Origin: a virus
Strand: one strand, 5' to 3'
Length of the DNA stretch: 52,245 nt
IMG/VR virus record: IMGVR_UViG_3300046009_002352
Span: 1 to 52,245 of that record
The position numbers and the translations under genes are program-made. The notes beneath the pieces were generated by a model, which saw only the letters and a program-made list of their open reading frames with translations, ran no database searches and was not told the origin of the DNA. Below, piece after piece: positions 1 to 52,245 of this stretch (positions within the stretch are counted from its first letter, which is position 1; each line of letters begins with the position of its first letter).

Positions 1-2
1 AA

Positions 3-137
3 TACATGCACGATTGTGGATTAAAAATCACAATAAAAAAATTAGCTGAGCATTTTGGTTGTGCAATACGAACAATTCACCGTAACATGAGCAATGAATT
101 AAAAAAAGAAAAAGAAATCCTTAATCAAGAATTATGA
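3..137 (+). CDS. Partial or very short helix-turn-helix protein
   Basis: The frame is open from base 3 and ends at the TGA at 135-137. The first ATG is at base 6, giving 43 residues. A helix-turn-helix is visible: KKLAEHFGCAIRTIHRNM has the spacing of a DNA-binding HTH (helix, G-C turn, recognition helix with R-T-I-H-R), followed by a lysine/glutamate-rich tail. It is probably a small transcriptional regulator of the early arm. The stop overlaps the next start (ATGA). If the window is a closed circle, the ATG at 6 lies just after the mini-frame that starts at 52227, so this would be the first gene behind leader copy B. Otherwise the true start lies outside the window. The target is unknown. 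Confidence 0.6.
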   Translation, partial: YMHDCGLKITIKKLAEHFGCAIRTIHRNMSNELKKEKEILNQEL

Positions 138-319
138 CACCAAAATCAAAAGCAAATGAGTTAGTAGAAAAAATGGCAGTTTATCATTGGACTGATATAT
201 GTGATTACGAAGGTGCTAAACAATGTGCATTAATAGCAGTTGAAACTGTTATTTTAAATTGCTATGAAGAAGAGGAATACTATTGGCAAGAAGTAAAACA
301 AGAAATAGAAAAATTATGA
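134..319 (+). CDS. Conserved small phage protein, unknown function
   Basis: This acidic protein of 61 residues begins MTPKSKANELVEKM and contains AKQCALIAVETVI, ending with a W-Q-E-V-K-Q-E-I pattern. I recall similar small proteins in many Bacteroidetes phages, always in early or replication blocks, but none has a known function. It is predicted to be helical, with no signal peptide or membrane segment. Its ATG overlaps the upstream TGA (ATGA) and its own TGA overlaps the next ATG, so it sits in a translationally coupled string of early genes. Confidence 0.75.
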   Translation: MTPKSKANELVEKMAVYHWTDICDYEGAKQCALIAVETVILNCYEEEEYYWQEVKQEIEKL

Positions 320-516
320 AACAGTTTATAGTATTCTTTATAACTTGGGTAGCAAGCAATCTATCTGTTCCTTTTTGGATGCTTGGGCATGTACATTTAA
401 CCATGAATATATATGAAGATATACATGAAATAATAGCATCCTTTGGAATGAATATATTAGTTGCAATTGGATTCTGGATAGAATGGAAAAACAATATAAA
501 ACAGACAAGATTATGA
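316..516 (+). CDS. Small membrane protein, unknown function
   Basis: The protein has 66 residues from the ATG at 316, which overlaps the upstream stop as ATGA. An upstream in-frame ATG at 283 would lie inside the previous gene, so I prefer 316. Two hydrophobic stretches are visible: residues 3-22 (FIVFFITWVASNLSVPFWML) and about 45-58 (IASFGMNILVAIGFWI), consistent with two inner-membrane helices and a short charged tail. It lies between two soluble early proteins. An early membrane protein could act in superinfection exclusion or host takeover, but nothing in the sequence decides this. Confidence 0.65.
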   Translation: MKQFIVFFITWVASNLSVPFWMLGHVHLTMNIYEDIHEIIASFGMNILVAIGFWIEWKNNIKQTRL

Positions 517-842
517 CAGCAGTAGAATGGTTAGTAAATAAAATATTAGTTGAAGTTGATAAATGTGATGATAAAGGCAATATAATCGGAGTTGATTATT
601 GGAATGCTTATAGAAGCTGCACAAATTTGTTAGAATATGTAAACAAAGCTAAGCGACTAGAAAAGCAACAACTAATTGAAATGCACGATAAAGGTTTTGA
701 CTCTGTTCAGCAATTGAATGACGATTACGCTATTGGATTTGCAAGATTTTATAAGATGGCAAATAATAATCAATATCATTTATATCCAAATGCAAGTATA
801 GAAGAACATTTAGAAATATTTAAAAAACAAAACGGATTATGA
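513..842 (+). CDS. Conserved small early phage protein, unknown function
   Basis: I chose the ATG at 513 because it overlaps the preceding TGA (ATGA), the coupling used by its neighbours; an ATG at 483 would add ten residues inside the upstream gene. The 109-residue protein starts MTAVEWLVNKI and has a helical centre with EKQQLIEMHDKGFD. I recall this MTAVEWL start and the EKQQI segment from many flavophage early proteins without assigned function. No membrane segment or catalytic motif is seen. It is followed by the sigma-like gene, again with an ATGA overlap. Confidence 0.7.
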   Translation: MTAVEWLVNKILVEVDKCDDKGNIIGVDYWNAYRSCTNLLEYVNKAKRLEKQQLIEMHDKGFDSVQQLNDDYAIGFARFYKMANNNQYHLYPNASIEEHLEIFKKQNGL

Positions 843-1603
843 AAAGTTACAACATACAAAATTACATAAGATATAAAGAAGATCTAATGCGCGTTAATAA
901 AAACAATGTGTCTGATAACTTTAGTTCTTACTCCAGAGATGATCTGATTGCTAGATTCCTACCACTTGTAGAGAATATTGCAAAGAAGTTTTCTACAACA
1001 ACACAAGCTAGCGGCGTATTAGATATAACTGATCTTATCCAATACGGAGCGATAGGATTAGTATTAGCTGTTGATAAAATTGATTGGACCACAATAAACG
1101 ATTCTAATGACCAAGAAAAAACAATTAAGTCGTTTCTATCAAAAAGAATTAAAGGCTCCATCAGAAGAGCTATAGACATCAATCGAGGCGCTATTAAACT
1201 TCCGGAGCATAAGCTTAATGAAATACGTAAGGATAATGGCCAAGACCATAAAATGGTTGCAATGTTTTTCAATTCAATATTCTTAAGCATCGATGAACAA
1301 ATGAGCGATGACGATGATGACAATATGTTATACCAGATTCCAGATAGAACTGAAGTTTATAATATAGGATTGATGAATACATATTTGACAGGACTATTAA
1401 GAAAGCATTTAACAGATACAGAGTTTGATGTATTACGCCTTAGCTATGGATTAGACTGTGATAAACATTCTGCAAATCAAATAGCAGACTATTTAGGTAT
1501 CGAAGGAGCAAGTGCTTATGTACGAGTTTCAGAGATTAAAAAGCAGGCAATCACTAAATTAGTTGCTAACGTTGATTCCTCACAAGTCCTTGATTTCCTA
1601 TAG
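839..1603 (+). CDS. Sigma-70-family RNA polymerase sigma factor
   Basis: The protein has 254 residues. Residues about 33-120 match sigma region 2: an LPLVENIAKKF core-binding helix, DLIQYGAIGLVLAVDKID at 65-82, and a -10-binding-like segment FLSKRIKGSIRRAID at 99-113. After an acidic linker (DDDDD around 157-161), residues 191-241 resemble region 4: LTDTEFDVLRLSYGLD, then an HTH (SANQIADYLGIE) and a basic recognition helix. It probably binds host core RNA polymerase and redirects it to phage promoters, most simply the late structural arm. Its position at the head of the early arm suits a temporal switch. Which promoters it reads cannot be told from this window. Confidence 0.85.
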   Translation: MKSYNIQNYIRYKEDLMRVNKNNVSDNFSSYSRDDLIARFLPLVENIAKKFSTTTQASGVLDITDLIQYGAIGLVLAVDKIDWTTINDSNDQEKTIKSFLSKRIKGSIRRAIDINRGAIKLPEHKLNEIRKDNGQDHKMVAMFFNSIFLSIDEQMSDDDDDNMLYQIPDRTEVYNIGLMNTYLTGLLRKHLTDTEFDVLRLSYGLDCDKHSANQIADYLGIEGASAYVRVSEIKKQAITKLVANVDSSQVLDFL

Positions 1604-1617
1604 GTTACATTAAAAAA

Positions 1618-1650
1618 ATGTCTAAAAAATGTCTAAAGAATGTCTAAAAC
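1618..1650 (+). repeat. Three tandem copies of an 11-bp repeat
   Basis: ATGTCTAAAAA, ATGTCTAAAGA and ATGTCTAAAAC follow each other without gaps in the 92-bp gap between the sigma-like gene and the ERF gene. The 11-bp period is close to one helical turn, so all copies face the same side of the DNA, as expected of iterated protein-binding sites. The repeat may be a regulatory site for the recombination genes that follow. It could also be slipped AT-rich sequence. Confidence 0.6.
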
Positions 1651-1695
1651 ACGTAATTATATAAATATATAAAAGAAACAATTAAACTATATTAT

Positions 1696-2259
1696 ATGGC
1701 AAAAAAAGAAGAACAAACAATGTCTTTGCACGAGAAGTTATCTAGAATCCAAGTTGAATTTAAAGCTAACAAAAGTAAATGGAATAGCTTTGGTAAATAC
1801 AATTTTAGATCGGCAGAAGATATATTGGAAGCATTAAAACCTTTCAATGAAAAGTATGCTGTTTATTTTGTAATCAAGGAGCATGTAACTTATAATGGTT
1901 CATTACCAATTATGTTATCTAGTGCTACAATTCATGATGTTGGCGGTATTGAATCTATTGAAGCAACAGCTGTAGTAGGTGTTGACTTAGTTCAAAAAGG
2001 TATGCAAACACCTCAAGCATTTGGTTCAGCATCATCTTATGGTAAAAAGTATGCACTTGGTAATCTATTATTGATTGATGATACACAAGATCCAGATCAT
2101 GGTAAAGCAGAACCTGTAGTCAAAAAAGCAGCACTTGATGTTAAAGATGCGGCGTTTGAAAAAGCAAAAGAATTTGTAAAAGGAGGAGGATCAATTGACA
2201 CAATCAAATCTAAGTATGATTTAAGTACAGAAGCCGCAACAATCTTATCACAATTATAA
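1696..2259 (+). CDS. ERF-family single-strand annealing recombinase
   Basis: The protein has 187 residues. The N-terminal half carries the ERF-type core: SKWNSFGKYNFRSAEDILEA near 28-47, then the diagnostic block around 109-128 (G-S-A-S-S-Y-G-K-K-Y-A-L) followed by LLLIDDTQDPD. ERF proteins, named after P22 Erf, anneal complementary single strands in phage recombination and genome circularisation. The C-terminal 45 residues look like a small helical domain (AFEKAKEFVKGGGSID), a common ERF appendage. It is followed after one base by a RecE-like exonuclease and then by an SSB-like gene, the classic two-component phage recombination set. Confidence 0.88.
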   Translation: MAKKEEQTMSLHEKLSRIQVEFKANKSKWNSFGKYNFRSAEDILEALKPFNEKYAVYFVIKEHVTYNGSLPIMLSSATIHDVGGIESIEATAVVGVDLVQKGMQTPQAFGSASSYGKKYALGNLLLIDDTQDPDHGKAEPVVKKAALDVKDAAFEKAKEFVKGGGSIDTIKSKYDLSTEAATILSQL

Positions 2260-2260
2260 T

Positions 2261-2998
2261 ATGACAGATGAACAAATTAAAAAAGTATTAAAACGATTAG
2301 AAAATGATGAAGATTATTATGGTGAGTTTGGAAAAAAGTTTTTATCTAACTCTGACATCAGATCACTATTAAAAGATCCATTAACATTCAAGCAACCAAT
2401 AGTTGGAAATCCTAATTTAATTAAAGGATCATACTTCCACACATTGATATTAGAGCCTGATAAATTAGATAAGATTCGTATAATTGACACAACTACACGT
2501 AATACAACTAAATACAAAGAATTTTCAAATGGTGAAATGTGTTTACTACAACACGAAGCAGATTCTTTACAGTTATTACGGGATGCAGTTATGGAAAACA
2601 ATATAACTAGAGATCTTATCCGGGACATTGATGTTGAATATGAAGTTCCAGGTTTGGTTAATATGGGTGAGTGGTTTAAACTAAAAGCAGATATAAAGAA
2701 TAATACACAATCATTGATCGTTGATTTAAAGACAACATCAGATATAGATAAATTCAAGTATTCTGCAAGAGAATATAACTATGACAGCCAAGCATATATT
2801 TATTCAACATATTTTAATATGGATATGGTATTCATCGCTGTAGACAAAAATACAAGAAAGATTGGCGTATATGATTGTTCACCACAATTCTTAGAGCGAG
2901 GTAAAGACAAGGTTGAAAGAGCAATCGATGCATACAGACTATTCTTCAAAGATGAAAATTTTGATTTAAAAAATTATTGTATAACAGAAACACTTTAA
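2261..2998 (+). CDS. RecE-like PD-(D/E)XK exonuclease
   Basis: The protein has 245 residues. It has the layout of the exodeoxyribonuclease VIII/PDDEXK family: an early KGSYFHTLILEP block (His60), then LKAD at 141-144 and IVDLKTT at 153-159, giving Asp155-x-Lys157, and a later helix DSQAYIYS with Gln177. These would be the metal-binding and catalytic residues of a nuclease that resects dsDNA ends to give the ssDNA the neighbouring ERF protein anneals. It sits between the annealase and the SSB-like gene in one operon. A replication-linked processing nuclease is possible instead. Confidence 0.82.
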   Translation: MTDEQIKKVLKRLENDEDYYGEFGKKFLSNSDIRSLLKDPLTFKQPIVGNPNLIKGSYFHTLILEPDKLDKIRIIDTTTRNTTKYKEFSNGEMCLLQHEADSLQLLRDAVMENNITRDLIRDIDVEYEVPGLVNMGEWFKLKADIKNNTQSLIVDLKTTSDIDKFKYSAREYNYDSQAYIYSTYFNMDMVFIAVDKNTRKIGVYDCSPQFLERGKDKVERAIDAYRLFFKDENFDLKNYCITETL

Positions 2999-3003
2999 AA
3001 ATT

Positions 3004-3177
3004 ATGAAAAAAGTAACATTAGTATTAGCGGTTTTAGGAATTATGTTTGTAGCTTGTAAACAAGAAAGCAACTTAACTAAGGATGAGGTTGTAACAGATA
3101 CAACTAAAACAGATTCAGTATCAGTTGATACAAACAGAGTTGATTCAACAACAGTAGATTCAGTAACTAATAAATAA
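3004..3177 (+). CDS. Small phage lipoprotein
   Basis: The start is the ATG at 3004 (MKKVTLVLAVLG), behind AAAAATT; an earlier in-frame ATG at 2977 lies within the exonuclease gene. The 57-residue product has a lysine-lysine start, a hydrophobic core and a lipobox ending FVAC, so Cys18 is the predicted lipidated residue. The mature part is a low-complexity Thr/Asp/Ser/Val string with repeated D-S-V and D-T-T steps. It should be an outer- or inner-membrane lipoprotein. It lies inside the recombination operon, so it is made early, which fits a role in superinfection exclusion or receptor masking. That role is inference. Confidence 0.75.
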   Translation: MKKVTLVLAVLGIMFVACKQESNLTKDEVVTDTTKTDSVSVDTNRVDSTTVDSVTNK

Positions 3178-3183
3178 TTATAT

Positions 3184-3504
3184 ATGGCGAGTATTATTAA
3201 ATGTTCAATTAACTTAAATGACATTCCAAAACACAAGATCATTGATGGAAAGAAGGGAAAGTATCTTCCTATTACAATTACATTGAATGATGAGGTTGAT
3301 CAGTTTGGAAATCAAGGACCAGTAATGGTTGAGCAATCAAAAGAAGAGCGTGAATCAAAAGCTGCAAAAGTTTATCTTGGTAATGTAAAAGTTGTATGGA
3401 CAAATGGAACAAATGTTAATGCAGCTCCAAGACAAGACGGAGGGCAGCCTCAAACCGCACAACGTCAAGCAGCTCCTGCACCTGTAGATGATTTACCATT
3501 TTAA
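3184..3504 (+). CDS. Single-stranded DNA-binding protein
   Basis: The protein has 106 residues: an N-terminal beta-rich part (MASIIKCSINLNDIPKHK, YLPITITLNDE, VYLGNVKVVW), then a Gln/Pro/Ala-rich linker and an acidic tail ending V-D-D-L-P-F. That tail copies the DD-x-PF C-terminus by which bacterial SSBs recruit partner proteins, which is the main reason for the call. I recall close relatives in flavophages. Its place after the ERF and exonuclease genes and ahead of the primase-helicase suits a replication/recombination SSB. The OB fold itself is not proven by sequence. It is the last gene before the RNA and terminator at 3.56-3.67 kb. Confidence 0.75.
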   Translation: MASIIKCSINLNDIPKHKIIDGKKGKYLPITITLNDEVDQFGNQGPVMVEQSKEERESKAAKVYLGNVKVVWTNGTNVNAAPRQDGGQPQTAQRQAAPAPVDDLPF

Positions 3505-3548
3505 ACTTATGGATTTAAAATAAAATTAAATTTTAAACTTATAGATTT
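3499..3548 (+). repeat. Direct repeat of about 19 bp overlapping the SSB stop codon
   Basis: TTTTAAACTTATGGATTTA at 3499-3517 recurs as TTTTAAACTTATAGATTTA at 3530-3548 with one mismatch, 31 bp apart. The first copy contains the TAA stop of the SSB-like gene and the second runs into a TATAAT at 3548-3553. The pair lies directly upstream of the presumed small RNA and may be a regulator site or part of its promoter. Confidence 0.6.
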
Positions 3549-3553
3549 ATAAT
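3548..3553 (+). promoter_or_regulatory. Possible -10 element (TATAAT) for the small RNA
   Basis: An exact TATAAT lies six bases before GGCGTTAGG (from 3558), a suitable start for the structured RNA. No convincing -35 is seen, and the Bacteroidetes -7 consensus TAnnTTTG is absent. This is a weak call in AT-rich DNA. Confidence 0.25.
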
Positions 3554-3558
3554 AAGTG

Positions 3559-3674
3559 GCGTTAGGTGAGACCACTCGAGAGGTTAAGTAACATCACCTT
3601 TTATATCACTGCATGATAGCATTGTGCTAGATAACACACTTTAGTTAGTTAAACCCCATTCGTGGGGTTTTTCT
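3559..3674 (+). ncRNA. Candidate structured small RNA between ssb and primase-helicase
   Basis: The roughly 115-nt segment has three ordered structures. First, AGGTGA (3564-3569) pairs with TCACCT (3594-3599) around an inner ACC/GGT hairpin. Alternatively GTTA (3561-3564) pairs with TAAC (3589-3592) while GGTGA pairs with TCACC (3594-3598), an H-type pseudoknot. Second, TAGCA-TTG-TGCTA forms a hairpin at 3617-3629. Third, a strong UUCG-capped terminator ends it. It has no sensible reading frame and is much less AT-rich than its surroundings. It could be a regulatory RNA, or a 5'/3' UTR switch controlling read-through into the primase-helicase gene. I do not recognise a known RNA family. Confidence 0.45.
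3651..3674 (+). terminator. Rho-independent terminator with TTCG tetraloop
   Basis: AAACCCCA pairs perfectly with TGGGGTTT across a TTCG loop, followed by TTCT. The UUCG tetraloop and the four G-C pairs make a very stable hairpin. It should end transcription of the recombination genes or of the small RNA. Confidence 0.88.
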
Positions 3675-3752
3675 ATCTATAATTAGTAATGTGCTTACAA
3701 TACAAACACGATAACAAAAAGATAATATAAACGTAACAATTAAATTATATAG

Positions 3753-5471
3753 ATGCAAACAACAGAGATAAATGGTTTTTTGATTGACCAATTCAATCAA
3801 TACAAACTTGAAGAAGGTAAGTCTCAAGGCGTTTGTCCTTTATGCTCAGCTGATAGAAAAGGAGAACACAAAAAAGCTAAATGCGCTTCTTATGATTGGG
3901 AACGTGGTCTTGGAACTTGTCATAATTGTAATAAGTCATTTCAGTTACATACTTATCAACGTAAAGGTTCTAGCGAAAAAGTGTATGTTAAACCACCTGC
4001 TAAAGAACAAGTTGAAGAAATGCAAATAAGTGAACCTGTTGCTAACTGGTTTGCGACACGAGGTATTTCTAAAGAAACTCTTTATGAATTACAAATATCC
4101 GAGGGAAAAGAATTTATGCCTCAAACAGGTAAAGAAGAAAATGTTATTCAATTCAATTATTTTATAGGTAATGATCTTGTCAATGTAAAATACAGAGATG
4201 GCAGAAAGAACTTTAAACTTTACAAAGGGGCAGAAAAAATATTTTACAACATCAACAGCATAGTCGGTTGGGACTACTGTATATTAGTTGAGGGAGAGAT
4301 GGATGTCTTAGCTCTTACTGAAGCAGGAATAACAAACGCTATTTCAGTACCTAATGGTGCGACACTACATACAAATAATTTAGAATACCTAGATAATTGT
4401 ATTGATTATTTTGATGACAAGAATAAAATAATCATTGCTGTAGACTCAGATGAAGCTGGGCAAGCATTACAATCTGAATTAATCAGAAGGCTAGGATCTG
4501 AAACTTGTTATATAGCAACGTTTGAAGATTGTAAAGATGCAAATGAATACTTATTAAAATATGGTAAAGAAGCTTTAGCTAATAGAATAGGTAAAGCAAA
4601 ACCTGTACCATTAGAAAATGTTACAACATTTAAAGACATAGAAGATGAAATTACGGACTTTGTTAGGAATGGTTTCAAACCTGGCTTCCAAGTTGGATTA
4701 CCTAATTTCGATGATATATTCAGCACTTATACTGGGCAGTTTATTACTGTTACTGGTGTGCCTAGTTCGGGCAAGTCTGATTTCGTTGATCAAATGGTTG
4801 TAGGCTACAATAAAAACTACGGTTGGAAAACAGCTTATGCTTCACCAGAAAATTCACCGACATATTTGCATGCTCATAAGTTAATGCGTAAAGTTTGGGA
4901 AGGTATGCCTACAGAAGCAGATATTTATTCTGAAAGATGGAATCAAGTTGCGGACCACGTTAATGATAACTTTTTCTTTATTGACATGGAACGTTATACA
5001 TTGGATTCTGTTTTAAAGAAAGCTGGCGAGCTTGTTAAGCGTAAAGGAATCAAGTGTCTTGTTATAGATCCATTTAATAAAGTTAGAGACACAAATGCTG
5101 AGTCAGCCGATATCAATGCTTATACATTAGAATATCTTACTAAGATTGAGATATTTGCTAAAAAGTATGATGTTCTTGTAATGATTGTTGCGCATCCTAC
5201 TAAAATGTATAAAGGCTCAGATGGTAAGATTGAAGAACCTACCATGTATAATATTAAAGGTGGAGGTGAATGGTATGATGCTTCTTATCACGGCTTATTA
5301 GTTCACAGAGATTACGAAAACAAAACTGTTAAAGTAAAAGTACTTAAGGTTAAGTTCCAGAATCTTGGTGAGAATGGCGCAGAATGTCATTTTATTTGGG
5401 AGCCAAAGTCAGGTTGCTTTATTCCACATATACCAATAGACGCATCTAATGATCGTATGCCGTGGGAATAA
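3753..5471 (+). CDS. T7 gp4-type bifunctional primase-helicase
   Basis: The protein has 572 residues, close to T7 gp4. The N-terminal zinc-binding domain has Cys28/Cys31 (CPLC) and Cys56/Cys59 (CHNC). The TOPRIM primase core follows: LVEGEMD at 178-184 and AVDSDEAG at 229-236. The DnaB/RecA-like helicase half has Walker A GVPSSGKS at 335-342, Walker B LVIDP at 436-440, and a VAHPTK motif at 479-484 with His481 in the usual sensor position. It would unwind DNA ahead of a polymerase and lay down primers at the fork. It is the first gene after the terminator at 3.67 kb and has its own AT-rich leader. No phage DNA polymerase is recognisable in the window, so it may work with a host polymerase. 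Confidence 0.92.
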   Translation: MQTTEINGFLIDQFNQYKLEEGKSQGVCPLCSADRKGEHKKAKCASYDWERGLGTCHNCNKSFQLHTYQRKGSSEKVYVKPPAKEQVEEMQISEPVANWFATRGISKETLYELQISEGKEFMPQTGKEENVIQFNYFIGNDLVNVKYRDGRKNFKLYKGAEKIFYNINSIVGWDYCILVEGEMDVLALTEAGITNAISVPNGATLHTNNLEYLDNCIDYFDDKNKIIIAVDSDEAGQALQSELIRRLGSETCYIATFEDCKDANEYLLKYGKEALANRIGKAKPVPLENVTTFKDIEDEITDFVRNGFKPGFQVGLPNFDDIFSTYTGQFITVTGVPSSGKSDFVDQMVVGYNKNYGWKTAYASPENSPTYLHAHKLMRKVWEGMPTEADIYSERWNQVADHVNDNFFFIDMERYTLDSVLKKAGELVKRKGIKCLVIDPFNKVRDTNAESADINAYTLEYLTKIEIFAKKYDVLVMIVAHPTKMYKGSDGKIEEPTMYNIKGGGEWYDASYHGLLVHRDYENKTVKVKVLKVKFQNLGENGAECHFIWEPKSGCFIPHIPIDASNDRMPWE

Positions 5472-5486
5472 TAAAAATAGTAAAAT

Positions 5487-5753
5487 ATGAAATCAAGAGA
5501 ATTTAATAAATTAGCAAAAGAAGAACAGCAAAAAGAAATAGAAAAGTGTAATTCATTTGAATACTTTTATAAAAATTATTGTTGGAGAGAAGGTATGCCT
5601 GAATATTCAGAAAAAGCTTATAAAGAATACTTAGAATTTGCTGAAACAGCTAGATATATGATTGGCATAACAAACAGAAGAGGCAAGGCTATGTGTATGA
5701 GAGAGTACCCATTAACACCTGAAGAAGCGTTTAAAAATAAAAACTATGAGTAG
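5487..5753 (+). CDS. Small protein with a terminase-like YPLTPEEAF tail
   Basis: The protein has 88 residues, is strongly charged at the N-terminus (EEQQKEIEKCNSFEYF) and ends M-R-E-Y-P-L-T-P-E-E-A-F. That tail matches a segment found in many large terminases, where a (Y/F)P-T-E-AF string follows the ATPase core; the TerL here has RQFPRTEQHAF. Either a terminase fragment was captured or the likeness is chance. No catalytic residues are seen. Its end overlaps the next start by 8 bp, so the two are coupled. Function is unknown. Confidence 0.65.
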   Translation: MKSREFNKLAKEEQQKEIEKCNSFEYFYKNYCWREGMPEYSEKAYKEYLEFAETARYMIGITNRRGKAMCMREYPLTPEEAFKNKNYE

Positions 5754-6093
5754 TGGAAATAAAAAGAAAGGACAAATAGATATGGGTAATTATGTAGCTA
5801 AGCCTAGAGAACAAGATGCTTATGTTTGGTGCATACATAATAATATATTTATTGCGCCTAAAGCTAAAAGTTCATCTGAATGGTACCTTACTATTAACAT
5901 TAATAGTAAAGTAAGTACAAGTCCAATGGCTTATGAAAAGGTTGAAATATGGAAAGAACTTTATAAATTCTATTTATATTATTATGAAAAGTATAGTGGA
6001 GTAGAAGTTGAAAAGAAAGTTGAACCTAAAAAGTTTATAAAAGAGGAACCAATAAAACAAAAAGAAAAACAAATAATAAATACTTTATTTTAA
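5746..6093 (+). CDS. Conserved hypothetical early protein
   Basis: The protein has 115 residues; the ATG at 5746 lies eight bases before the end of the previous gene. It has a central YVAKPREQDAYVWCIHNNIF segment, an EWYLTININ beta strand, an aromatic helix (ELYKFYLYYYEKY) and a Lys/Glu-rich tail. I recall similar AKP..DAY.WC..NNI and EW-I-I-N proteins in Bacteroidetes phages as uncharacterised. It lies immediately before the thymidylate-synthase-family gene (one-base gap), but no link in function is visible. It has no membrane segment or signal peptide. Confidence 0.7.
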   Translation: MSSGNKKKGQIDMGNYVAKPREQDAYVWCIHNNIFIAPKAKSSSEWYLTININSKVSTSPMAYEKVEIWKELYKFYLYYYEKYSGVEVEKKVEPKKFIKEEPIKQKEKQIINTLF

Positions 6094-6094
6094 T

Positions 6095-6862
6095 ATGACA
6101 AAATACGAATCACAATATAAAAATTTATTATATAGATGTTTAGGAGGCGGAGTACATCGCAAAGACAGAACAAAGGTAGGTTGCTTGTCAATATTCAATG
6201 CTAGTTTAAGAGTTGATCTTAATGATGGCTTCCCATTAATAACCGGAAGAAAAATGTTTCAAAAGACTTTTGATACGGAATTTGAATGGTTTATGCACGG
6301 CGAAACAAATATACAGAGATTCAAAGATGCTGGCGTAAAGATATGGGATGCTTGGGCCGATGAAAATGGAGATCTAGGACCAGTATATGGTTATCAAATG
6401 CGAAACTTTAACGGAGCTGGTGGTGATCAACTTAAAGCTGTAATAACAAGTTTAAGGAATGATCCAGACAGCAGAAGACATATAATATCATTATGGAATC
6501 CATTGCAGTTGCATCAAATGGCGTTACCTCCTTGCTATTTATATTTTCAATTTTTTGTAGAAGATGATAAATTAAACATGTTTGTTGTACAAAGATCCGG
6601 AGATTTGTTTTTAGGTATACCTTATGATGTAGCTTTGTTTTCAAAAATACTTTTGTATATTGCAGAAAAAACTGGATTAAAAGCAAATTATATTGATATA
6701 CAAGTTGTGGACGCTCATATTTATGACAATCAGCATAAAGCTGTAGAGGAATATCTTGCGAATGAAACTTTTCCATCTCCGAGCTATATTTACAAAAACG
6801 GAGCATTATCCCTAATAAATTACAATCACGGACCAGTAATAACGGCAAAAGTAGCCATTTAA
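6095..6862 (+). CDS. Thymidylate synthase (ThyA) family enzyme with Asp at the pyrimidine-selecting site
   Basis: The protein has 255 residues, near the ThyA length (264 in E. coli). Family residues are present: Glu62 (EFEWFMHGETN), Trp84 (IWDAWADENGDLGPVYG), DSRRHI at 125-130, catalytic Cys147 in LPPCYLYFQF, RSGD at 167-170, His208-x-Tyr210 and a C-terminal KVAI. The exception is the base-reading position: LGLPFNIA of E. coli (Asn177) reads LGIPYDVA here, so Asp178 replaces Asn. T4 dCMP hydroxymethylase has Asp at the matching site, and Asn-to-Asp mutants of thymidylate synthase are known to shift from dUMP to dCMP. The enzyme may thus be a dCMP methylase or hydroxymethylase rather than a dTMP maker. 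It neighbours MazG-like genes and a ribonucleotide reductase. Confidence 0.88.
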   Translation: MTKYESQYKNLLYRCLGGGVHRKDRTKVGCLSIFNASLRVDLNDGFPLITGRKMFQKTFDTEFEWFMHGETNIQRFKDAGVKIWDAWADENGDLGPVYGYQMRNFNGAGGDQLKAVITSLRNDPDSRRHIISLWNPLQLHQMALPPCYLYFQFFVEDDKLNMFVVQRSGDLFLGIPYDVALFSKILLYIAEKTGLKANYIDIQVVDAHIYDNQHKAVEEYLANETFPSPSYIYKNGALSLINYNHGPVITAKVAI

Positions 6863-6871
6863 TCTAAATAT

Positions 6872-7765
6872 ATGTATTTTATCTACCATATTCCAGGTAA
6901 AAAGATTGGCGTTACACGTAATCTTAATAAGAGAGTTGAGCTTGCACAGGGCTATATGCCTGGCGAATACGAAGTGCTAGAAATTAGCAATGACATAAAT
7001 TATGTTTCAAATCGCGAAAAGCAACTACAACAATTTTACGGTTATAAAGTTGATCGAGATTCCTACAAACAAGTAATAGACAGTAAAAATAAACTAAACA
7101 AAACAAAAACTATGAAATTAAATATCACAGAACAAACCGTAACTTTTCCATGTCCTCCAAATAAACTTAAAGGACAACTTTTAGACGCAATAGGATTAAC
7201 ATTTGAAACACAATTTGGTAAATATATATTAAACGATGAGCTAATAGATTGGATTGTACAAAACGCTACTGTGTCAATGTTTAATATCAATCGTAGTTTT
7301 GTATATAACAAAGCATTACACAACGCTTTTAATCAATTATCACAAACAGTACCTGAACCAATTAATTGGCCAACTAATCAAAATGTAAATTCATTAAATG
7401 ATATTTTTGAACGTTTTGCAGAAGCTATGCATCGGGCTGAATCAATTAAAGAAGAAGCTGATAAAGCTCCTAATGTTTATGATCGTATTAGAGAATGGGC
7501 AGATGAGCGAGGCATATACAAAAACGGTGATTCTAAAACCCAGTTTATTAAACTTCAAGAAGAGACCGGCGAACTTGCTAGAGCTATATTAAAGAAAGAT
7601 CGTGCGGAATTAATTGATGCAATTGGTGATGCAGTTGTTGTATTAACTAATCTGGCCGCATTAGAAGGATTAAAAATTGAAGACTGTGTTGAATCCGCTT
7701 ATGGCGTAATTAAATCAAGACAAGGCTCAATGGTAAATGGAACATTTGTAAAAAACACTTTATAA
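6872..7765 (+). CDS. GIY-YIG-like domain fused to MazG-type pyrophosphohydrolase
   Basis: The protein has 297 residues. Residues 1-60 resemble a GIY-YIG fold: FIYHIPGKKIGVTRNLNKR at 3-21 with Arg16, and Glu49 in NREKQLQ. Residues 80-200 are a linker domain I do not recognise. Residues 200-290 are MazG-like, with Glu230-Glu231-x-x-Glu234 and Glu246-x-x-Asp249 as the Mg-binding EExxE...ExxD set. MazG enzymes hydrolyse (d)NTPs or ppGpp. An internal ATG at 7112 (MKLNITEQ, residue 81) could start a MazG-only product. It lies in the nucleotide-metabolism cluster. Whether the N-terminal half still cuts DNA is uncertain, because its strands are short and the second motif is weak. Confidence 0.72.
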   Translation: MYFIYHIPGKKIGVTRNLNKRVELAQGYMPGEYEVLEISNDINYVSNREKQLQQFYGYKVDRDSYKQVIDSKNKLNKTKTMKLNITEQTVTFPCPPNKLKGQLLDAIGLTFETQFGKYILNDELIDWIVQNATVSMFNINRSFVYNKALHNAFNQLSQTVPEPINWPTNQNVNSLNDIFERFAEAMHRAESIKEEADKAPNVYDRIREWADERGIYKNGDSKTQFIKLQEETGELARAILKKDRAELIDAIGDAVVVLTNLAALEGLKIEDCVESAYGVIKSRQGSMVNGTFVKNTL

Positions 7766-7766
7766 T

Positions 7767-8138
7767 ATGAAGCAAGAAATTAATTTTAGAGATCCAGTTG
7801 TACAGTCTGTTGTAAATAAATTTGTAGATCGTTCTGATGTTGGATATGCAAAGTATGGTAAAACATTACGTAATGATACTTCAGATATATTTGTATGGCT
7901 TAATCATTTGCAAGAAGAATTAATGGATGCAACATTATACTTACAACGATTAAAAGAAGAAATATCATCTTTGCGTGAGGAAAAAGAATTACTTAATAGT
8001 ATACATGATATTGACGTTATTGATCCGGAGTTTATAAAGCCTCCTCCTGTATGGAGAGCAAATCGCGGCGACGAAATGACTTTTACAATTGACGAAGGTG
8101 AACCATTTGGTATTTTCTATAGAACATTTAGTAAATGA
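7767..8138 (+). CDS. MazG-like/dNTP-pyrophosphatase-related protein
   Basis: The protein has 123 residues. The N-terminal half has RSDVGYAKYGKTL at 22-34 and HLQEELMDATLYLQRL at 47-62, a pattern I know from small all-alpha NTP-pyrophosphatase-like phage proteins (Glu50, Glu51 and Asp54 as metal ligands). The C-terminal half, PPPVWRANRGDEMTFTIDEG, looks like a separate small beta unit. It follows the larger MazG fusion by one base and overlaps the next gene by ATGA. Two adjacent MazG-like genes suggest concerted removal of non-canonical or host nucleotides. Confidence 0.65.
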   Translation: MKQEINFRDPVVQSVVNKFVDRSDVGYAKYGKTLRNDTSDIFVWLNHLQEELMDATLYLQRLKEEISSLREEKELLNSIHDIDVIDPEFIKPPPVWRANRGDEMTFTIDEGEPFGIFYRTFSK

Positions 8139-8590
8139 AAAAACGATCAACAAAAAGAGGGCCAGTAGTTTCAAAGAAGGTAATATATGATGGTATTACC
8201 TTTGCTTCAGGTCTTGAGAAATATATGTACAAAGCTTTAAAAGAAGCTGGTATAGAATTTCAATATGAGGGGGTAACGTTTGAATTGTTGCCCTCTTTTA
8301 TATTTGAAAATGTTTCAATGGAAAGACAATCAAACGGCAAAGGTGATTTTATTAATAGGGGTTTGAAAAAAATATTAAACCTTAAATACACACCAGACTT
8401 TGTTGGCGATACTTTTATAATTGAAACTAAAGGTAGAGCTAATGAATCTTTTCCATTACGTTGGAAACTATTTAAAAAATGGATGATGGATAATAATGAC
8501 ACAAGAGCATTATATAAACCACAGAATCAATCAGAGTGTAATGCTACAGTAGATAGAATATTAAAAACAACAAAAACAAAAAACAAATGA
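8135..8590 (+). CDS. PD-(D/E)XK endonuclease (possible junction resolvase)
   Basis: The protein has 151 residues. The nuclease core is clear: a helix with Glu28 (GLEKYMYKALKEAGIEF), then YTPDF with Pro87-Asp88, and IIETKGR with Glu97-x-Lys99, followed by a basic helix (LRWKLFKKWM). This is the layout of small PD-(D/E)XK enzymes such as T7 endonuclease I and DUF1064-like proteins, which resolve branched DNA. The basic N-terminus (MKKRSTKRG) would help DNA binding. In this replication cluster a Holliday-junction or debranching role before packaging is the best guess. The start overlaps the previous stop (ATGA). Confidence 0.78.
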   Translation: MKKRSTKRGPVVSKKVIYDGITFASGLEKYMYKALKEAGIEFQYEGVTFELLPSFIFENVSMERQSNGKGDFINRGLKKILNLKYTPDFVGDTFIIETKGRANESFPLRWKLFKKWMMDNNDTRALYKPQNQSECNATVDRILKTTKTKNK

Positions 8591-8736
8591 ACAAATTTAG
8601 TGAAAAAAGTTGGTCAATAACCGTTGGGTTATATCCAGGTGTACTGTTTGGTTTAAGATTATATAAAGAACCATCTTATGATACTTATGTATTGTATTTG
8701 CCATTTATAGACATTGCATTTGAAATAGATAATTAA
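8587..8736 (+). CDS. Small conserved hypothetical protein (49 aa)
   Basis: This short frame starts with an ATGA overlap with the nuclease gene and encodes a 49-residue protein. It contains SITVGLYPGVLFGLRLYKE and a C-terminal YLPFIDIAFEI hydrophobic stretch. I recall similar tiny phage proteins with a G-x-x-x-G-R-(T/L)-Y and (I/L)PF pattern. It has no full-length membrane helix. It precedes the ribonucleotide reductase by 13 bp. Function unknown. Confidence 0.6.
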   Translation: MNKFSEKSWSITVGLYPGVLFGLRLYKEPSYDTYVLYLPFIDIAFEIDN

Positions 8737-8749
8737 TTAATAAATAAAT

Positions 8750-10618
8750 ATGAGCCTTAGTTTAGATAAACAAATTTTAAGTGATATTACTGTATACACA
8801 AAGTATGCAAAGTATTTGCCAAACAAAGAAAGAAGAGAGACATGGGAAGAATTAGTAACCAGGAATATGGATATGCACAAAGCCAAATTTCCACAAATAA
8901 AAGAAGCAATTGAACAGATATACAAAAACTTTGTATTCACTAAAAAAGTTTTACCTTCGATGCGAAGCCTCCAGTTTGGTGGTAAAGCTATTGAACTTAA
9001 TAATGCTAGGATCTATAATTGTGCTTTTTTACCTGTTGATAGTATTCATAGTTTCTCTGAGACTATGTTTTTATTGCTTGGTGGAACTGGTGTCGGTTAT
9101 TCGGTCCAAAATCACCAAATAGAAAAGCTACCTGAAATTAGAAAACCTAATTACGATCGTAAGAAAAGATACGTTGTTCAGGATAGTATAATTGGCTGGG
9201 CTGATGCAATTAAAACGTTATTCAAATCATACACAGGGGAGCTTACTTCTCACATCGAATTTGATTTGTCCGATATACGCCAGAAAGGAGCATTGCTTGT
9301 TACGGCAGGGGGTAAAGCACCAGGACCAGAACCATTGCGTATAGCATTAGTAAAGATTGAGGCTATCTTGAGAACGAAAGAGGACCGATCAAAACTTACG
9401 GATATTGAATGCCATGATATTCAGTGCCATATTGCCGATGCAGTTTTAGCCGGAGGAATACGTAGAGCAGCAATGATTTCTCTATTTGATCTTGATAGTA
9501 CGGCAATGTTAAATTGTAAAGCTGGCAATTGGTGGGAAGAAAATCCACAAAGAGGTAGAGCAAATAATTCAGTAGTACTTTTAAGACATAAAATTGATAA
9601 GAAAACATTTGACAAAGTTTGGGAAAGAATTGAAGCATCTGGCTCAGGAGAACCCGGAATATATCTTACTAATGATAAGGATTGGGGTACTAACCCTTGT
9701 TGCGAGATTGCTTTACGACCGTATCAGTTTTGTAATTTAACTGAGATTAATATGGCAGATATTGAAGATCAAGACGATCTTAACGCAAGAGCATCTGCAG
9801 CATCATTTTTAGGAACATTACAAGCATCATATTCAGACTTTCATTATCTACGTGATATATGGAGAAAGAATACAGAGAAGGATGCGTTACTTGGAGTTTC
9901 AATGACAGGTATTGCATCTAAGTCAAACTTAGAATTAAATTATGAAGAAGCAGCAAACGTCGTTAAGAAAACAAACAAAGAAACAGCTGAAGCGATTGGA
10001 ATTAATGTCGCAGCGAGAACTACAGCCGTTAAACCAGCTGGCACGACTAGTTTGGTACTTGGTACTTCTAGCGGGATACATGCTTGGCATAATGACTATT
10101 ATATACGCCGCATGCGCTTAGGCAAGAATGAAGCTATATATTCTTATCTTGCTATAAATCATCCAGAATTGCTAGAAGATGAATATTTTAATCCAACATT
10201 ACAATCAGTTATTTCAGTTCCACAAAAGGCTCCAGAAGGCGCTATAACGAGACATGAATCAACATTAGATCTATTAGAAAGAGTAAAACTAATTTCTAAA
10301 GATTGGGTTAAGACTGGCCATGATAAAGGCAACAACACGCACAATGTATCTTGTACAGTTTCTGTAAGAGATGATGAGTGGAAAATTATTGGTGAATGGA
10401 TGTGGGCTAATAAAGAATACTATAATGGTTTATCGGTATTGCCATACAATGGTGGAACATATAAGCAAACCCCATTTGAAGATTGTACAAAAGAAGTATA
10501 CGATGAAATGATGTCTACATTAAAAGATGTTGATTTATCAAAAGTAATTGAAGTTCAAGATAATACTAACTTTGTGGATGCAGCAGCCTGCGGTGGAGGG
10601 AATTGTGAGATTGTATAG
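8750..10618 (+). CDS. nrdJ: Class II (adenosylcobalamin-dependent) ribonucleotide reductase
   Basis: The protein has 622 residues. It resembles the monomeric B12-dependent reductase of Lactobacillus leichmannii rather than class I NrdA: VLPSMRSLQFGGKAIE at 67-82, NARIYNCAF with Cys91, GGTGVGYSVQ at 111-120, then NPCCEI with Asn315, Cys317 (thiyl radical) and Glu319, and FCNL with Cys328. Cys91 and Cys328 would be the redox pair, and the tail CGGGNC (Cys614, Cys619) the re-reducing pair. It reduces ribonucleotides to deoxyribonucleotides without oxygen or a separate radical subunit, but needs host cobalamin. No NrdB-like gene is seen, which supports class II. It is shorter than the roughly 740-residue bacterial enzyme. 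Confidence 0.88.
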   Translation: MSLSLDKQILSDITVYTKYAKYLPNKERRETWEELVTRNMDMHKAKFPQIKEAIEQIYKNFVFTKKVLPSMRSLQFGGKAIELNNARIYNCAFLPVDSIHSFSETMFLLLGGTGVGYSVQNHQIEKLPEIRKPNYDRKKRYVVQDSIIGWADAIKTLFKSYTGELTSHIEFDLSDIRQKGALLVTAGGKAPGPEPLRIALVKIEAILRTKEDRSKLTDIECHDIQCHIADAVLAGGIRRAAMISLFDLDSTAMLNCKAGNWWEENPQRGRANNSVVLLRHKIDKKTFDKVWERIEASGSGEPGIYLTNDKDWGTNPCCEIALRPYQFCNLTEINMADIEDQDDLNARASAASFLGTLQASYSDFHYLRDIWRKNTEKDALLGVSMTGIASKSNLELNYEEAANVVKKTNKETAEAIGINVAARTTAVKPAGTTSLVLGTSSGIHAWHNDYYIRRMRLGKNEAIYSYLAINHPELLEDEYFNPTLQSVISVPQKAPEGAITRHESTLDLLERVKLISKDWVKTGHDKGNNTHNVSCTVSVRDDEWKIIGEWMWANKEYYNGLSVLPYNGGTYKQTPFEDCTKEVYDEMMSTLKDVDLSKVIEVQDNTNFVDAAACGGGNCEIV

Positions 10619-10666
10619 TTACCTAGGAACAAGATGTTGGATTTACACTTTATACATAAATAAAAT

Positions 10667-10906
10667 ATGAAAGAATCAAACCTGATTGAAATGAAAAACA
10701 AAGTTGATGCGATTACAAGAATACTGCAACAACTTATATATGAACAGGACAATTTAAGAACATTGTCTGTAGGCACTTTGGAAACGGTAAAACTATTACC
10801 AGGTTACGAAGAGGCTATCAAAGAAATGACTGAAAAAGCAAAGGCTCAAGCTGCTATGAAGGAAATAGAAGCTGATGAACAAGAAGAAAAAAAGTTAGAA
10901 GTTTAG
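10667..10906 (+). CDS. Conserved small coiled-coil protein
   Basis: The protein has 79 residues and is largely helical: KESNLIEMKNKVDAITRIL, a middle TLSVGTLETVKLLPGYEEAI and an acidic tail (EADEQEEKKLEV). I recall the KESNLIE...TLxxVKxxxGY pattern in flavophage proteins without known function. It is the last gene of the plus-strand arm and ends 16 bp before the bidirectional terminator. It is most likely cotranscribed with the ribonucleotide reductase. Confidence 0.7.
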   Translation: MKESNLIEMKNKVDAITRILQQLIYEQDNLRTLSVGTLETVKLLPGYEEAIKEMTEKAKAQAAMKEIEADEQEEKKLEV

Positions 10907-10922
10907 TTTATTTATTAATTGG

Positions 10923-10959
10923 AAAAGGGGACCGCGAATTATCACGAGTCCCCTTTTTT
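10923..10959. terminator. Bidirectional terminator between converging arms
   Basis: AAAAGGGGAC (10923-10932) pairs perfectly with GTCCCCTTTT (10948-10957) around a 15-nt loop. The plus strand then reads TTTTTT, and the minus strand reads TTTTCC after the stem, so it can stop transcription from both sides. The converging genes end at 10906 (plus) and 11006 (minus). A second, weaker hairpin (TAGG/CCTA with outer AGGAAT/ATTCCT) lies at about 10966-11005. Confidence 0.85.
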
Positions 10960-11005
10960 CGGTTAAGGAATATTTAGGTATGGTGCCTATTTATCTTCAT
11001 TCCTT

Positions 11006-14000
11006 TTAATCACCGCCCATCTTTCTCTTTCTTTTTTTCAAAGCTTGCTCTCTTTTTTCTAAAGCTTTCTTTCTTCTAAATTCAAGTCTTTCTTTAGGAT
11101 CCATTTCCATTAAAGCTTTTTTATCAGCTTTTCTTTTTTCTTCTCTTGAAATTATTCCTTTTTCAATACCTTCCTCTTTTCTTTTAGCTTTAGCTTCTAC
11201 TTTGATTTTCTCATTCTCTTCATTCTTAACATTTAATTCCCATTCTTTCCAACCTAATGCTAATGCTAGTCTTTGAATTTTAGTATTACGAGAATCAAGT
11301 GCTTCAGATACATTACCAACTTTTTCAACAACACGATCAAGCGGTAAATTTGTTGTAGCAACAACTACATTACCAACTATGTCATAATTAGGGCTAAGAT
11401 TTAATCTTCCATCTTTAGTTATTTCCCAACCACGAGCTTCTATTACATCTTTATCGAATTTTTTAATTCTATAAGCTCCATATAATTTTTTAGCTTTTGA
11501 ACTAATAGGAGGTGATATACTAGCAGCAGCTAATATTGTATAAGCATGGTCAGCAAACATCTTTCTTTCTTCTTGTTTGTTGTATTCCATTGCAGCATTT
11601 TTAATAGTAGAAATTAAAGCTCCATAAACACCAGATCCTCTAAGAACTGTATCAGACATACCATTTAATATACTTACTGCCTTGTCATCTTGTTTTTTCT
11701 TAAGCTTTTCATATTCTTTTTTCTGCTCGCTTGACATTTTTGCAATAGCCTCTTCGTCTTCTTCTTCAAATGGTAAAAACAATGCAGACTGTAATGCAGA
11801 GAATAAAACATTCTGTAAAGCTCCGTAATACATTATTTTTGACAAATTAGTTTTCCAATCTCCACGCTTATTAACTAAGTCTAAGGTTGCTTTTTTTATC
11901 TCTCTATTATATTGCATAGGAGTATTAGCAAAAGCTAACACAAGACGCCCTAATGAGGTCGTTTGTTGCTTAGATATATACATTGGATCAGCCGATTGCA
12001 TTGATTTATCTGTTATCAAAGAAAAATCAACCCAAGCTTTGTCTTCAGCTTCTTCAAGCGTATTTATTTTATTACCATCCTCATCAACTTGCTTTAAATA
12101 AGTGTTAACACGATTTCTATAAAATGTTGAACCCCCTAAAGCAATAGAGAAACTATCCGCTGCTTGTGTTGGAGTAAATCCAATTTTTTGTAAATAAGAT
12201 AATACTCCTCTTGCTTTGTTAGTTGCGCTATTTGCGGCATTAGCAATCTCAGCTTGAGTAACATCCGCTTTTAAACCAGATCTTCTTTCACGCATTTTAT
12301 CTGAATTAATAATCTTAGCAAAGTCAGACCAATATTGTTTTTGATCAGCAAATGCTGTTGCAGCAGCTAAAGGATTATTATCATTCCAGTTTAAATAGTT
12401 AGTTGACGATATAGTCTGTAATAATGCTGATCTTACATTAAAGAACATGATCGCAGCAGTAGAACCATTAATCCAATTCATCCATATATTAGTAAGTCTA
12501 TCAGATCCTTCTGGTCTATTCTTACCATTCTTCATTCTATATAAAGAATCTTCCAATGCTATTCTAACATTCGTCCCGTAAGTTGCTTGTACTTTATTAA
12601 GGTTTTCAGTAGTAAAAATTGCATTAGCATTTTCTATAAACTCAGATAACCATTTCTTTCTACCTTCACCTTCTGTTATATTATGTAAGTCAGATATAAT
12701 AGTTTCACTATCCCAAGTTGTAGAAGGAGGCATCCATCCACCATCTTGTCTACCGGCTATAGATAATGCTTCAGCAAAACTAATAAGATTTGGATCATTC
12801 TTAACCAAGAATACTAATTTGTTTTTATCTCTTCTATTTAACCCCGGAACATCTATATCATTCTTATGCCATAAGTAAACCCTAACAGCTTGATCATAAG
12901 TAAATTGTTTATCTGGAGTTAACTTTTCTAATTTCTTTTTAATATCTGGGAAACTATTAAGTAACTTTTTGTATTCCTTCTTTATAGATTGACGAACAGA
13001 ATCCAAAGCATTAATACCTTTAACATAAGGTATAACTAGATTAGCATCAAAAAATTCTTGATCTTTTTCACCTTGTTTTCCTTTGCCAGCAAACATATAA
13101 GTGGTTAACCCTCTAAAGTCATCTGCAGATGGCGGAACAAAGAAAGATAAAGTATTTGCTTTTGTACCTGTTCTTTTTGCAACAATATCTGAGATTTTTT
13201 CGTATGATGGAACATTTTTATTACGCGCAAGCATATCATTAAACGCATAATCTAATGATTTACTATCATTTACTTTTAATTTATCTTGCGTCTTGTTGTT
13301 TTTTGGCGTGTTTATTAAAAACAAAGTGTCTTCCCCATTATTTACTTGCTCCGTTGTATAAGTCCATCCAAGTCTAGATCCTATTGTAGCTGCCATTGTT
13401 TTATATAATCTTATACGGCTAGGTTCGAGTGCAGTAAAAACAATACCTTCTATATTATTTTTTTGTATATATTCAACCAATCCATTAGTAACTATGCTTA
13501 AAACCTTAAAAGAATTACCGATTTCTAAAACATCTGTACCCATATCATCTTCCTGAAATGTAGTAAAAAGTAAATTTTCATTATCCGTTAAGTAGGTTAA
13601 TGGTACTCCTAAATCATCGGTTATTTTTTTAAAAGCTTTGGTATATGTTGGGTCCTGATCAAGTCCATATTTTTTTAAAGGGGAGACGTATATACTATAA
13701 TTATACTCCCCTACTTTAAAAGCAGCGCTCGTTTCCCCTAATTTAGTTGTCCATTGTAAATTAGCTTTTGTTGTTAAACTAAATTTAGGTCTTGACTTCC
13801 ATTTAGGATCTGAATTTATCCAATCATTTAATTGCTTTTCTGCAAATTTAATTGTCTCTACATTAAGTGCGTCATTTACGGCAGCCATTAATGATCCACC
13901 TTCATTTTCACGGTCTTCAATAACATCAAAAGCATAGTCAACAGACTTATTCATGCCTTCAATAGTATTATTAGAAACAATCCCCCACCAATCTTCAATA

Positions 14001-17000
14001 GATTTGTTAAGATCATTTAATACTTCAAAAGATGTTTCAGCATCAATTCTTTTAATATCATTTTTAGCAATATAATCAGAAACTATTGTAATACCTTTAT
14101 CGTCTTTATTAAAAGAGTTTAAATTATTCTCTAAAGATTTAGAAAACATTCTTTTTGATTTTCTTTCAATTATATTTTTTGCTTTTTTGTTATTAAATTT
14201 AGATATATTTGAGCCTTTATTTTCAATATATTTTTGTATAATTTCTATTTTATCTGCATTAAAATTCAAATAACCTCTAGTCGACAATATATTGTCTGCA
14301 CTTATTTGATATTCAAAAGTTAAATTAAATAATTTATTTGGGTCAAAGTCTCCTCCAAAAATATTTGAAAATTTATCAACACCCGTATAACCGTTAAAAT
14401 AGTCAAACAACCTGCCGCTAATGCTTATAATATCTTGAGGTTGAGATTTTTTATTATTTAAAGCTTTTGCAAAATTTACTCCAACCTCAAATCGGTTATT
14501 TTTTATATCAGCATATCTTCTTCCTCCCTCTAATTGTTCGTTTTTTCCTTTTTTTGCACCAAATTTTTCCTGTAATTTTATAGAATCATCTAATGATAAT
14601 TTAATATTGCCAGCAGGAGTAACCGTATAATTAGTTATTCCCGCTTCCTTAACTACATTTTTTAATAAAGAGCTTTCGTTACCAGCTATATGATTAACTA
14701 TTTCACTTATTTGATTATATAATACACTTCCTTTATTACCAAAGATTCCTTTTTTCAGCGCTGTTTTTAACGAATTACCTGTTATAGAAGTTAATGGAAT
14801 CCTACCACTAGCGGCTTTTTTAGCTTCAACAATTATAGCTAGTTTTGATAATTTTTCTTTTATTACAATATCTGGCACGTATTGGTTGTTGCCTCCGACT
14901 ACCTCAACATTGTAATCTTTGCCGACATATTTAGATATGAATGTACCTAACATTTTTTCTTGCGCTTGCCAATGAAATCTATCAAATGTCTTGCCTGCTG
15001 CAATTAATATGTTATATAAGGAGTCTAGCTCGTTGTCATCTGCATCAATTATTTTATTAATTGTTTGATTAAAAAGGCTATTTGTCTTAATATAGAAATT
15101 TTTGTCATTTTTCATTTCGTATATAAGAGCGTTTACTTCTGCTTTAGTAATTGAAAATTTAACATTGCCACGTTCTGCTAGTCTATTAAATTCTTCTAGC
15201 ATTATTTTTTCAGTTACAGCTCCTTTTAATTCTTGATTTCTATTTAGAGCTTCTGATATTATGCCATCGTTAGCAATGTCATCAGATATAATATCAAATG
15301 AAACTTCTTCAGCCAACGCTTTGGCTAAAGATTCTTTTCTGCCTCTAATTGGATTGCCTGTCTCTAAATCTATAATTGAAGATAAGAAATCAATTGTTGG
15401 TACATTTTTATTAACCTCAGGTAATCTTCTTACCATTTCATGACCAGCAGTTCTACCTGCTAAATCAACATCAACCGATTCACGATCTATTTTTTTACCT
15501 TTCCATTCAGGAAAATTAACCCATCTACCGTTTATTCTTTTTTGAATAGCAAATGGCATTCCACCAACTCCATCTTTACCCATTAACCATGTAGTAGTCA
15601 TATTTTCAAGAATTGTTTTCTTATTGACAATTAGCCAATTTTGTAATTCTTGATTTTCTTTACCACCCATTGCTTTTTTAATATCAATATCGGCTTGTTT
15701 ACCCATCTCATCTCTTATCTCACTAATTAACGGAGCGACAGTCTTATTCAAGGAAGTCTTTTCATTAATTTTGGATTTCAATGTTCTTGCAACCGGTAAG
15801 ATTTTAGCTTGGATATTAGCAATAACATCTGGACTAAATACGCCAGATTCTAATATGTTTTGGAAACGTTTTCTTTCTGGCAATGAAGGCTTAGTTACTT
15901 CTACATCTTCATTAGCTAACTTAGTCATTTCAGAAACATCCTCAGTAAATACAACATCCGCAACTTCACCACTTTTTAGAGCTCCTTTCATACGGTTTAT
16001 ATACTGAGCATTTATATATCCATATAAACTATTATTTCTAGCAGGATCAAATTTAGCAATATAAGGGATCATCGATGTTCTTACATAACTAACCATTTCT
16101 TCCATATTAAACCCATCGATACCACCTCTATCTTTATTTGTAAGATCTATTACGGTACCTTTTGCTGTTTTCCAGTTTCTAGACTTAACTTTAACCATTT
16201 TGTCAAGCTCTGAATAAATTTCTGGATTATTAGGATTAAATCCTTTTGGATCATTACCAATAGCATCAAGTTTAGCTTTTGCTTTATTAGCAACATCACT
16301 TACCTCTACATCTTCTTTTGCTTTTGTAGGTTTCTTTTCTGTAGGTTTAGTTTCAAGTTTATTTTCTGCTGGTTTAACACCTGCTCTCTTTTCTTCATAT
16401 TCTTTACGAGCCAATTCAGCTTCCTCTTGTTCGAGAGCTAGCATTTGGGCATCATAACGATCCATATCAATTTCGTTATCATTTAATTGTCTATCAAGCT
16501 CATCCATTCTTTCCTCAATAGATTTTGAACCTTTAATGAAACTTGCAGATACTTCACCATCTTTAGATATAAGTTTACCTTTTGCTTCGCTTCTTAATAA
16601 TCTACGTTGAGCAATATTTAATTCTTTATCTTTAGTTATTGTATTATTATAATCCCTTATGAAATTAAATACATCTCTACCAGAGTTAAATTCTATACTT
16701 GTTAAACCTAAATCTTGGAAAAATCTACGTATTTGATCACCAACTTTAGTAAAGAAGCTTTCTTTATATTTTAAATTTCCGGTAATAAGAGCATCGGAAA
16801 ATATATTTAATAACTCTTCCATCTGAGTACCAGAATCTTCGCCTCCATAATTACGTTCTAATCTACCTATAACCTTATCGTTAAGATAAAGCTCAGGGCT
16901 ATTAGATAATAAGTAATCTGTTAATGATTCACCTAATGCTATTTGGCTATCTGATTTAGCAACTGTTTTTGCTAATAATTTATGTAAAAATTCGTGTGAT

Positions 17001-19903
17001 CCAACAGACACAGCTTTTGTGTCTAAAGCAACTTCTCTATTTATAATAATAAAGGATTTTCCTGCTTTACCATCTATTATAGTACCATCTGATTTTTTAA
17101 TTGCTTTTAATACGGTGGTATTTATTTCTTCTAATAATTGACCGCTTTTATTTAAAGATTTAACAGTACTGTCTATTGACTTAGACGTATTTGCTAATAT
17201 TATTTCAGTATCAGTATCTTTAGCTAATCTTTCCGCTACTTTTAAGTTTGCTTCAAACTCTTTTTTACGTACTTCCTTTAGATCAATACCTTCGCTTTTA
17301 TATATAATATTAGTTTGTTCTTCTATTCCATCTAATACATTTTTTCTTTCGCTTTCACTCATATCTTTATTAAAAGATACTTCAACGCGTTGAGCAGCTA
17401 AATCGATCAAATTAGCCTTAGATATTGTGGATATTGGTTGATCAAATGTTCTAACGCTTTCTGCTGCATTTGCTAAGCTGTTTAGTTTCATTTTCTCTTT
17501 TGTAAACTCTTTTCTCAATATATCAAGATCCTCAACCTTAGTAACAGCATCAGAGCTATCAATTTGTTTTGCTTTATTTAATATATTCGCTATATTAGAG
17601 GATGTATCGTTTATTGATTTAAAAGTACCAGGACTCATTTCTCCCATATTGCTTATGGTAGAAGCAAATATTTCTGATGTTTTATCCTTTAACTCTACAA
17701 GTTTACTATTCAACGATGCCTTTTGGACTTCTGATAAATCTTTATTAAACTCGAGCTCATTTATTATAGCTGCCATAGCTCTTGAATTATTAAAAGCTTT
17801 TGAAGCTGTGCTTTCACTCATAAACGGGCGAATAGCTACTCCGCCTAATATAGGGGCTCCCGCTAACAATGTAGTTAAAATAGCGGTATCCTGGCCTACT
17901 TCAACGGCGTTGTCAAGTAAATTTACATTTTCACCTAATACAAATTTACGTACGGCATTCTGTGATATATTTGTAAATTGCTCAGACAAAAATTCCTCTC
18001 CTTGCGCTTCAGTAAAATTCAATCCAGCTTTTTTCATTAGCTTATTACTGGTCATAACATTAAAGTCATACCATTTATCCGGAGCTGTTTTAGCCGCAGA
18101 GTTAAAGAACCCGCGTCCTTTGTCTAAAATTTTACCAGTTGATTTTTCAAAAACCCCTTCAGCATATCCATATAAAGCAGGAGCCACAATAAGTTCTTTT
18201 AAGCCGTAATCAGGTTTTACAAATTCACCATTCTCATTATAATAACCATTTTTCTCTTGGTTTATCATATTCAAATATTCGGAACCCATTCCTCTAGCCG
18301 CTATTAAGCTTGTTTGCTTGTTTAATAGAAAGTATGATCCAATTTTTTTAGCTGTAGATGTTTTTGCTACAGACTGTGCGGCTTTTGCTTCTAGACTAGC
18401 TCCACGAGTAAGATATAGAGCAACTAAATCTGGTGCTTGATTAATAAGCAAATCGCCGGCCTTTTCAAAAACCCCCTCAGCGCTAGTTAATTCTCTTTCT
18501 TTTGGATATAATTCTTGTAAATCTTTACCAAGACTATCCACTCTTTCTGCAAGAAATTCAGAAGATGCTGTAAATGGATTTTTAATTCCAGTTAGTTCAC
18601 CTATTTTTAAATAGTCATAAGCTGCTGATTTTAAAGGTCCACCACCTAAATAATCAGCACCTCCAAGAAGTTCATAGGCCCATTGGGTACTTCTTGTTTT
18701 TAATTTATCAGCAACACCTGTCCATGAATAATCTCTTTTATATAAATCTTGTTGAAAGTTTAAATCGTCATATTTTGTAGATTCCTTATCTATTTTTTTA
18801 TTAAGGTCTCTATAATTTATGTTTTCTAATTCATATATTTTAATTAACTCATTACGTTGAGCAAGCTTTTTATTCTCATCATCAACTTCTTCTTGAGTTT
18901 TAAACTTATAATTATTTGGTTTAATTACTTTGTTTAATTCACTTATTTTATTACTTATATCTGATATTTGATTTTCTTTTTCTTCTCTGGTTATAACATC
19001 TTTTGTATAAGCAGCAGCTTCAGCAGCCTTTGTTTTTTCAAAATAGTTATTGGCTATACTCCTTGATTTATCAGAAATATCGGTAGTATTTTCTAAGTAA
19101 TCTTTAAACTTATCATTTTTTAATTTAGCAATTTCTTTTTTCTTATATTCAGAAGCAGCCATATCTAATATAGCGTCCTCATTAAATTTACCTAATAAAT
19201 TTTTAGAACTTAATTCTTTTTTTATTTTAGTAACCTCGTCAGGGAATGGCTTATATATTTCTGTAGTCTCACTCCCTATTGCATAGCCATATTCGTCAAC
19301 TGGAGCAGGTGTAACTATCTTTTTGCCGTTTTTTGCTTTTTCTGCTTCTATATATAGTTCAATATCGCTTAATTCTTCTTCCGTAGGTTTAGAAATTAAT
19401 TCTCCTTCTTCAACCCATTTTGAAGCTTCTTTGTCTTTCTTTAAATCCAATGAAGCAACAGTAGCTTTAAATTTAGAAAGATCCGCGGCTTCTGTTATTT
19501 TAGCTTCCTCAGTCTTCTTTGCTTGTTTTGCTTTAAACTCAGGTGTCTCTATTGAAAATGGAGCAGTCTCATCTATTTGTCGTTGGTATACGCTTGAAGT
19601 AAGTTGATCCAAAAACTCTTGTGATTTAACAGGAGTCATTGGAGCCGATGCTTTTACTGGCTTTTGATTTTCTTTGCTCTTTTTAAAATTGCTTAAAAAT
19701 CCAACCTCTTCTTTTTTTTCTTGGCCATCGCTCCAAGGATATTTTTTTGCTTTTGGCTTAGCTGCAACAGTACTCTTTGCAGCTTTTTGTTTTAACTTCT
19801 TATTTTTTATAATGGCATCAGCCGAGATTTTCTGCTCGGCTGCCATTCTATTTATATCGTTTTCTGTATATGTTTGTCCTAAATCGTCGATGTACTCAAG
19901 CAT
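11006..19903 (-). CDS. Giant virion-associated polyvalent protein (2965 aa)
   Basis: It is the longest gene here and the last of the structural arm. In order: a Lys/Ala-rich N-terminus; long coiled segments; hydrophobic patches near 670-690 (AILTTLLAGAPILGGVAI); a zincin motif HEFLH at 970-974; a sigma-region-2-like stretch FDPARNNSLYGYINAQYI from about 1285; a PD-(D/E)XK-like motif PDIVI...IVEAKK (Asp1678, Glu1693, Lys1695); a possible acetyltransferase-like stretch near 2150-2180 (EPSRIRLYKTMAATIG); and a C-terminal region (about 2480-2720) with NVRSALLQTISS, GFTPTQAADSF and LAFANTPMQYNREIKKA that I recall from giant proteins of many phages. It is probably packed in the capsid and ejected with the DNA. 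I see no clear RNA-polymerase motifs, so an N4-type virion polymerase is not claimed. Confidence 0.8.
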   Translation of the reverse strand: MLEYIDDLGQTYTENDINRMAAEQKISADAIIKNKKLKQKAAKSTVAAKPKAKKYPWSDGQEKKEEVGFLSNFKKSKENQKPVKASAPMTPVKSQEFLDQLTSSVYQRQIDETAPFSIETPEFKAKQAKKTEEAKITEAADLSKFKATVASLDLKKDKEASKWVEEGELISKPTEEELSDIELYIEAEKAKNGKKIVTPAPVDEYGYAIGSETTEIYKPFPDEVTKIKKELSSKNLLGKFNEDAILDMAASEYKKKEIAKLKNDKFKDYLENTTDISDKSRSIANNYFEKTKAAEAAAYTKDVITREEKENQISDISNKISELNKVIKPNNYKFKTQEEVDDENKKLAQRNELIKIYELENINYRDLNKKIDKESTKYDDLNFQQDLYKRDYSWTGVADKLKTRSTQWAYELLGGADYLGGGPLKSAAYDYLKIGELTGIKNPFTASSEFLAERVDSLGKDLQELYPKERELTSAEGVFEKAGDLLINQAPDLVALYLTRGASLEAKAAQSVAKTSTAKKIGSYFLLNKQTSLIAARGMGSEYLNMINQEKNGYYNENGEFVKPDYGLKELIVAPALYGYAEGVFEKSTGKILDKGRGFFNSAAKTAPDKWYDFNVMTSNKLMKKAGLNFTEAQGEEFLSEQFTNISQNAVRKFVLGENVNLLDNAVEVGQDTAILTTLLAGAPILGGVAIRPFMSESTASKAFNNSRAMAAIINELEFNKDLSEVQKASLNSKLVELKDKTSEIFASTISNMGEMSPGTFKSINDTSSNIANILNKAKQIDSSDAVTKVEDLDILRKEFTKEKMKLNSLANAAESVRTFDQPISTISKANLIDLAAQRVEVSFNKDMSESERKNVLDGIEEQTNIIYKSEGIDLKEVRKKEFEANLKVAERLAKDTDTEIILANTSKSIDSTVKSLNKSGQLLEEINTTVLKAIKKSDGTIIDGKAGKSFIIINREVALDTKAVSVGSHEFLHKLLAKTVAKSDSQIALGESLTDYLLSNSPELYLNDKVIGRLERNYGGEDSGTQMEELLNIFSDALITGNLKYKESFFTKVGDQIRRFFQDLGLTSIEFNSGRDVFNFIRDYNNTITKDKELNIAQRRLLRSEAKGKLISKDGEVSASFIKGSKSIEERMDELDRQLNDNEIDMDRYDAQMLALEQEEAELARKEYEEKRAGVKPAENKLETKPTEKKPTKAKEDVEVSDVANKAKAKLDAIGNDPKGFNPNNPEIYSELDKMVKVKSRNWKTAKGTVIDLTNKDRGGIDGFNMEEMVSYVRTSMIPYIAKFDPARNNSLYGYINAQYINRMKGALKSGEVADVVFTEDVSEMTKLANEDVEVTKPSLPERKRFQNILESGVFSPDVIANIQAKILPVARTLKSKINEKTSLNKTVAPLISEIRDEMGKQADIDIKKAMGGKENQELQNWLIVNKKTILENMTTTWLMGKDGVGGMPFAIQKRINGRWVNFPEWKGKKIDRESVDVDLAGRTAGHEMVRRLPEVNKNVPTIDFLSSIIDLETGNPIRGRKESLAKALAEEVSFDIISDDIANDGIISEALNRNQELKGAVTEKIMLEEFNRLAERGNVKFSITKAEVNALIYEMKNDKNFYIKTNSLFNQTINKIIDADDNELDSLYNILIAAGKTFDRFHWQAQEKMLGTFISKYVGKDYNVEVVGGNNQYVPDIVIKEKLSKLAIIVEAKKAASGRIPLTSITGNSLKTALKKGIFGNKGSVLYNQISEIVNHIAGNESSLLKNVVKEAGITNYTVTPAGNIKLSLDDSIKLQEKFGAKKGKNEQLEGGRRYADIKNNRFEVGVNFAKALNNKKSQPQDIISISGRLFDYFNGYTGVDKFSNIFGGDFDPNKLFNLTFEYQISADNILSTRGYLNFNADKIEIIQKYIENKGSNISKFNNKKAKNIIERKSKRMFSKSLENNLNSFNKDDKGITIVSDYIAKNDIKRIDAETSFEVLNDLNKSIEDWWGIVSNNTIEGMNKSVDYAFDVIEDRENEGGSLMAAVNDALNVETIKFAEKQLNDWINSDPKWKSRPKFSLTTKANLQWTTKLGETSAAFKVGEYNYSIYVSPLKKYGLDQDPTYTKAFKKITDDLGVPLTYLTDNENLLFTTFQEDDMGTDVLEIGNSFKVLSIVTNGLVEYIQKNNIEGIVFTALEPSRIRLYKTMAATIGSRLGWTYTTEQVNNGEDTLFLINTPKNNKTQDKLKVNDSKSLDYAFNDMLARNKNVPSYEKISDIVAKRTGTKANTLSFFVPPSADDFRGLTTYMFAGKGKQGEKDQEFFDANLVIPYVKGINALDSVRQSIKKEYKKLLNSFPDIKKKLEKLTPDKQFTYDQAVRVYLWHKNDIDVPGLNRRDKNKLVFLVKNDPNLISFAEALSIAGRQDGGWMPPSTTWDSETIISDLHNITEGEGRKKWLSEFIENANAIFTTENLNKVQATYGTNVRIALEDSLYRMKNGKNRPEGSDRLTNIWMNWINGSTAAIMFFNVRSALLQTISSTNYLNWNDNNPLAAATAFADQKQYWSDFAKIINSDKMRERRSGLKADVTQAEIANAANSATNKARGVLSYLQKIGFTPTQAADSFSIALGGSTFYRNRVNTYLKQVDEDGNKINTLEEAEDKAWVDFSLITDKSMQSADPMYISKQQTTSLGRLVLAFANTPMQYNREIKKATLDLVNKRGDWKTNLSKIMYYGALQNVLFSALQSALFLPFEEEDEEAIAKMSSEQKKEYEKLKKKQDDKAVSILNGMSDTVLRGSGVYGALISTIKNAAMEYNKQEERKMFADHAYTILAAASISPPISSKAKKLYGAYRIKKFDKDVIEARGWEITKDGRLNLSPNYDIVGNVVVATTNLPLDRVVEKVGNVSEALDSRNTKIQRLALALGWKEWELNVKNEENEKIKVEAKAKRKEEGIEKGIISREEKRKADKKALMEMDPKERLEFRRKKALEKREQALKKRKRKMGGD

Positions 19904-19922
19904 AGATACTTAATTTAATTTG

Positions 19923-21392
19923 TTATTTTGTTTTTTTATACCCAATCTGCGCTTTTACCACTTTTTCATCCACAGGATCACCTACTATAAAACCATCTTT
20001 GTCAAGTTCATACCAGTAACCTACTTTTCCACCATCATTTTTATCAGCTATCTTGTATTTCTTATTAGGCCCTTTAACAATTGTGCCTAATCCTACTCCT
20101 TTATTACCTCTTTCAGCAGGCGGTGTTTCAAATACTGATTCATTCAATACTTGAGCTGCAGATTTTTTAGGCTCTTTTTTAGTCCCGGCTTTTGTAGTTG
20201 TAGATTTTGCCTGTTCCTTCTCGTATATATAAACACTAGAGTCTTCTTTTAAAACATCTTGCTCCCTCATTATTTGAGTATTAACAAAATGATCTTTATA
20301 AGCCTCGATTGCTTCAGCTTTTTCAGAGGGACTAAGTACATTATCAGAATCTAAATATATTGGCTTTAAACCAGCTGTAACGCGATATGTATTAACCGTA
20401 TTATTTGTATGTAACATTAATTCTTCATCTGTCATACCGGCTAATTGAGCCTCTAAATCTGTATTTACTGAAGCTTTTATTAAATCTAAATCCGCTTCCA
20501 TTACCATCTTGTATCTACCAGACCCTTTTTGTCCAATTTCAACTTCTTTAGTAATCGGAACACCATTAGCATCTTTTTTAAGAAATGCTTCTGTAACACG
20601 CCCATTAGATTGCATTTGACCATCAGGGTTTTTTGAATTAGTTGGCACTAATTCAAAAATATCTGGTTTAGCGGATTTTAAACTTTCATTATTAGCAGTT
20701 CTATCCGGTACTATTTTTATAAATTCAACACCAAGATCACTCATTTTATCTAATTGTTCAGCAGAATATTCACGCACTAGTTGGTCCTTGTCATCGTACA
20801 CTTGCCAAATAAGTTTATTTGGATTAATATCTTTAAACACAGCTTTTTTACTACCTGGCAATTTACCCGCCATTATATCTGAAGCCTTAACATCATCAGG
20901 GTTCTGATCCTTAGCTAATCCGCCTGGGGTGCCAAGTGGCTTTTCCCGAGCTTTATTTAATGTTTCTACATGAACGGCTATGTCTCCTAAGCTTTTAGAA
21001 AAACTACCAGAAACAGTGCCTTTTATATCAGCTAATTTTTTCCAAGCTTCTTGTCTGTCTTGGCCTGTTATTGTATTATTTAATAAACCAAGATTTAATC
21101 TTCCCGCTTCTTGTACTAACGGTTCAAATGTTTCAGCCAGATTCACTTGACTTGTTTTATCAGAAAGCTTAGATATATCAGTACGCAATGAAAAAAGAAA
21201 TTTTTCATTATCATTATTTATTTCATTTATTCTTTTTGCATTTGCTTCAAGCTTTTTTCTTATTGCCTCTTGCTTATTAGCATAATTTTGTGCAAAATTA
21301 GAAAACGAACCAGCAATTGTGCCTTGTAAATCTCTAAGATATGCTCCTGATTGAGTGTCAATTATTGCTTGTGGATTTTCGTATGCTCCCAT
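19923..21392 (-). CDS. Probable internal virion protein (489 aa)
   Basis: The start MGAYENPQAIID lies behind an AT-rich leader. The first 120 residues are strongly helical (NYANKQEAIRKKLEANAKRI, then LLNNTITGQDRQEAWKKL), the middle is mixed and hydrophilic, and the C-terminus is a small beta-rich unit (KKYKIADKNDGGKVGYWYEL). No signal peptide, membrane helix or enzyme motif is seen. Its place between the alanine-rich protein upstream and the giant protein downstream, on the same strand with short gaps, suggests one of a set of internal or cargo proteins ejected with the genome. It resembles no family I can name. Confidence 0.6.
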   Translation of the reverse strand: MGAYENPQAIIDTQSGAYLRDLQGTIAGSFSNFAQNYANKQEAIRKKLEANAKRINEINNDNEKFLFSLRTDISKLSDKTSQVNLAETFEPLVQEAGRLNLGLLNNTITGQDRQEAWKKLADIKGTVSGSFSKSLGDIAVHVETLNKAREKPLGTPGGLAKDQNPDDVKASDIMAGKLPGSKKAVFKDINPNKLIWQVYDDKDQLVREYSAEQLDKMSDLGVEFIKIVPDRTANNESLKSAKPDIFELVPTNSKNPDGQMQSNGRVTEAFLKKDANGVPITKEVEIGQKGSGRYKMVMEADLDLIKASVNTDLEAQLAGMTDEELMLHTNNTVNTYRVTAGLKPIYLDSDNVLSPSEKAEAIEAYKDHFVNTQIMREQDVLKEDSSVYIYEKEQAKSTTTKAGTKKEPKKSAAQVLNESVFETPPAERGNKGVGLGTIVKGPNKKYKIADKNDGGKVGYWYELDKDGFIVGDPVDEKVVKAQIGYKKTK

Positions 21393-21416
21393 TTTTATAT
21401 TGTATTTATTATTTTA

Positions 21417-22205
21417 TTATCCCATTACACCAGCTGAAAAACTAGTTCCTGGCGCTTTAAAGCCTCCTCCTGGCGTTGATGTTGAGCGTGCAGCCCCTAC
21501 TGACGATGCTATTGATGCTAATCCACCAAGCATCCCAGTTATTGCTCCAGTTTGATCTGCTCTTGCTTGAGCTGCTTGCGCTTGAGCATTCTGCACTTGC
21601 CCCGCAACACGATTCATTTTTGCAACTTCTCGTTCTTCTCTAACGTTAAACATAAACTGTTTACCGGCAACTTCTGCATTTTGAACTCTTTGTGCTTCAC
21701 TCATTTTTACTTCTTGTATTCTTTGAGCTTCATTCATTTTAATTTGCTGCATTTCAGATTCACCTTGAGCTCTAAGTTTTTGGTTAGCAGCTTCCTGTTG
21801 TTCAATATTTGCAGATATTTCTTTTTTACTTTGTAAAGCAGCTTGTGCTAATGCTGTCGCACCTCCAGCCCCTGCTCCAGTTTGTTGTAAAGTATCTAAG
21901 GTATTTGCTAATGATATATCAGCCTGTTCCGCTTGAAACTCTGCAGCTTTTGTTGCAACTCCTAAACTCGCATAAGGATTTGATACCATACCTGTAAGAT
22001 CTGATGCCATTGCACTAATATCTTTAACTCCTTCGTATGGATTTATTATTGCTTGTCTTGATCTTTCTAATGAAGCTAATTCCGCTGCTCTAGCTCTTGC
22101 TTCTTTTTCTGCTCGACGTCTAGCTTTTTTCGCTGACCTTGATCCGAATATTCCAGACGCTATCGTTAATCCACCGCTAATAGCGCCAGCTACTACCATA
22201 CTCAT
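21417..22205 (-). CDS. Alanine-rich coiled-coil internal virion protein (262 aa)
   Basis: The N-terminus VVAGAISGGLTIASGIFGS (3-21) is a glycine-rich hydrophobic segment that could insert in a membrane. Residues 24-45 are a basic helix (KKARRRAEKEARARAAEL). A long Gln/Ala coiled coil follows with near-repeats MNEAQRIQEV and MSEAQRVQNA. The C-terminus is glycine-rich (GMLGGLASIASSVG). This composition is typical of podovirus internal proteins such as the T7 gp14 type, which form a conduit through the envelope during DNA ejection. That role is inferred from composition and position, not homology. It lies beside the cupin gene and the 489-residue protein. Confidence 0.65.
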   Translation of the reverse strand: MSMVVAGAISGGLTIASGIFGSRSAKKARRRAEKEARARAAELASLERSRQAIINPYEGVKDISAMASDLTGMVSNPYASLGVATKAAEFQAEQADISLANTLDTLQQTGAGAGGATALAQAALQSKKEISANIEQQEAANQKLRAQGESEMQQIKMNEAQRIQEVKMSEAQRVQNAEVAGKQFMFNVREEREVAKMNRVAGQVQNAQAQAAQARADQTGAITGMLGGLASIASSVGAARSTSTPGGGFKAPGTSFSAGVMG

Positions 22206-22208
22206 ACT

Positions 22209-22682
22209 CTATTCATTTAAAAGTTTATATTCTTTATATTTTTCGTAAGAAGCACACGTTAGCATATCTTCTAATTTTTCTATGTCTGTTATATTTTCAG
22301 GGTTTGGATATACATTAACAAATATAGTATCCTCTAATGCCTGTATAACTCTTTTGGTTCCTTCTGGAGCATGTACATAACAAGGAGCAATATAATGGTT
22401 TACTCCTTCATCAGTAGCTACCGTTATTTCTCCTTCTAGTAAAAACCATGTATGGGAAATCTTATATAGTTTACCTATAACAAGACCTCCCTTTGCCATG
22501 AACATTTCTCTAATATATACTCCTTCTGAGAAAGAGTGTTTTAGTGGAAACATATCTGAATTACCTTTTGCTATTAATGGATTATCCATTGCTAACATTG
22601 CATTCTCTAATGCTTCCACTTTATTAATGAACTCCGTATTAATTAAACGATGTTCTGAATTTAATTGAATTTGATTTTCCAT
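22209..22682 (-). CDS. Cupin-fold protein in the structural cluster
   Basis: The protein has 157 residues. A jelly-roll signature is visible: YIREMFMAKGGLVIGKLYK, then HTWFLLEGEITVATDEG (His77, Glu83) and a second strand set IAPCYVHAPEGTKRVI (His104, Pro106, Gly108). This matches a cupin with only part of the usual HxH...E...H metal set, so it may be a structural rather than enzymatic barrel. It is flanked by virion genes on both sides with 3-6 bp gaps, so it may be a minor virion component or a sugar-related protein tied to fibres. The start MENQIQLN has an AAAAATAA leader. Confidence 0.7.
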   Translation of the reverse strand: MENQIQLNSEHRLINTEFINKVEALENAMLAMDNPLIAKGNSDMFPLKHSFSEGVYIREMFMAKGGLVIGKLYKISHTWFLLEGEITVATDEGVNHYIAPCYVHAPEGTKRVIQALEDTIFVNVYPNPENITDIEKLEDMLTCASYEKYKEYKLLNE

Positions 22683-22688
22683 TTATTT

Positions 22689-24119
22689 TTAGTAACTTGA
22701 TATAGAATATACCGAACCAACGCTCCATAATTCTTTTAACCCGCCAGGGTTAGTAACCAAATCAGTTGACATTGTTACAGTAGCATATCTTCCTTTAATA
22801 CCAGTCATTTGTGCACCATAAATAACCTCACCATCTGTTGAAGCACTATTATTTGTTAAGTTTGCAAAATATTTGTTTTCTTTTCTATCAAAGCCATAAT
22901 GGTAAGTTACACCTCCATCAACGTAAATACCACCTATATAACTTGGCACTATTGCAGTAGTATCCGATGTAGAAATCCATGAACCAGGCGTACTGCCAGG
23001 GTCCGCTTTTTGAGCATCTGATACAAAACTGTTAACCTGCCATCCGTTGTCTCCTTCGTAGTTTACTGTTTTAAAGTTTTTAGATATAGCAGGATTTTCA
23101 TTTAATACAAACGTTATAGAAGCAGGTGATGTAACCCCATAGAATGATCCAACAGGAACATTATTACTATAGTGTTGCCATAATCTTCCATTATTTAATG
23201 AATATACTCTATTCCTTATACTAAATAATTGTGATGGTTTAAAAGTAAAAAATCCCGTAAACCCATTTACTAATTCATCAAAGTTTGTTGTTGCATAATA
23301 TTGACTTGGATTATTTACACTAGTTTGTAAAGATAATACATATTGTTTATTATATATATCCCATCCACCAATAATATTACCTTGACCAAAGTTAGTTACA
23401 GGTGAACTTATAGCATTAAATGAATCTCTAAAAAAGTCTGACATTCCATTTTCAGAAATTTCAGTTAAACCATCTTGAGACAATCTAAGTACTGCATTAC
23501 GGAATCTATCTGTAAAGTATTTTCTATAACCATATACAGCAAAACTTTGTGGATCTTGACTAATACCGTAATTTCCAGCATAAGCTTGAATATCTCCAAT
23601 TACAGCGAAAGAAGAAGTAACAGTCCCGCCTCCTTCAGCAGAATATATAGCGTCTTTGTCAATTAAAGCTCTACTTACTTTATCCTCTTGGAATATAATT
23701 AAGTTAGTATCTTCTGCATATAGCTTTTGTATTGATCCATTAGAAGGATTTAAACTCTTAGTTATATCTTCTCCTACAGAAAATTGATTAGTATTGTTTG
23801 TACCTGTTCTGGAATTATATACGCCTGAATATATTAAAGAGCTAGATCTAATAGAGGCTCCATTATCATCTTCAACTATATATGCTTTTACTCCAAAATC
23901 AACTGTAGTGTCATTATAACCACCTTGTATTCTAGCTTCTTCAATATACCATTCTCTATCGTTTGGATTTGCTATTAAATCAGGTGTTGGGTAACCCCCT
24001 ATTTCTTCCGGAATACCAAAAGATCCACCATATACAGGTTCAAAATCTGTAAGATCTTCTGTTAATACTTTTTTTAATATAAAAGTATTAAAATATTTGA
24101 CTTCTATCGATGCTGCCAT
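22689..24119 (-). CDS. Tail or stabilisation-associated structural protein (476 aa)
   Basis: The product is almost entirely beta-rich and Tyr/Asn/Ser/Gly-rich, with recurring strands such as DTTVDFGVKAYIVEDDN, FAVYGYRKYFTDRFRNAVLR and VTYHYGFDRKENKYFANL. The start is EVKYFNTFILKK, which I loosely recall from crAss-like structural proteins. It lies right after the 1152-residue stabilisation protein in transcription order, so I place it in the tail or muzzle region. FTDRFRNAVLRLS suggests a propeller or beta-sandwich blade. No receptor-binding or enzymatic motif is visible. Exact role unknown. Confidence 0.6.
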   Translation of the reverse strand: MAASIEVKYFNTFILKKVLTEDLTDFEPVYGGSFGIPEEIGGYPTPDLIANPNDREWYIEEARIQGGYNDTTVDFGVKAYIVEDDNGASIRSSSLIYSGVYNSRTGTNNTNQFSVGEDITKSLNPSNGSIQKLYAEDTNLIIFQEDKVSRALIDKDAIYSAEGGGTVTSSFAVIGDIQAYAGNYGISQDPQSFAVYGYRKYFTDRFRNAVLRLSQDGLTEISENGMSDFFRDSFNAISSPVTNFGQGNIIGGWDIYNKQYVLSLQTSVNNPSQYYATTNFDELVNGFTGFFTFKPSQLFSIRNRVYSLNNGRLWQHYSNNVPVGSFYGVTSPASITFVLNENPAISKNFKTVNYEGDNGWQVNSFVSDAQKADPGSTPGSWISTSDTTAIVPSYIGGIYVDGGVTYHYGFDRKENKYFANLTNNSASTDGEVIYGAQMTGIKGRYATVTMSTDLVTNPGGLKELWSVGSVYSISSY

Positions 24120-24153
24120 ATAATTATTATTACTTATTTATCACATTAATTAC

Positions 24154-24180
24154 AGAGGAGATATTAAAATTACCTCCTCT
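24154..24180 (-). other. Intergenic hairpin after the stabilisation protein gene
   Basis: AGAGGAG (24154-24160) pairs with CTCCTCT (24174-24180) over a 13-nt loop, directly downstream of the 1152-residue gene in transcription order. No U-tract follows on the minus strand, so this may be an mRNA-stabilising or weak attenuating hairpin. Confidence 0.4.
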
Positions 24181-24190
24181 TATAATAATG

Positions 24191-27100
24191 TTATACACTT
24201 TCTAAATACATTCCGCCTTCGCCTCCTCCTGTACCATTGTAAGATACTCTAACTTCAAATGTCCAAGACCCGGGGCCTACCAAATCATGATATGCAACCG
24301 ATAATCCTCCTCCGGTTCCCCCATAAGCTGCTTTCAGCAATACAGGTGTTAAAGTATATATATCAACTGTTGTATATACGTCATTAGGTCCCCAGGTAAA
24401 TGGGAATGCTCCAGCTCTAACCCTAGCGGTAAATCCTGCTTCAACAGTAATTAAACCTTCAGCTCCAAATGATCCAGATGGTTCTGACCCTGTTGAAACA
24501 ATACCAGGACCACCTCGTCCTTCAAACACTTCCCATGTTATACCGTATAATGCAGAAAATCTAACGCTTATAGCAACAGTGTCTGATAACCCTCCCGCAT
24601 CTGTTAATTTTATAACCATATCATATATCCCTTCAACTATGTCGCCGCTTGGTTGCGTCAGTTCTCCTGTTACTGGATCTATATAAAATCCAACTCCTCC
24701 GGATTCTATAGACCATGCTAAGTCTAATTGGTTCTGACTTGGATCAGCCGTTCCGTTATTGCCATAAAATGGATAAATAAATGTTTCACCTAAAGGAAAA
24801 TACAATGGACCTGATGGAGCTGCTGTTATTGTTGGAGCTACATTGCTTAGCGATCCTGTTTGATCAAAGGCGCTTATTATTGGTTGATTAGGTAAATTTG
24901 GCGTAGTTACAGTTATATAAAATGTATAAGAGTCCACATCATTAGAATCAAACCCGTAATAAAAATAGCTATTAGTTACTAAGTCAAAAGTATTGTCATC
25001 AACCCCTATTTGGATACTAAATCTACTTGTAATATCTGTTCCTAATTCATTAAGCACTTGCAATGTTATATTGCCAATAGGTACTGGCATTGGAAATCCT
25101 AATACATCCGCAAAATAAAAGCCATCGACCGCTTTATGTCCTATTTGAGCGGATTCAGGTAAATTAAATACCCAACCACCTATAGAATATGGCGCATCAG
25201 TGTCTTCTATAATTGCAGAATTAAGCTCCTCTATTATTCCAGATGTAGCAGTCTCCCAATATAAATCTAATCTTGAATCAACCGGTTCTGTTTCCATTAC
25301 AGCTAATCTTGCTAATGGCAAAAACCCATCTGTTACAGGATCTGGTAAACCATCTGTATTTCTACCTATTCTGGTTACTGTTGATAACCTTGCAATAAGT
25401 GGGTTAGATATATTTTGGTAAAATTGATAGTACTCAGTTAGTACCGGTGTGGCCGTAGGTGAAGAAGCTGGGAATAATGAATTTAGGGTAGCTATTGTAT
25501 TTACAAAAGAAAAAGTATTTCCTGGATAGAATTGTTGATTTAAAAAATTTTCTTGTCCTACTGTATCTATATATAAATTATTAACCCTAGCATATAACTT
25601 TACGCTACTTCTATACTGTTCTTGAGTATTACTAACATCATTTAAGTCCCTTGGAACCTTATTTATATTATCCCCAATAAGTACAAAATGTGATGTTTTA
25701 TCAAGTTCTTTATTATATTCTAATGGGTATGCAGCCATTATTCCAGGTAAATACACATTATAATAATCTTGCTCATTTTGCTTAACGACTATTTTATATG
25801 AATACCAGCCAAGCGGATTATATTCACCGCTATTAGCATCCCCATTATATATTCCAGGCCAATCTGTAATTCCATTTCCGGATATTACTTCATTAAATAA
25901 AACTTTTAATGAATAACCGGGCCATTGATTTATTATTTGGCCATTTTCTGGTATGTTACTACCAGGTGATTCTTCTTCAATATATGGCACATATAAAGAT
26001 GCTGCACCATAGCTTACACTGCCAGAAGTTGATGGTAATACAGCGTTAGATAATATAACCCCAGACTGTCTTCCGAATTTATCGGATAATACAACACCAA
26101 CTTCATAATTCCTATTTTGTTTTACAGAATGATTTGGGTATTCTATAGTACTGGTATAATTTTTATCTATATTAAAAGTAGCTTTATTATTACAAACAAC
26201 ATTATAATTTAAAAATTTAGGATAACCCTGCTTGTCTTGATAATTACTATAAACAATTCTATTACTAACAATCTCTTGTCCAAAAGCTCTTACAGGCGTT
26301 TTATCATATACTCTAATTAAATCTCTTTCAGGTAATGTTTTGAATGGTTTTTTAGATTGATAATTATATACATATATATCAGATGATCCTGCTTGAGCAG
26401 CTATTTGAGAAACAGGTATAATATCTACAACTTGCACAGCCAATCCATCAGATTCTTTATACAATATGTCTAGTTCTAATATTTTACATACAGATTCTAA
26501 CATATTTCCAGGACATGGTAACTTTATTTGCAAATATATATCATTTGCTTTATTATACATAAAGGAAACTATTGTACTACGGAATGCTGCTGTTTCGTTG
26601 TCAACTATTGGCTCACTGGTTATATCAACCGGAGGTTCATATAAAAAATAACCATCTTGTTTTGGTATAAATGCTATTTGTGTAAATGGTGCAAATATAG
26701 AATATTCATTATCATCAAATCTAAATCTATAACTAAATCTAACAAACTTATCTTCTAAATATGTTGGGTCTCCTATAAAATCAGGATTGTAATATGGGTT
26801 TGCATTAAACTTTATTTCTTGGTTGTCTAATAATGTTATATTTTCAGATACCTCTACAGTAAAAGTTATAGGATCATAATCAACAACTCTTACATTATTA
26901 GGTATACCAGTTCCTGAAACTAATTGTCCAATTTGTGGAGTAAATCCAGTACCAGGATCATCTATTATAAAAGTATTGGTAGTTGTTATTGCTCCATTAA
27001 CAATAGCGGTTGAACCATAAGGAGGTAAAAACTCACTGGAGACATCATACATTGTTGTTTCATATTCACCTGGTGCTTCTGTACTTTCAGTATATAACTC

Positions 27101-27649
27101 AGGAGCATATACTGGACTAAGCTTAGCTACAGATATTTGATCTTCAATTGTATAATATGTGCTGGAACTTAAAGCATTGTTTACATTTATTTTTCTTGGT
27201 TGATTCCTATTATCAGTCCAAAATAATAAATCTTCTAAAAGACTTACACCTATAATAGGTGAATTTTTTGAAAAATTTAAAAAAGCACCTTCAACTAGTT
27301 TAACATAAGTATTCTGTAGCACATTATATACGTATATATAATTATTTGCTAATGGTGAATAATATGGGGGTGTTGTTGGCGATGTATAATCAGTTAAGAA
27401 TAAAAATACCCTATTGTTAGATGTGTCAACAAAATAACCAACACAGTCTAAATTAGGAGTTCCTGTTAAAGTATTAAAGTCTATAACAAGTTCATTTCCT
27501 AATATTGTTTGTAAGGCACCCACATCTGAATTTTCAGATTTACTTATTTGTAAATTTATTGCATTACGATATTCATTCTCAGCAATTAGCCGATCATCAA
27601 CATCTTTATTCATCTTAGCACCTGTAAAATTATTCGTAGTTTCTGCCAT
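24191..27649 (-). CDS. Large tail stabilisation (muzzle-type) protein
   Basis: The protein has 1152 residues. The N-terminus has a pattern I recall from crAss-like and related phages: GAKMNKDVDDRLIAENEYRN then ISKSENSDVGALQTILGN, annotated there as stabilisation protein and seen in the tail muzzle. The remainder is beta-rich with many Tyr/Pro/Gly segments. Around 945-1050 there is a cadherin/Ig-like portion (TDAGGLSDTVAISVRF, IDPVTGELTQPSGD) as found in putative Ig folds, and the C-terminus is glycine-rich (GGTGGGLSVAYH, GGGEGGMYLE). It would form or brace the short tail below the portal. It follows two connector proteins, which fits head-to-tail gene order. Confidence 0.75.
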   Translation of the reverse strand: MAETTNNFTGAKMNKDVDDRLIAENEYRNAINLQISKSENSDVGALQTILGNELVIDFNTLTGTPNLDCVGYFVDTSNNRVFLFLTDYTSPTTPPYYSPLANNYIYVYNVLQNTYVKLVEGAFLNFSKNSPIIGVSLLEDLLFWTDNRNQPRKINVNNALSSSTYYTIEDQISVAKLSPVYAPELYTESTEAPGEYETTMYDVSSEFLPPYGSTAIVNGAITTTNTFIIDDPGTGFTPQIGQLVSGTGIPNNVRVVDYDPITFTVEVSENITLLDNQEIKFNANPYYNPDFIGDPTYLEDKFVRFSYRFRFDDNEYSIFAPFTQIAFIPKQDGYFLYEPPVDITSEPIVDNETAAFRSTIVSFMYNKANDIYLQIKLPCPGNMLESVCKILELDILYKESDGLAVQVVDIIPVSQIAAQAGSSDIYVYNYQSKKPFKTLPERDLIRVYDKTPVRAFGQEIVSNRIVYSNYQDKQGYPKFLNYNVVCNNKATFNIDKNYTSTIEYPNHSVKQNRNYEVGVVLSDKFGRQSGVILSNAVLPSTSGSVSYGAASLYVPYIEEESPGSNIPENGQIINQWPGYSLKVLFNEVISGNGITDWPGIYNGDANSGEYNPLGWYSYKIVVKQNEQDYYNVYLPGIMAAYPLEYNKELDKTSHFVLIGDNINKVPRDLNDVSNTQEQYRSSVKLYARVNNLYIDTVGQENFLNQQFYPGNTFSFVNTIATLNSLFPASSPTATPVLTEYYQFYQNISNPLIARLSTVTRIGRNTDGLPDPVTDGFLPLARLAVMETEPVDSRLDLYWETATSGIIEELNSAIIEDTDAPYSIGGWVFNLPESAQIGHKAVDGFYFADVLGFPMPVPIGNITLQVLNELGTDITSRFSIQIGVDDNTFDLVTNSYFYYGFDSNDVDSYTFYITVTTPNLPNQPIISAFDQTGSLSNVAPTITAAPSGPLYFPLGETFIYPFYGNNGTADPSQNQLDLAWSIESGGVGFYIDPVTGELTQPSGDIVEGIYDMVIKLTDAGGLSDTVAISVRFSALYGITWEVFEGRGGPGIVSTGSEPSGSFGAEGLITVEAGFTARVRAGAFPFTWGPNDVYTTVDIYTLTPVLLKAAYGGTGGGLSVAYHDLVGPGSWTFEVRVSYNGTGGGEGGMYLESV

Positions 27650-27655
27650 TATATT

Positions 27656-28891
27656 TTAGTGTTTAATCCATTTTGATTTACCTCTCATAACTTGTACAAT
27701 TTCATGTAGCTTGATGGTAGATAAACGTATTTTTGCATTTCTTAATTTAGCAAACTTTTCTTTATTTAATCTTTGTACTAGATATTCTGGAGAATCTCTT
27801 CTGGTAGCAACAATAGCATGTAATATATAAGCATACATAGCTTCTTCTGCCATCTTAGGTACCCTCGTGTCTAAATCATAAGCTAATCCATCAGATATAT
27901 AATCCAATGTAATAATCATCTTATGCAAATTACTTGAAAAAGAAACTTTACCTTCCCTATCATTTATTGTAAACCAACCATTACCTTGCGCATATTGAGG
28001 ATCTAATCCGTATTGTCTTCCAACAATACCAAAGTTATCCCAACCATAATCATAAATATCAAGTCCATTATTGTAGTTTACTGAGTTAGCTAAGTATGTG
28101 CCATTAAGCATATCTGTATTTGCTCTTCTCCATCTCTCTTCTATGATAGGCTCAGTGTCAATATTATTATTAAAATTATCCTGCACCTCAACCCCATAAT
28201 CGTCCTGTAACGGTGCTTCTGATGGATTAGATGTTAAGTTATTAGCTGGATAAATTGGATGCTTTACGCCTTGTCTATCGATCCAATACATACCAACATA
28301 GTTAACATAATCTTGTGGTAATACAACGCTTAATGAATGTGGTATAGTTAATTCTTGAGATTTAATACTTTTCAATGTATCATAACTAAATTCCTGCATT
28401 GCTCTTTTAGCATGAAAGATTACATCAGTTCTTTTTACATCGGGTATTAATTTACCATTACCAACATAAGCAACCATGAAACTATTTATAACATCATTTA
28501 AACTTGTATATTGGTAACCACCGTAATTTTCTTCAACAGTTGTTCCATAAGCATCTTTATCACCATAGTTTCCGCCAGTTAATACTTTTAATTGTACAAC
28601 TATATATTCGCCATCAGCGGGAGTAGAACCAATAAAATTTATTACATTATCTATTACAGAATATTCGTCTGTATATTCTACAAAAGATCCTGGATAACCT
28701 GTTGGACTTGTGTATAATTTAAAATTATTCAAAGGATAATCTACATTAAGAGGATCCCATGAATAAAAAATTAAATTAGTATTAAAGGTAGTTAAAAATT
28801 GATTTTCTGAACCATCTCCTATAAACCCTTGAACTCCTTCATAGTATTGTCTGTTTGTTTCGGTAATTAAACCGCCATTAGGCATTGGCAT
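27656..28891 (-). CDS. Head-tail connector/ring protein (411 aa)
   Basis: The product begins MPMPNGGLITETNRQYYEG, so a second ATG two codons in is also possible. The centre has NDVINSFMVAYVGNGKLIP, KRTDVIFHAKRAMQEFSYDT and LPQDYVNYVGMYWIDRQG, a combination I associate with the connector (ring) proteins of crAss-like phages: a helical adaptor next to a beta domain. The C-terminus is basic and helical (KEKFAKLRNAKIRLSTIKL). It probably joins the portal to the tail. It is followed 6 bp later by the stabilisation protein and preceded by another connector-like gene. Confidence 0.72.
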   Translation of the reverse strand: MPMPNGGLITETNRQYYEGVQGFIGDGSENQFLTTFNTNLIFYSWDPLNVDYPLNNFKLYTSPTGYPGSFVEYTDEYSVIDNVINFIGSTPADGEYIVVQLKVLTGGNYGDKDAYGTTVEENYGGYQYTSLNDVINSFMVAYVGNGKLIPDVKRTDVIFHAKRAMQEFSYDTLKSIKSQELTIPHSLSVVLPQDYVNYVGMYWIDRQGVKHPIYPANNLTSNPSEAPLQDDYGVEVQDNFNNNIDTEPIIEERWRRANTDMLNGTYLANSVNYNNGLDIYDYGWDNFGIVGRQYGLDPQYAQGNGWFTINDREGKVSFSSNLHKMIITLDYISDGLAYDLDTRVPKMAEEAMYAYILHAIVATRRDSPEYLVQRLNKEKFAKLRNAKIRLSTIKLHEIVQVMRGKSKWIKH

Positions 28892-28896
28892 AGGTC

Positions 28897-29640
28897 TTAG
28901 TTTTTAGAGTTAATTTCTTCTTGTTGAGATTTTTGTGCTGCAACTTGTACAATTTCTGGATCACGTATTATAACACCAGCATATAATAATATCTTGGTTA
29001 TAACATTTGTTTGTTCAGAAGCATCTAATTCAAATTGCGTTGATGTTGGTGGGTAATATATATATGGACCATTAGTCCAAGGTATAACTCCTCCAATACC
29101 ACTATATCCCCAAACAACATTATTTGGCTTTCTAATATAAGAAACACTAATGTCGCTTGTTATATCTTTAGGCCATACATATATTTTAGGATTTGTTGTA
29201 TTTGCTCCAGCTGTTCCTACAGTGGAATTTTCATATACGTAAAGCGGGAATGTTTTTGTAGGTTTTGTAAGGGGAGATAAATTAATATATAGTAAATAGT
29301 CCTTTTGAACTCTTTCTACTTCTATTTCATCTTTATATATTACAGTACCTATTTTATGAAGATTGGTTGGAACTGCAAAATGGTCAGTACTGAATGTACA
29401 ATTACCAAATGTTTTGAATATAGAAATCATATTGTCTATATTCTTTTGTCTATCGGCATATTCCGTGTTAGATTGTTGAACCCTTAATTGTTGGTTTAAA
29501 TCATCAAAATAAGATTCAAATATTTCTAATTGAACCTGTGTTGCTACTTTGTTAAACTCATCCGGAGTCATATAGCCTCTCTGTTCTTTATTAAGAATAG
29601 AAAGTACTGTTTTGTAAACTGTATCTACGTTTATTGCCAT
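28897..29640 (-). CDS. Second connector/adaptor-type protein (247 aa)
   Basis: The N-terminal helical part (DTVYKTVLSILNKEQRGYMT, then PDEFNKVATQVQLEIFESYF) is typical of phage adaptor proteins that dock on the portal clip: a DEFN...A..QLEIF helix pair. A beta-rich middle follows (YKDEIEVERVQKDYLLYINL, PKIYVWPKDITSDISVSYIR) and a C-terminal helix (TNVITKILLYAGVIIRDPEI). It probably forms the first ring under the portal. It sits just after the strong hairpin at 29665-29696. Confidence 0.7.
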   Translation of the reverse strand: MAINVDTVYKTVLSILNKEQRGYMTPDEFNKVATQVQLEIFESYFDDLNQQLRVQQSNTEYADRQKNIDNMISIFKTFGNCTFSTDHFAVPTNLHKIGTVIYKDEIEVERVQKDYLLYINLSPLTKPTKTFPLYVYENSTVGTAGANTTNPKIYVWPKDITSDISVSYIRKPNNVVWGYSGIGGVIPWTNGPYIYYPPTSTQFELDASEQTNVITKILLYAGVIIRDPEIVQVAAQKSQQEEINSKN

Positions 29641-29664
29641 TGTTTGTTTTTATTATAATATTTA

Positions 29665-29696
29665 GGCAGCTACCGCGTTATTACGCAATAGCCGCC
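29665..29696 (-). other. Very stable 14-bp intergenic hairpin
   Basis: On the transcribed minus strand GGCGGCTATTGCGT pairs with ACGCGGTAGCTGCC over an AATA loop: 14 continuous pairs, three of them G-U. It lies between the 254-residue gene and the connector gene. A TAAATATTATAAT stretch follows rather than a U-run, so it may be an RNA-processing or stabilising element, or an imperfect terminator. Confidence 0.7.
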
Positions 29697-29715
29697 TTTA
29701 TATTAGTATTACGTA

Positions 29716-30480
29716 TTATTGAAGTTTTTTCTCAATAGATTGGAAGATTTCAATACCTTCGTCTGTCTTGAAAAAAGCAGCCATAGCCGAATACGGATTT
29801 TCATCAAATGGAACTGTCATTAATTTTTTACCATTAGTTGCCCATTTAAAATCACGTTGATCAGGGGATAGCTTTATAATATTCGCTTCGCATGCTTTAA
29901 TAGCAAAATTACGCAGCTGTATGTTTTCATCATTAACTAAATCTAAGAATAAACCTGGGTTTCTCTTAGCAAAGATTAACAAGTCTCTTTTTATCTCCTT
30001 AGAAGTCATCTTAGATACCTTAGATCCTAATTCAACACGAAGAATCGCTTCAGCTTGATCTACATCCATAGTTGATGCAGCTGTCATTGCTTCTAATTCT
30101 TGTTCTAAATAATCTAATTCATCAACCGCAATTAATACAGCGTCAAACTCTTGATATTTTCTATTAAGTTGTGGATGAAATAGAGATAATAATTTTTGTA
30201 AATTTTGTTGTTCTTTTGGAACTGTTAGTGTTCCATTCTTAAATATAATGTGTCCAAGTGTAGCTTCTCCTTTTTGTTCATCTACAAATGGTGAATTTTG
30301 ATTTGTTGCATATCTCAATTCTCTTTGTTCTTTTGTTACTGGATCAAACCATAACAGAGGAAATCTTCTAGAGTGTCTTGAAGATATTGTATAAGTTAGT
30401 GGACTATATGGTCCCATTAATAGATATGTTCTATCTTTTACCTCCCAAGCTTCTTGGGTTGTTGTTTTTTCTTTTGACAT
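29716..30480 (-). CDS. Conserved capsid-adjacent phage protein, unknown function
   Basis: The protein has 254 residues. The N-terminal third has HSRRFPLLWFDPVTKEQREL, RYATNQNSPFVDEQKG and GHIIFKNGTLTVPKEQQNLQ, a block I recall as strongly conserved just after the major capsid gene in Bacteroidetes phages. The middle is a long acidic helix (DELDYLEQELEAMTAAS), the C-terminal part is helical (SKEIKRDLLIFAKRNPGLFL) and it ends DEGIEIFQSIEKKL. It could be a capsid accessory or head-completion protein. It is bracketed by the terminator after the capsid gene and the 14-bp hairpin, so its expression is probably set separately from its neighbours. Confidence 0.65.
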   Translation of the reverse strand: MSKEKTTTQEAWEVKDRTYLLMGPYSPLTYTISSRHSRRFPLLWFDPVTKEQRELRYATNQNSPFVDEQKGEATLGHIIFKNGTLTVPKEQQNLQKLLSLFHPQLNRKYQEFDAVLIAVDELDYLEQELEAMTAASTMDVDQAEAILRVELGSKVSKMTSKEIKRDLLIFAKRNPGLFLDLVNDENIQLRNFAIKACEANIIKLSPDQRDFKWATNGKKLMTVPFDENPYSAMAAFFKTDEGIEIFQSIEKKLQ

Positions 30481-30510
30481 GATATAATATAATTAATTAT
30501 TTTTTTATTT

Positions 30511-30559
30511 TAAAAGTAAAAAAGAGTAAAAGTTACCCCCGTAATTTCAACGAGGGTAA
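30511..30559 (-). terminator. Rho-independent terminator after the capsid gene
   Basis: On the minus strand TTACCCTCGT pairs with ACGGGGGTAA over a 7-nt loop (10 pairs, one G-U; plus-strand 30533-30559), followed by CTTTTACTCTTTTTTACTTTT. This would cut transcription beyond the capsid gene and give high capsid mRNA with less read-through. Confidence 0.75.
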
Positions 30560-30581
30560 AATTTACACTAATTGGTTGTTA

Positions 30582-32036
30582 CTAGGATGCTGAAGAAGTA
30601 AATAACACAAAGTTATTAGCTCCTTGAACACATAAACATCTTTCAGATAAGAAGTTTACCTCCATTGCATCTAAATCAGATGTATATGCTCCACCAACAG
30701 ATCCTAATACCCAAGATTTCATTCTTCTATCGTCAGCTTGAGAAGCTCTATAACGAACGTGTAAGAATGGTCTACGGATATTTGTTCCTAAGATTTGATC
30801 ATAAACAGTTGAAGTTCCTGCAGGTACCAAGATACCATCGATAGCAGACTCAGCTACAGCTCCACGAGTAGAAGCATCATTTAAGTATTTCCAATCTGTT
30901 TTGTAGAAATCATAAGAACCTCTACGGAAACCAGAGAATCCTAAGTTTAATGCCATTTCTTCAGAGTTTTCAAATAACCCGTAAGCAACACCACCAGCAG
31001 CACCAGAAGATAAAGAAGCTAACATATCATCAAAATCTAAAGATGTTTGACGGTTTAAGAACAACATGTTTTCTTCAATAGCCCCTTGAGTATCTAAGTT
31101 TCTTAAGATTGAATCGAAATCAGCTAATCCAGCAGCAGCAGTAAAGTTATTTAATACGTTACCTCTTTCTTGAACAGCAGCGAATAAACCTTGTGTACCT
31201 TTTTTACCAGCAGCTAAAGCAGCAGATCCAGTAGCAGCTAATTCACCCTCTACAACAGCCATTTCTAAATAATCTTCGAAACGTAATCTTGTTTCAGATT
31301 CAGCTTTTAAGTACCACATAAATCCACCAGCACCATCTTCAGTAGCAATTTCTACCCATCCAATCTGTGCAGTATCAGAACCATTAACAACATATTTGTT
31401 ACGGATGATAATTGGAGAGTTAGAGAATTGAGTAAAGCTTGGTTCGATGCTTGTATAATTATCGTTTGTTAAAGTAGATCCTTTTTTGTATTCAGAACCA
31501 TAAACGAAGATTTTTAAATCATCCATTCCATCTGTAAATCCAGCAGCAGCTAAAGTAGCAGCAGTATAAGGAGCAACAGTTAAAGCACCTGTAGTAATGT
31601 TACTAGCAGTTACAATAGCTTTTACTTCTAATCCTGTAGCAGGATTCATAATAACGATAGTCTGATTAATAGAAATAACGTTTTGTACGAAATCAGCAGG
31701 GTTAGTTGGAGTTAAGTTAACTGGAATAAGCAATGTATTCGCAGCGGCACTTACTACATCAACTCCTGTGTAAGCAATGTGTAATCTATTTTGTTCTGAC
31801 CAAATAACCTGATCTGAAGCCATTGGCATTTCAGCCCCAACCATACGTAAGAAACCAGATAAAGTTCTGTTTCCATAACGCTCTACTTCTTGTTCGTAGA
31901 TTTCTGGTAAATATTGTTGTGCAAAAGATACGAAATCCGCATTGTTAGGATCCGTAAAGTTTAGATAGTTAGTATCTAAAGCTTGTTGTTTCTGAGACGG
32001 TTTAATCGTCCCAAAGCTAGGCGTTACATCTGCCAT
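30582..32036 (-). CDS. Major capsid protein
   Basis: The protein has 484 residues, preceded by scaffold and portal genes and followed by a terminator, as expected of the major capsid gene. It starts MADVTPSFGTIKPSQ. Recognisable parts are FAQQYLPEIYEQEVERYGN, a helix GFMWYLKAESETRLRFEDYL (a likely HK97-type spine helix) and GSVGGAYTSDLDAMEVNFLS near the end. The middle has two low-complexity Ala/Gly stretches (GSAALAAGKKGTQG, SSGAAGGVAYG). I relate it to the crAss-like capsid family from memory, without alignment. Its codons look less AT-driven than those of its neighbours, as in many highly expressed genes. Confidence 0.82.
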   Translation of the reverse strand: MADVTPSFGTIKPSQKQQALDTNYLNFTDPNNADFVSFAQQYLPEIYEQEVERYGNRTLSGFLRMVGAEMPMASDQVIWSEQNRLHIAYTGVDVVSAAANTLLIPVNLTPTNPADFVQNVISINQTIVIMNPATGLEVKAIVTASNITTGALTVAPYTAATLAAAGFTDGMDDLKIFVYGSEYKKGSTLTNDNYTSIEPSFTQFSNSPIIIRNKYVVNGSDTAQIGWVEIATEDGAGGFMWYLKAESETRLRFEDYLEMAVVEGELAATGSAALAAGKKGTQGLFAAVQERGNVLNNFTAAAGLADFDSILRNLDTQGAIEENMLFLNRQTSLDFDDMLASLSSGAAGGVAYGLFENSEEMALNLGFSGFRRGSYDFYKTDWKYLNDASTRGAVAESAIDGILVPAGTSTVYDQILGTNIRRPFLHVRYRASQADDRRMKSWVLGSVGGAYTSDLDAMEVNFLSERCLCVQGANNFVLFTSSAS

Positions 32037-32048
32037 AATTCTTTAATT

Positions 32049-33248
32049 TTAATTGTTAAATTTGTTTTTTATTTTTAGCTTTGTAGAATCAACACCATTA
32101 ATTGCTTTAACTTTAAAACCATTTACAAATATTTCCCCGCTAGCAGTTTGCCTTGGAGTAGCATTTATATTATTTGATTTTGCAGTTATTTCTTTAATCG
32201 CGTCTGCCTTACCTTGCTCATAAAAATGATTAGCTAAGGTATCTACGTTTTCAGCAGCATACATTGCTTTGTGATAGCCTTTCAAATCTGTAACTTCCCC
32301 GTTGTCATTCAAGAACCTCTTGATTAGGTTTGTAATGTTTGATTGCTTATCTGCTACAACATCTGTATTTTGAATGCCATATCTAAAATTCTTTTCTCCT
32401 AACTTAAAATCAAAACCTTTGAAATCTTGAGAGAAAAAACTTTTTGTGTCATTCTTAAATTTAGAATGTTGAGTTTCTACAATTTCCTGCTCTTGTTGGT
32501 ATCGGTTAAAAAAGTCAAGTGCTTTTTGTTGATCTTTATTTATACTTGGTCGTAACTTTACTTCCTCATAATACTTAGATTTAAGATCTTCTAAAAACTC
32601 TTTTGCTTTTGCAACTTCTTCCTTAAATGCGAGTTTCTTTTTACGGATGTCTCGCTCATCGTCTTCGTCCTCATCATAAGCAAATCGATCGTCCATTAAG
32701 AAATCAATCTCTTCTTCATTAAGATGTGGTCTAGTCTTTTTATAATATTCTTTTAATAATACCTCATTATTAACAGTTGAATAATCAGCATTCAATCTAA
32801 TATAATCTTCTATTGATCCACCTGTCTCCTCCATAAAAGAAACTAACTTTTCAATGTTCTCTGGTAATTGCTTACCGGTTGATTCTAATTCATTAAAAGC
32901 CTCTACAGCCTCAGCTTCAAGTTCAGTAGCCGAAGTATTAATCTCTTCATCTGATACCTCTTGAATTACTGTAATAGTTGTTACTTCTTCTTTGCTTTCA
33001 ACTTGGATGGTAGGGACTTCTTGTTCGGTGTTTCCTTGCTCCATTTTTTGCAATCCCATTTCGGGCTGTTCTGACTGTAACACGCTTTCATTTGTGCTTT
33101 GCTCTTGAATGGCATCTGTATTTTCTGTTTTAATTGTTTGTAAATCAACTTTTGCAACTGCCGCAGGTTTATTTAATTTCTTTGGTGTTGTTCTTGGTTT
33201 TGGTTTTTGTAATTTAAAACTTCCTTCTTGTTTTACATTTTCTGACAT
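32049..33248 (-). CDS. Probable scaffolding protein
   Basis: The protein has 399 residues and is strongly acidic with Gln/Glu/Lys-rich low complexity in the first 130 residues, an acidic run around residue 195 (AYDEDEDDERDIRKKK), long helices (EEVAKAKEFLEDLKSKYYEE) and a basic C-terminus (KLKIKNKFNN). This profile, together with a position directly upstream of the capsid gene in transcription order and downstream of the portal gene, is typical of scaffold proteins that shape the procapsid and leave during DNA packaging. No protease motif is present. Confidence 0.7.
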   Translation of the reverse strand: MSENVKQEGSFKLQKPKPRTTPKKLNKPAAVAKVDLQTIKTENTDAIQEQSTNESVLQSEQPEMGLQKMEQGNTEQEVPTIQVESKEEVTTITVIQEVSDEEINTSATELEAEAVEAFNELESTGKQLPENIEKLVSFMEETGGSIEDYIRLNADYSTVNNEVLLKEYYKKTRPHLNEEEIDFLMDDRFAYDEDEDDERDIRKKKLAFKEEVAKAKEFLEDLKSKYYEEVKLRPSINKDQQKALDFFNRYQQEQEIVETQHSKFKNDTKSFFSQDFKGFDFKLGEKNFRYGIQNTDVVADKQSNITNLIKRFLNDNGEVTDLKGYHKAMYAAENVDTLANHFYEQGKADAIKEITAKSNNINATPRQTASGEIFVNGFKVKAINGVDSTKLKIKNKFNN

Positions 33249-33281
33249 GATATAATAATATAAAATTGGTTAATATTTTTT

Positions 33282-35684
33282 TTACATAAGAGCTAAATCA
33301 AACTCACCTAAACCTTGATCTTCGAAGTTCTTTGGTAAAGTATTATTTTTTCTTTGCTCTATAAGTTCTGATTGCTGAGTGGCTTGTATCTTTGTTCTTT
33401 GATCTTTACGATCTTCTGCTTGTCTTAATTTTTCGTTAGCGACTTGTATTTGTAATTGCCCTAACTCTAAATCATATTGGAATTGCTCTGCTAATAATAA
33501 TTTCTTATTAGCAAGTTCTTGTTGCATTCTTTGTATTTCAAGATTAGCTTTAGCTTGTAAAACTTGAATTTCTGTTTGTGCTAATGCTTCCCTTTTTTGT
33601 ACTTCAGCCATTGCGGCGGCTTCAGAAGCTTGTGCTTGCGCTTCTCCTTGAGCTCTAATATTATCTTGCTGAACAGCTTGATCTCTTTCTTGCTTCTTTT
33701 TCCTCTTATATTTAAGCGCTTGGTTAGCTAAATCTATATTATTAATTCTATTCAAATCAATAACATCTTCTAGATCAATTCCTCCAGATTGTAAAGCTAT
33801 TTGTACGTTTCTTTCGAATGCAGCTTTCTCTTCTTCTTCTGGCTCTAACTCAAGGAATATACCAAAGTCATGTAGATTAAGATTTTCAATCTCCTTTAAT
33901 GTTTCTACATTGAACAAAGAAATACTTTCTATCAATGCTTGCTTAGTTAATGGGAAATTTAATGAATCATTAATTCTAAGTGATACATTCTCGCATACTC
34001 TTAATGTTAAGTATAAACTTGCGTCTTTTATGTGTCTAGTAGCAGTATTAGAATTTGCCGCAGCCATTTTTTGTAAACCAACTAAAGCATCTCTATCTGG
34101 AGTACTTCCGTCTTTTGCCTCATTTAATCCGGTTACATCCCTTATCATTTGTAAATAATATTGGTATGTTCCTATTAAAGCTTGGATCTTAGCATTGCCA
34201 TTAGATGTTTGTAATTCTTGAATAGGCACTTTGCCTGGATTCATTCCACCATCCTGCGACATAGATCTACCAACAATAGATCCAGTTTGGAAATACATAT
34301 TAAGTGCTTCCGCTGGATTATAGTTTGTTCCATTACCAAGATCTACTTCCGCTAATCCATCAACATCAACAAATACCCCATCAGGAACCATTCTTGATAA
34401 TACCTGTTGCAGTTTTAAATGCGTTAATTGGATCATATCAGCAAATGTAGTAGTTCTACTTACTAATGATTCAATTCTTCCTTTATATATTCTTGGTGCA
34501 CAAATGGTATAATTCATTTGTACTTTTGTAGTATCAGCGTATGGGCGAGTCATATTCTCAGCTAACTTCCATTCTAGCATTTTTTCAAAACCTAAAATCT
34601 TAGCTCCTGAATATAATACTTCTATACTTCTAGATACTCTTTTAAAATTATCATTTTCAGGCGGATCAAAACTATCGTCTTTTTCAATAGCTTTTTCCAT
34701 TCCCTGTTCTGTTTGTTTTATTTTAAATACTTGGTTTGAATATGTTTTATATTCAAAGTACAATACTTGTACAGTAGTATTATCATTACTTTGTCCTGGG
34801 TAATTACGTATGTAATTCATATCTCCAGGATACTTTTCAATTTCTTTTAAATCTTCATCAGATAAATAAGGAAACTGTTTTTTTAATTCCTCTAAACTAA
34901 TAGCTTTAACTTCTCCAACATAATATACATCTTCAAAGTTTGGATCTTCTGTATAAGAATATACCAAGTTAGCTGGGTCGACATAATCAATAACAATACC
35001 ATTAGCAGCATTCCATGATGTTTTTGCACATGCAATACCTATAACAGCTAAATCATAATTTAATCTTTTTGCTATTAAATCATATTTATTAGTAGCTAAT
35101 ATCTGGTTAATTACTTCTTCTTCAGCTATTTCTATTGAAGGTTTGTAATCTAATTGCAATCTCATTTCTAATTCTTCTTTACTTTCTGGAAGGTTAGAAG
35201 GATCTGCACTATTATATAAGTTAGCACCTAATTTGCTTTGGATCTCATCTAAAAGATCTTTTGCCATCATATCTCTAATTATACCTGCTGCATAATCAGT
35301 TTTAGCTTTAGTAGATGCTGGATCTTGAGCATAAGCTTTTATACTATAACTTTTGTTAGATATACCATTAACAACTATATCTACAAATTTTGGCAATATA
35401 GGAATAGGTTTCCAATCTAAGTTAAGGTAAGATAAATCACCATTAATTGCTAATTCATCTTTATATTTTTGTATAGGTTGTTCACCTCTAGCATAAAGTC
35501 TAAGTCTATGGAAGTTTTGCCAATTAGAACCAAATCTATCATTGCCAGCTCCTCCAACTCTATCTCCTCTAAACCATTCGTTTTCAATAGCTCTACCAAC
35601 TAAAGCTCCGTATTCGAGTGATTCCTTTACACTATCAGGTACTACCTGGCTTGGAAAAGAACTGTTACTATTAGTATAAATCAT
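33282..35684 (-). CDS. Portal protein
   Basis: The protein has 800 residues, follows the terminase gene by 3 bp and is followed by the scaffold gene. The N-terminal half has LDWKPIPILPKFVDIVVNGI and KRLNYDLAVIGIACAKTSWN, then SVRSLVSRTT-like loops and MIQLTHLKLQQVLSRMVPDG; portals use such helices around the channel. Residues 480-560 (GTYQYYLQMIRDVTGLNEAK) match the wing and stem region seen in the crAss-like portal family. The C-terminal 130 residues are a Gln/Ala/Glu coiled coil (QAKANLEIQRMQQELANKKL), presumably the portal barrel or crown inside the head. It would anchor TerL and conduct DNA. Confidence 0.85.
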   Translation of the reverse strand: MIYTNSNSSFPSQVVPDSVKESLEYGALVGRAIENEWFRGDRVGGAGNDRFGSNWQNFHRLRLYARGEQPIQKYKDELAINGDLSYLNLDWKPIPILPKFVDIVVNGISNKSYSIKAYAQDPASTKAKTDYAAGIIRDMMAKDLLDEIQSKLGANLYNSADPSNLPESKEELEMRLQLDYKPSIEIAEEEVINQILATNKYDLIAKRLNYDLAVIGIACAKTSWNAANGIVIDYVDPANLVYSYTEDPNFEDVYYVGEVKAISLEELKKQFPYLSDEDLKEIEKYPGDMNYIRNYPGQSNDNTTVQVLYFEYKTYSNQVFKIKQTEQGMEKAIEKDDSFDPPENDNFKRVSRSIEVLYSGAKILGFEKMLEWKLAENMTRPYADTTKVQMNYTICAPRIYKGRIESLVSRTTTFADMIQLTHLKLQQVLSRMVPDGVFVDVDGLAEVDLGNGTNYNPAEALNMYFQTGSIVGRSMSQDGGMNPGKVPIQELQTSNGNAKIQALIGTYQYYLQMIRDVTGLNEAKDGSTPDRDALVGLQKMAAANSNTATRHIKDASLYLTLRVCENVSLRINDSLNFPLTKQALIESISLFNVETLKEIENLNLHDFGIFLELEPEEEEKAAFERNVQIALQSGGIDLEDVIDLNRINNIDLANQALKYKRKKKQERDQAVQQDNIRAQGEAQAQASEAAAMAEVQKREALAQTEIQVLQAKANLEIQRMQQELANKKLLLAEQFQYDLELGQLQIQVANEKLRQAEDRKDQRTKIQATQQSELIEQRKNNTLPKNFEDQGLGEFDLALM

Positions 35685-35687
35685 TTA

Positions 35688-37907
35688 TTATATTATTTTT
35701 GAAGTATTGCCATTATTGTCGTATCTCTTAAAACTCAAAGGTACTGCTTGTTTCTGCACCTCATAAACAGGAGTATACATGTGTTTATTGCATGCCATTA
35801 TTGCTAATCCTGAACTAATAGAAGCATCGTGTTTAGTTCTATTACTAATATCAAATCTTGCCCAATCATTTAATGTACGTTGAAAATACATTGATCCAAA
35901 GTTTTCTCCTTGGATACCAACATGGTTTTCAATATATGTTTCTATTGCTGCAGCATGAGCCTGTATAATATCTTGACCTGAATTTGGTATACCGCCTATC
36001 TCTTTTTCTGTAGGTGATAATTTATTCCAAACTTTATCTGGGCGATTCATTGAAAATCCTCTATACCCTCTTCTCTTAAAATAATATAGCAACCTAGCTT
36101 TGTTATTCTCGGCAAGTATTGGCATACCATAAAATACGCAAGCCATTAAAACTTCCTCAAAGAATATTTCAGCTGTTTGTGGTCTAGCTATATATTCAAG
36201 AAAAAAATGATTAGCAGGAATGTTTTCCATTGAGAACTTTGTAAGCCCATGTAATGCACCATTAGATCCTCTTGAATCCACTGTTCCTGAAATGTCATAA
36301 CTATCACAACCAAAGGCACCGCAATGCTCATTGCCAGGATATTTCATTCCATCTTTTATTATTACGCGGTTTTGCAAGTATTTATCGGGAACCCAACTAA
36401 TAAGGAATCTACCATCTTGATTTGGATAAAAAATCACTTTAGAATCTTGTATACCGTTTTCCCATTGAAAGCTTCCGCGTGTTAATACGCTAGAGTGTCG
36501 TAAGTCATCATTATAATCAATCTGTTCGTATATCTTAGTAAGATTGAATAATGCTTGTTTAGCTTCATCTCTAAAAGCATGCTGCTCTGTTCTAGGAAAC
36601 TGTCTATAGTATTCATTTAAAGCATCAGAGTCTGATTTTAAACCTTCAACCTCGTTTTGCCAGTGTTCAATAACACCCGCATCAATCCATTTACCATCAA
36701 CACCTTTTATTGGCTTTTCTGGAGTATCGAAGACAGGTAAGCCATGAGAATCAATGAATCCCTCGTAGGACCATTCCATAGGTATGAACAAACTATATAA
36801 TCCTGAAGCAGTCTGTCCATTGCGGTTTCTTTTTGTAACATCTGAATTGTAATAAAGTTTTTTAAAGTTCTCTCCTCCTTTATCTAAAGCATTTGATGTT
36901 GAACCCATCATACACTTACCAATAATTTTAGATCCTAATCTAAGACACGTTTTCGTTACACGCCAGTTGTTCAATATATTATCTGGTTTTTCCCATTTGC
37001 CACTTTCGTCATGTGCTAAAAGTTTTAACTTTTCCCCATCATAACTATTGTCCCCTGTATTTTTCCAGTCAATTGTTGTATCTAATCCATCAAGCTCTTC
37101 AAGCTTTTCGTTTGCATCTAATTTCTTACGCGTAAGTTTTGATGCAGGTATTCTATAAGCTAATTCAGTTTTAGGTCTATCCATACCATCTTGGATAGGT
37201 TTAAAAAAGAAAGGATAGTTTATAGATATAGGAACAACCTTATCTGTAAACATCTTTTTAGCATCTGCTCCTGATTTTGATAATATACCAAAACGAGCGT
37301 CACTTGATATAGTAGCTTGATTAACTAATTCCGCTGAAGACATAAATGAAAATCCAGAACGTCTATTCTTTAAATAGCACATTCCGTAACATCTATCATC
37401 GGCTTTACAGGCTTCCCAAAATATAAAGAAAAGTCTATTAGACTCTCTAAAATCTGGAGCTCCCACATCTATCTTGCTCCATTGCAAGTACATATAGTGT
37501 GTTCCTGTTATATATGTTGGTTTACCATTATTATAAAAAGCAAACCCTTCTTCTCTGTGTTGAAATTCTTGATCGATGTAATCATACCACCGTTCTTTAA
37601 ATACGTCTGGATATTTATTCCAATCAAATACATTTTTAATCTTAGATAACTCCTTAGGAAATTCTTCTTGTACCCAATATTGCTCTTCTTTTTTATCAGA
37701 TCGCTTATATGCTTTTTCTATTAAAGGTAATGCTATCTTAAGATTTTGAATTTCATATATTTCACCAATCTTTCCGGTACGGCTTATAACAACAACATCA
37801 TGGTCCTTATTATATCCGTATTCCCATTTGTTATGGCGATTTTTTTGTTTTATAATATTTGGCTTAATATAATCATCAAGCACTTTATATAAAGTTTGTT
37901 CGTACAT
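35688..37907 (-). CDS. Terminase large subunit
   Basis: The protein has 739 residues. An atypical Walker-A-like segment KNRRSGFSF (180-188, Arg instead of the usual GKT Lys) and a Walker-B-like LLAHDE with Asp300-Glu301 form the packaging ATPase. The nuclease half shows the RNase H-type acidic residues: Asp535 in FGCDSYD, Glu600 in ILAENNK and a late Asp in NSGQDIIQAHA. RQFPRTEQHAF after the ATPase part is another terminase hallmark. It cuts concatemers and drives DNA into the portal. The small-subunit gene overlaps its start by one base (TAATG), and the portal follows. Confidence 0.9.
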   Translation of the reverse strand: MYEQTLYKVLDDYIKPNIIKQKNRHNKWEYGYNKDHDVVVISRTGKIGEIYEIQNLKIALPLIEKAYKRSDKKEEQYWVQEEFPKELSKIKNVFDWNKYPDVFKERWYDYIDQEFQHREEGFAFYNNGKPTYITGTHYMYLQWSKIDVGAPDFRESNRLFFIFWEACKADDRCYGMCYLKNRRSGFSFMSSAELVNQATISSDARFGILSKSGADAKKMFTDKVVPISINYPFFFKPIQDGMDRPKTELAYRIPASKLTRKKLDANEKLEELDGLDTTIDWKNTGDNSYDGEKLKLLAHDESGKWEKPDNILNNWRVTKTCLRLGSKIIGKCMMGSTSNALDKGGENFKKLYYNSDVTKRNRNGQTASGLYSLFIPMEWSYEGFIDSHGLPVFDTPEKPIKGVDGKWIDAGVIEHWQNEVEGLKSDSDALNEYYRQFPRTEQHAFRDEAKQALFNLTKIYEQIDYNDDLRHSSVLTRGSFQWENGIQDSKVIFYPNQDGRFLISWVPDKYLQNRVIIKDGMKYPGNEHCGAFGCDSYDISGTVDSRGSNGALHGLTKFSMENIPANHFFLEYIARPQTAEIFFEEVLMACVFYGMPILAENNKARLLYYFKRRGYRGFSMNRPDKVWNKLSPTEKEIGGIPNSGQDIIQAHAAAIETYIENHVGIQGENFGSMYFQRTLNDWARFDISNRTKHDASISSGLAIMACNKHMYTPVYEVQKQAVPLSFKRYDNNGNTSKII

Positions 37908-38179
37908 TATTTAGACCTCCCTTCTGCAAAACCTTTAAACACTTTTGTGTCTGTTTGCTTTTCAGAGTCTTCTAGCATTCTTTCTTCTTCTTGTATTCTA
38001 TTTAGAATTTCAAGCGCATCAAAAATAGCTAATTTTTTAGTTGCTGCTGCATTCTTTAATCTATCCGCAGATATATCGTCTCCGCTATCTACAATCTTTT
38101 CTTCAGCAACCTTTATTAATTCCTCAACTGCTTTCTGCCCAGCTCGGATTATATTCAGTTTCGTCTCCTTTATATTCAT
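37907..38179 (-). CDS. Probable terminase small subunit
   Basis: The protein has 90 residues and is helical and charged: RAGQKAVEELIKVAEEKIVD, then LKNAAATKKLAIFDALEILN. It overlaps TerL by TAATG, so the two are translated together, and the first helices resemble the DNA-recognition part of small terminases. I recall the DDxSADRLKNAA..KKLAIFDA pattern from flavophages in this place. It would bind the packaging site and deliver DNA to TerL. Its start lies 56 bp inside the upstream GroES-like gene; this is the only in-frame ATG near the start. Confidence 0.72.
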   Translation of the reverse strand: MNIKETKLNIIRAGQKAVEELIKVAEEKIVDSGDDISADRLKNAAATKKLAIFDALEILNRIQEEERMLEDSEKQTDTKVFKGFAEGRSK

Positions 38180-38735
38180 ATTTAATTACAATATCATTAG
38201 ATTTCATACAATACAATCGCTGGCCATCTATTATAAACTCAAACTCACTATATGGTTTGTAACCTACAACATCGCCAGGAGTGATTCCGAGCCCGTTTAA
38301 GGACTCATTACCATATTTTAGTATTCCAATATGCTTTTGCTCTTTGGATAGCTTAAATTGGTCTTTATTTTTTATTGGCATTACAAAACAACGGTCACCA
38401 TTTGACTTCCATTTATTATCTGTTTTGTATAAATAGATCTGATCAGGTGAACAAAAATATAGATCTTCTTTAAAATATGATCTACTATTTTTTTGTCTTC
38501 CCTTAATGTCGTAAAATCTTCTAAATACATTATGATGTATAACAACAATATCCCCTATTTTTATATCTGTTTTGCCAAACAATGGTACTGATACCACTTC
38601 AGCTAATTTATTTACAGACTTAAAAGTTTCGATTCTTGTGTTCGTTATTAGTTTTTTACCATCAACATCAACTTCATTATTGTATCTAGATCCTACAGGT
38701 TTAATTATAAAATCAAATACAGCTGTCATATTCAT
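38124..38735 (-). CDS. Tandem GroES-like (co-chaperonin-fold) protein
   Basis: The protein has 203 residues. Residues about 43-105 resemble a GroES barrel: LAEVVSVPLFGKTDIKIGDI, VVIHHNVFRRFYDIKG and PDQIYLYK. Residues about 112-188 read like a second: NGDRCFVMPIKN, a GILKYG strand, then ITPGDVVGYKPYSEFEFIID and RLYCMKSNDIVIKYE, which parallels the GroES ending in which the GD-V...E-I-D...S-D-I-L segment closes the barrel. I recall similar doublets in marine phages. It could be a second co-chaperonin, a GroES mimic or simply a virion protein with this fold. It lies between the terminase genes and a small gene, away from groES. Confidence 0.6.
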   Translation of the reverse strand: MNMTAVFDFIIKPVGSRYNNEVDVDGKKLITNTRIETFKSVNKLAEVVSVPLFGKTDIKIGDIVVIHHNVFRRFYDIKGRQKNSRSYFKEDLYFCSPDQIYLYKTDNKWKSNGDRCFVMPIKNKDQFKLSKEQKHIGILKYGNESLNGLGITPGDVVGYKPYSEFEFIIDGQRLYCMKSNDIVIKYEYKGDETEYNPSWAESS

Positions 38736-38962
38736 TAGTATTCTAAATCATATTCAACTGATATTGCCATATTGCAATTAAACTTTTTCCACGGCATTAC
38801 TTCATCTTCTTTTTTAATATAGATGTTATAGGAGTTATCAGTGGTATCTAATAATATATAAGAGATGCGATGCCCTCCGTAAACCTCTTGGCCTACGGAG
38901 TAATGCATTGCATCGTCTTTATAATTAGTTCCTATACTTATTTTTCTAACTACTGAATCCAT
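38735..38962 (-). CDS. Conserved small phage protein (75 aa)
   Basis: The product is small and beta-rich with KISIGTNYKDDAMHYSVGQE, then ISYILLDTTDNSYNIYIKKE and a closing FNCNMAISVEYDLEY. I recall relatives with an AMHY.VGQEV segment in flavophages. It overlaps both neighbours through TAATG, so it is part of a coupled operon that leads into terminase. No enzyme motif is seen. Function unknown. Confidence 0.65.
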   Translation of the reverse strand: MDSVVRKISIGTNYKDDAMHYSVGQEVYGGHRISYILLDTTDNSYNIYIKKEDEVMPWKKFNCNMAISVEYDLEY

Positions 38963-39216
38963 TATGCTTCAACTACAGCTTCTGGCTCAATCTCAGTGTA
39001 TGAACCATCGGTTAAATTAATATTAATTGCACCGTATTCTTCCTGAAGTTTGTTTTTGGTTTCTTCAATAAGATTATTAAGATCAGCCATTTGGTGTAAC
39101 AACATGTGCTTTTGTGATTCAACAACCCCTATATTAACTAACAAGGCATTAAGATCTTTTTGCTGATTTGTAATAGTTTCTAATTGTTCTGTTGTAATTT
39201 GTCTTACTACTTCCAT
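38962..39216 (-). CDS. Coiled-coil hypothetical protein (84 aa)
   Basis: The start is the ATG at 39216 (MEVVRQITTEQLE). A start further upstream would overlap the tRNA gene. The product is mainly one heptad-patterned helix (TEQLETITNQQKDLNALLVN, then QMADLNNLIEETKNKLQEEY) with a short acidic tail (TEIEPEAVVEA). It could be a small structural or assembly partner. It is the first protein gene after the tRNA on the minus strand. Function unknown. Confidence 0.6.
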   Translation of the reverse strand: MEVVRQITTEQLETITNQQKDLNALLVNIGVVESQKHMLLHQMADLNNLIEETKNKLQEEYGAININLTDGSYTEIEPEAVVEA

Positions 39217-39243
39217 TTTATTTAATTTAATTGTTAATATTAG

Positions 39244-39317
39244 TAGCAACGTCATGGAATCGAACCAAGTTATGCGGGCTTATGAGACCCGTGAGATACC
39301 TTACCTCCCACCTGCTA
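39244..39317 (-). tRNA. tRNA-Met (anticodon CAT)
   Basis: On the minus strand the 74-nt cloverleaf reads acceptor TAGCAGG / GTTGCTA (six pairs incl. one G-U, one mismatch), D arm GGAG...CTC with GG in the loop, anticodon stem CGGGT / GCCCG with loop CTCATAA (CAT), and T arm GGTTCGATTCC with one weak stem pair. No CCA is encoded. CAT could serve Met (elongator or initiator) or, after lysidine modification, Ile; the three G-C pairs below the anticodon loop recall initiator tRNA. It lies in a gap between protein genes in the late operon. The weak acceptor and T stems make a functional or degenerate state uncertain. Confidence 0.78.
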
Positions 39318-39321
39318 TTTA

Positions 39322-39349
39322 ATGCCTATCACAATTAAGCAATAGGCAT
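39322..39349 (-). other. Hairpin adjoining the tRNA gene
   Basis: ATGCCTAT (39322-39329) pairs with ATAGGCAT (39342-39349) over a 12-nt loop, just upstream of the tRNA 5' end in transcription order. It may guide tRNA processing or separate it from the upstream gene. It lacks a U-run on the minus strand. Confidence 0.5.
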
Positions 39350-39355
39350 GTGTTT

Positions 39356-39859
39356 TTACATTTTTGAGATTCTCCCTCTATCTCGCATAGATTGTAACTC
39401 TTTATCAGTTTTAGGCTTAGTTCTTCCTGAACCTAAATTAGTAAATGAAACATTTGCTTGAGCTTGAGTTCCTTTAATCTTATTTGTTCTTTCTACGCCT
39501 TTAACTAACTTTTCAACTTCGCTAGGTTTATTCATTTGAACTCTTTTAACGAAACCACCTTCGCTGTCATACTCCTCCATAAACTCACCTACTTTTTTAG
39601 TAGTATGAGCAGCTGTATTAGCTGAAGCCATACCACTTCTAGGATCAATTTTGATTTGATTACCTTTTTCAATATTAGCTTTACCTTCAGCAGTTTTAAT
39701 TGCTTTGTTAAATTTATCTACAGCTGTAGTTTGTTTTTTAGTATATTCAACTTCTGGCTCTTGTTTCATTGGAGAGCAAGACATTAATGTTGGAGGAACT
39801 CCACGACCTGTTTTAGGCATATTTCCTCTGCCAGGTTTCATTTTAAAAGGACTGTTCAT
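39356..39859 (-). CDS. Basic hypothetical protein (167 aa)
   Basis: The product is Lys/Arg-rich and low in hydrophobic residues. It starts MNSPFKMKPGRGNMPKTGRG and contains SCSPMKQE and AHTTKKVGEFMEEYDSEGGF. The N-terminal SPFKM/SPMK strings recur, in altered form, in other small basic proteins here (SPLLK, SPLKK), as in other marine phages. These features fit a DNA-binding or minor virion protein. It lies next to a signal-peptide protein and the tRNA. Function unknown. Confidence 0.6.
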   Translation of the reverse strand: MNSPFKMKPGRGNMPKTGRGVPPTLMSCSPMKQEPEVEYTKKQTTAVDKFNKAIKTAEGKANIEKGNQIKIDPRSGMASANTAAHTTKKVGEFMEEYDSEGGFVKRVQMNKPSEVEKLVKGVERTNKIKGTQAQANVSFTNLGSGRTKPKTDKELQSMRDRGRISKM

Positions 39860-39879
39860 TTTTTTTTGTTTTAATTGTT

Positions 39880-40236
39880 TTAGTTTATTTTTTTTCTTTT
39901 ATATATTAAAATACCAGGAGCATCAGAAACAACGCTTTCGGCCATAGTATTTTCATCTATAATTACTAATTTACCAATTGCTTCCCAATTATTTGGTTCG
40001 TAATATGTTTCCATATATAAGTTGTTTTTATTAATTTGATAGCCAACCACGCTTATTGGATCATTAGTTTCTTTTAAGAGCATTGTTATTTTTAACTCTT
40101 TTTTATTTACTACTTTAAATTCAACAAGATGAAATTCTGTTTCCCATTTACCCTCTAAAAATTTTTTATCCATTTTTTGAGAATAAGAAACAAAAGAAGC
40201 AAATAATAATACTAGCAATAATAATACTTTTTTCAT
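39880..40236 (-). CDS. Secreted protein with signal peptide
   Basis: The protein has 118 residues. The N-terminus MKKVLLLLVLLFASFVSYSQ is a classic Sec signal peptide with a Bacteroidetes-style SYSQ cleavage end. The mature part (FLEGKWETEFHLVEF, then KITMLLKETNDPISVVGYQI, AIGKLVIIDENTMAESVV) looks like a small lipocalin- or calycin-type beta barrel, with a G-K-W-start as in many such host proteins. No lipobox is present. It sits among virion and accessory genes on the late strand. A secreted phage protein could alter the infected cell surface. It is a candidate host-derived accessory gene. Confidence 0.7.
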   Translation of the reverse strand: MKKVLLLLVLLFASFVSYSQKMDKKFLEGKWETEFHLVEFKVVNKKELKITMLLKETNDPISVVGYQINKNNLYMETYYEPNNWEAIGKLVIIDENTMAESVVSDAPGILIYKRKKIN

Positions 40237-40277
40237 AATAAATTAAATTTAAGTTATAATATTATTATTACGTAAGT

Positions 40278-40592
40278 TTATTGCTTTTTATAAGCTTCCA
40301 TCTCCCAAGGTAGTTTTTTAGAACCTTCTTTCATTTTAGACCTAGAATATGTTTTTCCTTTCCAGAAAACATTCTTTTCATCATAGCCTAAATCACCTCG
40401 TTTCATTTGATCAATGTGGACAAGCTCGTGCTCAACCGTTTTATTCTTTTTTAATTCTAATGGAGATACATTTTTATTTACTAATATAGTACCATTAGAC
40501 TGTGCCATACCTAAAATATTGTCATCCATATCCTTACTGTATATTGGCGTATTCTGCACATTATAAGGAGGACCAGCCATTTTAAATGCCAT
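40278..40592 (-). CDS. Small HExxH zinc metallopeptidase
   Basis: The protein has 104 residues. EHELVHIDQ holds the zincin motif His55-Glu56-x-x-His59, with a probable third ligand in WEMEAY (Glu97 or Glu99) near the end. Around it are KTVEHELVH, GDLGYDEKNVFWKGKTYSR and LPWEMEAYKKQ, which I recall from small uncharacterised phage proteins. A catalytic zinc peptidase or a structural zinc protein are both possible. No signal peptide is seen, so it would act in the cytoplasm or in the virion. It is followed by a lysine/alanine-rich protein. Confidence 0.68.
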   Translation of the reverse strand: MAFKMAGPPYNVQNTPIYSKDMDDNILGMAQSNGTILVNKNVSPLELKKNKTVEHELVHIDQMKRGDLGYDEKNVFWKGKTYSRSKMKEGSKKLPWEMEAYKKQ

Positions 40593-40600
40593 AGGTTTAT

Positions 40601-40876
40601 TTATTTTTTCTTTTTGTTTTTCATAGATGCTTCAGCATTCATCGCATAGTTTTTTCTAGCGCTTGCTTTTAACTTTGGATTACTAGCTTCTTTAATATCA
40701 TAAGCAGTTTTTTTGCTTACCATTTTTTTCTTTTGCATAGCCGGAGTTGCAGCCGTAGGAGCAGGTGCTGGTTTTGCAGGAGTAGATGCTGCTTTTTTTG
40801 CTGCTAATTTAGCTTTCATCCCTGATGACATTGAAGATTTAGCTTTATTTATTACTTCTTGTGCTGGATTTCTCAT
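40601..40876 (-). CDS. Lys/Ala-rich small protein (91 aa)
   Basis: The product is strongly basic, with a central Ala/Pro/Thr-rich stretch (KPAPAPTAATPAMQKKKMVS) and a Lys-rich tail (SMKNKKKK). It is almost certainly disordered and could bind nucleic acid, perhaps as an internal capsid or DNA-condensing protein. No fold or enzyme motif is visible. Position in the late arm next to other small basic proteins fits this. Function unknown. Confidence 0.6.
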   Translation of the reverse strand: MRNPAQEVINKAKSSMSSGMKAKLAAKKAASTPAKPAPAPTAATPAMQKKKMVSKKTAYDIKEASNPKLKASARKNYAMNAEASMKNKKKK

Positions 40877-40892
40877 TATAATTATTTGTTAA

Positions 40893-41063
40893 TTATTTAT
40901 CTTGTTTTTTTGTTTTATCTTCAAAGTGACTGTATATTCTAATCGCAGTATAACCAATAGAAAGTATAAGAAGAATTATTTTTAAAGCTGGTTCTAAATT
41001 TGTCATTGACAAAGATAATGCTACCGCGTTTAATCCGTATAGTTTAATATCAGTTGCGTCCAT
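40893..41063 (-). CDS. Small membrane protein, possible second holin (56 aa)
   Basis: The ATG (41061-41063) overlaps the previous stop as TAATG. The product has one strong transmembrane segment (LEPALKIILLILSIGYTAIR, about 23-42) after a first weaker hydrophobic part (LYGLNAVALSLSM), and a charged C-terminus (EDKTKKQDK). I recall similar small proteins (LYGLN...KIILLL.SIGYT) in marine phages. It may be a holin, an antiholin or an accessory membrane protein. The main holin is probably the gene at 45031. Confidence 0.68.
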   Translation of the reverse strand: MDATDIKLYGLNAVALSLSMTNLEPALKIILLILSIGYTAIRIYSHFEDKTKKQDK

Positions 41064-41266
41064 TAAAGTTTACATTTCGCTCTCTGAGTAATAGGAGCTG
41101 CGTGATACATAGTTGGAGTTTTCTTAACTTCCATTCCATCTTTTCCGTTGCTAGAACCTTTACCCATTGGGAAACCAGTCATATCTAATGGTCCATCCCA
41201 CAAAGCGTTTGCTCCTGTTATGCCGTTATTTTCTATTCTTTTAACAGCTGGCGTTATTTTTCTCAT
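41063..41266 (-). CDS. Small hypothetical protein (67 aa)
   Basis: The product starts MRKITPAVKRIENNGITGAN and has a Gly/Met-rich middle (ALWDGPLDMTGFPMGKGSSN), ending AKCKL. The sequence is low in secondary structure. It is coupled to the small membrane protein by a TAATG overlap. No family recognised and no motif seen. Confidence 0.55.
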   Translation of the reverse strand: MRKITPAVKRIENNGITGANALWDGPLDMTGFPMGKGSSNGKDGMEVKKTPTMYHAAPITQRAKCKL

Positions 41267-41298
41267 ACCTTATATTTGTTATTAATCTATTAATACTT

Positions 41299-41562
41299 TT
41301 AAACTGTTGGAGTAACCGGTAGTGTTCTGTCATAAGATCCTTCAGCCGGCATACCAAACATACCTGTCATAGAAGCTTGTGCTTTTGGATTAAAATTAAC
41401 AGGAGCGCCAGTTGGTTTTATTCCAGGATTATAAGTTCTTGGCTCTGACATAATCGGAGCTTGTGGGAAAGTGTCCCCTGTTAAACCAAGTGTTGATGTA
41501 TCGCCTGATGGCATAACGCTTGGATCATACTTTGGATTGCCTAAGGCACTGTTGTATCTCAT
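41299..41562 (-). CDS. Proline/Gly-rich small protein (87 aa)
   Basis: The product is Pro/Gly/Thr/Ser-rich and weakly structured (NPKYDPSVMPSGDTSTLGLT, then NPGIKPTGAPVNFNPKAQAS), ending LPVTPTV. The ATG overlaps the stop of the winged-helix gene (ATGA), so it is translationally coupled to it. It could be a small virion or assembly protein, but nothing in the sequence is diagnostic. Function unknown. Confidence 0.55.
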   Translation of the reverse strand: MRYNSALGNPKYDPSVMPSGDTSTLGLTGDTFPQAPIMSEPRTYNPGIKPTGAPVNFNPKAQASMTGMFGMPAEGSYDRTLPVTPTV

Positions 41563-42005
41563 CTTGTTTTATCTTTATTTACATTATTTATTGCTGATCG
41601 TAATACTATATCCGTATAAGTATTATTTTTCATTATTTTGTTACTTCGTGGAGTAGTTGGTATATCTTCTACCCCAAGCATTATACGGTACATTCGACTT
41701 ATCAGTTGTTTGCACTTGAATGAAACTTTATATATGTTGTATTTCTGGGTTGTATGATTTCTATTTCGCCATACTACTATCCATCCTTCTTTTAACAAAT
41801 TGTTCCAGCGCTTATTGTCCCAACTATATGCGTAAGTACCTATCTTATAATCTTGCTTGGTAAAAAACTCCATGCAATCAAAATATACTAATAATTCTAA
41901 ATCAGCATCCGTAAGATCATAATTTCTACAAGCCCATTTGCGTATTAATCTATAATGTTTTAATAAGCCAAGATCTTTTATATCCTTTGCTTCTAATCTT
42001 CTCAT
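41559..42005 (-). CDS. Winged-helix-type DNA-binding protein
   Basis: The protein has 148 residues. Residues about 15-105 fit a winged helix: KHYRLIRKWACRNYDLTDAD, LELLVYFDCMEFFTKQDYK and WDNKRWNNLLKEGWIVVWRN, with a hairpin wing RNHTTQKYNIYKVS. The C-terminus is basic (SRMYRIMLGVEDIPTTPRSN) and helical. I recall this protein, including DLTDADLELL and TTxKYNIY, as highly conserved in marine Bacteroidetes phages, sometimes likened to MarR. It would regulate phage or host genes. It is coupled to groES by an ATGA overlap, so expressed with the chaperonin genes. Confidence 0.7.
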   Translation of the reverse strand: MRRLEAKDIKDLGLLKHYRLIRKWACRNYDLTDADLELLVYFDCMEFFTKQDYKIGTYAYSWDNKRWNNLLKEGWIVVWRNRNHTTQKYNIYKVSFKCKQLISRMYRIMLGVEDIPTTPRSNKIMKNNTYTDIVLRSAINNVNKDKTR

Positions 42006-42262
42006 ATAACTATTACGACATCTTGTAATCTTATAACCTGATAGTCCTGGCCTTCAAACTCTATTCCATGCCCAGCAGCTTTATCATAATAAATAACATC
42101 GGCTTCTTTTAAACATTTAATATCCTCACTCACAGAAACTACAATAGCTTCTTTATAACGTATATTTTCTTTATCTTTTTCTTTTAATAATAAACCGCTA
42201 TCCGTTTTTGATAATCCTACTTTTTTCGGAAGTATCACTATATTATTACCTATTGCCCTCAT
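42002..42262 (-). CDS. groES: Phage GroES co-chaperonin
   Basis: The protein has 86 residues (GroES has about 97). MRAIGNNIVILPKK is the GroES first strand, TDSGLLLKEKD the mobile loop (GroES: S-A-G-G-I-V-L), then EAIVVSVSEDI, a GD-like KEADVIYYDKAAGHGIEFE and the ending RLQDVVIVI, the canonical closing strand (GroES ...D-I-L-A-I-V-E). The mobile loop contact IVL is LLL here. It caps the adjacent GroEL-like protein. The gene overlaps groEL by 17 bp, a tightly coupled pair, in the reverse of the usual groES-groEL order. Confidence 0.88.
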   Translation of the reverse strand: MRAIGNNIVILPKKVGLSKTDSGLLLKEKDKENIRYKEAIVVSVSEDIKCLKEADVIYYDKAAGHGIEFEGQDYQVIRLQDVVIVI

Positions 42263-43808
42263 TAACTCTTAAATTATTAATTACACAATCGGTTGATAAT
42301 ATTGTAACAGCTACGGATGCTGCATTTTTTAATGCGCTCTTAGTAACAGATAGAGGATCAATAATTCCTGCTTCTATCATGTTCACTTGTTCCCCGGTTA
42401 CAGCATTTAATCCAGAGCCTTCTAAGCGATTCCAATCATCTCCTGGATGATCAATACCAGCATTACTTAATATTGTCTTAAATGGAGCCTTAATAGCTCT
42501 TAGAAGAGCAATACCTCCATTGTTCGTTGTTAATACATTTCTTGAAGCATCTAAAAGAGCAATTCCTCCGCCGGGAACAATTCCTTCTTTAATAGCGGCT
42601 TTAGTTGCACAAATTGCATCTTCAACTCTATCAGCTTTTTCTTTTAATTCTAAATCAGATCCAGCACCTACTTTTACAACAGCAACTTTTGCTGATAGTC
42701 TAGCTAATCTTTTTTCTAATCTAATAACATCTCCTGGAGCAGTAGCAACCTGTAATTGTGAATTTAACTCATCAATTAATTCTTGTACTTCTTCTTTTGT
42801 TTCACCAACGTGCAATATCGTTTCACTATCATCTGTTATTGCTTTCAAACAACTACCTAAACATTCAATATCTATAAGATCCATATCGTCTCCTAGATCT
42901 TCGTTTATAATTGTAGCTCCAGTTAATAAAGCAAGATCCATTAGGGTATCCTTTTTTGTGATACCATAAGTTGGTGCATTGATAACATTAACTTTTATAT
43001 TACCTTTAACTTTATTCATTGCTAAAGCAGATAGTACAGTTTGTTCCATGTCTGCAATAATCAATAACGGCTTGTTATTCTTTATTACATATTCTAAAAC
43101 TGATTGTATCTGACGAATAGATTCCACCGGTGATTCAACAATCAATACTAATGGATTTTCTAATTCGGCAATTCTTTTATTTGGGTTTGTGATAAAGTTT
43201 GAATTTACTAATCCTTTATCATATTGTACACCATCTATAATTTCTATTTCTGTTTCTGGATTTGCTGATGATTCCATCATAACAATACCAGTTTCACCAA
43301 CTGCTCTAAAAGCATCACCAATAATTTTACCAAGTACTGGATCGTTGTTTGTTGATATAGTGGCAATGTGATCTATCATATCTCCAGTTACTGGAACTTT
43401 AATAGATTCTAAATATTCTATAACTTTATCTACTGTAGTCTCAATACCGTTTTTTAAATCTCTTGAACTTACAGTATCTTGAATTGCATAAGCTTCTTCT
43501 AAAATAGCATGTGCTAATACAGTTGCTGTAGTTGTGCCATCACCAGCTTCCTTAACTGTTTTTCTAGCTGCTTCTTTTAAAAGTCTTGCTCCCATATTCT
43601 CTACAGGATCTAATAATGTAATGCTGTCTGCAACCGTAACCCCGTCTTTTGTAATTAACGGTCTGCCTTTACTATCTTCTAACATTACGCATTTTCCACC
43701 AGCTCCTAATGTTGAGCTAACTGCTTTAGTTAACTTTGTTATACCGGCAAATACATTATCTCGTGCTTCGTTACCAAAGCTGAGATTCTTTACTATTTCA
43801 TCTGACAT
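42246..43808 (-). CDS. groEL: Phage GroEL chaperonin
   Basis: The protein has 520 residues (E. coli GroEL 548). Chaperonin motifs: LITKDGVTVADSI at 51-63 (Asp55), GDGTTTATVLA at 89-99 (Asp90, matching Asp87), a KPLLIIADMEQTVLSAL apical segment, VGAGSDLELKEKADRVEDA with Asp397 (the Asp398 of E. coli), KEGIVPGGGIAL at 407-418, GLNAVTGEQVNMIEAGIIDP and VTKSALKNAASVAVTILST. Two differences: the nucleotide loop LGPKG is LGAGG (34-38), and there is no C-terminal GGM tail (ends VNEGNR). It probably folds capsid or other phage proteins. It overlaps groES by 17 bp. Confidence 0.93.
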   Translation of the reverse strand: MSDEIVKNLSFGNEARDNVFAGITKLTKAVSSTLGAGGKCVMLEDSKGRPLITKDGVTVADSITLLDPVENMGARLLKEAARKTVKEAGDGTTTATVLAHAILEEAYAIQDTVSSRDLKNGIETTVDKVIEYLESIKVPVTGDMIDHIATISTNNDPVLGKIIGDAFRAVGETGIVMMESSANPETEIEIIDGVQYDKGLVNSNFITNPNKRIAELENPLVLIVESPVESIRQIQSVLEYVIKNNKPLLIIADMEQTVLSALAMNKVKGNIKVNVINAPTYGITKKDTLMDLALLTGATIINEDLGDDMDLIDIECLGSCLKAITDDSETILHVGETKEEVQELIDELNSQLQVATAPGDVIRLEKRLARLSAKVAVVKVGAGSDLELKEKADRVEDAICATKAAIKEGIVPGGGIALLDASRNVLTTNNGGIALLRAIKAPFKTILSNAGIDHPGDDWNRLEGSGLNAVTGEQVNMIEAGIIDPLSVTKSALKNAASVAVTILSTDCVINNLRVNEGNR

Positions 43809-43857
43809 ATTTAATTGAATTTAATTTAATATATATATTACTTATTTTAAGTAATTT

Positions 43858-44001
43858 TTACCTACCCTGCCCTCTATATTTTTTTGTATAATTTTTTGAG
43901 GACTTTAATGTTGAGGTTTTTGATTTTGCATGAATACCTGGTCTGCTTATATTCTTCTTAACAAGTTTAGCGGAACTCTGAGATGATTTTTGATTTGCCA
44001 T
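43858..44001 (-). CDS. Small basic phage protein (47 aa)
   Basis: The start ATGGCAAATC (ATG at 43999-44001) begins 47 codons ending in TAA at 43858. It is a strongly basic protein: KKNISRPGIHAKSKT, KSSKNYTKKYRGQGR. I recall this RPG(I/V)HAK(S/T)K...SKNYKK.YRGQGR pattern from small proteins in many Bacteroidetes phages. It is probably nucleic-acid binding or a packaged virion protein. It lies between the endolysin and groEL. Confidence 0.68.
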   Translation of the reverse strand: MANQKSSQSSAKLVKKNISRPGIHAKSKTSTLKSSKNYTKKYRGQGR

Positions 44002-44002
44002 T

Positions 44003-44434
44003 TTAAGATATATTTTTTAATTGAAAGTGCATACCATCTTTTCTTGTCCAAGTTCCACCCCAATCAAATCCAGCATCAGTAAAACACTTTACTAATTCAA
44101 TAGACATTGTAGGTTCTTTTCCTAATCCATTCCATGCTGCATTAATATCTATTGCAATACCCCAAGAATGCAGTGATAAAGATTTTAATCCACGTTTTCT
44201 ACGTACGTTAAAGCAACCATCCCATGTTTTTAATTCGTTAATTAGCCCTCTTTCAATTATATTTGTAAAAGCAACTATTAAAGGATTTATTATTGCTTTA
44301 TTACAATATAGTTTTTTTGGTATAACACCTAATTCTAAATGAACAGGTATATCCCATACCGTCATATATTTTAATTCGTTTTCAATTAAAGTAGGATCAC
44401 CCCACTTTTTTAGGCATTGACTACTTGTTACCAT
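44003..44434 (-). CDS. Endolysin, M15-type peptidase
   Basis: The protein has 143 residues. The catalytic domain shows the M15 (VanY/D-Ala-D-Ala carboxypeptidase or L-Ala-D-Glu endopeptidase) zinc motif: SLHSWGIAIDIN with His89 and Asp96, and GMHFQL with His136, with Asp133 close by. It lies downstream of the holin and spanin-like genes in transcription order and would cut peptidoglycan stem peptides at the end of infection. There is no signal peptide, so release depends on the holin. Its start overlaps the spanin-like gene by 14 bp. Confidence 0.86.
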   Translation of the reverse strand: MVTSSQCLKKWGDPTLIENELKYMTVWDIPVHLELGVIPKKLYCNKAIINPLIVAFTNIIERGLINELKTWDGCFNVRRKRGLKSLSLHSWGIAIDINAAWNGLGKEPTMSIELVKCFTDAGFDWGGTWTRKDGMHFQLKNIS

Positions 44435-45047
44435 TTCCTCTTAAGTTTATTTTCCAATACATACCAAACCCATAATTTATTGATCCATCAAATCCTACAC
44501 CAATATTAGCTTGATATACTCTATCTTTCCTATCTTTGTAAATTAATCCGGGTGTTAATAATCCAGATCCACCTATAAAAGAATTTCCTCCTATATACAT
44601 TTGTCTTCTTGGATCTTCTTTCTTGACTATCGTTTTAGTTACAAATGGTATTTTATAATCTTTTATATATTCTCTTTTACCATATAACTTATTTAACCAT
44701 ACGGTATCTTTAACAACTATTGTGCCTAAACTATCAAGTTTGATTGTATCAGCGTATACAGTTCTAACTAAATGCTCTTTAAGAAGATTTTGAAATCTAA
44801 CCTTAGATGAATCACAATTATCACTTACCGTATATTTTTCATCTTTTAAGGGTATATACTTAACATCTGTTACTTTAACAGTTTTAAATACAGTATCTTT
44901 TGTTTCTTTCCATACTGTATCAGTTTTAACTGTTTCTTTAACTAGGCTTTCTTCATTTGATACACCACAACTTCTTTGCAATAATATAATTGCAACTAAT
45001 ACTGCGATTAACCAATAAGTAATATTGTTTTTAGTTATTTGAACCAT
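44421..45047 (-). CDS. Spanin-like membrane-anchored protein
   Basis: The protein has 208 residues. The N-terminal segment WLIAVLVAIILLQRSCG (12-28) is one membrane helix; the rest is periplasmic. Next are long, Thr/Val/Lys-rich segments with repeated DTV and KTV (KTDTVWKETKDTVFKTVKVT), as in coiled or extended spanin linkers. The last 60 residues look like a few beta strands (GNSFIGGSGLLTPGLIYKDR, QANIGVGFDGSINYGFGMYW), reminiscent of an outer-membrane-associated hairpin. It lies between holin and endolysin, so a spanin that bridges the two membranes is likely. The typical Rz/Rz1 lipobox is absent. Confidence 0.6.
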   Translation of the reverse strand: MVQITKNNITYWLIAVLVAIILLQRSCGVSNEESLVKETVKTDTVWKETKDTVFKTVKVTDVKYIPLKDEKYTVSDNCDSSKVRFQNLLKEHLVRTVYADTIKLDSLGTIVVKDTVWLNKLYGKREYIKDYKIPFVTKTIVKKEDPRRQMYIGGNSFIGGSGLLTPGLIYKDRKDRVYQANIGVGFDGSINYGFGMYWKINLRGNGNK

Positions 45048-45237
45048 GCTTTGCTTTTATTAATCGTTCTGCTATTTCAGTTGCCGCTTGTGCCCCAATG
45101 TAAATTACCGCAACCACAGTCCAGTTGTCAGAATCTATTTTTGAACTAAATAATGCAACTGACGCTATTGCAAATGCCATTAATTTTCTACTGATCCATT
45201 TATTTAAGAATAAATCAATTTTTTCTTTCATGCTCAT
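45031..45237 (-). CDS. Holin
   Basis: The protein has 68 residues with two hydrophobic segments (LMAFAIASVALFSS and WTVVAVIYIGAQAATEIAER) separated by a polar turn (KIDSDN), and charged ends (MSMKEKIDLFLNKWISRK / LIKAKHGSNN). This is a class II-like holin layout. It is the first lysis gene, overlapping the fibre gene by TAATG and the spanin-like gene by 17 bp, and is followed by the endolysin. It would form the lesion that lets the endolysin reach the cell wall. Confidence 0.78.
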   Translation of the reverse strand: MSMKEKIDLFLNKWISRKLMAFAIASVALFSSKIDSDNWTVVAVIYIGAQAATEIAERLIKAKHGSNN

Positions 45238-46202
45238 TAGTATACTTTATTTAATACAAATATATCACTATAGATATTATTTGTTACGTTATTACTTCCC
45301 CATTGCACTGTAACATCTAAAACATTGCTTATAGTTGTATCAAATGTTGTATTATTTACTGTATTAAATGCAAACCCCTCAACTACGCCGTTAACTGTTT
45401 TCTTATAATGAAAAGACCCTAAAGATACTATAGAAGCTGTTCCAGCGGTGCCTAATTGTCTAATTGTAAAATCAATATTTAAAGAAAATATATTATTAGT
45501 TATATTTGAAATTGGTTGCAATCCGCTATCTAATAATACAACTGAGCCAGCTTTAACTCTTACTCTAATAGTTTGATTATTTGCAGCATTTAAAACACCT
45601 CCAAAAACCCCTCTAAAACTATCACCTACTTTAAATCCATTTGCAGGAATAGTTAATGTTCCAACTCCTCCGTTTATTAATGTGCTTTCAACTGTTGTTC
45701 CTGTTACAGGCGATGAATTTGCTGTTTGTGCAAATAAACCATAATTAGTCGTTGCAGGTATATCAGAAGTTAATGCAATCGTACCTGAATTATTTGGTAA
45801 TGTATAATTTCTATTTGCTGTTATTGCTCCTGTAAGTAAAGTACTATTATAAGTTGTTCCAACTAATATTATACCACTGCGATCTATTCTAGCTACTGTA
45901 GATACTTGCGCGTCAGATATTACTAATCCAGAATCGCTTATTGCTAATTGACCATAGTCGGTTTCTGATGTATCATATAGGTATAAAGTTCCAATTTTAG
46001 CATCCTGTAATGATTCATTACCATTTGTTAGAACTTCATCTAATGTTGGAGCAAGATTTGCTTCAATAAAATTTGTTAAAGTCTCTGCTGTAAAACTAAT
46101 ACTTCTAGCTTCTCCACCGTCTCCGTTTTCAAATCTAGATCCTATTAATAGATCTGAGTTATTTAATGTAATAACTTTTGGATAACTATATATTATTGCC
46201 AT
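45237..46202 (-). CDS. Tail fibre/receptor-binding type protein (321 aa)
   Basis: The N-terminus MAIIYSYPKVITLNNSDLLI is shared with the fibre gene at 47837, so both probably dock to the same virion site. The middle has fibre-like repeats (GQLAISDSGLVISDAQVS, NRNYTLPNNSGTIALTSDIP) and the C-terminal 120 residues form a beta domain (RVRVKAGSVVLLDSGLQ, FAFNTVNNTTFDTTISNVLD) that may be the receptor-binding tip. It is coupled to the holin through TAATG and to a 51-residue protein upstream. No enzymatic motif is seen. Confidence 0.72.
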   Translation of the reverse strand: MAIIYSYPKVITLNNSDLLIGSRFENGDGGEARSISFTAETLTNFIEANLAPTLDEVLTNGNESLQDAKIGTLYLYDTSETDYGQLAISDSGLVISDAQVSTVARIDRSGIILVGTTYNSTLLTGAITANRNYTLPNNSGTIALTSDIPATTNYGLFAQTANSSPVTGTTVESTLINGGVGTLTIPANGFKVGDSFRGVFGGVLNAANNQTIRVRVKAGSVVLLDSGLQPISNITNNIFSLNIDFTIRQLGTAGTASIVSLGSFHYKKTVNGVVEGFAFNTVNNTTFDTTISNVLDVTVQWGSNNVTNNIYSDIFVLNKVY

Positions 46203-46357
46203 TATTTATTTTTTAATATTTCTATTTCTTTGTATATAGCTATTAACTCAGCTTCTTTCTGAGCTATAAGTTCTTCTTGTGTTGGTTCGTCAACTTCTAT
46301 AAAGACTACCTCAACAAGACCATTGTCATTATATATTTCTTTTCTAATTTGTGCCAT
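46202..46357 (-). CDS. Small fibre-associated protein (51 aa)
   Basis: ATG at 46355-46357; the product begins MAQIRKEIYNDNGLVEVVFI and continues with a Glu/Lys/Gln-rich helix (EELIAQKEAELIAIYKEIEI). Its stop overlaps the ATG of the next fibre gene (TAATG at 46202). I recall small MAxIxKxIYNDNG proteins beside fibre genes; they may be fibre chaperones or attachment pieces. Function unknown. Confidence 0.6.
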   Translation of the reverse strand: MAQIRKEIYNDNGLVEVVFIEVDEPTQEELIAQKEAELIAIYKEIEILKNK

Positions 46358-46367
46358 AATATTATTT

Positions 46368-47819
46368 TTAAATTATTATACCAACAAACGGAACATTTAA
46401 TGTAGTCGGAGTTGGTGTACCAAAATTTAATGGTGCTGAACCAAATGTTGCTGATGTATAATATTGTGTTATTTGCGATGTTGTAGTTACATATATTGGT
46501 AATAATGCAGCAACAGGATATGCACTATATGTAAACACAGCAGAACTATGCGTACCAATCCAATATGTTGTACCCGCTGTAAATGTTTGTGTAGTAGATA
46601 CCGATTTTATACCTGTTGTGGAGCAATCTAAATTAGTACTTTCATATATTTTAGTTCCAGGAACACCATTGTTATCAGAATAAATTAATATTCTTGCATT
46701 TGCACCAGCTAATGAACTAGCAATACTTATGTACATTGCCGAACACGTTATAGTATTTGCTGGTATATATGGAGAAACAATTAGTCTAAGGGCAAAACTA
46801 GAAGTGCTGGTTGTAGATGTTGAATTTAAAGCTAATGATGTAGCTTGTCCGGCTTGAGGAACTACTAATGTATGTATACCTCTTGTAGATAGGTTTCCGC
46901 TTCCTAAAATAGAATTACCATTAACTGTTTTAATATTAGTACCACTAACTAAAGCTGCTTGCTTTGCATTCCAATCTGTTGAAGTACCGCCAGTAGCGGA
47001 TATAACTCCATTAACATCTAGTTTTGTTGACGGGCTAGCTGTTCCTATTCCAACATTAGTACCATTATCAAATATAACGCTGTCCCCTAGAGTAGCAGCT
47101 CCAGTAAATTTTGCTACATAGTTTGTAGTTCCTGATCCACTAATATTCCCTGTTGGTAGAGTTACCCAATCTGTACCAGTAACCGTAGATGATAACACTT
47201 GCCCGCTTGTTCCTGGAGAATTAGTTGAATCATAATACGCTCCTGTTACTCTAGCATTTCCTAAAACATGCAATCTCTGAGATGGAGCATTCGTTCCTAC
47301 TCCTAAATTTGTATTTTGGAAAAAAGCACTAGATGAATTTAATTGTAAATAAGGCAAACTCATGTTCTCTTGCCAATCGCCCATATTTATAGAATAATTG
47401 CTACTTAATATATTACCAAATACCGAGAATAAATCTGAATCATCACTGTCATAACAACTCAATATATAATTACCAGCACCAGGTACCAATGACTTTAAGC
47501 TTAGAACCTCGCCTGTTATAGTTCCAACTATTGATGTTCTTGCTATTGGACTAGTTGTTCCAATACCTAAAGCCGTTCCTGTATCAAATATTATACTATT
47601 ACCTAACGTGGAAGTTCCTGTAAATTTAGAAACATAGTTTGTTGTACCAGTTCCTGTAATAGGATTAGTTAATGCAGCTTGGCCACCTATATCGGATAAT
47701 AACTGTGTACCAGTTCTGTACTTTATATTTCCACTATCGGAAACCAGAAATCTATCCGTATCCGTTGATGCATTGCTTAATGCCTCTAAAGTTATTCCAC
47801 TTTTAAATTTTATACTCAT
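46368..47819 (-). CDS. Tail fibre protein with repeated GTTNYV motif
   Basis: The protein has 483 residues. It starts MSIKFKSGITLEALSNASTD. Two copies of a roughly 38-residue repeat are present at 56-93 and 228-267 (G-x-G-T-T-N-Y-V-x-K-F-T-G, then T-L-G-x-S-x-I-F-D-x-G-T and G-I-G-T-x-S-P), with a partial third at 171-192. The C-terminal 150 residues carry a different domain (RILIYSDNNGVPGTKIYEST, TQTFTAGTTYWIGTH), which may be the carbohydrate- or receptor-binding tip. It is probably a trimeric fibre. A copy of the repeat also occurs in the gene at 49860. Confidence 0.75.
   Translation of the reverse strand: MSIKFKSGITLEALSNASTDTDRFLVSDSGNIKYRTGTQLLSDIGGQAALTNPITGTGTTNYVSKFTGTSTLGNSIIFDTGTALGIGTTSPIARTSIVGTITGEVLSLKSLVPGAGNYILSCYDSDDSDLFSVFGNILSSNYSINMGDWQENMSLPYLQLNSSSAFFQNTNLGVGTNAPSQRLHVLGNARVTGAYYDSTNSPGTSGQVLSSTVTGTDWVTLPTGNISGSGTTNYVAKFTGAATLGDSVIFDNGTNVGIGTASPSTKLDVNGVISATGGTSTDWNAKQAALVSGTNIKTVNGNSILGSGNLSTRGIHTLVVPQAGQATSLALNSTSTTSTSSFALRLIVSPYIPANTITCSAMYISIASSLAGANARILIYSDNNGVPGTKIYESTNLDCSTTGIKSVSTTQTFTAGTTYWIGTHSSAVFTYSAYPVAALLPIYVTTTSQITQYYTSATFGSAPLNFGTPTPTTLNVPFVGIII
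47019..47138 (-). repeat. Fibre repeat copy 2 (GSGTTNYV unit)
   Basis: This encodes residues 228-267 of the 483-residue fibre. The unit GSGTTNYVAKFTG...GIGTASPSTKL matches copies at 47541-47654 and 50220-50339 at protein and largely at DNA level. Confidence 0.7.
47541..47654 (-). repeat. Fibre repeat copy 1 (GTGTTNYV unit)
   Basis: This encodes residues 56-93 of the 483-residue fibre and resembles the units at 47019-47138 and 50220-50339. Intragenic and intergenic repetition suggests duplication or recombination in the fibre module. Confidence 0.7.
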
Positions 47820-47836
47820 TTTAGTTTTTTATTATA

Positions 47837-49129
47837 TTATCCTACTTTAGTAACTAATACCCTGATCGGATTTGATGGAGCTGAATCAAATGTTACTACA
47901 ATTGTATTCAATGTATTTCTAGCCACATCTGCAAATATTGTTTCGTATGTAACAGTATCATATAACTGAACATTTACATCTCTTGTATTTAAGTTATGTG
48001 TTACTGTAGAAGTTACAGATATTGAAGTAGCATAACTAGTTGTGGTAGGTGTAGCTGCTGCAATAGTTATAGTATCAGTAGAATCATTTGTAGTAAGTAC
48101 TATTCCTGTTCCAGCTACTAATGTTAAAGTATCGTTATTAGTATCAGCAACTACAGTTGATTGACCTGCAACAGCAATATTCTTAAATATATTTTGAGAT
48201 GATCCTAAGTCTGTATTTGTTACAGTAGCTGTACCGCTAGAGTATGAAACACCAATACCCGCACCCGCATTTACATTACCAAGACCAACTTGTATTAAAC
48301 TTGCTAAGTTAGTATTACTTTGAACCACAGTCCAATCCGCTAATGTTGTTGGATTACTAACCTCTGCAATTAAGAAATCACCAACAGAAACACTTTCTGT
48401 GAAGAAGTTACCATCTGCTGTAACAGTAAATGCCCATCCAACAGAAATTCCAGGAATTGTAGGTGGTGAATCTAAATTAGGTGTATTAGTAGCTGCATTA
48501 TATCCTCCTTGATATATAAGTCCACCAACAACAGATGAATCAACATAAGCTTTAACAGCTGCTGTTGTAGGTAAAGTTGTATCATTACTATTACCAGGAA
48601 TACCTTCGCTTGAAGTTATAATTGCAACAGGATCCATCATTGCAAACTCTATTGCCCCGGCCGCTATTGTTGTAGCTATAGTTGAAGATCCAGCTCCTGT
48701 AACATCTCCTGTTAACGTAATTGTACCGCCGGCTACATAGTTAGGAATATTTAATACATTGCCAATAAGTGTTGCAGCACCAGACGAGCCAGTAGTGGTT
48801 AATGTTATAGGATCTTGTTTTGCATCCCAATATGCTGATGAAGTTATTCTATTATCATCAAGTGTACCTGTCCACCCAACAATTATATCTACATCTTTAA
48901 ATAAAGCATCAACTGGATTACCTGTTAATGTTAAACTTACATTCGTATCGTTTATTCTGGATAGTGTACCTGTCGGCACATTGCTTATAACAAATGCCGA
49001 TATTTCTCCCATACTAAAATTCTTAGTCTGGTTTTTTTGTGTTCCATTTACCGTTAAAGTAGTAGTACCAATAACTATATCTGAAGCTAGAATACTTATA
49101 CTATGCGGGTAACTATATATTATAGCCAT
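47837..49129 (-). CDS. Tail fibre protein (430 aa)
   Basis: The start MAIIYSYPHSISILASDIVI matches the fibre gene at 45237 in its first eight residues and its S-D-(L/I)-(L/V)-I-G anchor. The rest is Thr/Ser/Gly-rich and beta-helix-like (TLTGDVTGAGSSTIATTIAA, GGLIYQGGYNAATNTPNLDS, TATVTNTDLGSSQN). The ending TSISVTSTVTHNLNTRDVNV...RVLVTKVG is a common closing beta domain in fibres. It probably forms part of the adsorption apparatus. No peptidase or lyase motif is seen. Confidence 0.72.
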   Translation of the reverse strand: MAIIYSYPHSISILASDIVIGTTTLTVNGTQKNQTKNFSMGEISAFVISNVPTGTLSRINDTNVSLTLTGNPVDALFKDVDIIVGWTGTLDDNRITSSAYWDAKQDPITLTTTGSSGAATLIGNVLNIPNYVAGGTITLTGDVTGAGSSTIATTIAAGAIEFAMMDPVAIITSSEGIPGNSNDTTLPTTAAVKAYVDSSVVGGLIYQGGYNAATNTPNLDSPPTIPGISVGWAFTVTADGNFFTESVSVGDFLIAEVSNPTTLADWTVVQSNTNLASLIQVGLGNVNAGAGIGVSYSSGTATVTNTDLGSSQNIFKNIAVAGQSTVVADTNNDTLTLVAGTGIVLTTNDSTDTITIAAATPTTTSYATSISVTSTVTHNLNTRDVNVQLYDTVTYETIFADVARNTLNTIVVTFDSAPSNPIRVLVTKVG

Positions 49130-49154
49130 TTATATTACTTTATTAGTTGTTTAA

Positions 49155-49463
49155 TTAGCACTTCTTTTTCTTCATAGCAATCGGTGTTGCTTTTACAACG
49201 GTAACACTTTTAGTTACCGGTTTTTTAGAAGGTGCAGGCTTTGTTTTAACTACTACAGCAGCTACCTTACCTTTTTGTTGAAAAGGAGGACGCATATTTT
49301 TATTTGCCATTGCATCTTTGGTATTCTTTTTCTCAAGTTTATTTTGAGATGCTTTCATTGTAGCTTTTTCTTTTACTTCTGTTTTTTTAGTTTCCTTCTT
49401 TTCGTGCATTGCTTTTTGCTTTGCATTCTTGTAAGTCTCTTTTCCGCCGTATTCTTTTATCAT
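49155..49463 (-). CDS. Lys-rich disordered protein (102 aa)
   Basis: The product is very rich in Lys, Ala and Val (KETKKTEVKEKATMKASQNK, AAVVVKTKPAPSKKPVTKSV) and ends KKKKC. It must be largely disordered and would bind nucleic acid. Such proteins are typical of condensed DNA or virion cargo. It is located among other small basic genes at the head of the late arm. Function unknown. Confidence 0.6.
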   Translation of the reverse strand: MIKEYGGKETYKNAKQKAMHEKKETKKTEVKEKATMKASQNKLEKKNTKDAMANKNMRPPFQQKGKVAAVVVKTKPAPSKKPVTKSVTVVKATPIAMKKKKC

Positions 49464-49488
49464 CTTTATATATTTTACATGTTGTTAA

Positions 49489-49839
49489 TTAGCAATTCCA
49501 TTTATCCAACGCTAGCTTCTTTCTTGTTGGCTCACCATTAGGTTTTTTCATTGGCCCTGGCATACCAGACATTCTAGCACAGAAAGATTTTCTACGCTTT
49601 GCGTCTTTACTACCCGGTTTTAACTCAGACGGTTTTTTAGTTACCGCTGTTTGTAACTTAGACCCTGGATTTTCTTTTCTATAGCTGGCAACTCCCTTAG
49701 CATTCAATCCTCCTTTTGGATCCTTACCTTCTTTGCGGGTCCATGCTGCTGTTTTTTTCAATGGCGATTCATCACAAGAACACTTGTGACGTACCATTGA
49801 ATTATTTATTGCGGAATGTTTCAATATTGTTGATTTCAT
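49489..49839 (-). CDS. Small basic Cys-containing protein (DUF6321-like, 116 aa)
   Basis: The protein has 116 residues from the first ATG; a start at MVRHKCSCDES is also possible. KTAAWTRKEGKDPKGGLNAK, VASYRKENPGSKLQTAVT and SKDAKRRKSFCARMSGMPGP form a strongly basic family I associate, from memory, with Pfam DUF6321, found in phages and giant viruses. The conserved Cys and the Lys/Arg density suggest DNA or RNA binding, possibly as a virion component. It ends with KKLALDKWNC. Confidence 0.68.
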   Translation of the reverse strand: MKSTILKHSAINNSMVRHKCSCDESPLKKTAAWTRKEGKDPKGGLNAKGVASYRKENPGSKLQTAVTKKPSELKPGSKDAKRRKSFCARMSGMPGPMKKPNGEPTRKKLALDKWNC

Positions 49840-49859
49840 AATATTACTATATTATTACT

Positions 49860-50498
49860 TTATGAATAAACAGGGATTAAAAATTGGTCACCTGAAGATA
49901 TATCATTTATTCTAATCCATTTTGTAGGAGTAATTGGGTTAGAAGGAACTACTGTATCTTGAATAAGTCCATTATCTGTAACTAATAAATTATCTGATTC
50001 CTGTAAACCAAATTTATTTCCTATTGAATTTTCAAAATAAACTCTTCCACCAGCAATAGCCTGAACCCCTAATTCAACCCCAGTACCATAACTACCTAGT
50101 TTTGCTGAAGTAGTATTTATTAGAAAACCATTATCATCTAAATTTGCTGAAATTTGAGTAGCACCAACATCAAGACTTGGATTTGAAAGATCACCAGCTT
50201 TAAAAGTTCCCGCAACTTGTAATGTAGTTGATGGGGTAGCTGTTCCAATACCAACATTAGTTCCATTGTCAAATATTTGGCTATCACCAATTTCTTCTGT
50301 ATCTGTAAATTTAGGAACATAATTAGTTGTGCCACTCCCGCTTATACCTCCCCCTGGAATATTAGCTTCAACAGTTTCTAGGACGTCGTCCATTGTATAC
50401 CATTTGCTTTGAGCCTTCATTGCTTTTGAACCACCATAAGTAGTGTTCACATTTTCATATTGATTTAGTACTTTCGCTGTACCTGGAATTATTGCCAT
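49860..50498 (-). CDS. Tail fibre-type protein (212 aa)
   Basis: It starts MAIIPGTAKVLNQYENVNTT and carries one copy of the fibre repeat at residues 54-93 (GSGTTNYVPKFTD...GIGTATPSTTL), then a C-terminal beta domain (GRVYFENSIGNKFGLQESDN, TPTKWIRINDISSGDQFLIP). It shares this repeat with the fibre at 46368, so the two are likely to act together or derive from duplication. It is probably a small fibre or fibre-tip protein. No enzyme motif is present. Confidence 0.68.
   Translation of the reverse strand: MAIIPGTAKVLNQYENVNTTYGGSKAMKAQSKWYTMDDVLETVEANIPGGGISGSGTTNYVPKFTDTEEIGDSQIFDNGTNVGIGTATPSTTLQVAGTFKAGDLSNPSLDVGATQISANLDDNGFLINTTSAKLGSYGTGVELGVQAIAGGRVYFENSIGNKFGLQESDNLLVTDNGLIQDTVVPSNPITPTKWIRINDISSGDQFLIPVYS
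50220..50339 (-). repeat. Fibre repeat copy in the 212-residue gene
   Basis: This encodes GSGTTNYVPKFTD...GIGTATPSTTL and closely resembles the repeat units in the 483-residue fibre at 47019-47138 and 47541-47654. Confidence 0.7.
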
Positions 50499-50522
50499 AA
50501 TTTTTTATTTATTAATTGTTTG

Positions 50523-50777
50523 TTACGATACATTACTTTTGCTAGATCTTCTAGCACCCATACCAACTTTCTTTTTAGCTGATACCACTTTTGTTTTTTC
50601 TGCCGCAGTCATTTCTTTCCAAGGTTTTGGTGATGCAGCACTAACTCTTACGGAAGGGCGACATGCTTTAACCCCTTTCCTATCTGCTGATCCGCATACA
50701 TTACCTTTCTCATCAGTCCACTTCTCTTTGAACCATCTTTTTAATGATGCACCTTTCTCGGTTTTTCGTATAGCCAT
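50523..50777 (-). CDS. Small basic protein (DUF5872-like, 84 aa)
   Basis: The protein has 84 residues. LKRWFKEKWTDEKGNVCGSA, DRKGVKACRPSVRVSAASP and the tail WKEMTAAEKTKVVSAKKKVG, GMGARRSS match the pattern I associate from memory with DUF5872, found in phages and large DNA viruses. Two Cys and many Lys/Arg suggest a compact metal- or nucleic-acid-binding protein. It overlaps the next gene by one base (TAATG). Its exact job is unknown; cargo of the virion is one possibility. Confidence 0.68.
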   Translation of the reverse strand: MAIRKTEKGASLKRWFKEKWTDEKGNVCGSADRKGVKACRPSVRVSAASPKPWKEMTAAEKTKVVSAKKKVGMGARRSSKSNVS

Positions 50778-51067
50778 TACTTTTTGCCTTTATTTTTTCT
50801 ACACTTAGCGATAGCACCACTAGCATAAGCCGAAGGAAATACATCATAAGTAGCTTTTACTTTTTTATAACATGAATCTTTAACGGTTTGTTTCATCGGC
50901 GATTCAATAACCCCTCTACCAATCAAAACATCTTTACGGGTAACTTTACCATCACCACTTAAATCCTTTAATTTTTTCATAGGACTTTGACCAGACCCAG
51001 AACCAACCCAAAATCCATTATGTGTTTTAACACCTAATCCCTGAGGACCAATACCTTTTGCATTCAT
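50777..51067 (-). CDS. Small protein with EF-hand-like loop and PSAYASGA motif (96 aa)
   Basis: Start MNAKGIGPQGLGVKTHNGFW at the ATG at 51065-51067; a longer frame upstream would run into the neighbouring gene. It contains a dockerin/EF-hand-like calcium loop DLSGDGKVTRKDV and the ending KVKATYDVFPSAYASGAIAK then CRKNKGKK, a motif I recall in small proteins of many phages (x-K-x-x-Y-x-V-(F/W)-P-S-A-Y-A-S-G-A). The mix suggests a small virion or DNA-associated protein. A calcium site is plausible but unproven. Confidence 0.65.
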   Translation of the reverse strand: MNAKGIGPQGLGVKTHNGFWVGSGSGQSPMKKLKDLSGDGKVTRKDVLIGRGVIESPMKQTVKDSCYKKVKATYDVFPSAYASGAIAKCRKNKGKK

Positions 51068-51068
51068 A

Positions 51069-51344
51069 CTATTTTGTTTTATATTTTTTACCACTCTCCT
51101 TCTTAGTACCCTCACCCTCATTGCCTCTATTCTGCTTTACAGATTCAAACCTACCATCTTCATGGTCATAGTCCATACCTTTATTACCAGGATTCTTACG
51201 ATGCATTCTCTGTGAGTGTGCCTTCTTAATTCTTCTATCATCTGTTTTAGCATAAGCCAAATCCCTTGCTGCTTTCTTCTTAGCCGCCAACGGTGATAAC
51301 TTCTGCTTTAACAAAGGGGATTTTATACCTAGTTCAAATTCCAT
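51069..51344 (-). CDS. Small basic protein with HNH-like segment (91 aa)
   Basis: The protein has 91 residues. Its start MEFELGIKSPLLKQKLSPLA carries a SPLLK string like other basic proteins here. MDYDHEDGRFESVKQNRGNE (about 54-73) has the D-x-D-H-x-x-G...N-R-x-N order of an HNH-related fold, though the usual first metal-site residues are lacking. The rest is basic (TKKESGKKYKTK). It is the first gene of the late minus-strand arm, beside the divergent non-coding region. Function unknown. Confidence 0.62.
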   Translation of the reverse strand: MEFELGIKSPLLKQKLSPLAAKKKAARDLAYAKTDDRRIKKAHSQRMHRKNPGNKGMDYDHEDGRFESVKQNRGNEGEGTKKESGKKYKTK

Positions 51345-51786
51345 AATACTCTTTTAATATAGTATATACAATTACGCATCGGATCAAAATCTTACAACCA
51401 AAACATACTAAATAATAGTGTGACAATAGCCTACTATTTATTTACTTAATTAGCTAACGTCACTATTTATATTTTATATTGCAATACGGGATATGTGAAA
51501 ATATTGCATCAGATATATGGAACTAAGGGGTTATATACTACGTTCAGCTACAGCTTTCTGAAAAGAAAATGAATCTGTTTTAACCACCCCCGGGCGTATA
51601 AATTGAAATTGTTGGAAATGTTTTGCCTTTTCCGTTTGTAAATATGTAATGGTTTAGATATGCTAGGGATTGTACTGGACTTGCATCGTGCATGTTCATA
51701 CGTCTGTACCGTGATGTGATACACTTGTGCTGCGTTTGTATACGTTCGTTACATTGGGTTGTGTACCGATACATTACATACAACAA
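51345..51786. promoter_or_regulatory. Divergent non-coding region with nested inverted repeats; possible promoters/origin
   Basis: About 440 bp have no convincing gene; it separates the minus-strand late arm from the plus-strand early arm. An imperfect inverted repeat AATAGTGTGAC (51414-51424) / GTCACTATT (51459-51467) encloses a second hairpin AATAG-CCTA-CTATT (51425-51438), and TGCAATA (51480-51486) faces TATTGCA (51502-51508). A GC-richer CCACCCCCGGGCG lies near 51583. It must contain divergent promoters and could hold the replication origin. I could not find clean consensus promoters (TAnnTTTG) on either strand. Confidence 0.45.
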
Positions 51787-51858
51787 CACTTGCGGAGCGT
51801 AGCGTAGCATGTATAGCATACAGTAATAATACGGAGTGATTATGATAATATATATGAA
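51787..51858 (+). repeat. Leader repeat copy A
   Basis: Copy A shares CACTTGCGG, TGTATAGCATACAG, ACGGAG and TGATAATATATATGAA with copy B at 52174-52231 in the same order. Copy A holds an extra 14 bp (AGCGTAGCGTAGCA) after CACTTGCGG. Both end in an ATG. It is probably a duplicated promoter/operator/leader module for the early arm. Confidence 0.75.
51810..51822 (+). promoter_or_regulatory. Operator-like dyad TGTAT-AGC-ATACA (copy A)
   Basis: This perfect 5-bp inverted repeat with a 3-nt spacer lies about 32 bp before the ATG at 51854. The same 13 bp recur in leader copy B. It is a plausible repressor or activator site, perhaps for one of the phage HTH proteins. Confidence 0.5.
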
Positions 51859-51883
51859 TAAAGAAATTAATAATAATAAATAA
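51854..51883 (+). CDS. Mini-ORF (MNKEINNNK), possible leader peptide
   Basis: The ATG at the end of leader copy A opens nine codons (MNKEINNNK) ending in TAA at 51881-51883, ten bases before the ATG of the next gene. Leader copy B is followed by a similar short frame. It may be a translated leader controlling the next gene, or chance in AT-rich DNA. Confidence 0.3.
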   Translation: MNKEINNNK

Positions 51884-51893
51884 ATAAATAACT

Positions 51894-52085
51894 ATGATGA
51901 ATTTAATTAAAACAGAACTTTACATTAATGATCTTAAAGATCTATCAAAAGAAGAATTATTAGACTATATGAAAGAATACTGTTATTCTAGTTTTTCAGA
52001 AGATATTGAATATACTGAAGAAGAGATAGATAATGGATTCTTTGTTACAGAATTAGAATCAATAAGAAATTCAGTATTTAGTTAA
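51894..52085 (+). CDS. Small acidic early protein (63 aa)
   Basis: The start ATGATGAATTTAATT lies after leader copy A. The protein is acidic and helical: LIKTELYINDLKDLSKEELL, then CYSSFSEDIEYTEEEIDNG and a tail LESIRNSVFS. It could be a DNA mimic or host-takeover protein because it is small, acidic and first in the early arm, but no family is recognised. It is followed by a hairpin terminator at 52103-52122. Confidence 0.6.
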   Translation: MMNLIKTELYINDLKDLSKEELLDYMKEYCYSSFSEDIEYTEEEIDNGFFVTELESIRNSVFS

Positions 52086-52102
52086 CTGAGTTATATCTTA
52101 AT

Positions 52103-52122
52103 AAGGTCCCTTCAGGGATCTT
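52103..52122 (+). terminator. Probable terminator or attenuator
   Basis: AAGGTCCC pairs with GGGATCTT (eight pairs, one G-U) over a TTCA loop, followed by TACTC, a poor U-tract. It ends the small acidic gene and precedes leader copy B. Confidence 0.55.
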
Positions 52123-52173
52123 TACTCTACCTAAGGTGGAATGGACAGGGAGAGGTGTGCTTAGTCCGCATAC

Positions 52174-52231
52174 CACTTGCGGTGTATAGCATACAGTCTT
52201 AACACGGAGAGTAATTGATAATATATATGAA
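52174..52231 (+). repeat. Leader repeat copy B
   Basis: CACTTGCGG-TGTATAGCATACAG-(T/C)TTAA-ACGGAG-TGATAATATATATGAA repeats the leader of copy A without its 14-bp insertion. It drives the next reading frame, which is cut by the window end. A preceding stem GGTGTGC (52154-52160) / GCATACC (52168-52174) competes with the dyad in copy B. Confidence 0.75.
52183..52195 (+). promoter_or_regulatory. Operator-like dyad TGTAT-AGC-ATACA (copy B)
   Basis: This is identical to the dyad in copy A and lies about 32 bp before the ATG at 52227. Conservation of dyad, spacing and ATG in both leaders suggests a shared regulator. Confidence 0.5.
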
Positions 52232-52245
52232 GTTAAAAAGTAATT
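52227..52245 (+). CDS. Start of a frame cut by the window end
   Basis: ATG AAG TTA AAA AGT AAT T follows leader copy B. If the window is a circle, the last T joins AA at bases 1-2 to make TAA, so the frame would be only six codons (MKLKSN) and the HTH gene would start at base 6. If the window is a fragment, this is the N-terminus of a longer gene. Confidence 0.35.

Follow-up and report, generated by a model that had tools for sequence, protein, structure and literature searches.

A Thymidylate-Synthase-Family Gene with an Asp/Tyr Switch and a MazG Neighbor: A Predicted dCMP 5-Methylase Cassette in Putative Bacteroidota Phages

Described Systems Closest to the Locus

If the Asn that selects the base in thymidylate synthase (TS; Asn177 in E. 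coli, Asn229 in L. casei) is replaced by Asp, then activity turns to dCMP, according to PMC8670742, which cites these classic experiments. This agrees with the first-pass annotation of our locus, which had stated that Asn-to-Asp mutants favor dCMP. The engineered dCMP methylases L. casei TS N229D and E. coli TS N177D share with the enzyme described here both the identical change and a TS active site that is otherwise ordinary. Our enzyme differs from them in that it is natural, is fixed in a large phage clade, carries an additional His147-to-Tyr change and has a MazG partner.

MetaGPA compared the TSs of cytosine-modified environmental phage contigs with those of unmodified ones (PMC8670742). 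Positions 177 and 147 received the highest scores of all, and most modified contigs encode Asp177. The changed residue 147 and the co-occurrence of PRA-PH/MazG-type hydrolases are further features that these contigs have in common with our locus. They also carry carbamoyltransferase and dCMP deaminase genes, whereas the deaminase is absent from our clade and no carbamoyltransferase was recognized in its long members.

Phages AXL1 and DLP4 are relatives of the 5-methylcytosine (5mC) phage Xp12 (PMC9206674) and stand in for Xp12 (MT664984) in our comparisons. They too possess Asp177, an altered position 147 and a TS gene that adjoins a nucleotide pyrophosphohydrolase gene. However, they have Pro147, Asn143 and Phe83, carry DHFR and dCMP deaminase genes nearby and belong to a different clade. 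AXL1_63 falls elsewhere in the tree on a very long branch, which, together with the differences at 147, 143 and 83, argues against close kinship with the Xp12 group. T4 gp42 shares the TS fold, the Asp177 equivalent and the catalytic Cys, Glu, Arg, His and Tyr with our enzyme. Unlike our enzyme, it has Asp145 at the third position ahead of the Cys and Ser94 at the second ahead of the Tyr, and it lacks the C-terminal tail (PMC6400193). T4 also has a neighboring glucosyltransferase gene, and none was seen in our phage.

The closest parallel in logic is the Z-cluster (purZ-mazZ-datZ) of cyanophage S-2L, in which MazZ makes the dGMP that PurZ uses (PMC8342488). There, a MazG enzyme feeds a monophosphate to an adjacent nucleotide-modifying enzyme, and the N-terminal fusions reported for MazZ-1 resemble one that we find in our clade. 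The modifying enzyme and the base are different, and where MazZ contacts guanine through D60, our MazG protein has Val.

The TS-Family Gene and Its Asp/Tyr Switch

The window, that is, the whole stretch of DNA that we analyzed, comprises one linear virus record, 52,245 bases long and with a GC content of 32.6%. No tRNA genes were found in these 52,245 bases, and the putative hosts of the phage are Bacteroidota-type bacteria. At 6095..6862 (+ strand), it contains a gene running from ATG to stop that encodes a 255-aa TS-family enzyme, our predicted dCMP 5-methylase. The protein matches PF00303 along its whole length (E 4.4e-76, residues 7–254) and PHROG 160, thymidylate synthase (1.3e-86). Its AlphaFold model (pLDDT 95, pTM 0.93) superposes on E. 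coli TS with a TM score of 0.94. Hence, both the whole-domain profile and the fold place it in the PF00303 superfamily. Our alignment contains all catalytic residues: C147 (codon 6533..6535, + strand), E62, R167, S168, D170, H208 and Y210. The gene is under purifying selection, with a dN/dS of about 0.13–0.17 against five relatives.

Positions in relatives are numbered after E. coli TS. The numbering agrees with the mutant names in the PDB (W80G, Y94F, L143C, C146S, D169C, N177A and Y209W). At the position of E. coli Asn177, the switch that selects the base, our enzyme has Asp178 (codon 6626..6628, + strand), and the motif reads LGIPYDVA where E. coli TS has LGLPFNIA. A second, linked change is Tyr148 (codon 6536..6538, + strand) at the position of E. 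coli His147 (PMC8670742). The first-pass annotation had pointed to an intact catalytic set (E62, C147, R167, H208 and Y210), to the Asn-to-Asp switch and to an Asp at the same place in T4 dCMP hydroxymethylase. The alignment bears out all three, including the shared D177 of gp42, and adds the change at 147, which had not been listed.

To what extent are these changes conserved? Two IMG/VR scans and one GTDB genome scan yielded 90 distinct relatives (54–85% identity), with the 19 contigs common to both viral scans counted once. The scans were blind to position 177, as their peptide patterns were placed elsewhere. All 90 relatives carry D177, and 89 carry Y147. In a control search based on ordinary phage TSs, every one of the 71 loci with a readable alignment had N177/H147. 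Since both residues are so strongly conserved and the gene is under purifying selection, D177 is not a product of chance or sequencing error. The Asn177 of dUMP-specific TSs is thus replaced throughout by the Asp177 of TS-family enzymes that use dCMP (PMC5175136, PMC8670742).

The D177 clade that contains our protein has a support of 96/93 (28 rows). How often D177 arose is uncertain, given the very long branches of trees that include T4 gp42 and AXL1. For a test of whether D177 gain and His147 loss go together, there were just two independent pairs, not enough for statistics. Among genome contigs, the single-protein scan recovered no relatives, while the profile scan recovered one from a Bacteroidetes MAG (62%) and, as distant matches (34–36%), two TSs from CPR genomes and one from Lokiarchaeota.

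Asp177 is also found outside the clade. TS-family genes in CPR genomes (Woesebacteria/Amesbacteria; L142, L143 and L229) encode Asp177 together with Ile147, and the phosphate-binding Arg21 is replaced by Pro, Gln or Glu. In L142 a deaminase-like gene adjoins. These three form a separate D177 lineage, residing in CPR genomes or in their phages. The "thyA" of marine phage MedDCM-OCT-S28-C10 (L039:5986-6744) carries D177/Y147, and its gene neighbors encode an NTP-PPase, a dTMP kinase and a dCMP deaminase. It is probably a dCMP-modifying enzyme that has been annotated as thymidylate synthase.

The MazG Partner and the Genes Around the Cassette

Only 9 bp downstream of the TS-family gene starts a gene for a 297-aa MazG-type NTP pyrophosphohydrolase (6872..7765, + strand; PF03819 and MazG-like PHROGs). 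Its N-terminal part is GIY-YIG-like, with a beta-beta-alpha-beta-alpha order in the model; the counterpart in relative L107 matches T5orf172 with an E value of 0.0012, slightly under the curated cut-off. In the MazG catalytic domain (7469..7762, + strand), the ligands E230, E231, E234, E246 and D249 have the same spacing as the metal ligands of MazZ-1, the (d)GTP hydrolase of Z-phages (E34, E35, E38, E50 and D53). In contrast, the guanine contacts of MazZ-1, I56 and D60, correspond to Gly252 and Val256 in an ungapped register from the metal ligands. A preference for dGTP is not expected because of this Val, and we predict that the protein hydrolyzes dCTP. The first-pass annotation had spoken of several MazG-like proteins in the neighborhood. 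This is right for 6872-7765 but not for 7767-8138, which gave no MazG match (profile–profile probability 0.5%); two other neighboring families were likewise rejected by profile–profile comparison.

The linkage between the two genes is conserved. For 89 of the 90 clade members, MazG is one of the three genes after the TS gene, nearly always the very first of them (86 gene calls), even where neighborhoods are otherwise different. The neighbors of control TS genes (131 genes from about 70 loci) include two PRA-PH matches and at most one MazG match, an upper limit given because MazG is missing among the families listed for these neighbors. The sole clade member without MazG, L029, is also the only one with His147, and it has a dUTPase gene instead. 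Most phages of the clade encode the GIY-YIG-like/MazG fusion. In others, MazG stands alone (for example L116:2227-2529 and L124:1697-1999), and a MazG of about 100 aa is found beside the TS gene in L116, L118, L120, L124, L128 and L137.

Directly upstream of the TS gene lies a conserved gene for a 115-aa protein (5746..6093, + strand), whose family occupies this place in one group, whereas another group has a DUF6378 family just before the TS gene (L029:9697-9999). Both are candidate parts of the cassette. A Toprim-DnaB primase-helicase (3753..5471, + strand) belongs to the replication block around the cassette. Further downstream is a B12-type ribonucleotide reductase (8750..10618, + strand). 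This reductase is of class II in the window as well as in many close relatives; others have NrdA/NrdB-like genes in its place (L050:16734-18455 and 18676-19644). The phage also encodes a GroEL-like chaperonin (42246-43808, - strand) that is kept in long relatives, and a 2965-aa protein (11006-19903, - strand), probably a giant virion protein, that varies among relatives.

Each of 29 clade records (window included; many are fragments) has a single TS, and neither dCMP deaminase nor DHFR nor a type A DNA polymerase was found in these records. No glycosyltransferase, carbamoyltransferase or nucleotide kinase was obvious from the ORF sequences of three long relatives (62–68 kb). Reading the ORFs of the window and the long relatives revealed neither a dNMP kinase nor a dedicated dCTPase. 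In the Bacteroidetes MAG from which one relative comes, a different contig encodes an ordinary N177/H147 TS as well, although the contigs of this MAG may be co-binned. Hence, dTMP need not be supplied by the phage.

Substrate, Product and Fate of the Modified Nucleotide

Judging from the sequence, dCMP is very likely the substrate. The product is probably 5-methyl-dCMP. The first-pass annotation had left open whether the enzyme is a dCMP methylase or a dCMP hydroxymethylase. Use of dCMP is favored by the conserved D177, the covarying position 147, the published work on N177D/N229D enzymes cited in PMC8670742, the MetaGPA results and the MazG linkage, but the residues that characterize the hydroxymethylase are missing.

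The comparison with dCMP hydroxymethylases that the first-pass annotation had called for is divided in the same way: D177 is shared with gp42, and the remaining features are TS-like and go beyond what had been noticed. In our alignment, gp42 displays its full hydroxymethylase residue set and lacks the tail. Three residues before the catalytic Cys, where a hydroxymethylase has Asp or Glu, our protein and its clade have Leu (Leu144, codon 6524..6526, + strand; Leu143 in E. coli, Asp145 in T4; PMC6400193). Two residues before the proton-handling Tyr, where Ser or Thr is expected, we find Pro-Val-Tyr instead of the Ser-Asn-Tyr of T4. The C-terminal VAI tail (6851..6859, + strand), which covers the folate in TS and is missing from the T4 enzyme (PMC6400193), is present. 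The clade as a whole retains Leu143, Val93, Trp80, Trp83 and a V/I-A-I/V tail. Leu143 and Trp83 are not needed in a presumed phage dCMP methylase because AXL1 and DLP4 have other residues there. Nevertheless, 5-methyl-dCMP is the favored product because the hydride-transfer set of TS is kept and the hydroxymethylase signature is missing.

One could also argue that the enzyme makes 5-hydroxymethyl-dCMP like its T4 counterpart, given the shared D177, the intact catalytic core and the fact that both enzyme types pass through the same exocyclic methylene (PMC6400193). We consider this unlikely in view of the Leu before the Cys, the Pro before the Tyr and the C-terminal tail. Moreover, no glycosyltransferase was recognized by eye in the window or the three long relatives, nor was any other enzyme there able to use a hydroxymethyl group, whereas a phage with the full signature has a glycosyltransferase nearby. 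This phage is ColaCorta (Microbacterium phage, Elerivirus; L234:2971-3735), which also has a MazG gene nearby and whose DNA possibly contains glycosylated 5-hydroxymethylcytosine. A Tet/JBP search gave no match, with its controls equally silent. Acinetobacter phage Effie was dropped as a carbamoyltransferase-phage comparator for 5-hydroxymethylcytosine, having an ordinary N177 TS.

A second alternative is that the enzyme still acts mainly on dUMP, or on dUMP and dCMP, and raises dTMP for replication. It is a clear member of the TS family that keeps the entire TS machinery, its closest named-phage matches are ordinary TSs, and MazG enzymes may also clean other dNTPs. We think this improbable because the known dUMP determinant, Asn177, is Asp in 90 of 90 relatives, with the linked change at 147. 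The 29 clade records also yielded neither a DHFR gene, the kind that makes up 13 of the 131 neighbors of control TS genes, nor a dCMP deaminase gene.

We therefore return to dCMP 5-methylation, for which the sequences make a good case: the 255-aa enzyme would work in a cassette with MazG that feeds 5-methyl-dCTP into phage DNA. MazG would probably turn dCTP into dCMP for the 255-aa enzyme, and in doing so would cut down competing dCTP. Asp178, aided by Tyr148, would accept the cytosine ring of dCMP, and Cys147 would attack its C6. Methylene-tetrahydrofolate would deliver the one-carbon unit, and the folate hydride would then reduce the exocyclic methylene to methyl as in ordinary TS, which would yield 5-methyl-dCMP and dihydrofolate. 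A DHFR to recycle the dihydrofolate is missing from the phage records, which is a point against this model. Host nucleotide kinases would convert 5-methyl-dCMP to 5-methyl-dCTP, whose incorporation into phage DNA would replace some or all cytosine. The phage DNA hence probably contains methylated cytosine, which perhaps protects it from host restriction enzymes.

We recognized neither a dNMP kinase nor a dedicated dCTPase nor a type A DNA polymerase, which makes it uncertain whether cytosine is fully replaced. This would also fit 5-methyl-dCMP serving only partial DNA marking or a change of the host pool rather than genome-wide protection, which is very improbable considering that the best-known phage precedents, Xp12 and T4, swap cytosine throughout (PMC7653180, PMC8670742). 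It is conceivable, and we propose it tentatively, that the two-gene cassette of MazG and dCMP methylase converts most or all cytosine to 5mC in varied Bacteroidota-type phage backgrounds with only host kinases and DNA polymerase. Such a minimal whole-genome route would, just as tentatively, be distinct from the routes of Xp12 and T4.

A system of this kind was already foreseen by MetaGPA and Xp12; new are the defined clade, the residue set and the two-gene cassette. If our model is true, then the annotation "thymidylate synthase" conceals, among thousands of phage genes, a separate and common cytosine-methylating group that can be recognized by residues 177, 147 and 143 and by the neighboring MazG gene. 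It could account for possible odd methylation calls in metagenomes. The cassette would also be simple enough for a trial in E. coli, as with the 2-aminoadenine genes of S-2L. Bacteroidota phages would join the few groups thought to carry genome-wide 5-methylcytosine, and the DNA of phages in this clade would resist cytosine-sensitive restriction enzymes and yield to those that depend on 5mC.

Follow-up and report, generated by a model that had tools for sequence, protein, structure and literature searches.

A putative lineage-specific promoter in Bacteroidota podovirus-like phages, with a phage sigma factor as its candidate reader

Two similar stretches at the right end of a 52,245-base virus record classed as linear (the window, i.e., the whole stretch of DNA that was analyzed) are very probably two copies of one promoter, and the tiny reading frames and the short dyad that accompany them would be by-products of it. 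The explanation as a whole, to which we assign a probability of roughly 0.78, is a lineage-specific phage promoter that is most likely read by a phage sigma factor on host RNA polymerase. Both the identity of the promoter and the position of its +1 are what we infer from sequence comparison across related viral contigs. The window encodes an Erf-like annealing protein, an exonuclease, a primase/helicase, thymidylate synthase, ribonucleotide reductase, GroEL/GroES, and a terminase related to those of Flavobacterium elemoviruses and Cellulophaga phages. A DNA-level search of GenBank phages with the repeat region returned no match.

Repeated stretches and the bipartite motif

The two copies (A, 51787-51858, and B, 52174-52231) share an ungapped repeat of 62 nt with 79% identity, in which CACTTGCGG, TGTATAGCATACA, ACGGAG, and TGATAATATATATGAA follow one another in the same order. 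The exact dyad TGTATAGCATACA (TGTAT-AGC-ATACA) occurs at these two places only in the whole window. The duplication and the order of its elements are therefore real, as stated in a preliminary description of this DNA, which took the stretches for leaders with an operator dyad and mini-ORFs that form a transcriptional or translational control module for early genes. Repeat and dyad are indeed present and phage-specific transcriptional control was retained, but a promoter takes the place of the leader and the translational part was dropped. ACGGAG, rather than being a ribosome-binding site, is the local form of the TACGA box of the promoter; flavobacteria initiate translation without Shine-Dalgarno sequences (PMC6847099).

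With the sigma-factor gene and the 63-aa gene as queries, 83 loci were collected from viral contigs, in which the TGATAATATATATG part recurs dozens of times with a second block always one distance upstream. The alignment of 168 sites from related viral contigs gave the bipartite motif TTACA(A/G)nnTAAA(T/C)ACGA-N9-GATAATATAAATR with a near-fixed spacer and an upstream block (-37 to -22) that is longer than an ordinary -35 box. On the sigma strand, 171 of about 190 seed pairs had the spacing ACG-N10-GATAATA; on the other strand no pair did. Conservation of ACG and ATAAT follows from the seed, which fixed them; the TTACA block, the G that precedes ATAAT, and a purine at +25 are conserved without having been seeded. 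An unbiased count of gapped words in the early region of one relative placed TACA-21-GATA (16 versus 1), TACG-13-AATA, and neighbouring pairs at the top.

Scores were two-peaked, with sites above 15 and otherwise almost nothing. When the window was scored with a matrix that excluded its own sites, copies A and B reached 30.1 and 36.9 bits, respectively, whereas the best of 20 dinucleotide shuffles gave 11.0. A third instance at 3708, which the preliminary description had missed, scored 37.0 bits and lacks the dyad. Several lineages carry variants of the boxes, i.e., GATATTA (G030), ACGT/TACGT (G026), ATAA for ACGA (G043), CACGGACTTA (G032/G039), and ACAA (G025/G027), and each lineage repeats its own variant over its own sites, as expected of one trans-acting reader. 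No description of the motif was found in the open, non-subscription literature.

Promoter sites and predicted start sites

All three sites of the window (3708, 51831, and 52204) lie on the + strand and score 30-37 bits (Table 1). Site 51831 (promoter A) has homologous promoters in relatives, while the homologues of site 52204 (promoter B), whose gene lies beyond the window end, were located at G001 26762, G003 4397, and G046 15746. Site 3708 (promoter C) is found upstream of the primase/helicase gene. Seven close relatives were compared, six of 61-67 kb and one 42-kb fragment (G001). The check proposed in the preliminary description, a search for conserved copies in related phage genomes, recovered the motif at 12-16 sites in each, all on the strand of the sigma gene and, with few exceptions, in the early region, between the sigma gene and the divergent control region. 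In 1.56 Mb of fetched sequence, with overlapping loci counted, 348 matches fell on the sigma strand versus 2 on the other, and two sister phages without the sigma factor had zero sites.

Table 1. Features of the window; promoters and their +1 positions are predicted.
Feature	Position	Strand	Details
43-aa HTH protein	6..137	+	in relatives not adjacent to copy B
Phage sigma-70-family factor, 254 aa	839..1603	+	phrog_351, E 3e-19; candidate promoter reader
Promoter C	3695..3733	+	no dyad; GATAAT 3721-3726; predicted +1 G3733; 20-nt leader
DNA primase/helicase, gene of promoter C	3753..5471	+	phrog_239, E 7e-91
TGTATAGC early-region repeat	51810..51817	+	left half of reported dyad; adjoins promoter A
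Promoter A	51818..51856	+	cATACAGTAATAATACGG 51818-51834; N9; -10-like GATAAT 51844-51849; predicted +1 G51856
9-codon frame after copy A	51854..51883	+	ATG 51854; TAA 51881-51883; ends ten bases before ATG 51894
63-aa early gene, under promoter A	51894..52085	+	predicted leader 38 nt; relatives 95, 93, and 60% identical
Terminator-like hairpin AAGGTCCC-TTCA-GGGATCTT	52103..52122	+	between 63-aa gene and promoter B; similar, same place in relatives
TGTATAGC early-region repeat	52183..52190	+	adjoins promoter B
Promoter B	52191..52229	+	cATACAGTCTTAACACGG; N9; GATAAT 52217-52222; predicted +1 G52229

The low number of sites in the window is to be read together with its ends. HTH and sigma homologues were located in the six relatives that carry both flanking genes (G001, G002, G003, G008, G012, and G044), and the HTH gene was found about 10-13 kb downstream of the homologues of the genes at the right end of the window; in G044, the 63-aa gene itself lies 8.6 kb from it. 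The homologue of copy B in relatives continues as GAAGTTAAAAAGTAATAATAATAAT... and not into the HTH gene. By this comparison the ends of the window are not joined, and roughly 9-12 kb is estimated to be absent between them, which the 61-67 kb lengths of the relatives also fit. Most of the expected early promoters fall in this absent stretch. The circular join that had been assumed is thus contradicted by the linear record and by the distance between the flanking genes, and with it falls the 6-codon mini-ORF of copy B reaching the HTH gene at base 6, which is an end artefact.

Of 286 unique sites, 284 have a purine at the predicted +1, 7 nt after GATAAT. Sites are intergenic, with only 10 of 286 found within a longer ORF. 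The start codon of the next ORF follows 19-22 nt downstream of the predicted +1 in 81 sites and coincides exactly with it in 24, mostly in one set of lineages; such an ATG was seen in G028 (L124-L127), G035, L052, and others. This suggests that these lineages may use leaderless mRNAs routinely. In F. psychrophilum, leaderless mRNAs are a small minority of 5.5% (PMC6847099, PMC9723704).

Host promoters in Bacteroidota have the form TTTG/TAnnTTTG (PMC6847099, PMC9723704). The phage motif resembles these sigmaA promoters in the distance from the -12 base to the start and in having leaders that are some tens of nt long and lack a Shine-Dalgarno sequence, but differs in its boxes, as the consensus at -12 to -5 is GATAATAT instead of TAnnTTTG and there is no TTTG near -33. 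Host-type promoters were also sought directly, and a scan for TTTG-N18-22-TAnnTTTG yielded a few scattered matches but, within the divergent region, no match at a common position; this candidate was rejected. Taken together, the motif is with high probability a lineage-specific phage promoter, in which transcription would begin at the purine 7 nt after GATAAT and each copy would give rise to a short RNA covering one early gene or a few.

The sigma factor as candidate reader

The sigma-70-family factor matched Pfam Sigma70_r2 with 24.2 bits, over the cut-off, and was found once per genome in 9 of 9 genomes, while no separate Pfam match covered region 4. Its predicted fold (mean pLDDT 76.8, pTM 0.47) matches sigmaA, sigma70, sigmaS, and sigma28; residues 5-254 of the model align with sigmaA, sigma70, and sigmaS with Z up to 13.2, and region 2 alone with 2.0 Å rmsd. 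The protein is 59-90% identical across the group, and no relative of it was found among GenBank phages at E 1e-5. Among records selected by the motif alone, 24 of 31 carried the sigma gene; in the other 7 the motif cluster lies at a contig end, and the contig stops before the sigma side is reached. One conserved sigma factor is encoded in every record that has the motif and extends over the sigma locus.

In the sequences compared, the motif was present only where the sigma factor was present, which is an association and not proof because the relatives share ancestry; the two may track each other only through common clade membership. A partial Mantel test of sigma region 4.2 against the promoter gave no covariation beyond overall sigma divergence (p 0.28). 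Where residue 236 is Q, TACA was found in 84% of 246 sites, and where it is E, in 10% of 21, a post hoc comparison from few lineages. From an alignment made by eye, we infer that an Arg at the position of T440 of E. coli sigma70 faces the G at -12.

That this phage sigma factor reads the motif is accordingly regarded as probable, with less assurance than the promoter itself. Host RNA polymerase carrying the phage sigma would read the promoters, with region 2 contacting GATAAT and region 4 contacting the TTACA block, and the early region would thereby form a self-reinforcing regulon. The sigma gene itself sits in the region served by these promoters, and something else must therefore start its expression. 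More tentatively, and at somewhat less than even odds, the sigma regulon would run the early and not the late programme, comprising at least a dozen mostly single-gene promoters and a dedicated small non-coding RNA, with leaderless starts in some lineages and boxes drifting in concert per lineage.

The nearest known systems are the phiEco32-like phages (phi32_gp36; SaPh711_gp47 of phage 7-11), which likewise have a conserved phage-specific motif, a sigma factor of their own, start sites 6-9 bp from the element, and low-copy intergenic sites (PMC8948821, PMC4331800). However, these phages have 6-8 middle or late promoters with a single element, tAATGTAtA or GTAAtg-16-aCTA, whereas the 12-16 sites found here mostly serve early-region genes one by one and consist of an upstream block of 16 nt, the N9 spacer, and GATAATATA.

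This comparison also supplies the best-surviving alternative, in which the phage promoter is read by something other than the phage sigma, i.e., a host alternative sigma, a factor carried in the virion, or an HTH co-activator, with the phage sigma acting on the late operon in the manner of phiEco32-like phages. Such a division is known from phage 7-11, whose late genes depend on the phage sigma and whose early genes are transcribed with host sigma70 (PMC8948821). It would also agree with a different conserved element, ATGCGTRATNGTATATACTATA, found at the head of the late operon both in the window and in its close relatives, and with the 43-aa HTH gene conserved near sigma in complete relatives. 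Yet the early motif does not look like the TTTG/TAnnTTTG promoter of the host (PMC6847099), an exact copy of the late element could not be found in several of the inspected lineages with the sigma factor (for some, early regions only), and motif and sigma co-occur without exception where testable. Reading by another factor is thus considered unlikely, though it keeps a real share of the probability.

Dyad and small reading frames

The proposal that an operator dyad, a leader, and a mini-ORF together control translation or transcription draws on the exact dyad and on the ATG at the same place in both copies, and it was correctly noted that the 9-codon frame of copy A ends ten bases before a real gene. 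However, the exact dyad was retained at only 9 of 136 promoters, which speaks against an operator. It arises where the 8-mer TGTATAGC abuts the (T)ACAG of the promoter; a promoter reading TTACAG breaks the palindrome, as do ATAGCATTTACAG and ATAGCACTTACAG. The mini-ORF ATG spans -2 to +1 of the predicted start site and would therefore not be on the RNA. Neither start codon nor frame is conserved, as a stop follows the ATG directly in 83 of the 130 sites that have it and the other frames scatter from 1 to 11 codons, and the 9-codon frame is judged to be untranslated. What follows some copies is a conserved non-coding element without any ORF, so that the module is not a translational leader. Together with the end artefact at copy B, this makes control by dyad, leader, and mini-ORF very improbable.

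The 8-mer was also observed as a repeat in its own right. In G003, GTATAGCA/TGCTATAC occurred 15 times in the 12.7 kb early region versus once in 48.9 kb. Its enrichment in both orientations was seen in the early regions of G001, G002, G003, G008, G012, and G044, with copies near promoters and also inside ORFs.

Still less probable is an N4-like promoter in which the TGTAT-AGC-ATACA hairpin is recognized by a virion RNA polymerase, as the early-region hairpin (5-bp stem, 3-nt loop) and a 2965-aa ORF on the late strand would allow, but the hairpin is missing from most motif copies and pieces of the 2965-aa ORF had no RNA polymerase match in PHROGs. The Pfam model of single-subunit polymerases gave no match in 9 genomes, with its controls silent too. 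A T7-like promoter was rejected, since the TAAATACGA block resembles TAATACGA of T7 by eye but the spacing differs, and the Pfam search just described, with its silent controls, turned up no polymerase of this type. A structured RNA leader was also rejected: folding of the promoter A region was no better than that of shuffles (z +1.6), that of the copy B region was slightly better (z -1.8), and Rfam gave no match in the window or relatives.

Repeats of another kind were found in the sister phage MW202828, where the palindrome TGTCGTTAACGACA occurs about 15 times in the early region (L093/L094, 43746-55155). These are likewise early-region repeats, several of them 31-38 nt upstream of annotated genes, but they are perfect palindromes with no promoter-like second box, some lie inside genes, and the phage lacks the sigma factor. 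The palindrome is operator- or stoperator-like and a different element from the promoter motif. An alternative early motif was also sought in an elemovirus, with nothing clear found.

Neighbouring elements

Downstream of the first early gene and ahead of the next promoter, the terminator-like hairpin is followed by a conserved ACTCTGCnnnnGCGGAATGGACAGGCGGAGC (window 52103-52155), and the same pair was found at G008 49784, G002 28354, G044 50627, G045 18385, and G046 15680. By eye, the ACTCTGCnnnnGCGGAATGGACAGGCGGAGC element recalls the D-arm of tRNA-Leu. A conserved non-coding element of about 42 nt, GGCCTGGCTTTGAAATARNGTCGGAAGAGTAGACTCCGTCCTAC, was found in 20 copies in 19 records (L147-L166) and not in the window, mostly once per genome, in the early region, and on the sigma strand. 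Many of its copies begin where a phage promoter has its predicted +1, and a GTGTGAC...GTCACACTTTT terminator comes after some of them. Rfam gave no match to it, and it is a candidate phage small RNA, or an ori or packaging site.

On the other side of the divergent region, ATGCGTRATNGTATATACTATA lies just upstream of the first late-strand gene (window 51358-51379, - strand) and at the same place in G001, G003, G012, G008, G002, G045, and G046; it is a candidate for a single late promoter. A GTGTGACAATAGCC...GTCAC hairpin in the divergent region (51418-51463) resembles the terminators that follow the non-coding element in relatives.

Implications

E. coli promoters fail in flavobacteria. These Bacteroidota podovirus-like phages form a large group, most of it uncultured, for which the motif offers a sharp and testable promoter sequence together with predicted start sites and early genes. 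These phage promoters would ignore the unusual consensus of the host and are paired with one conserved sigma factor, and the natural variants of both boxes and protein may serve as a source for rules of sigma-DNA recognition. Work on flavobacteria would also gain a phage-specific expression tool.
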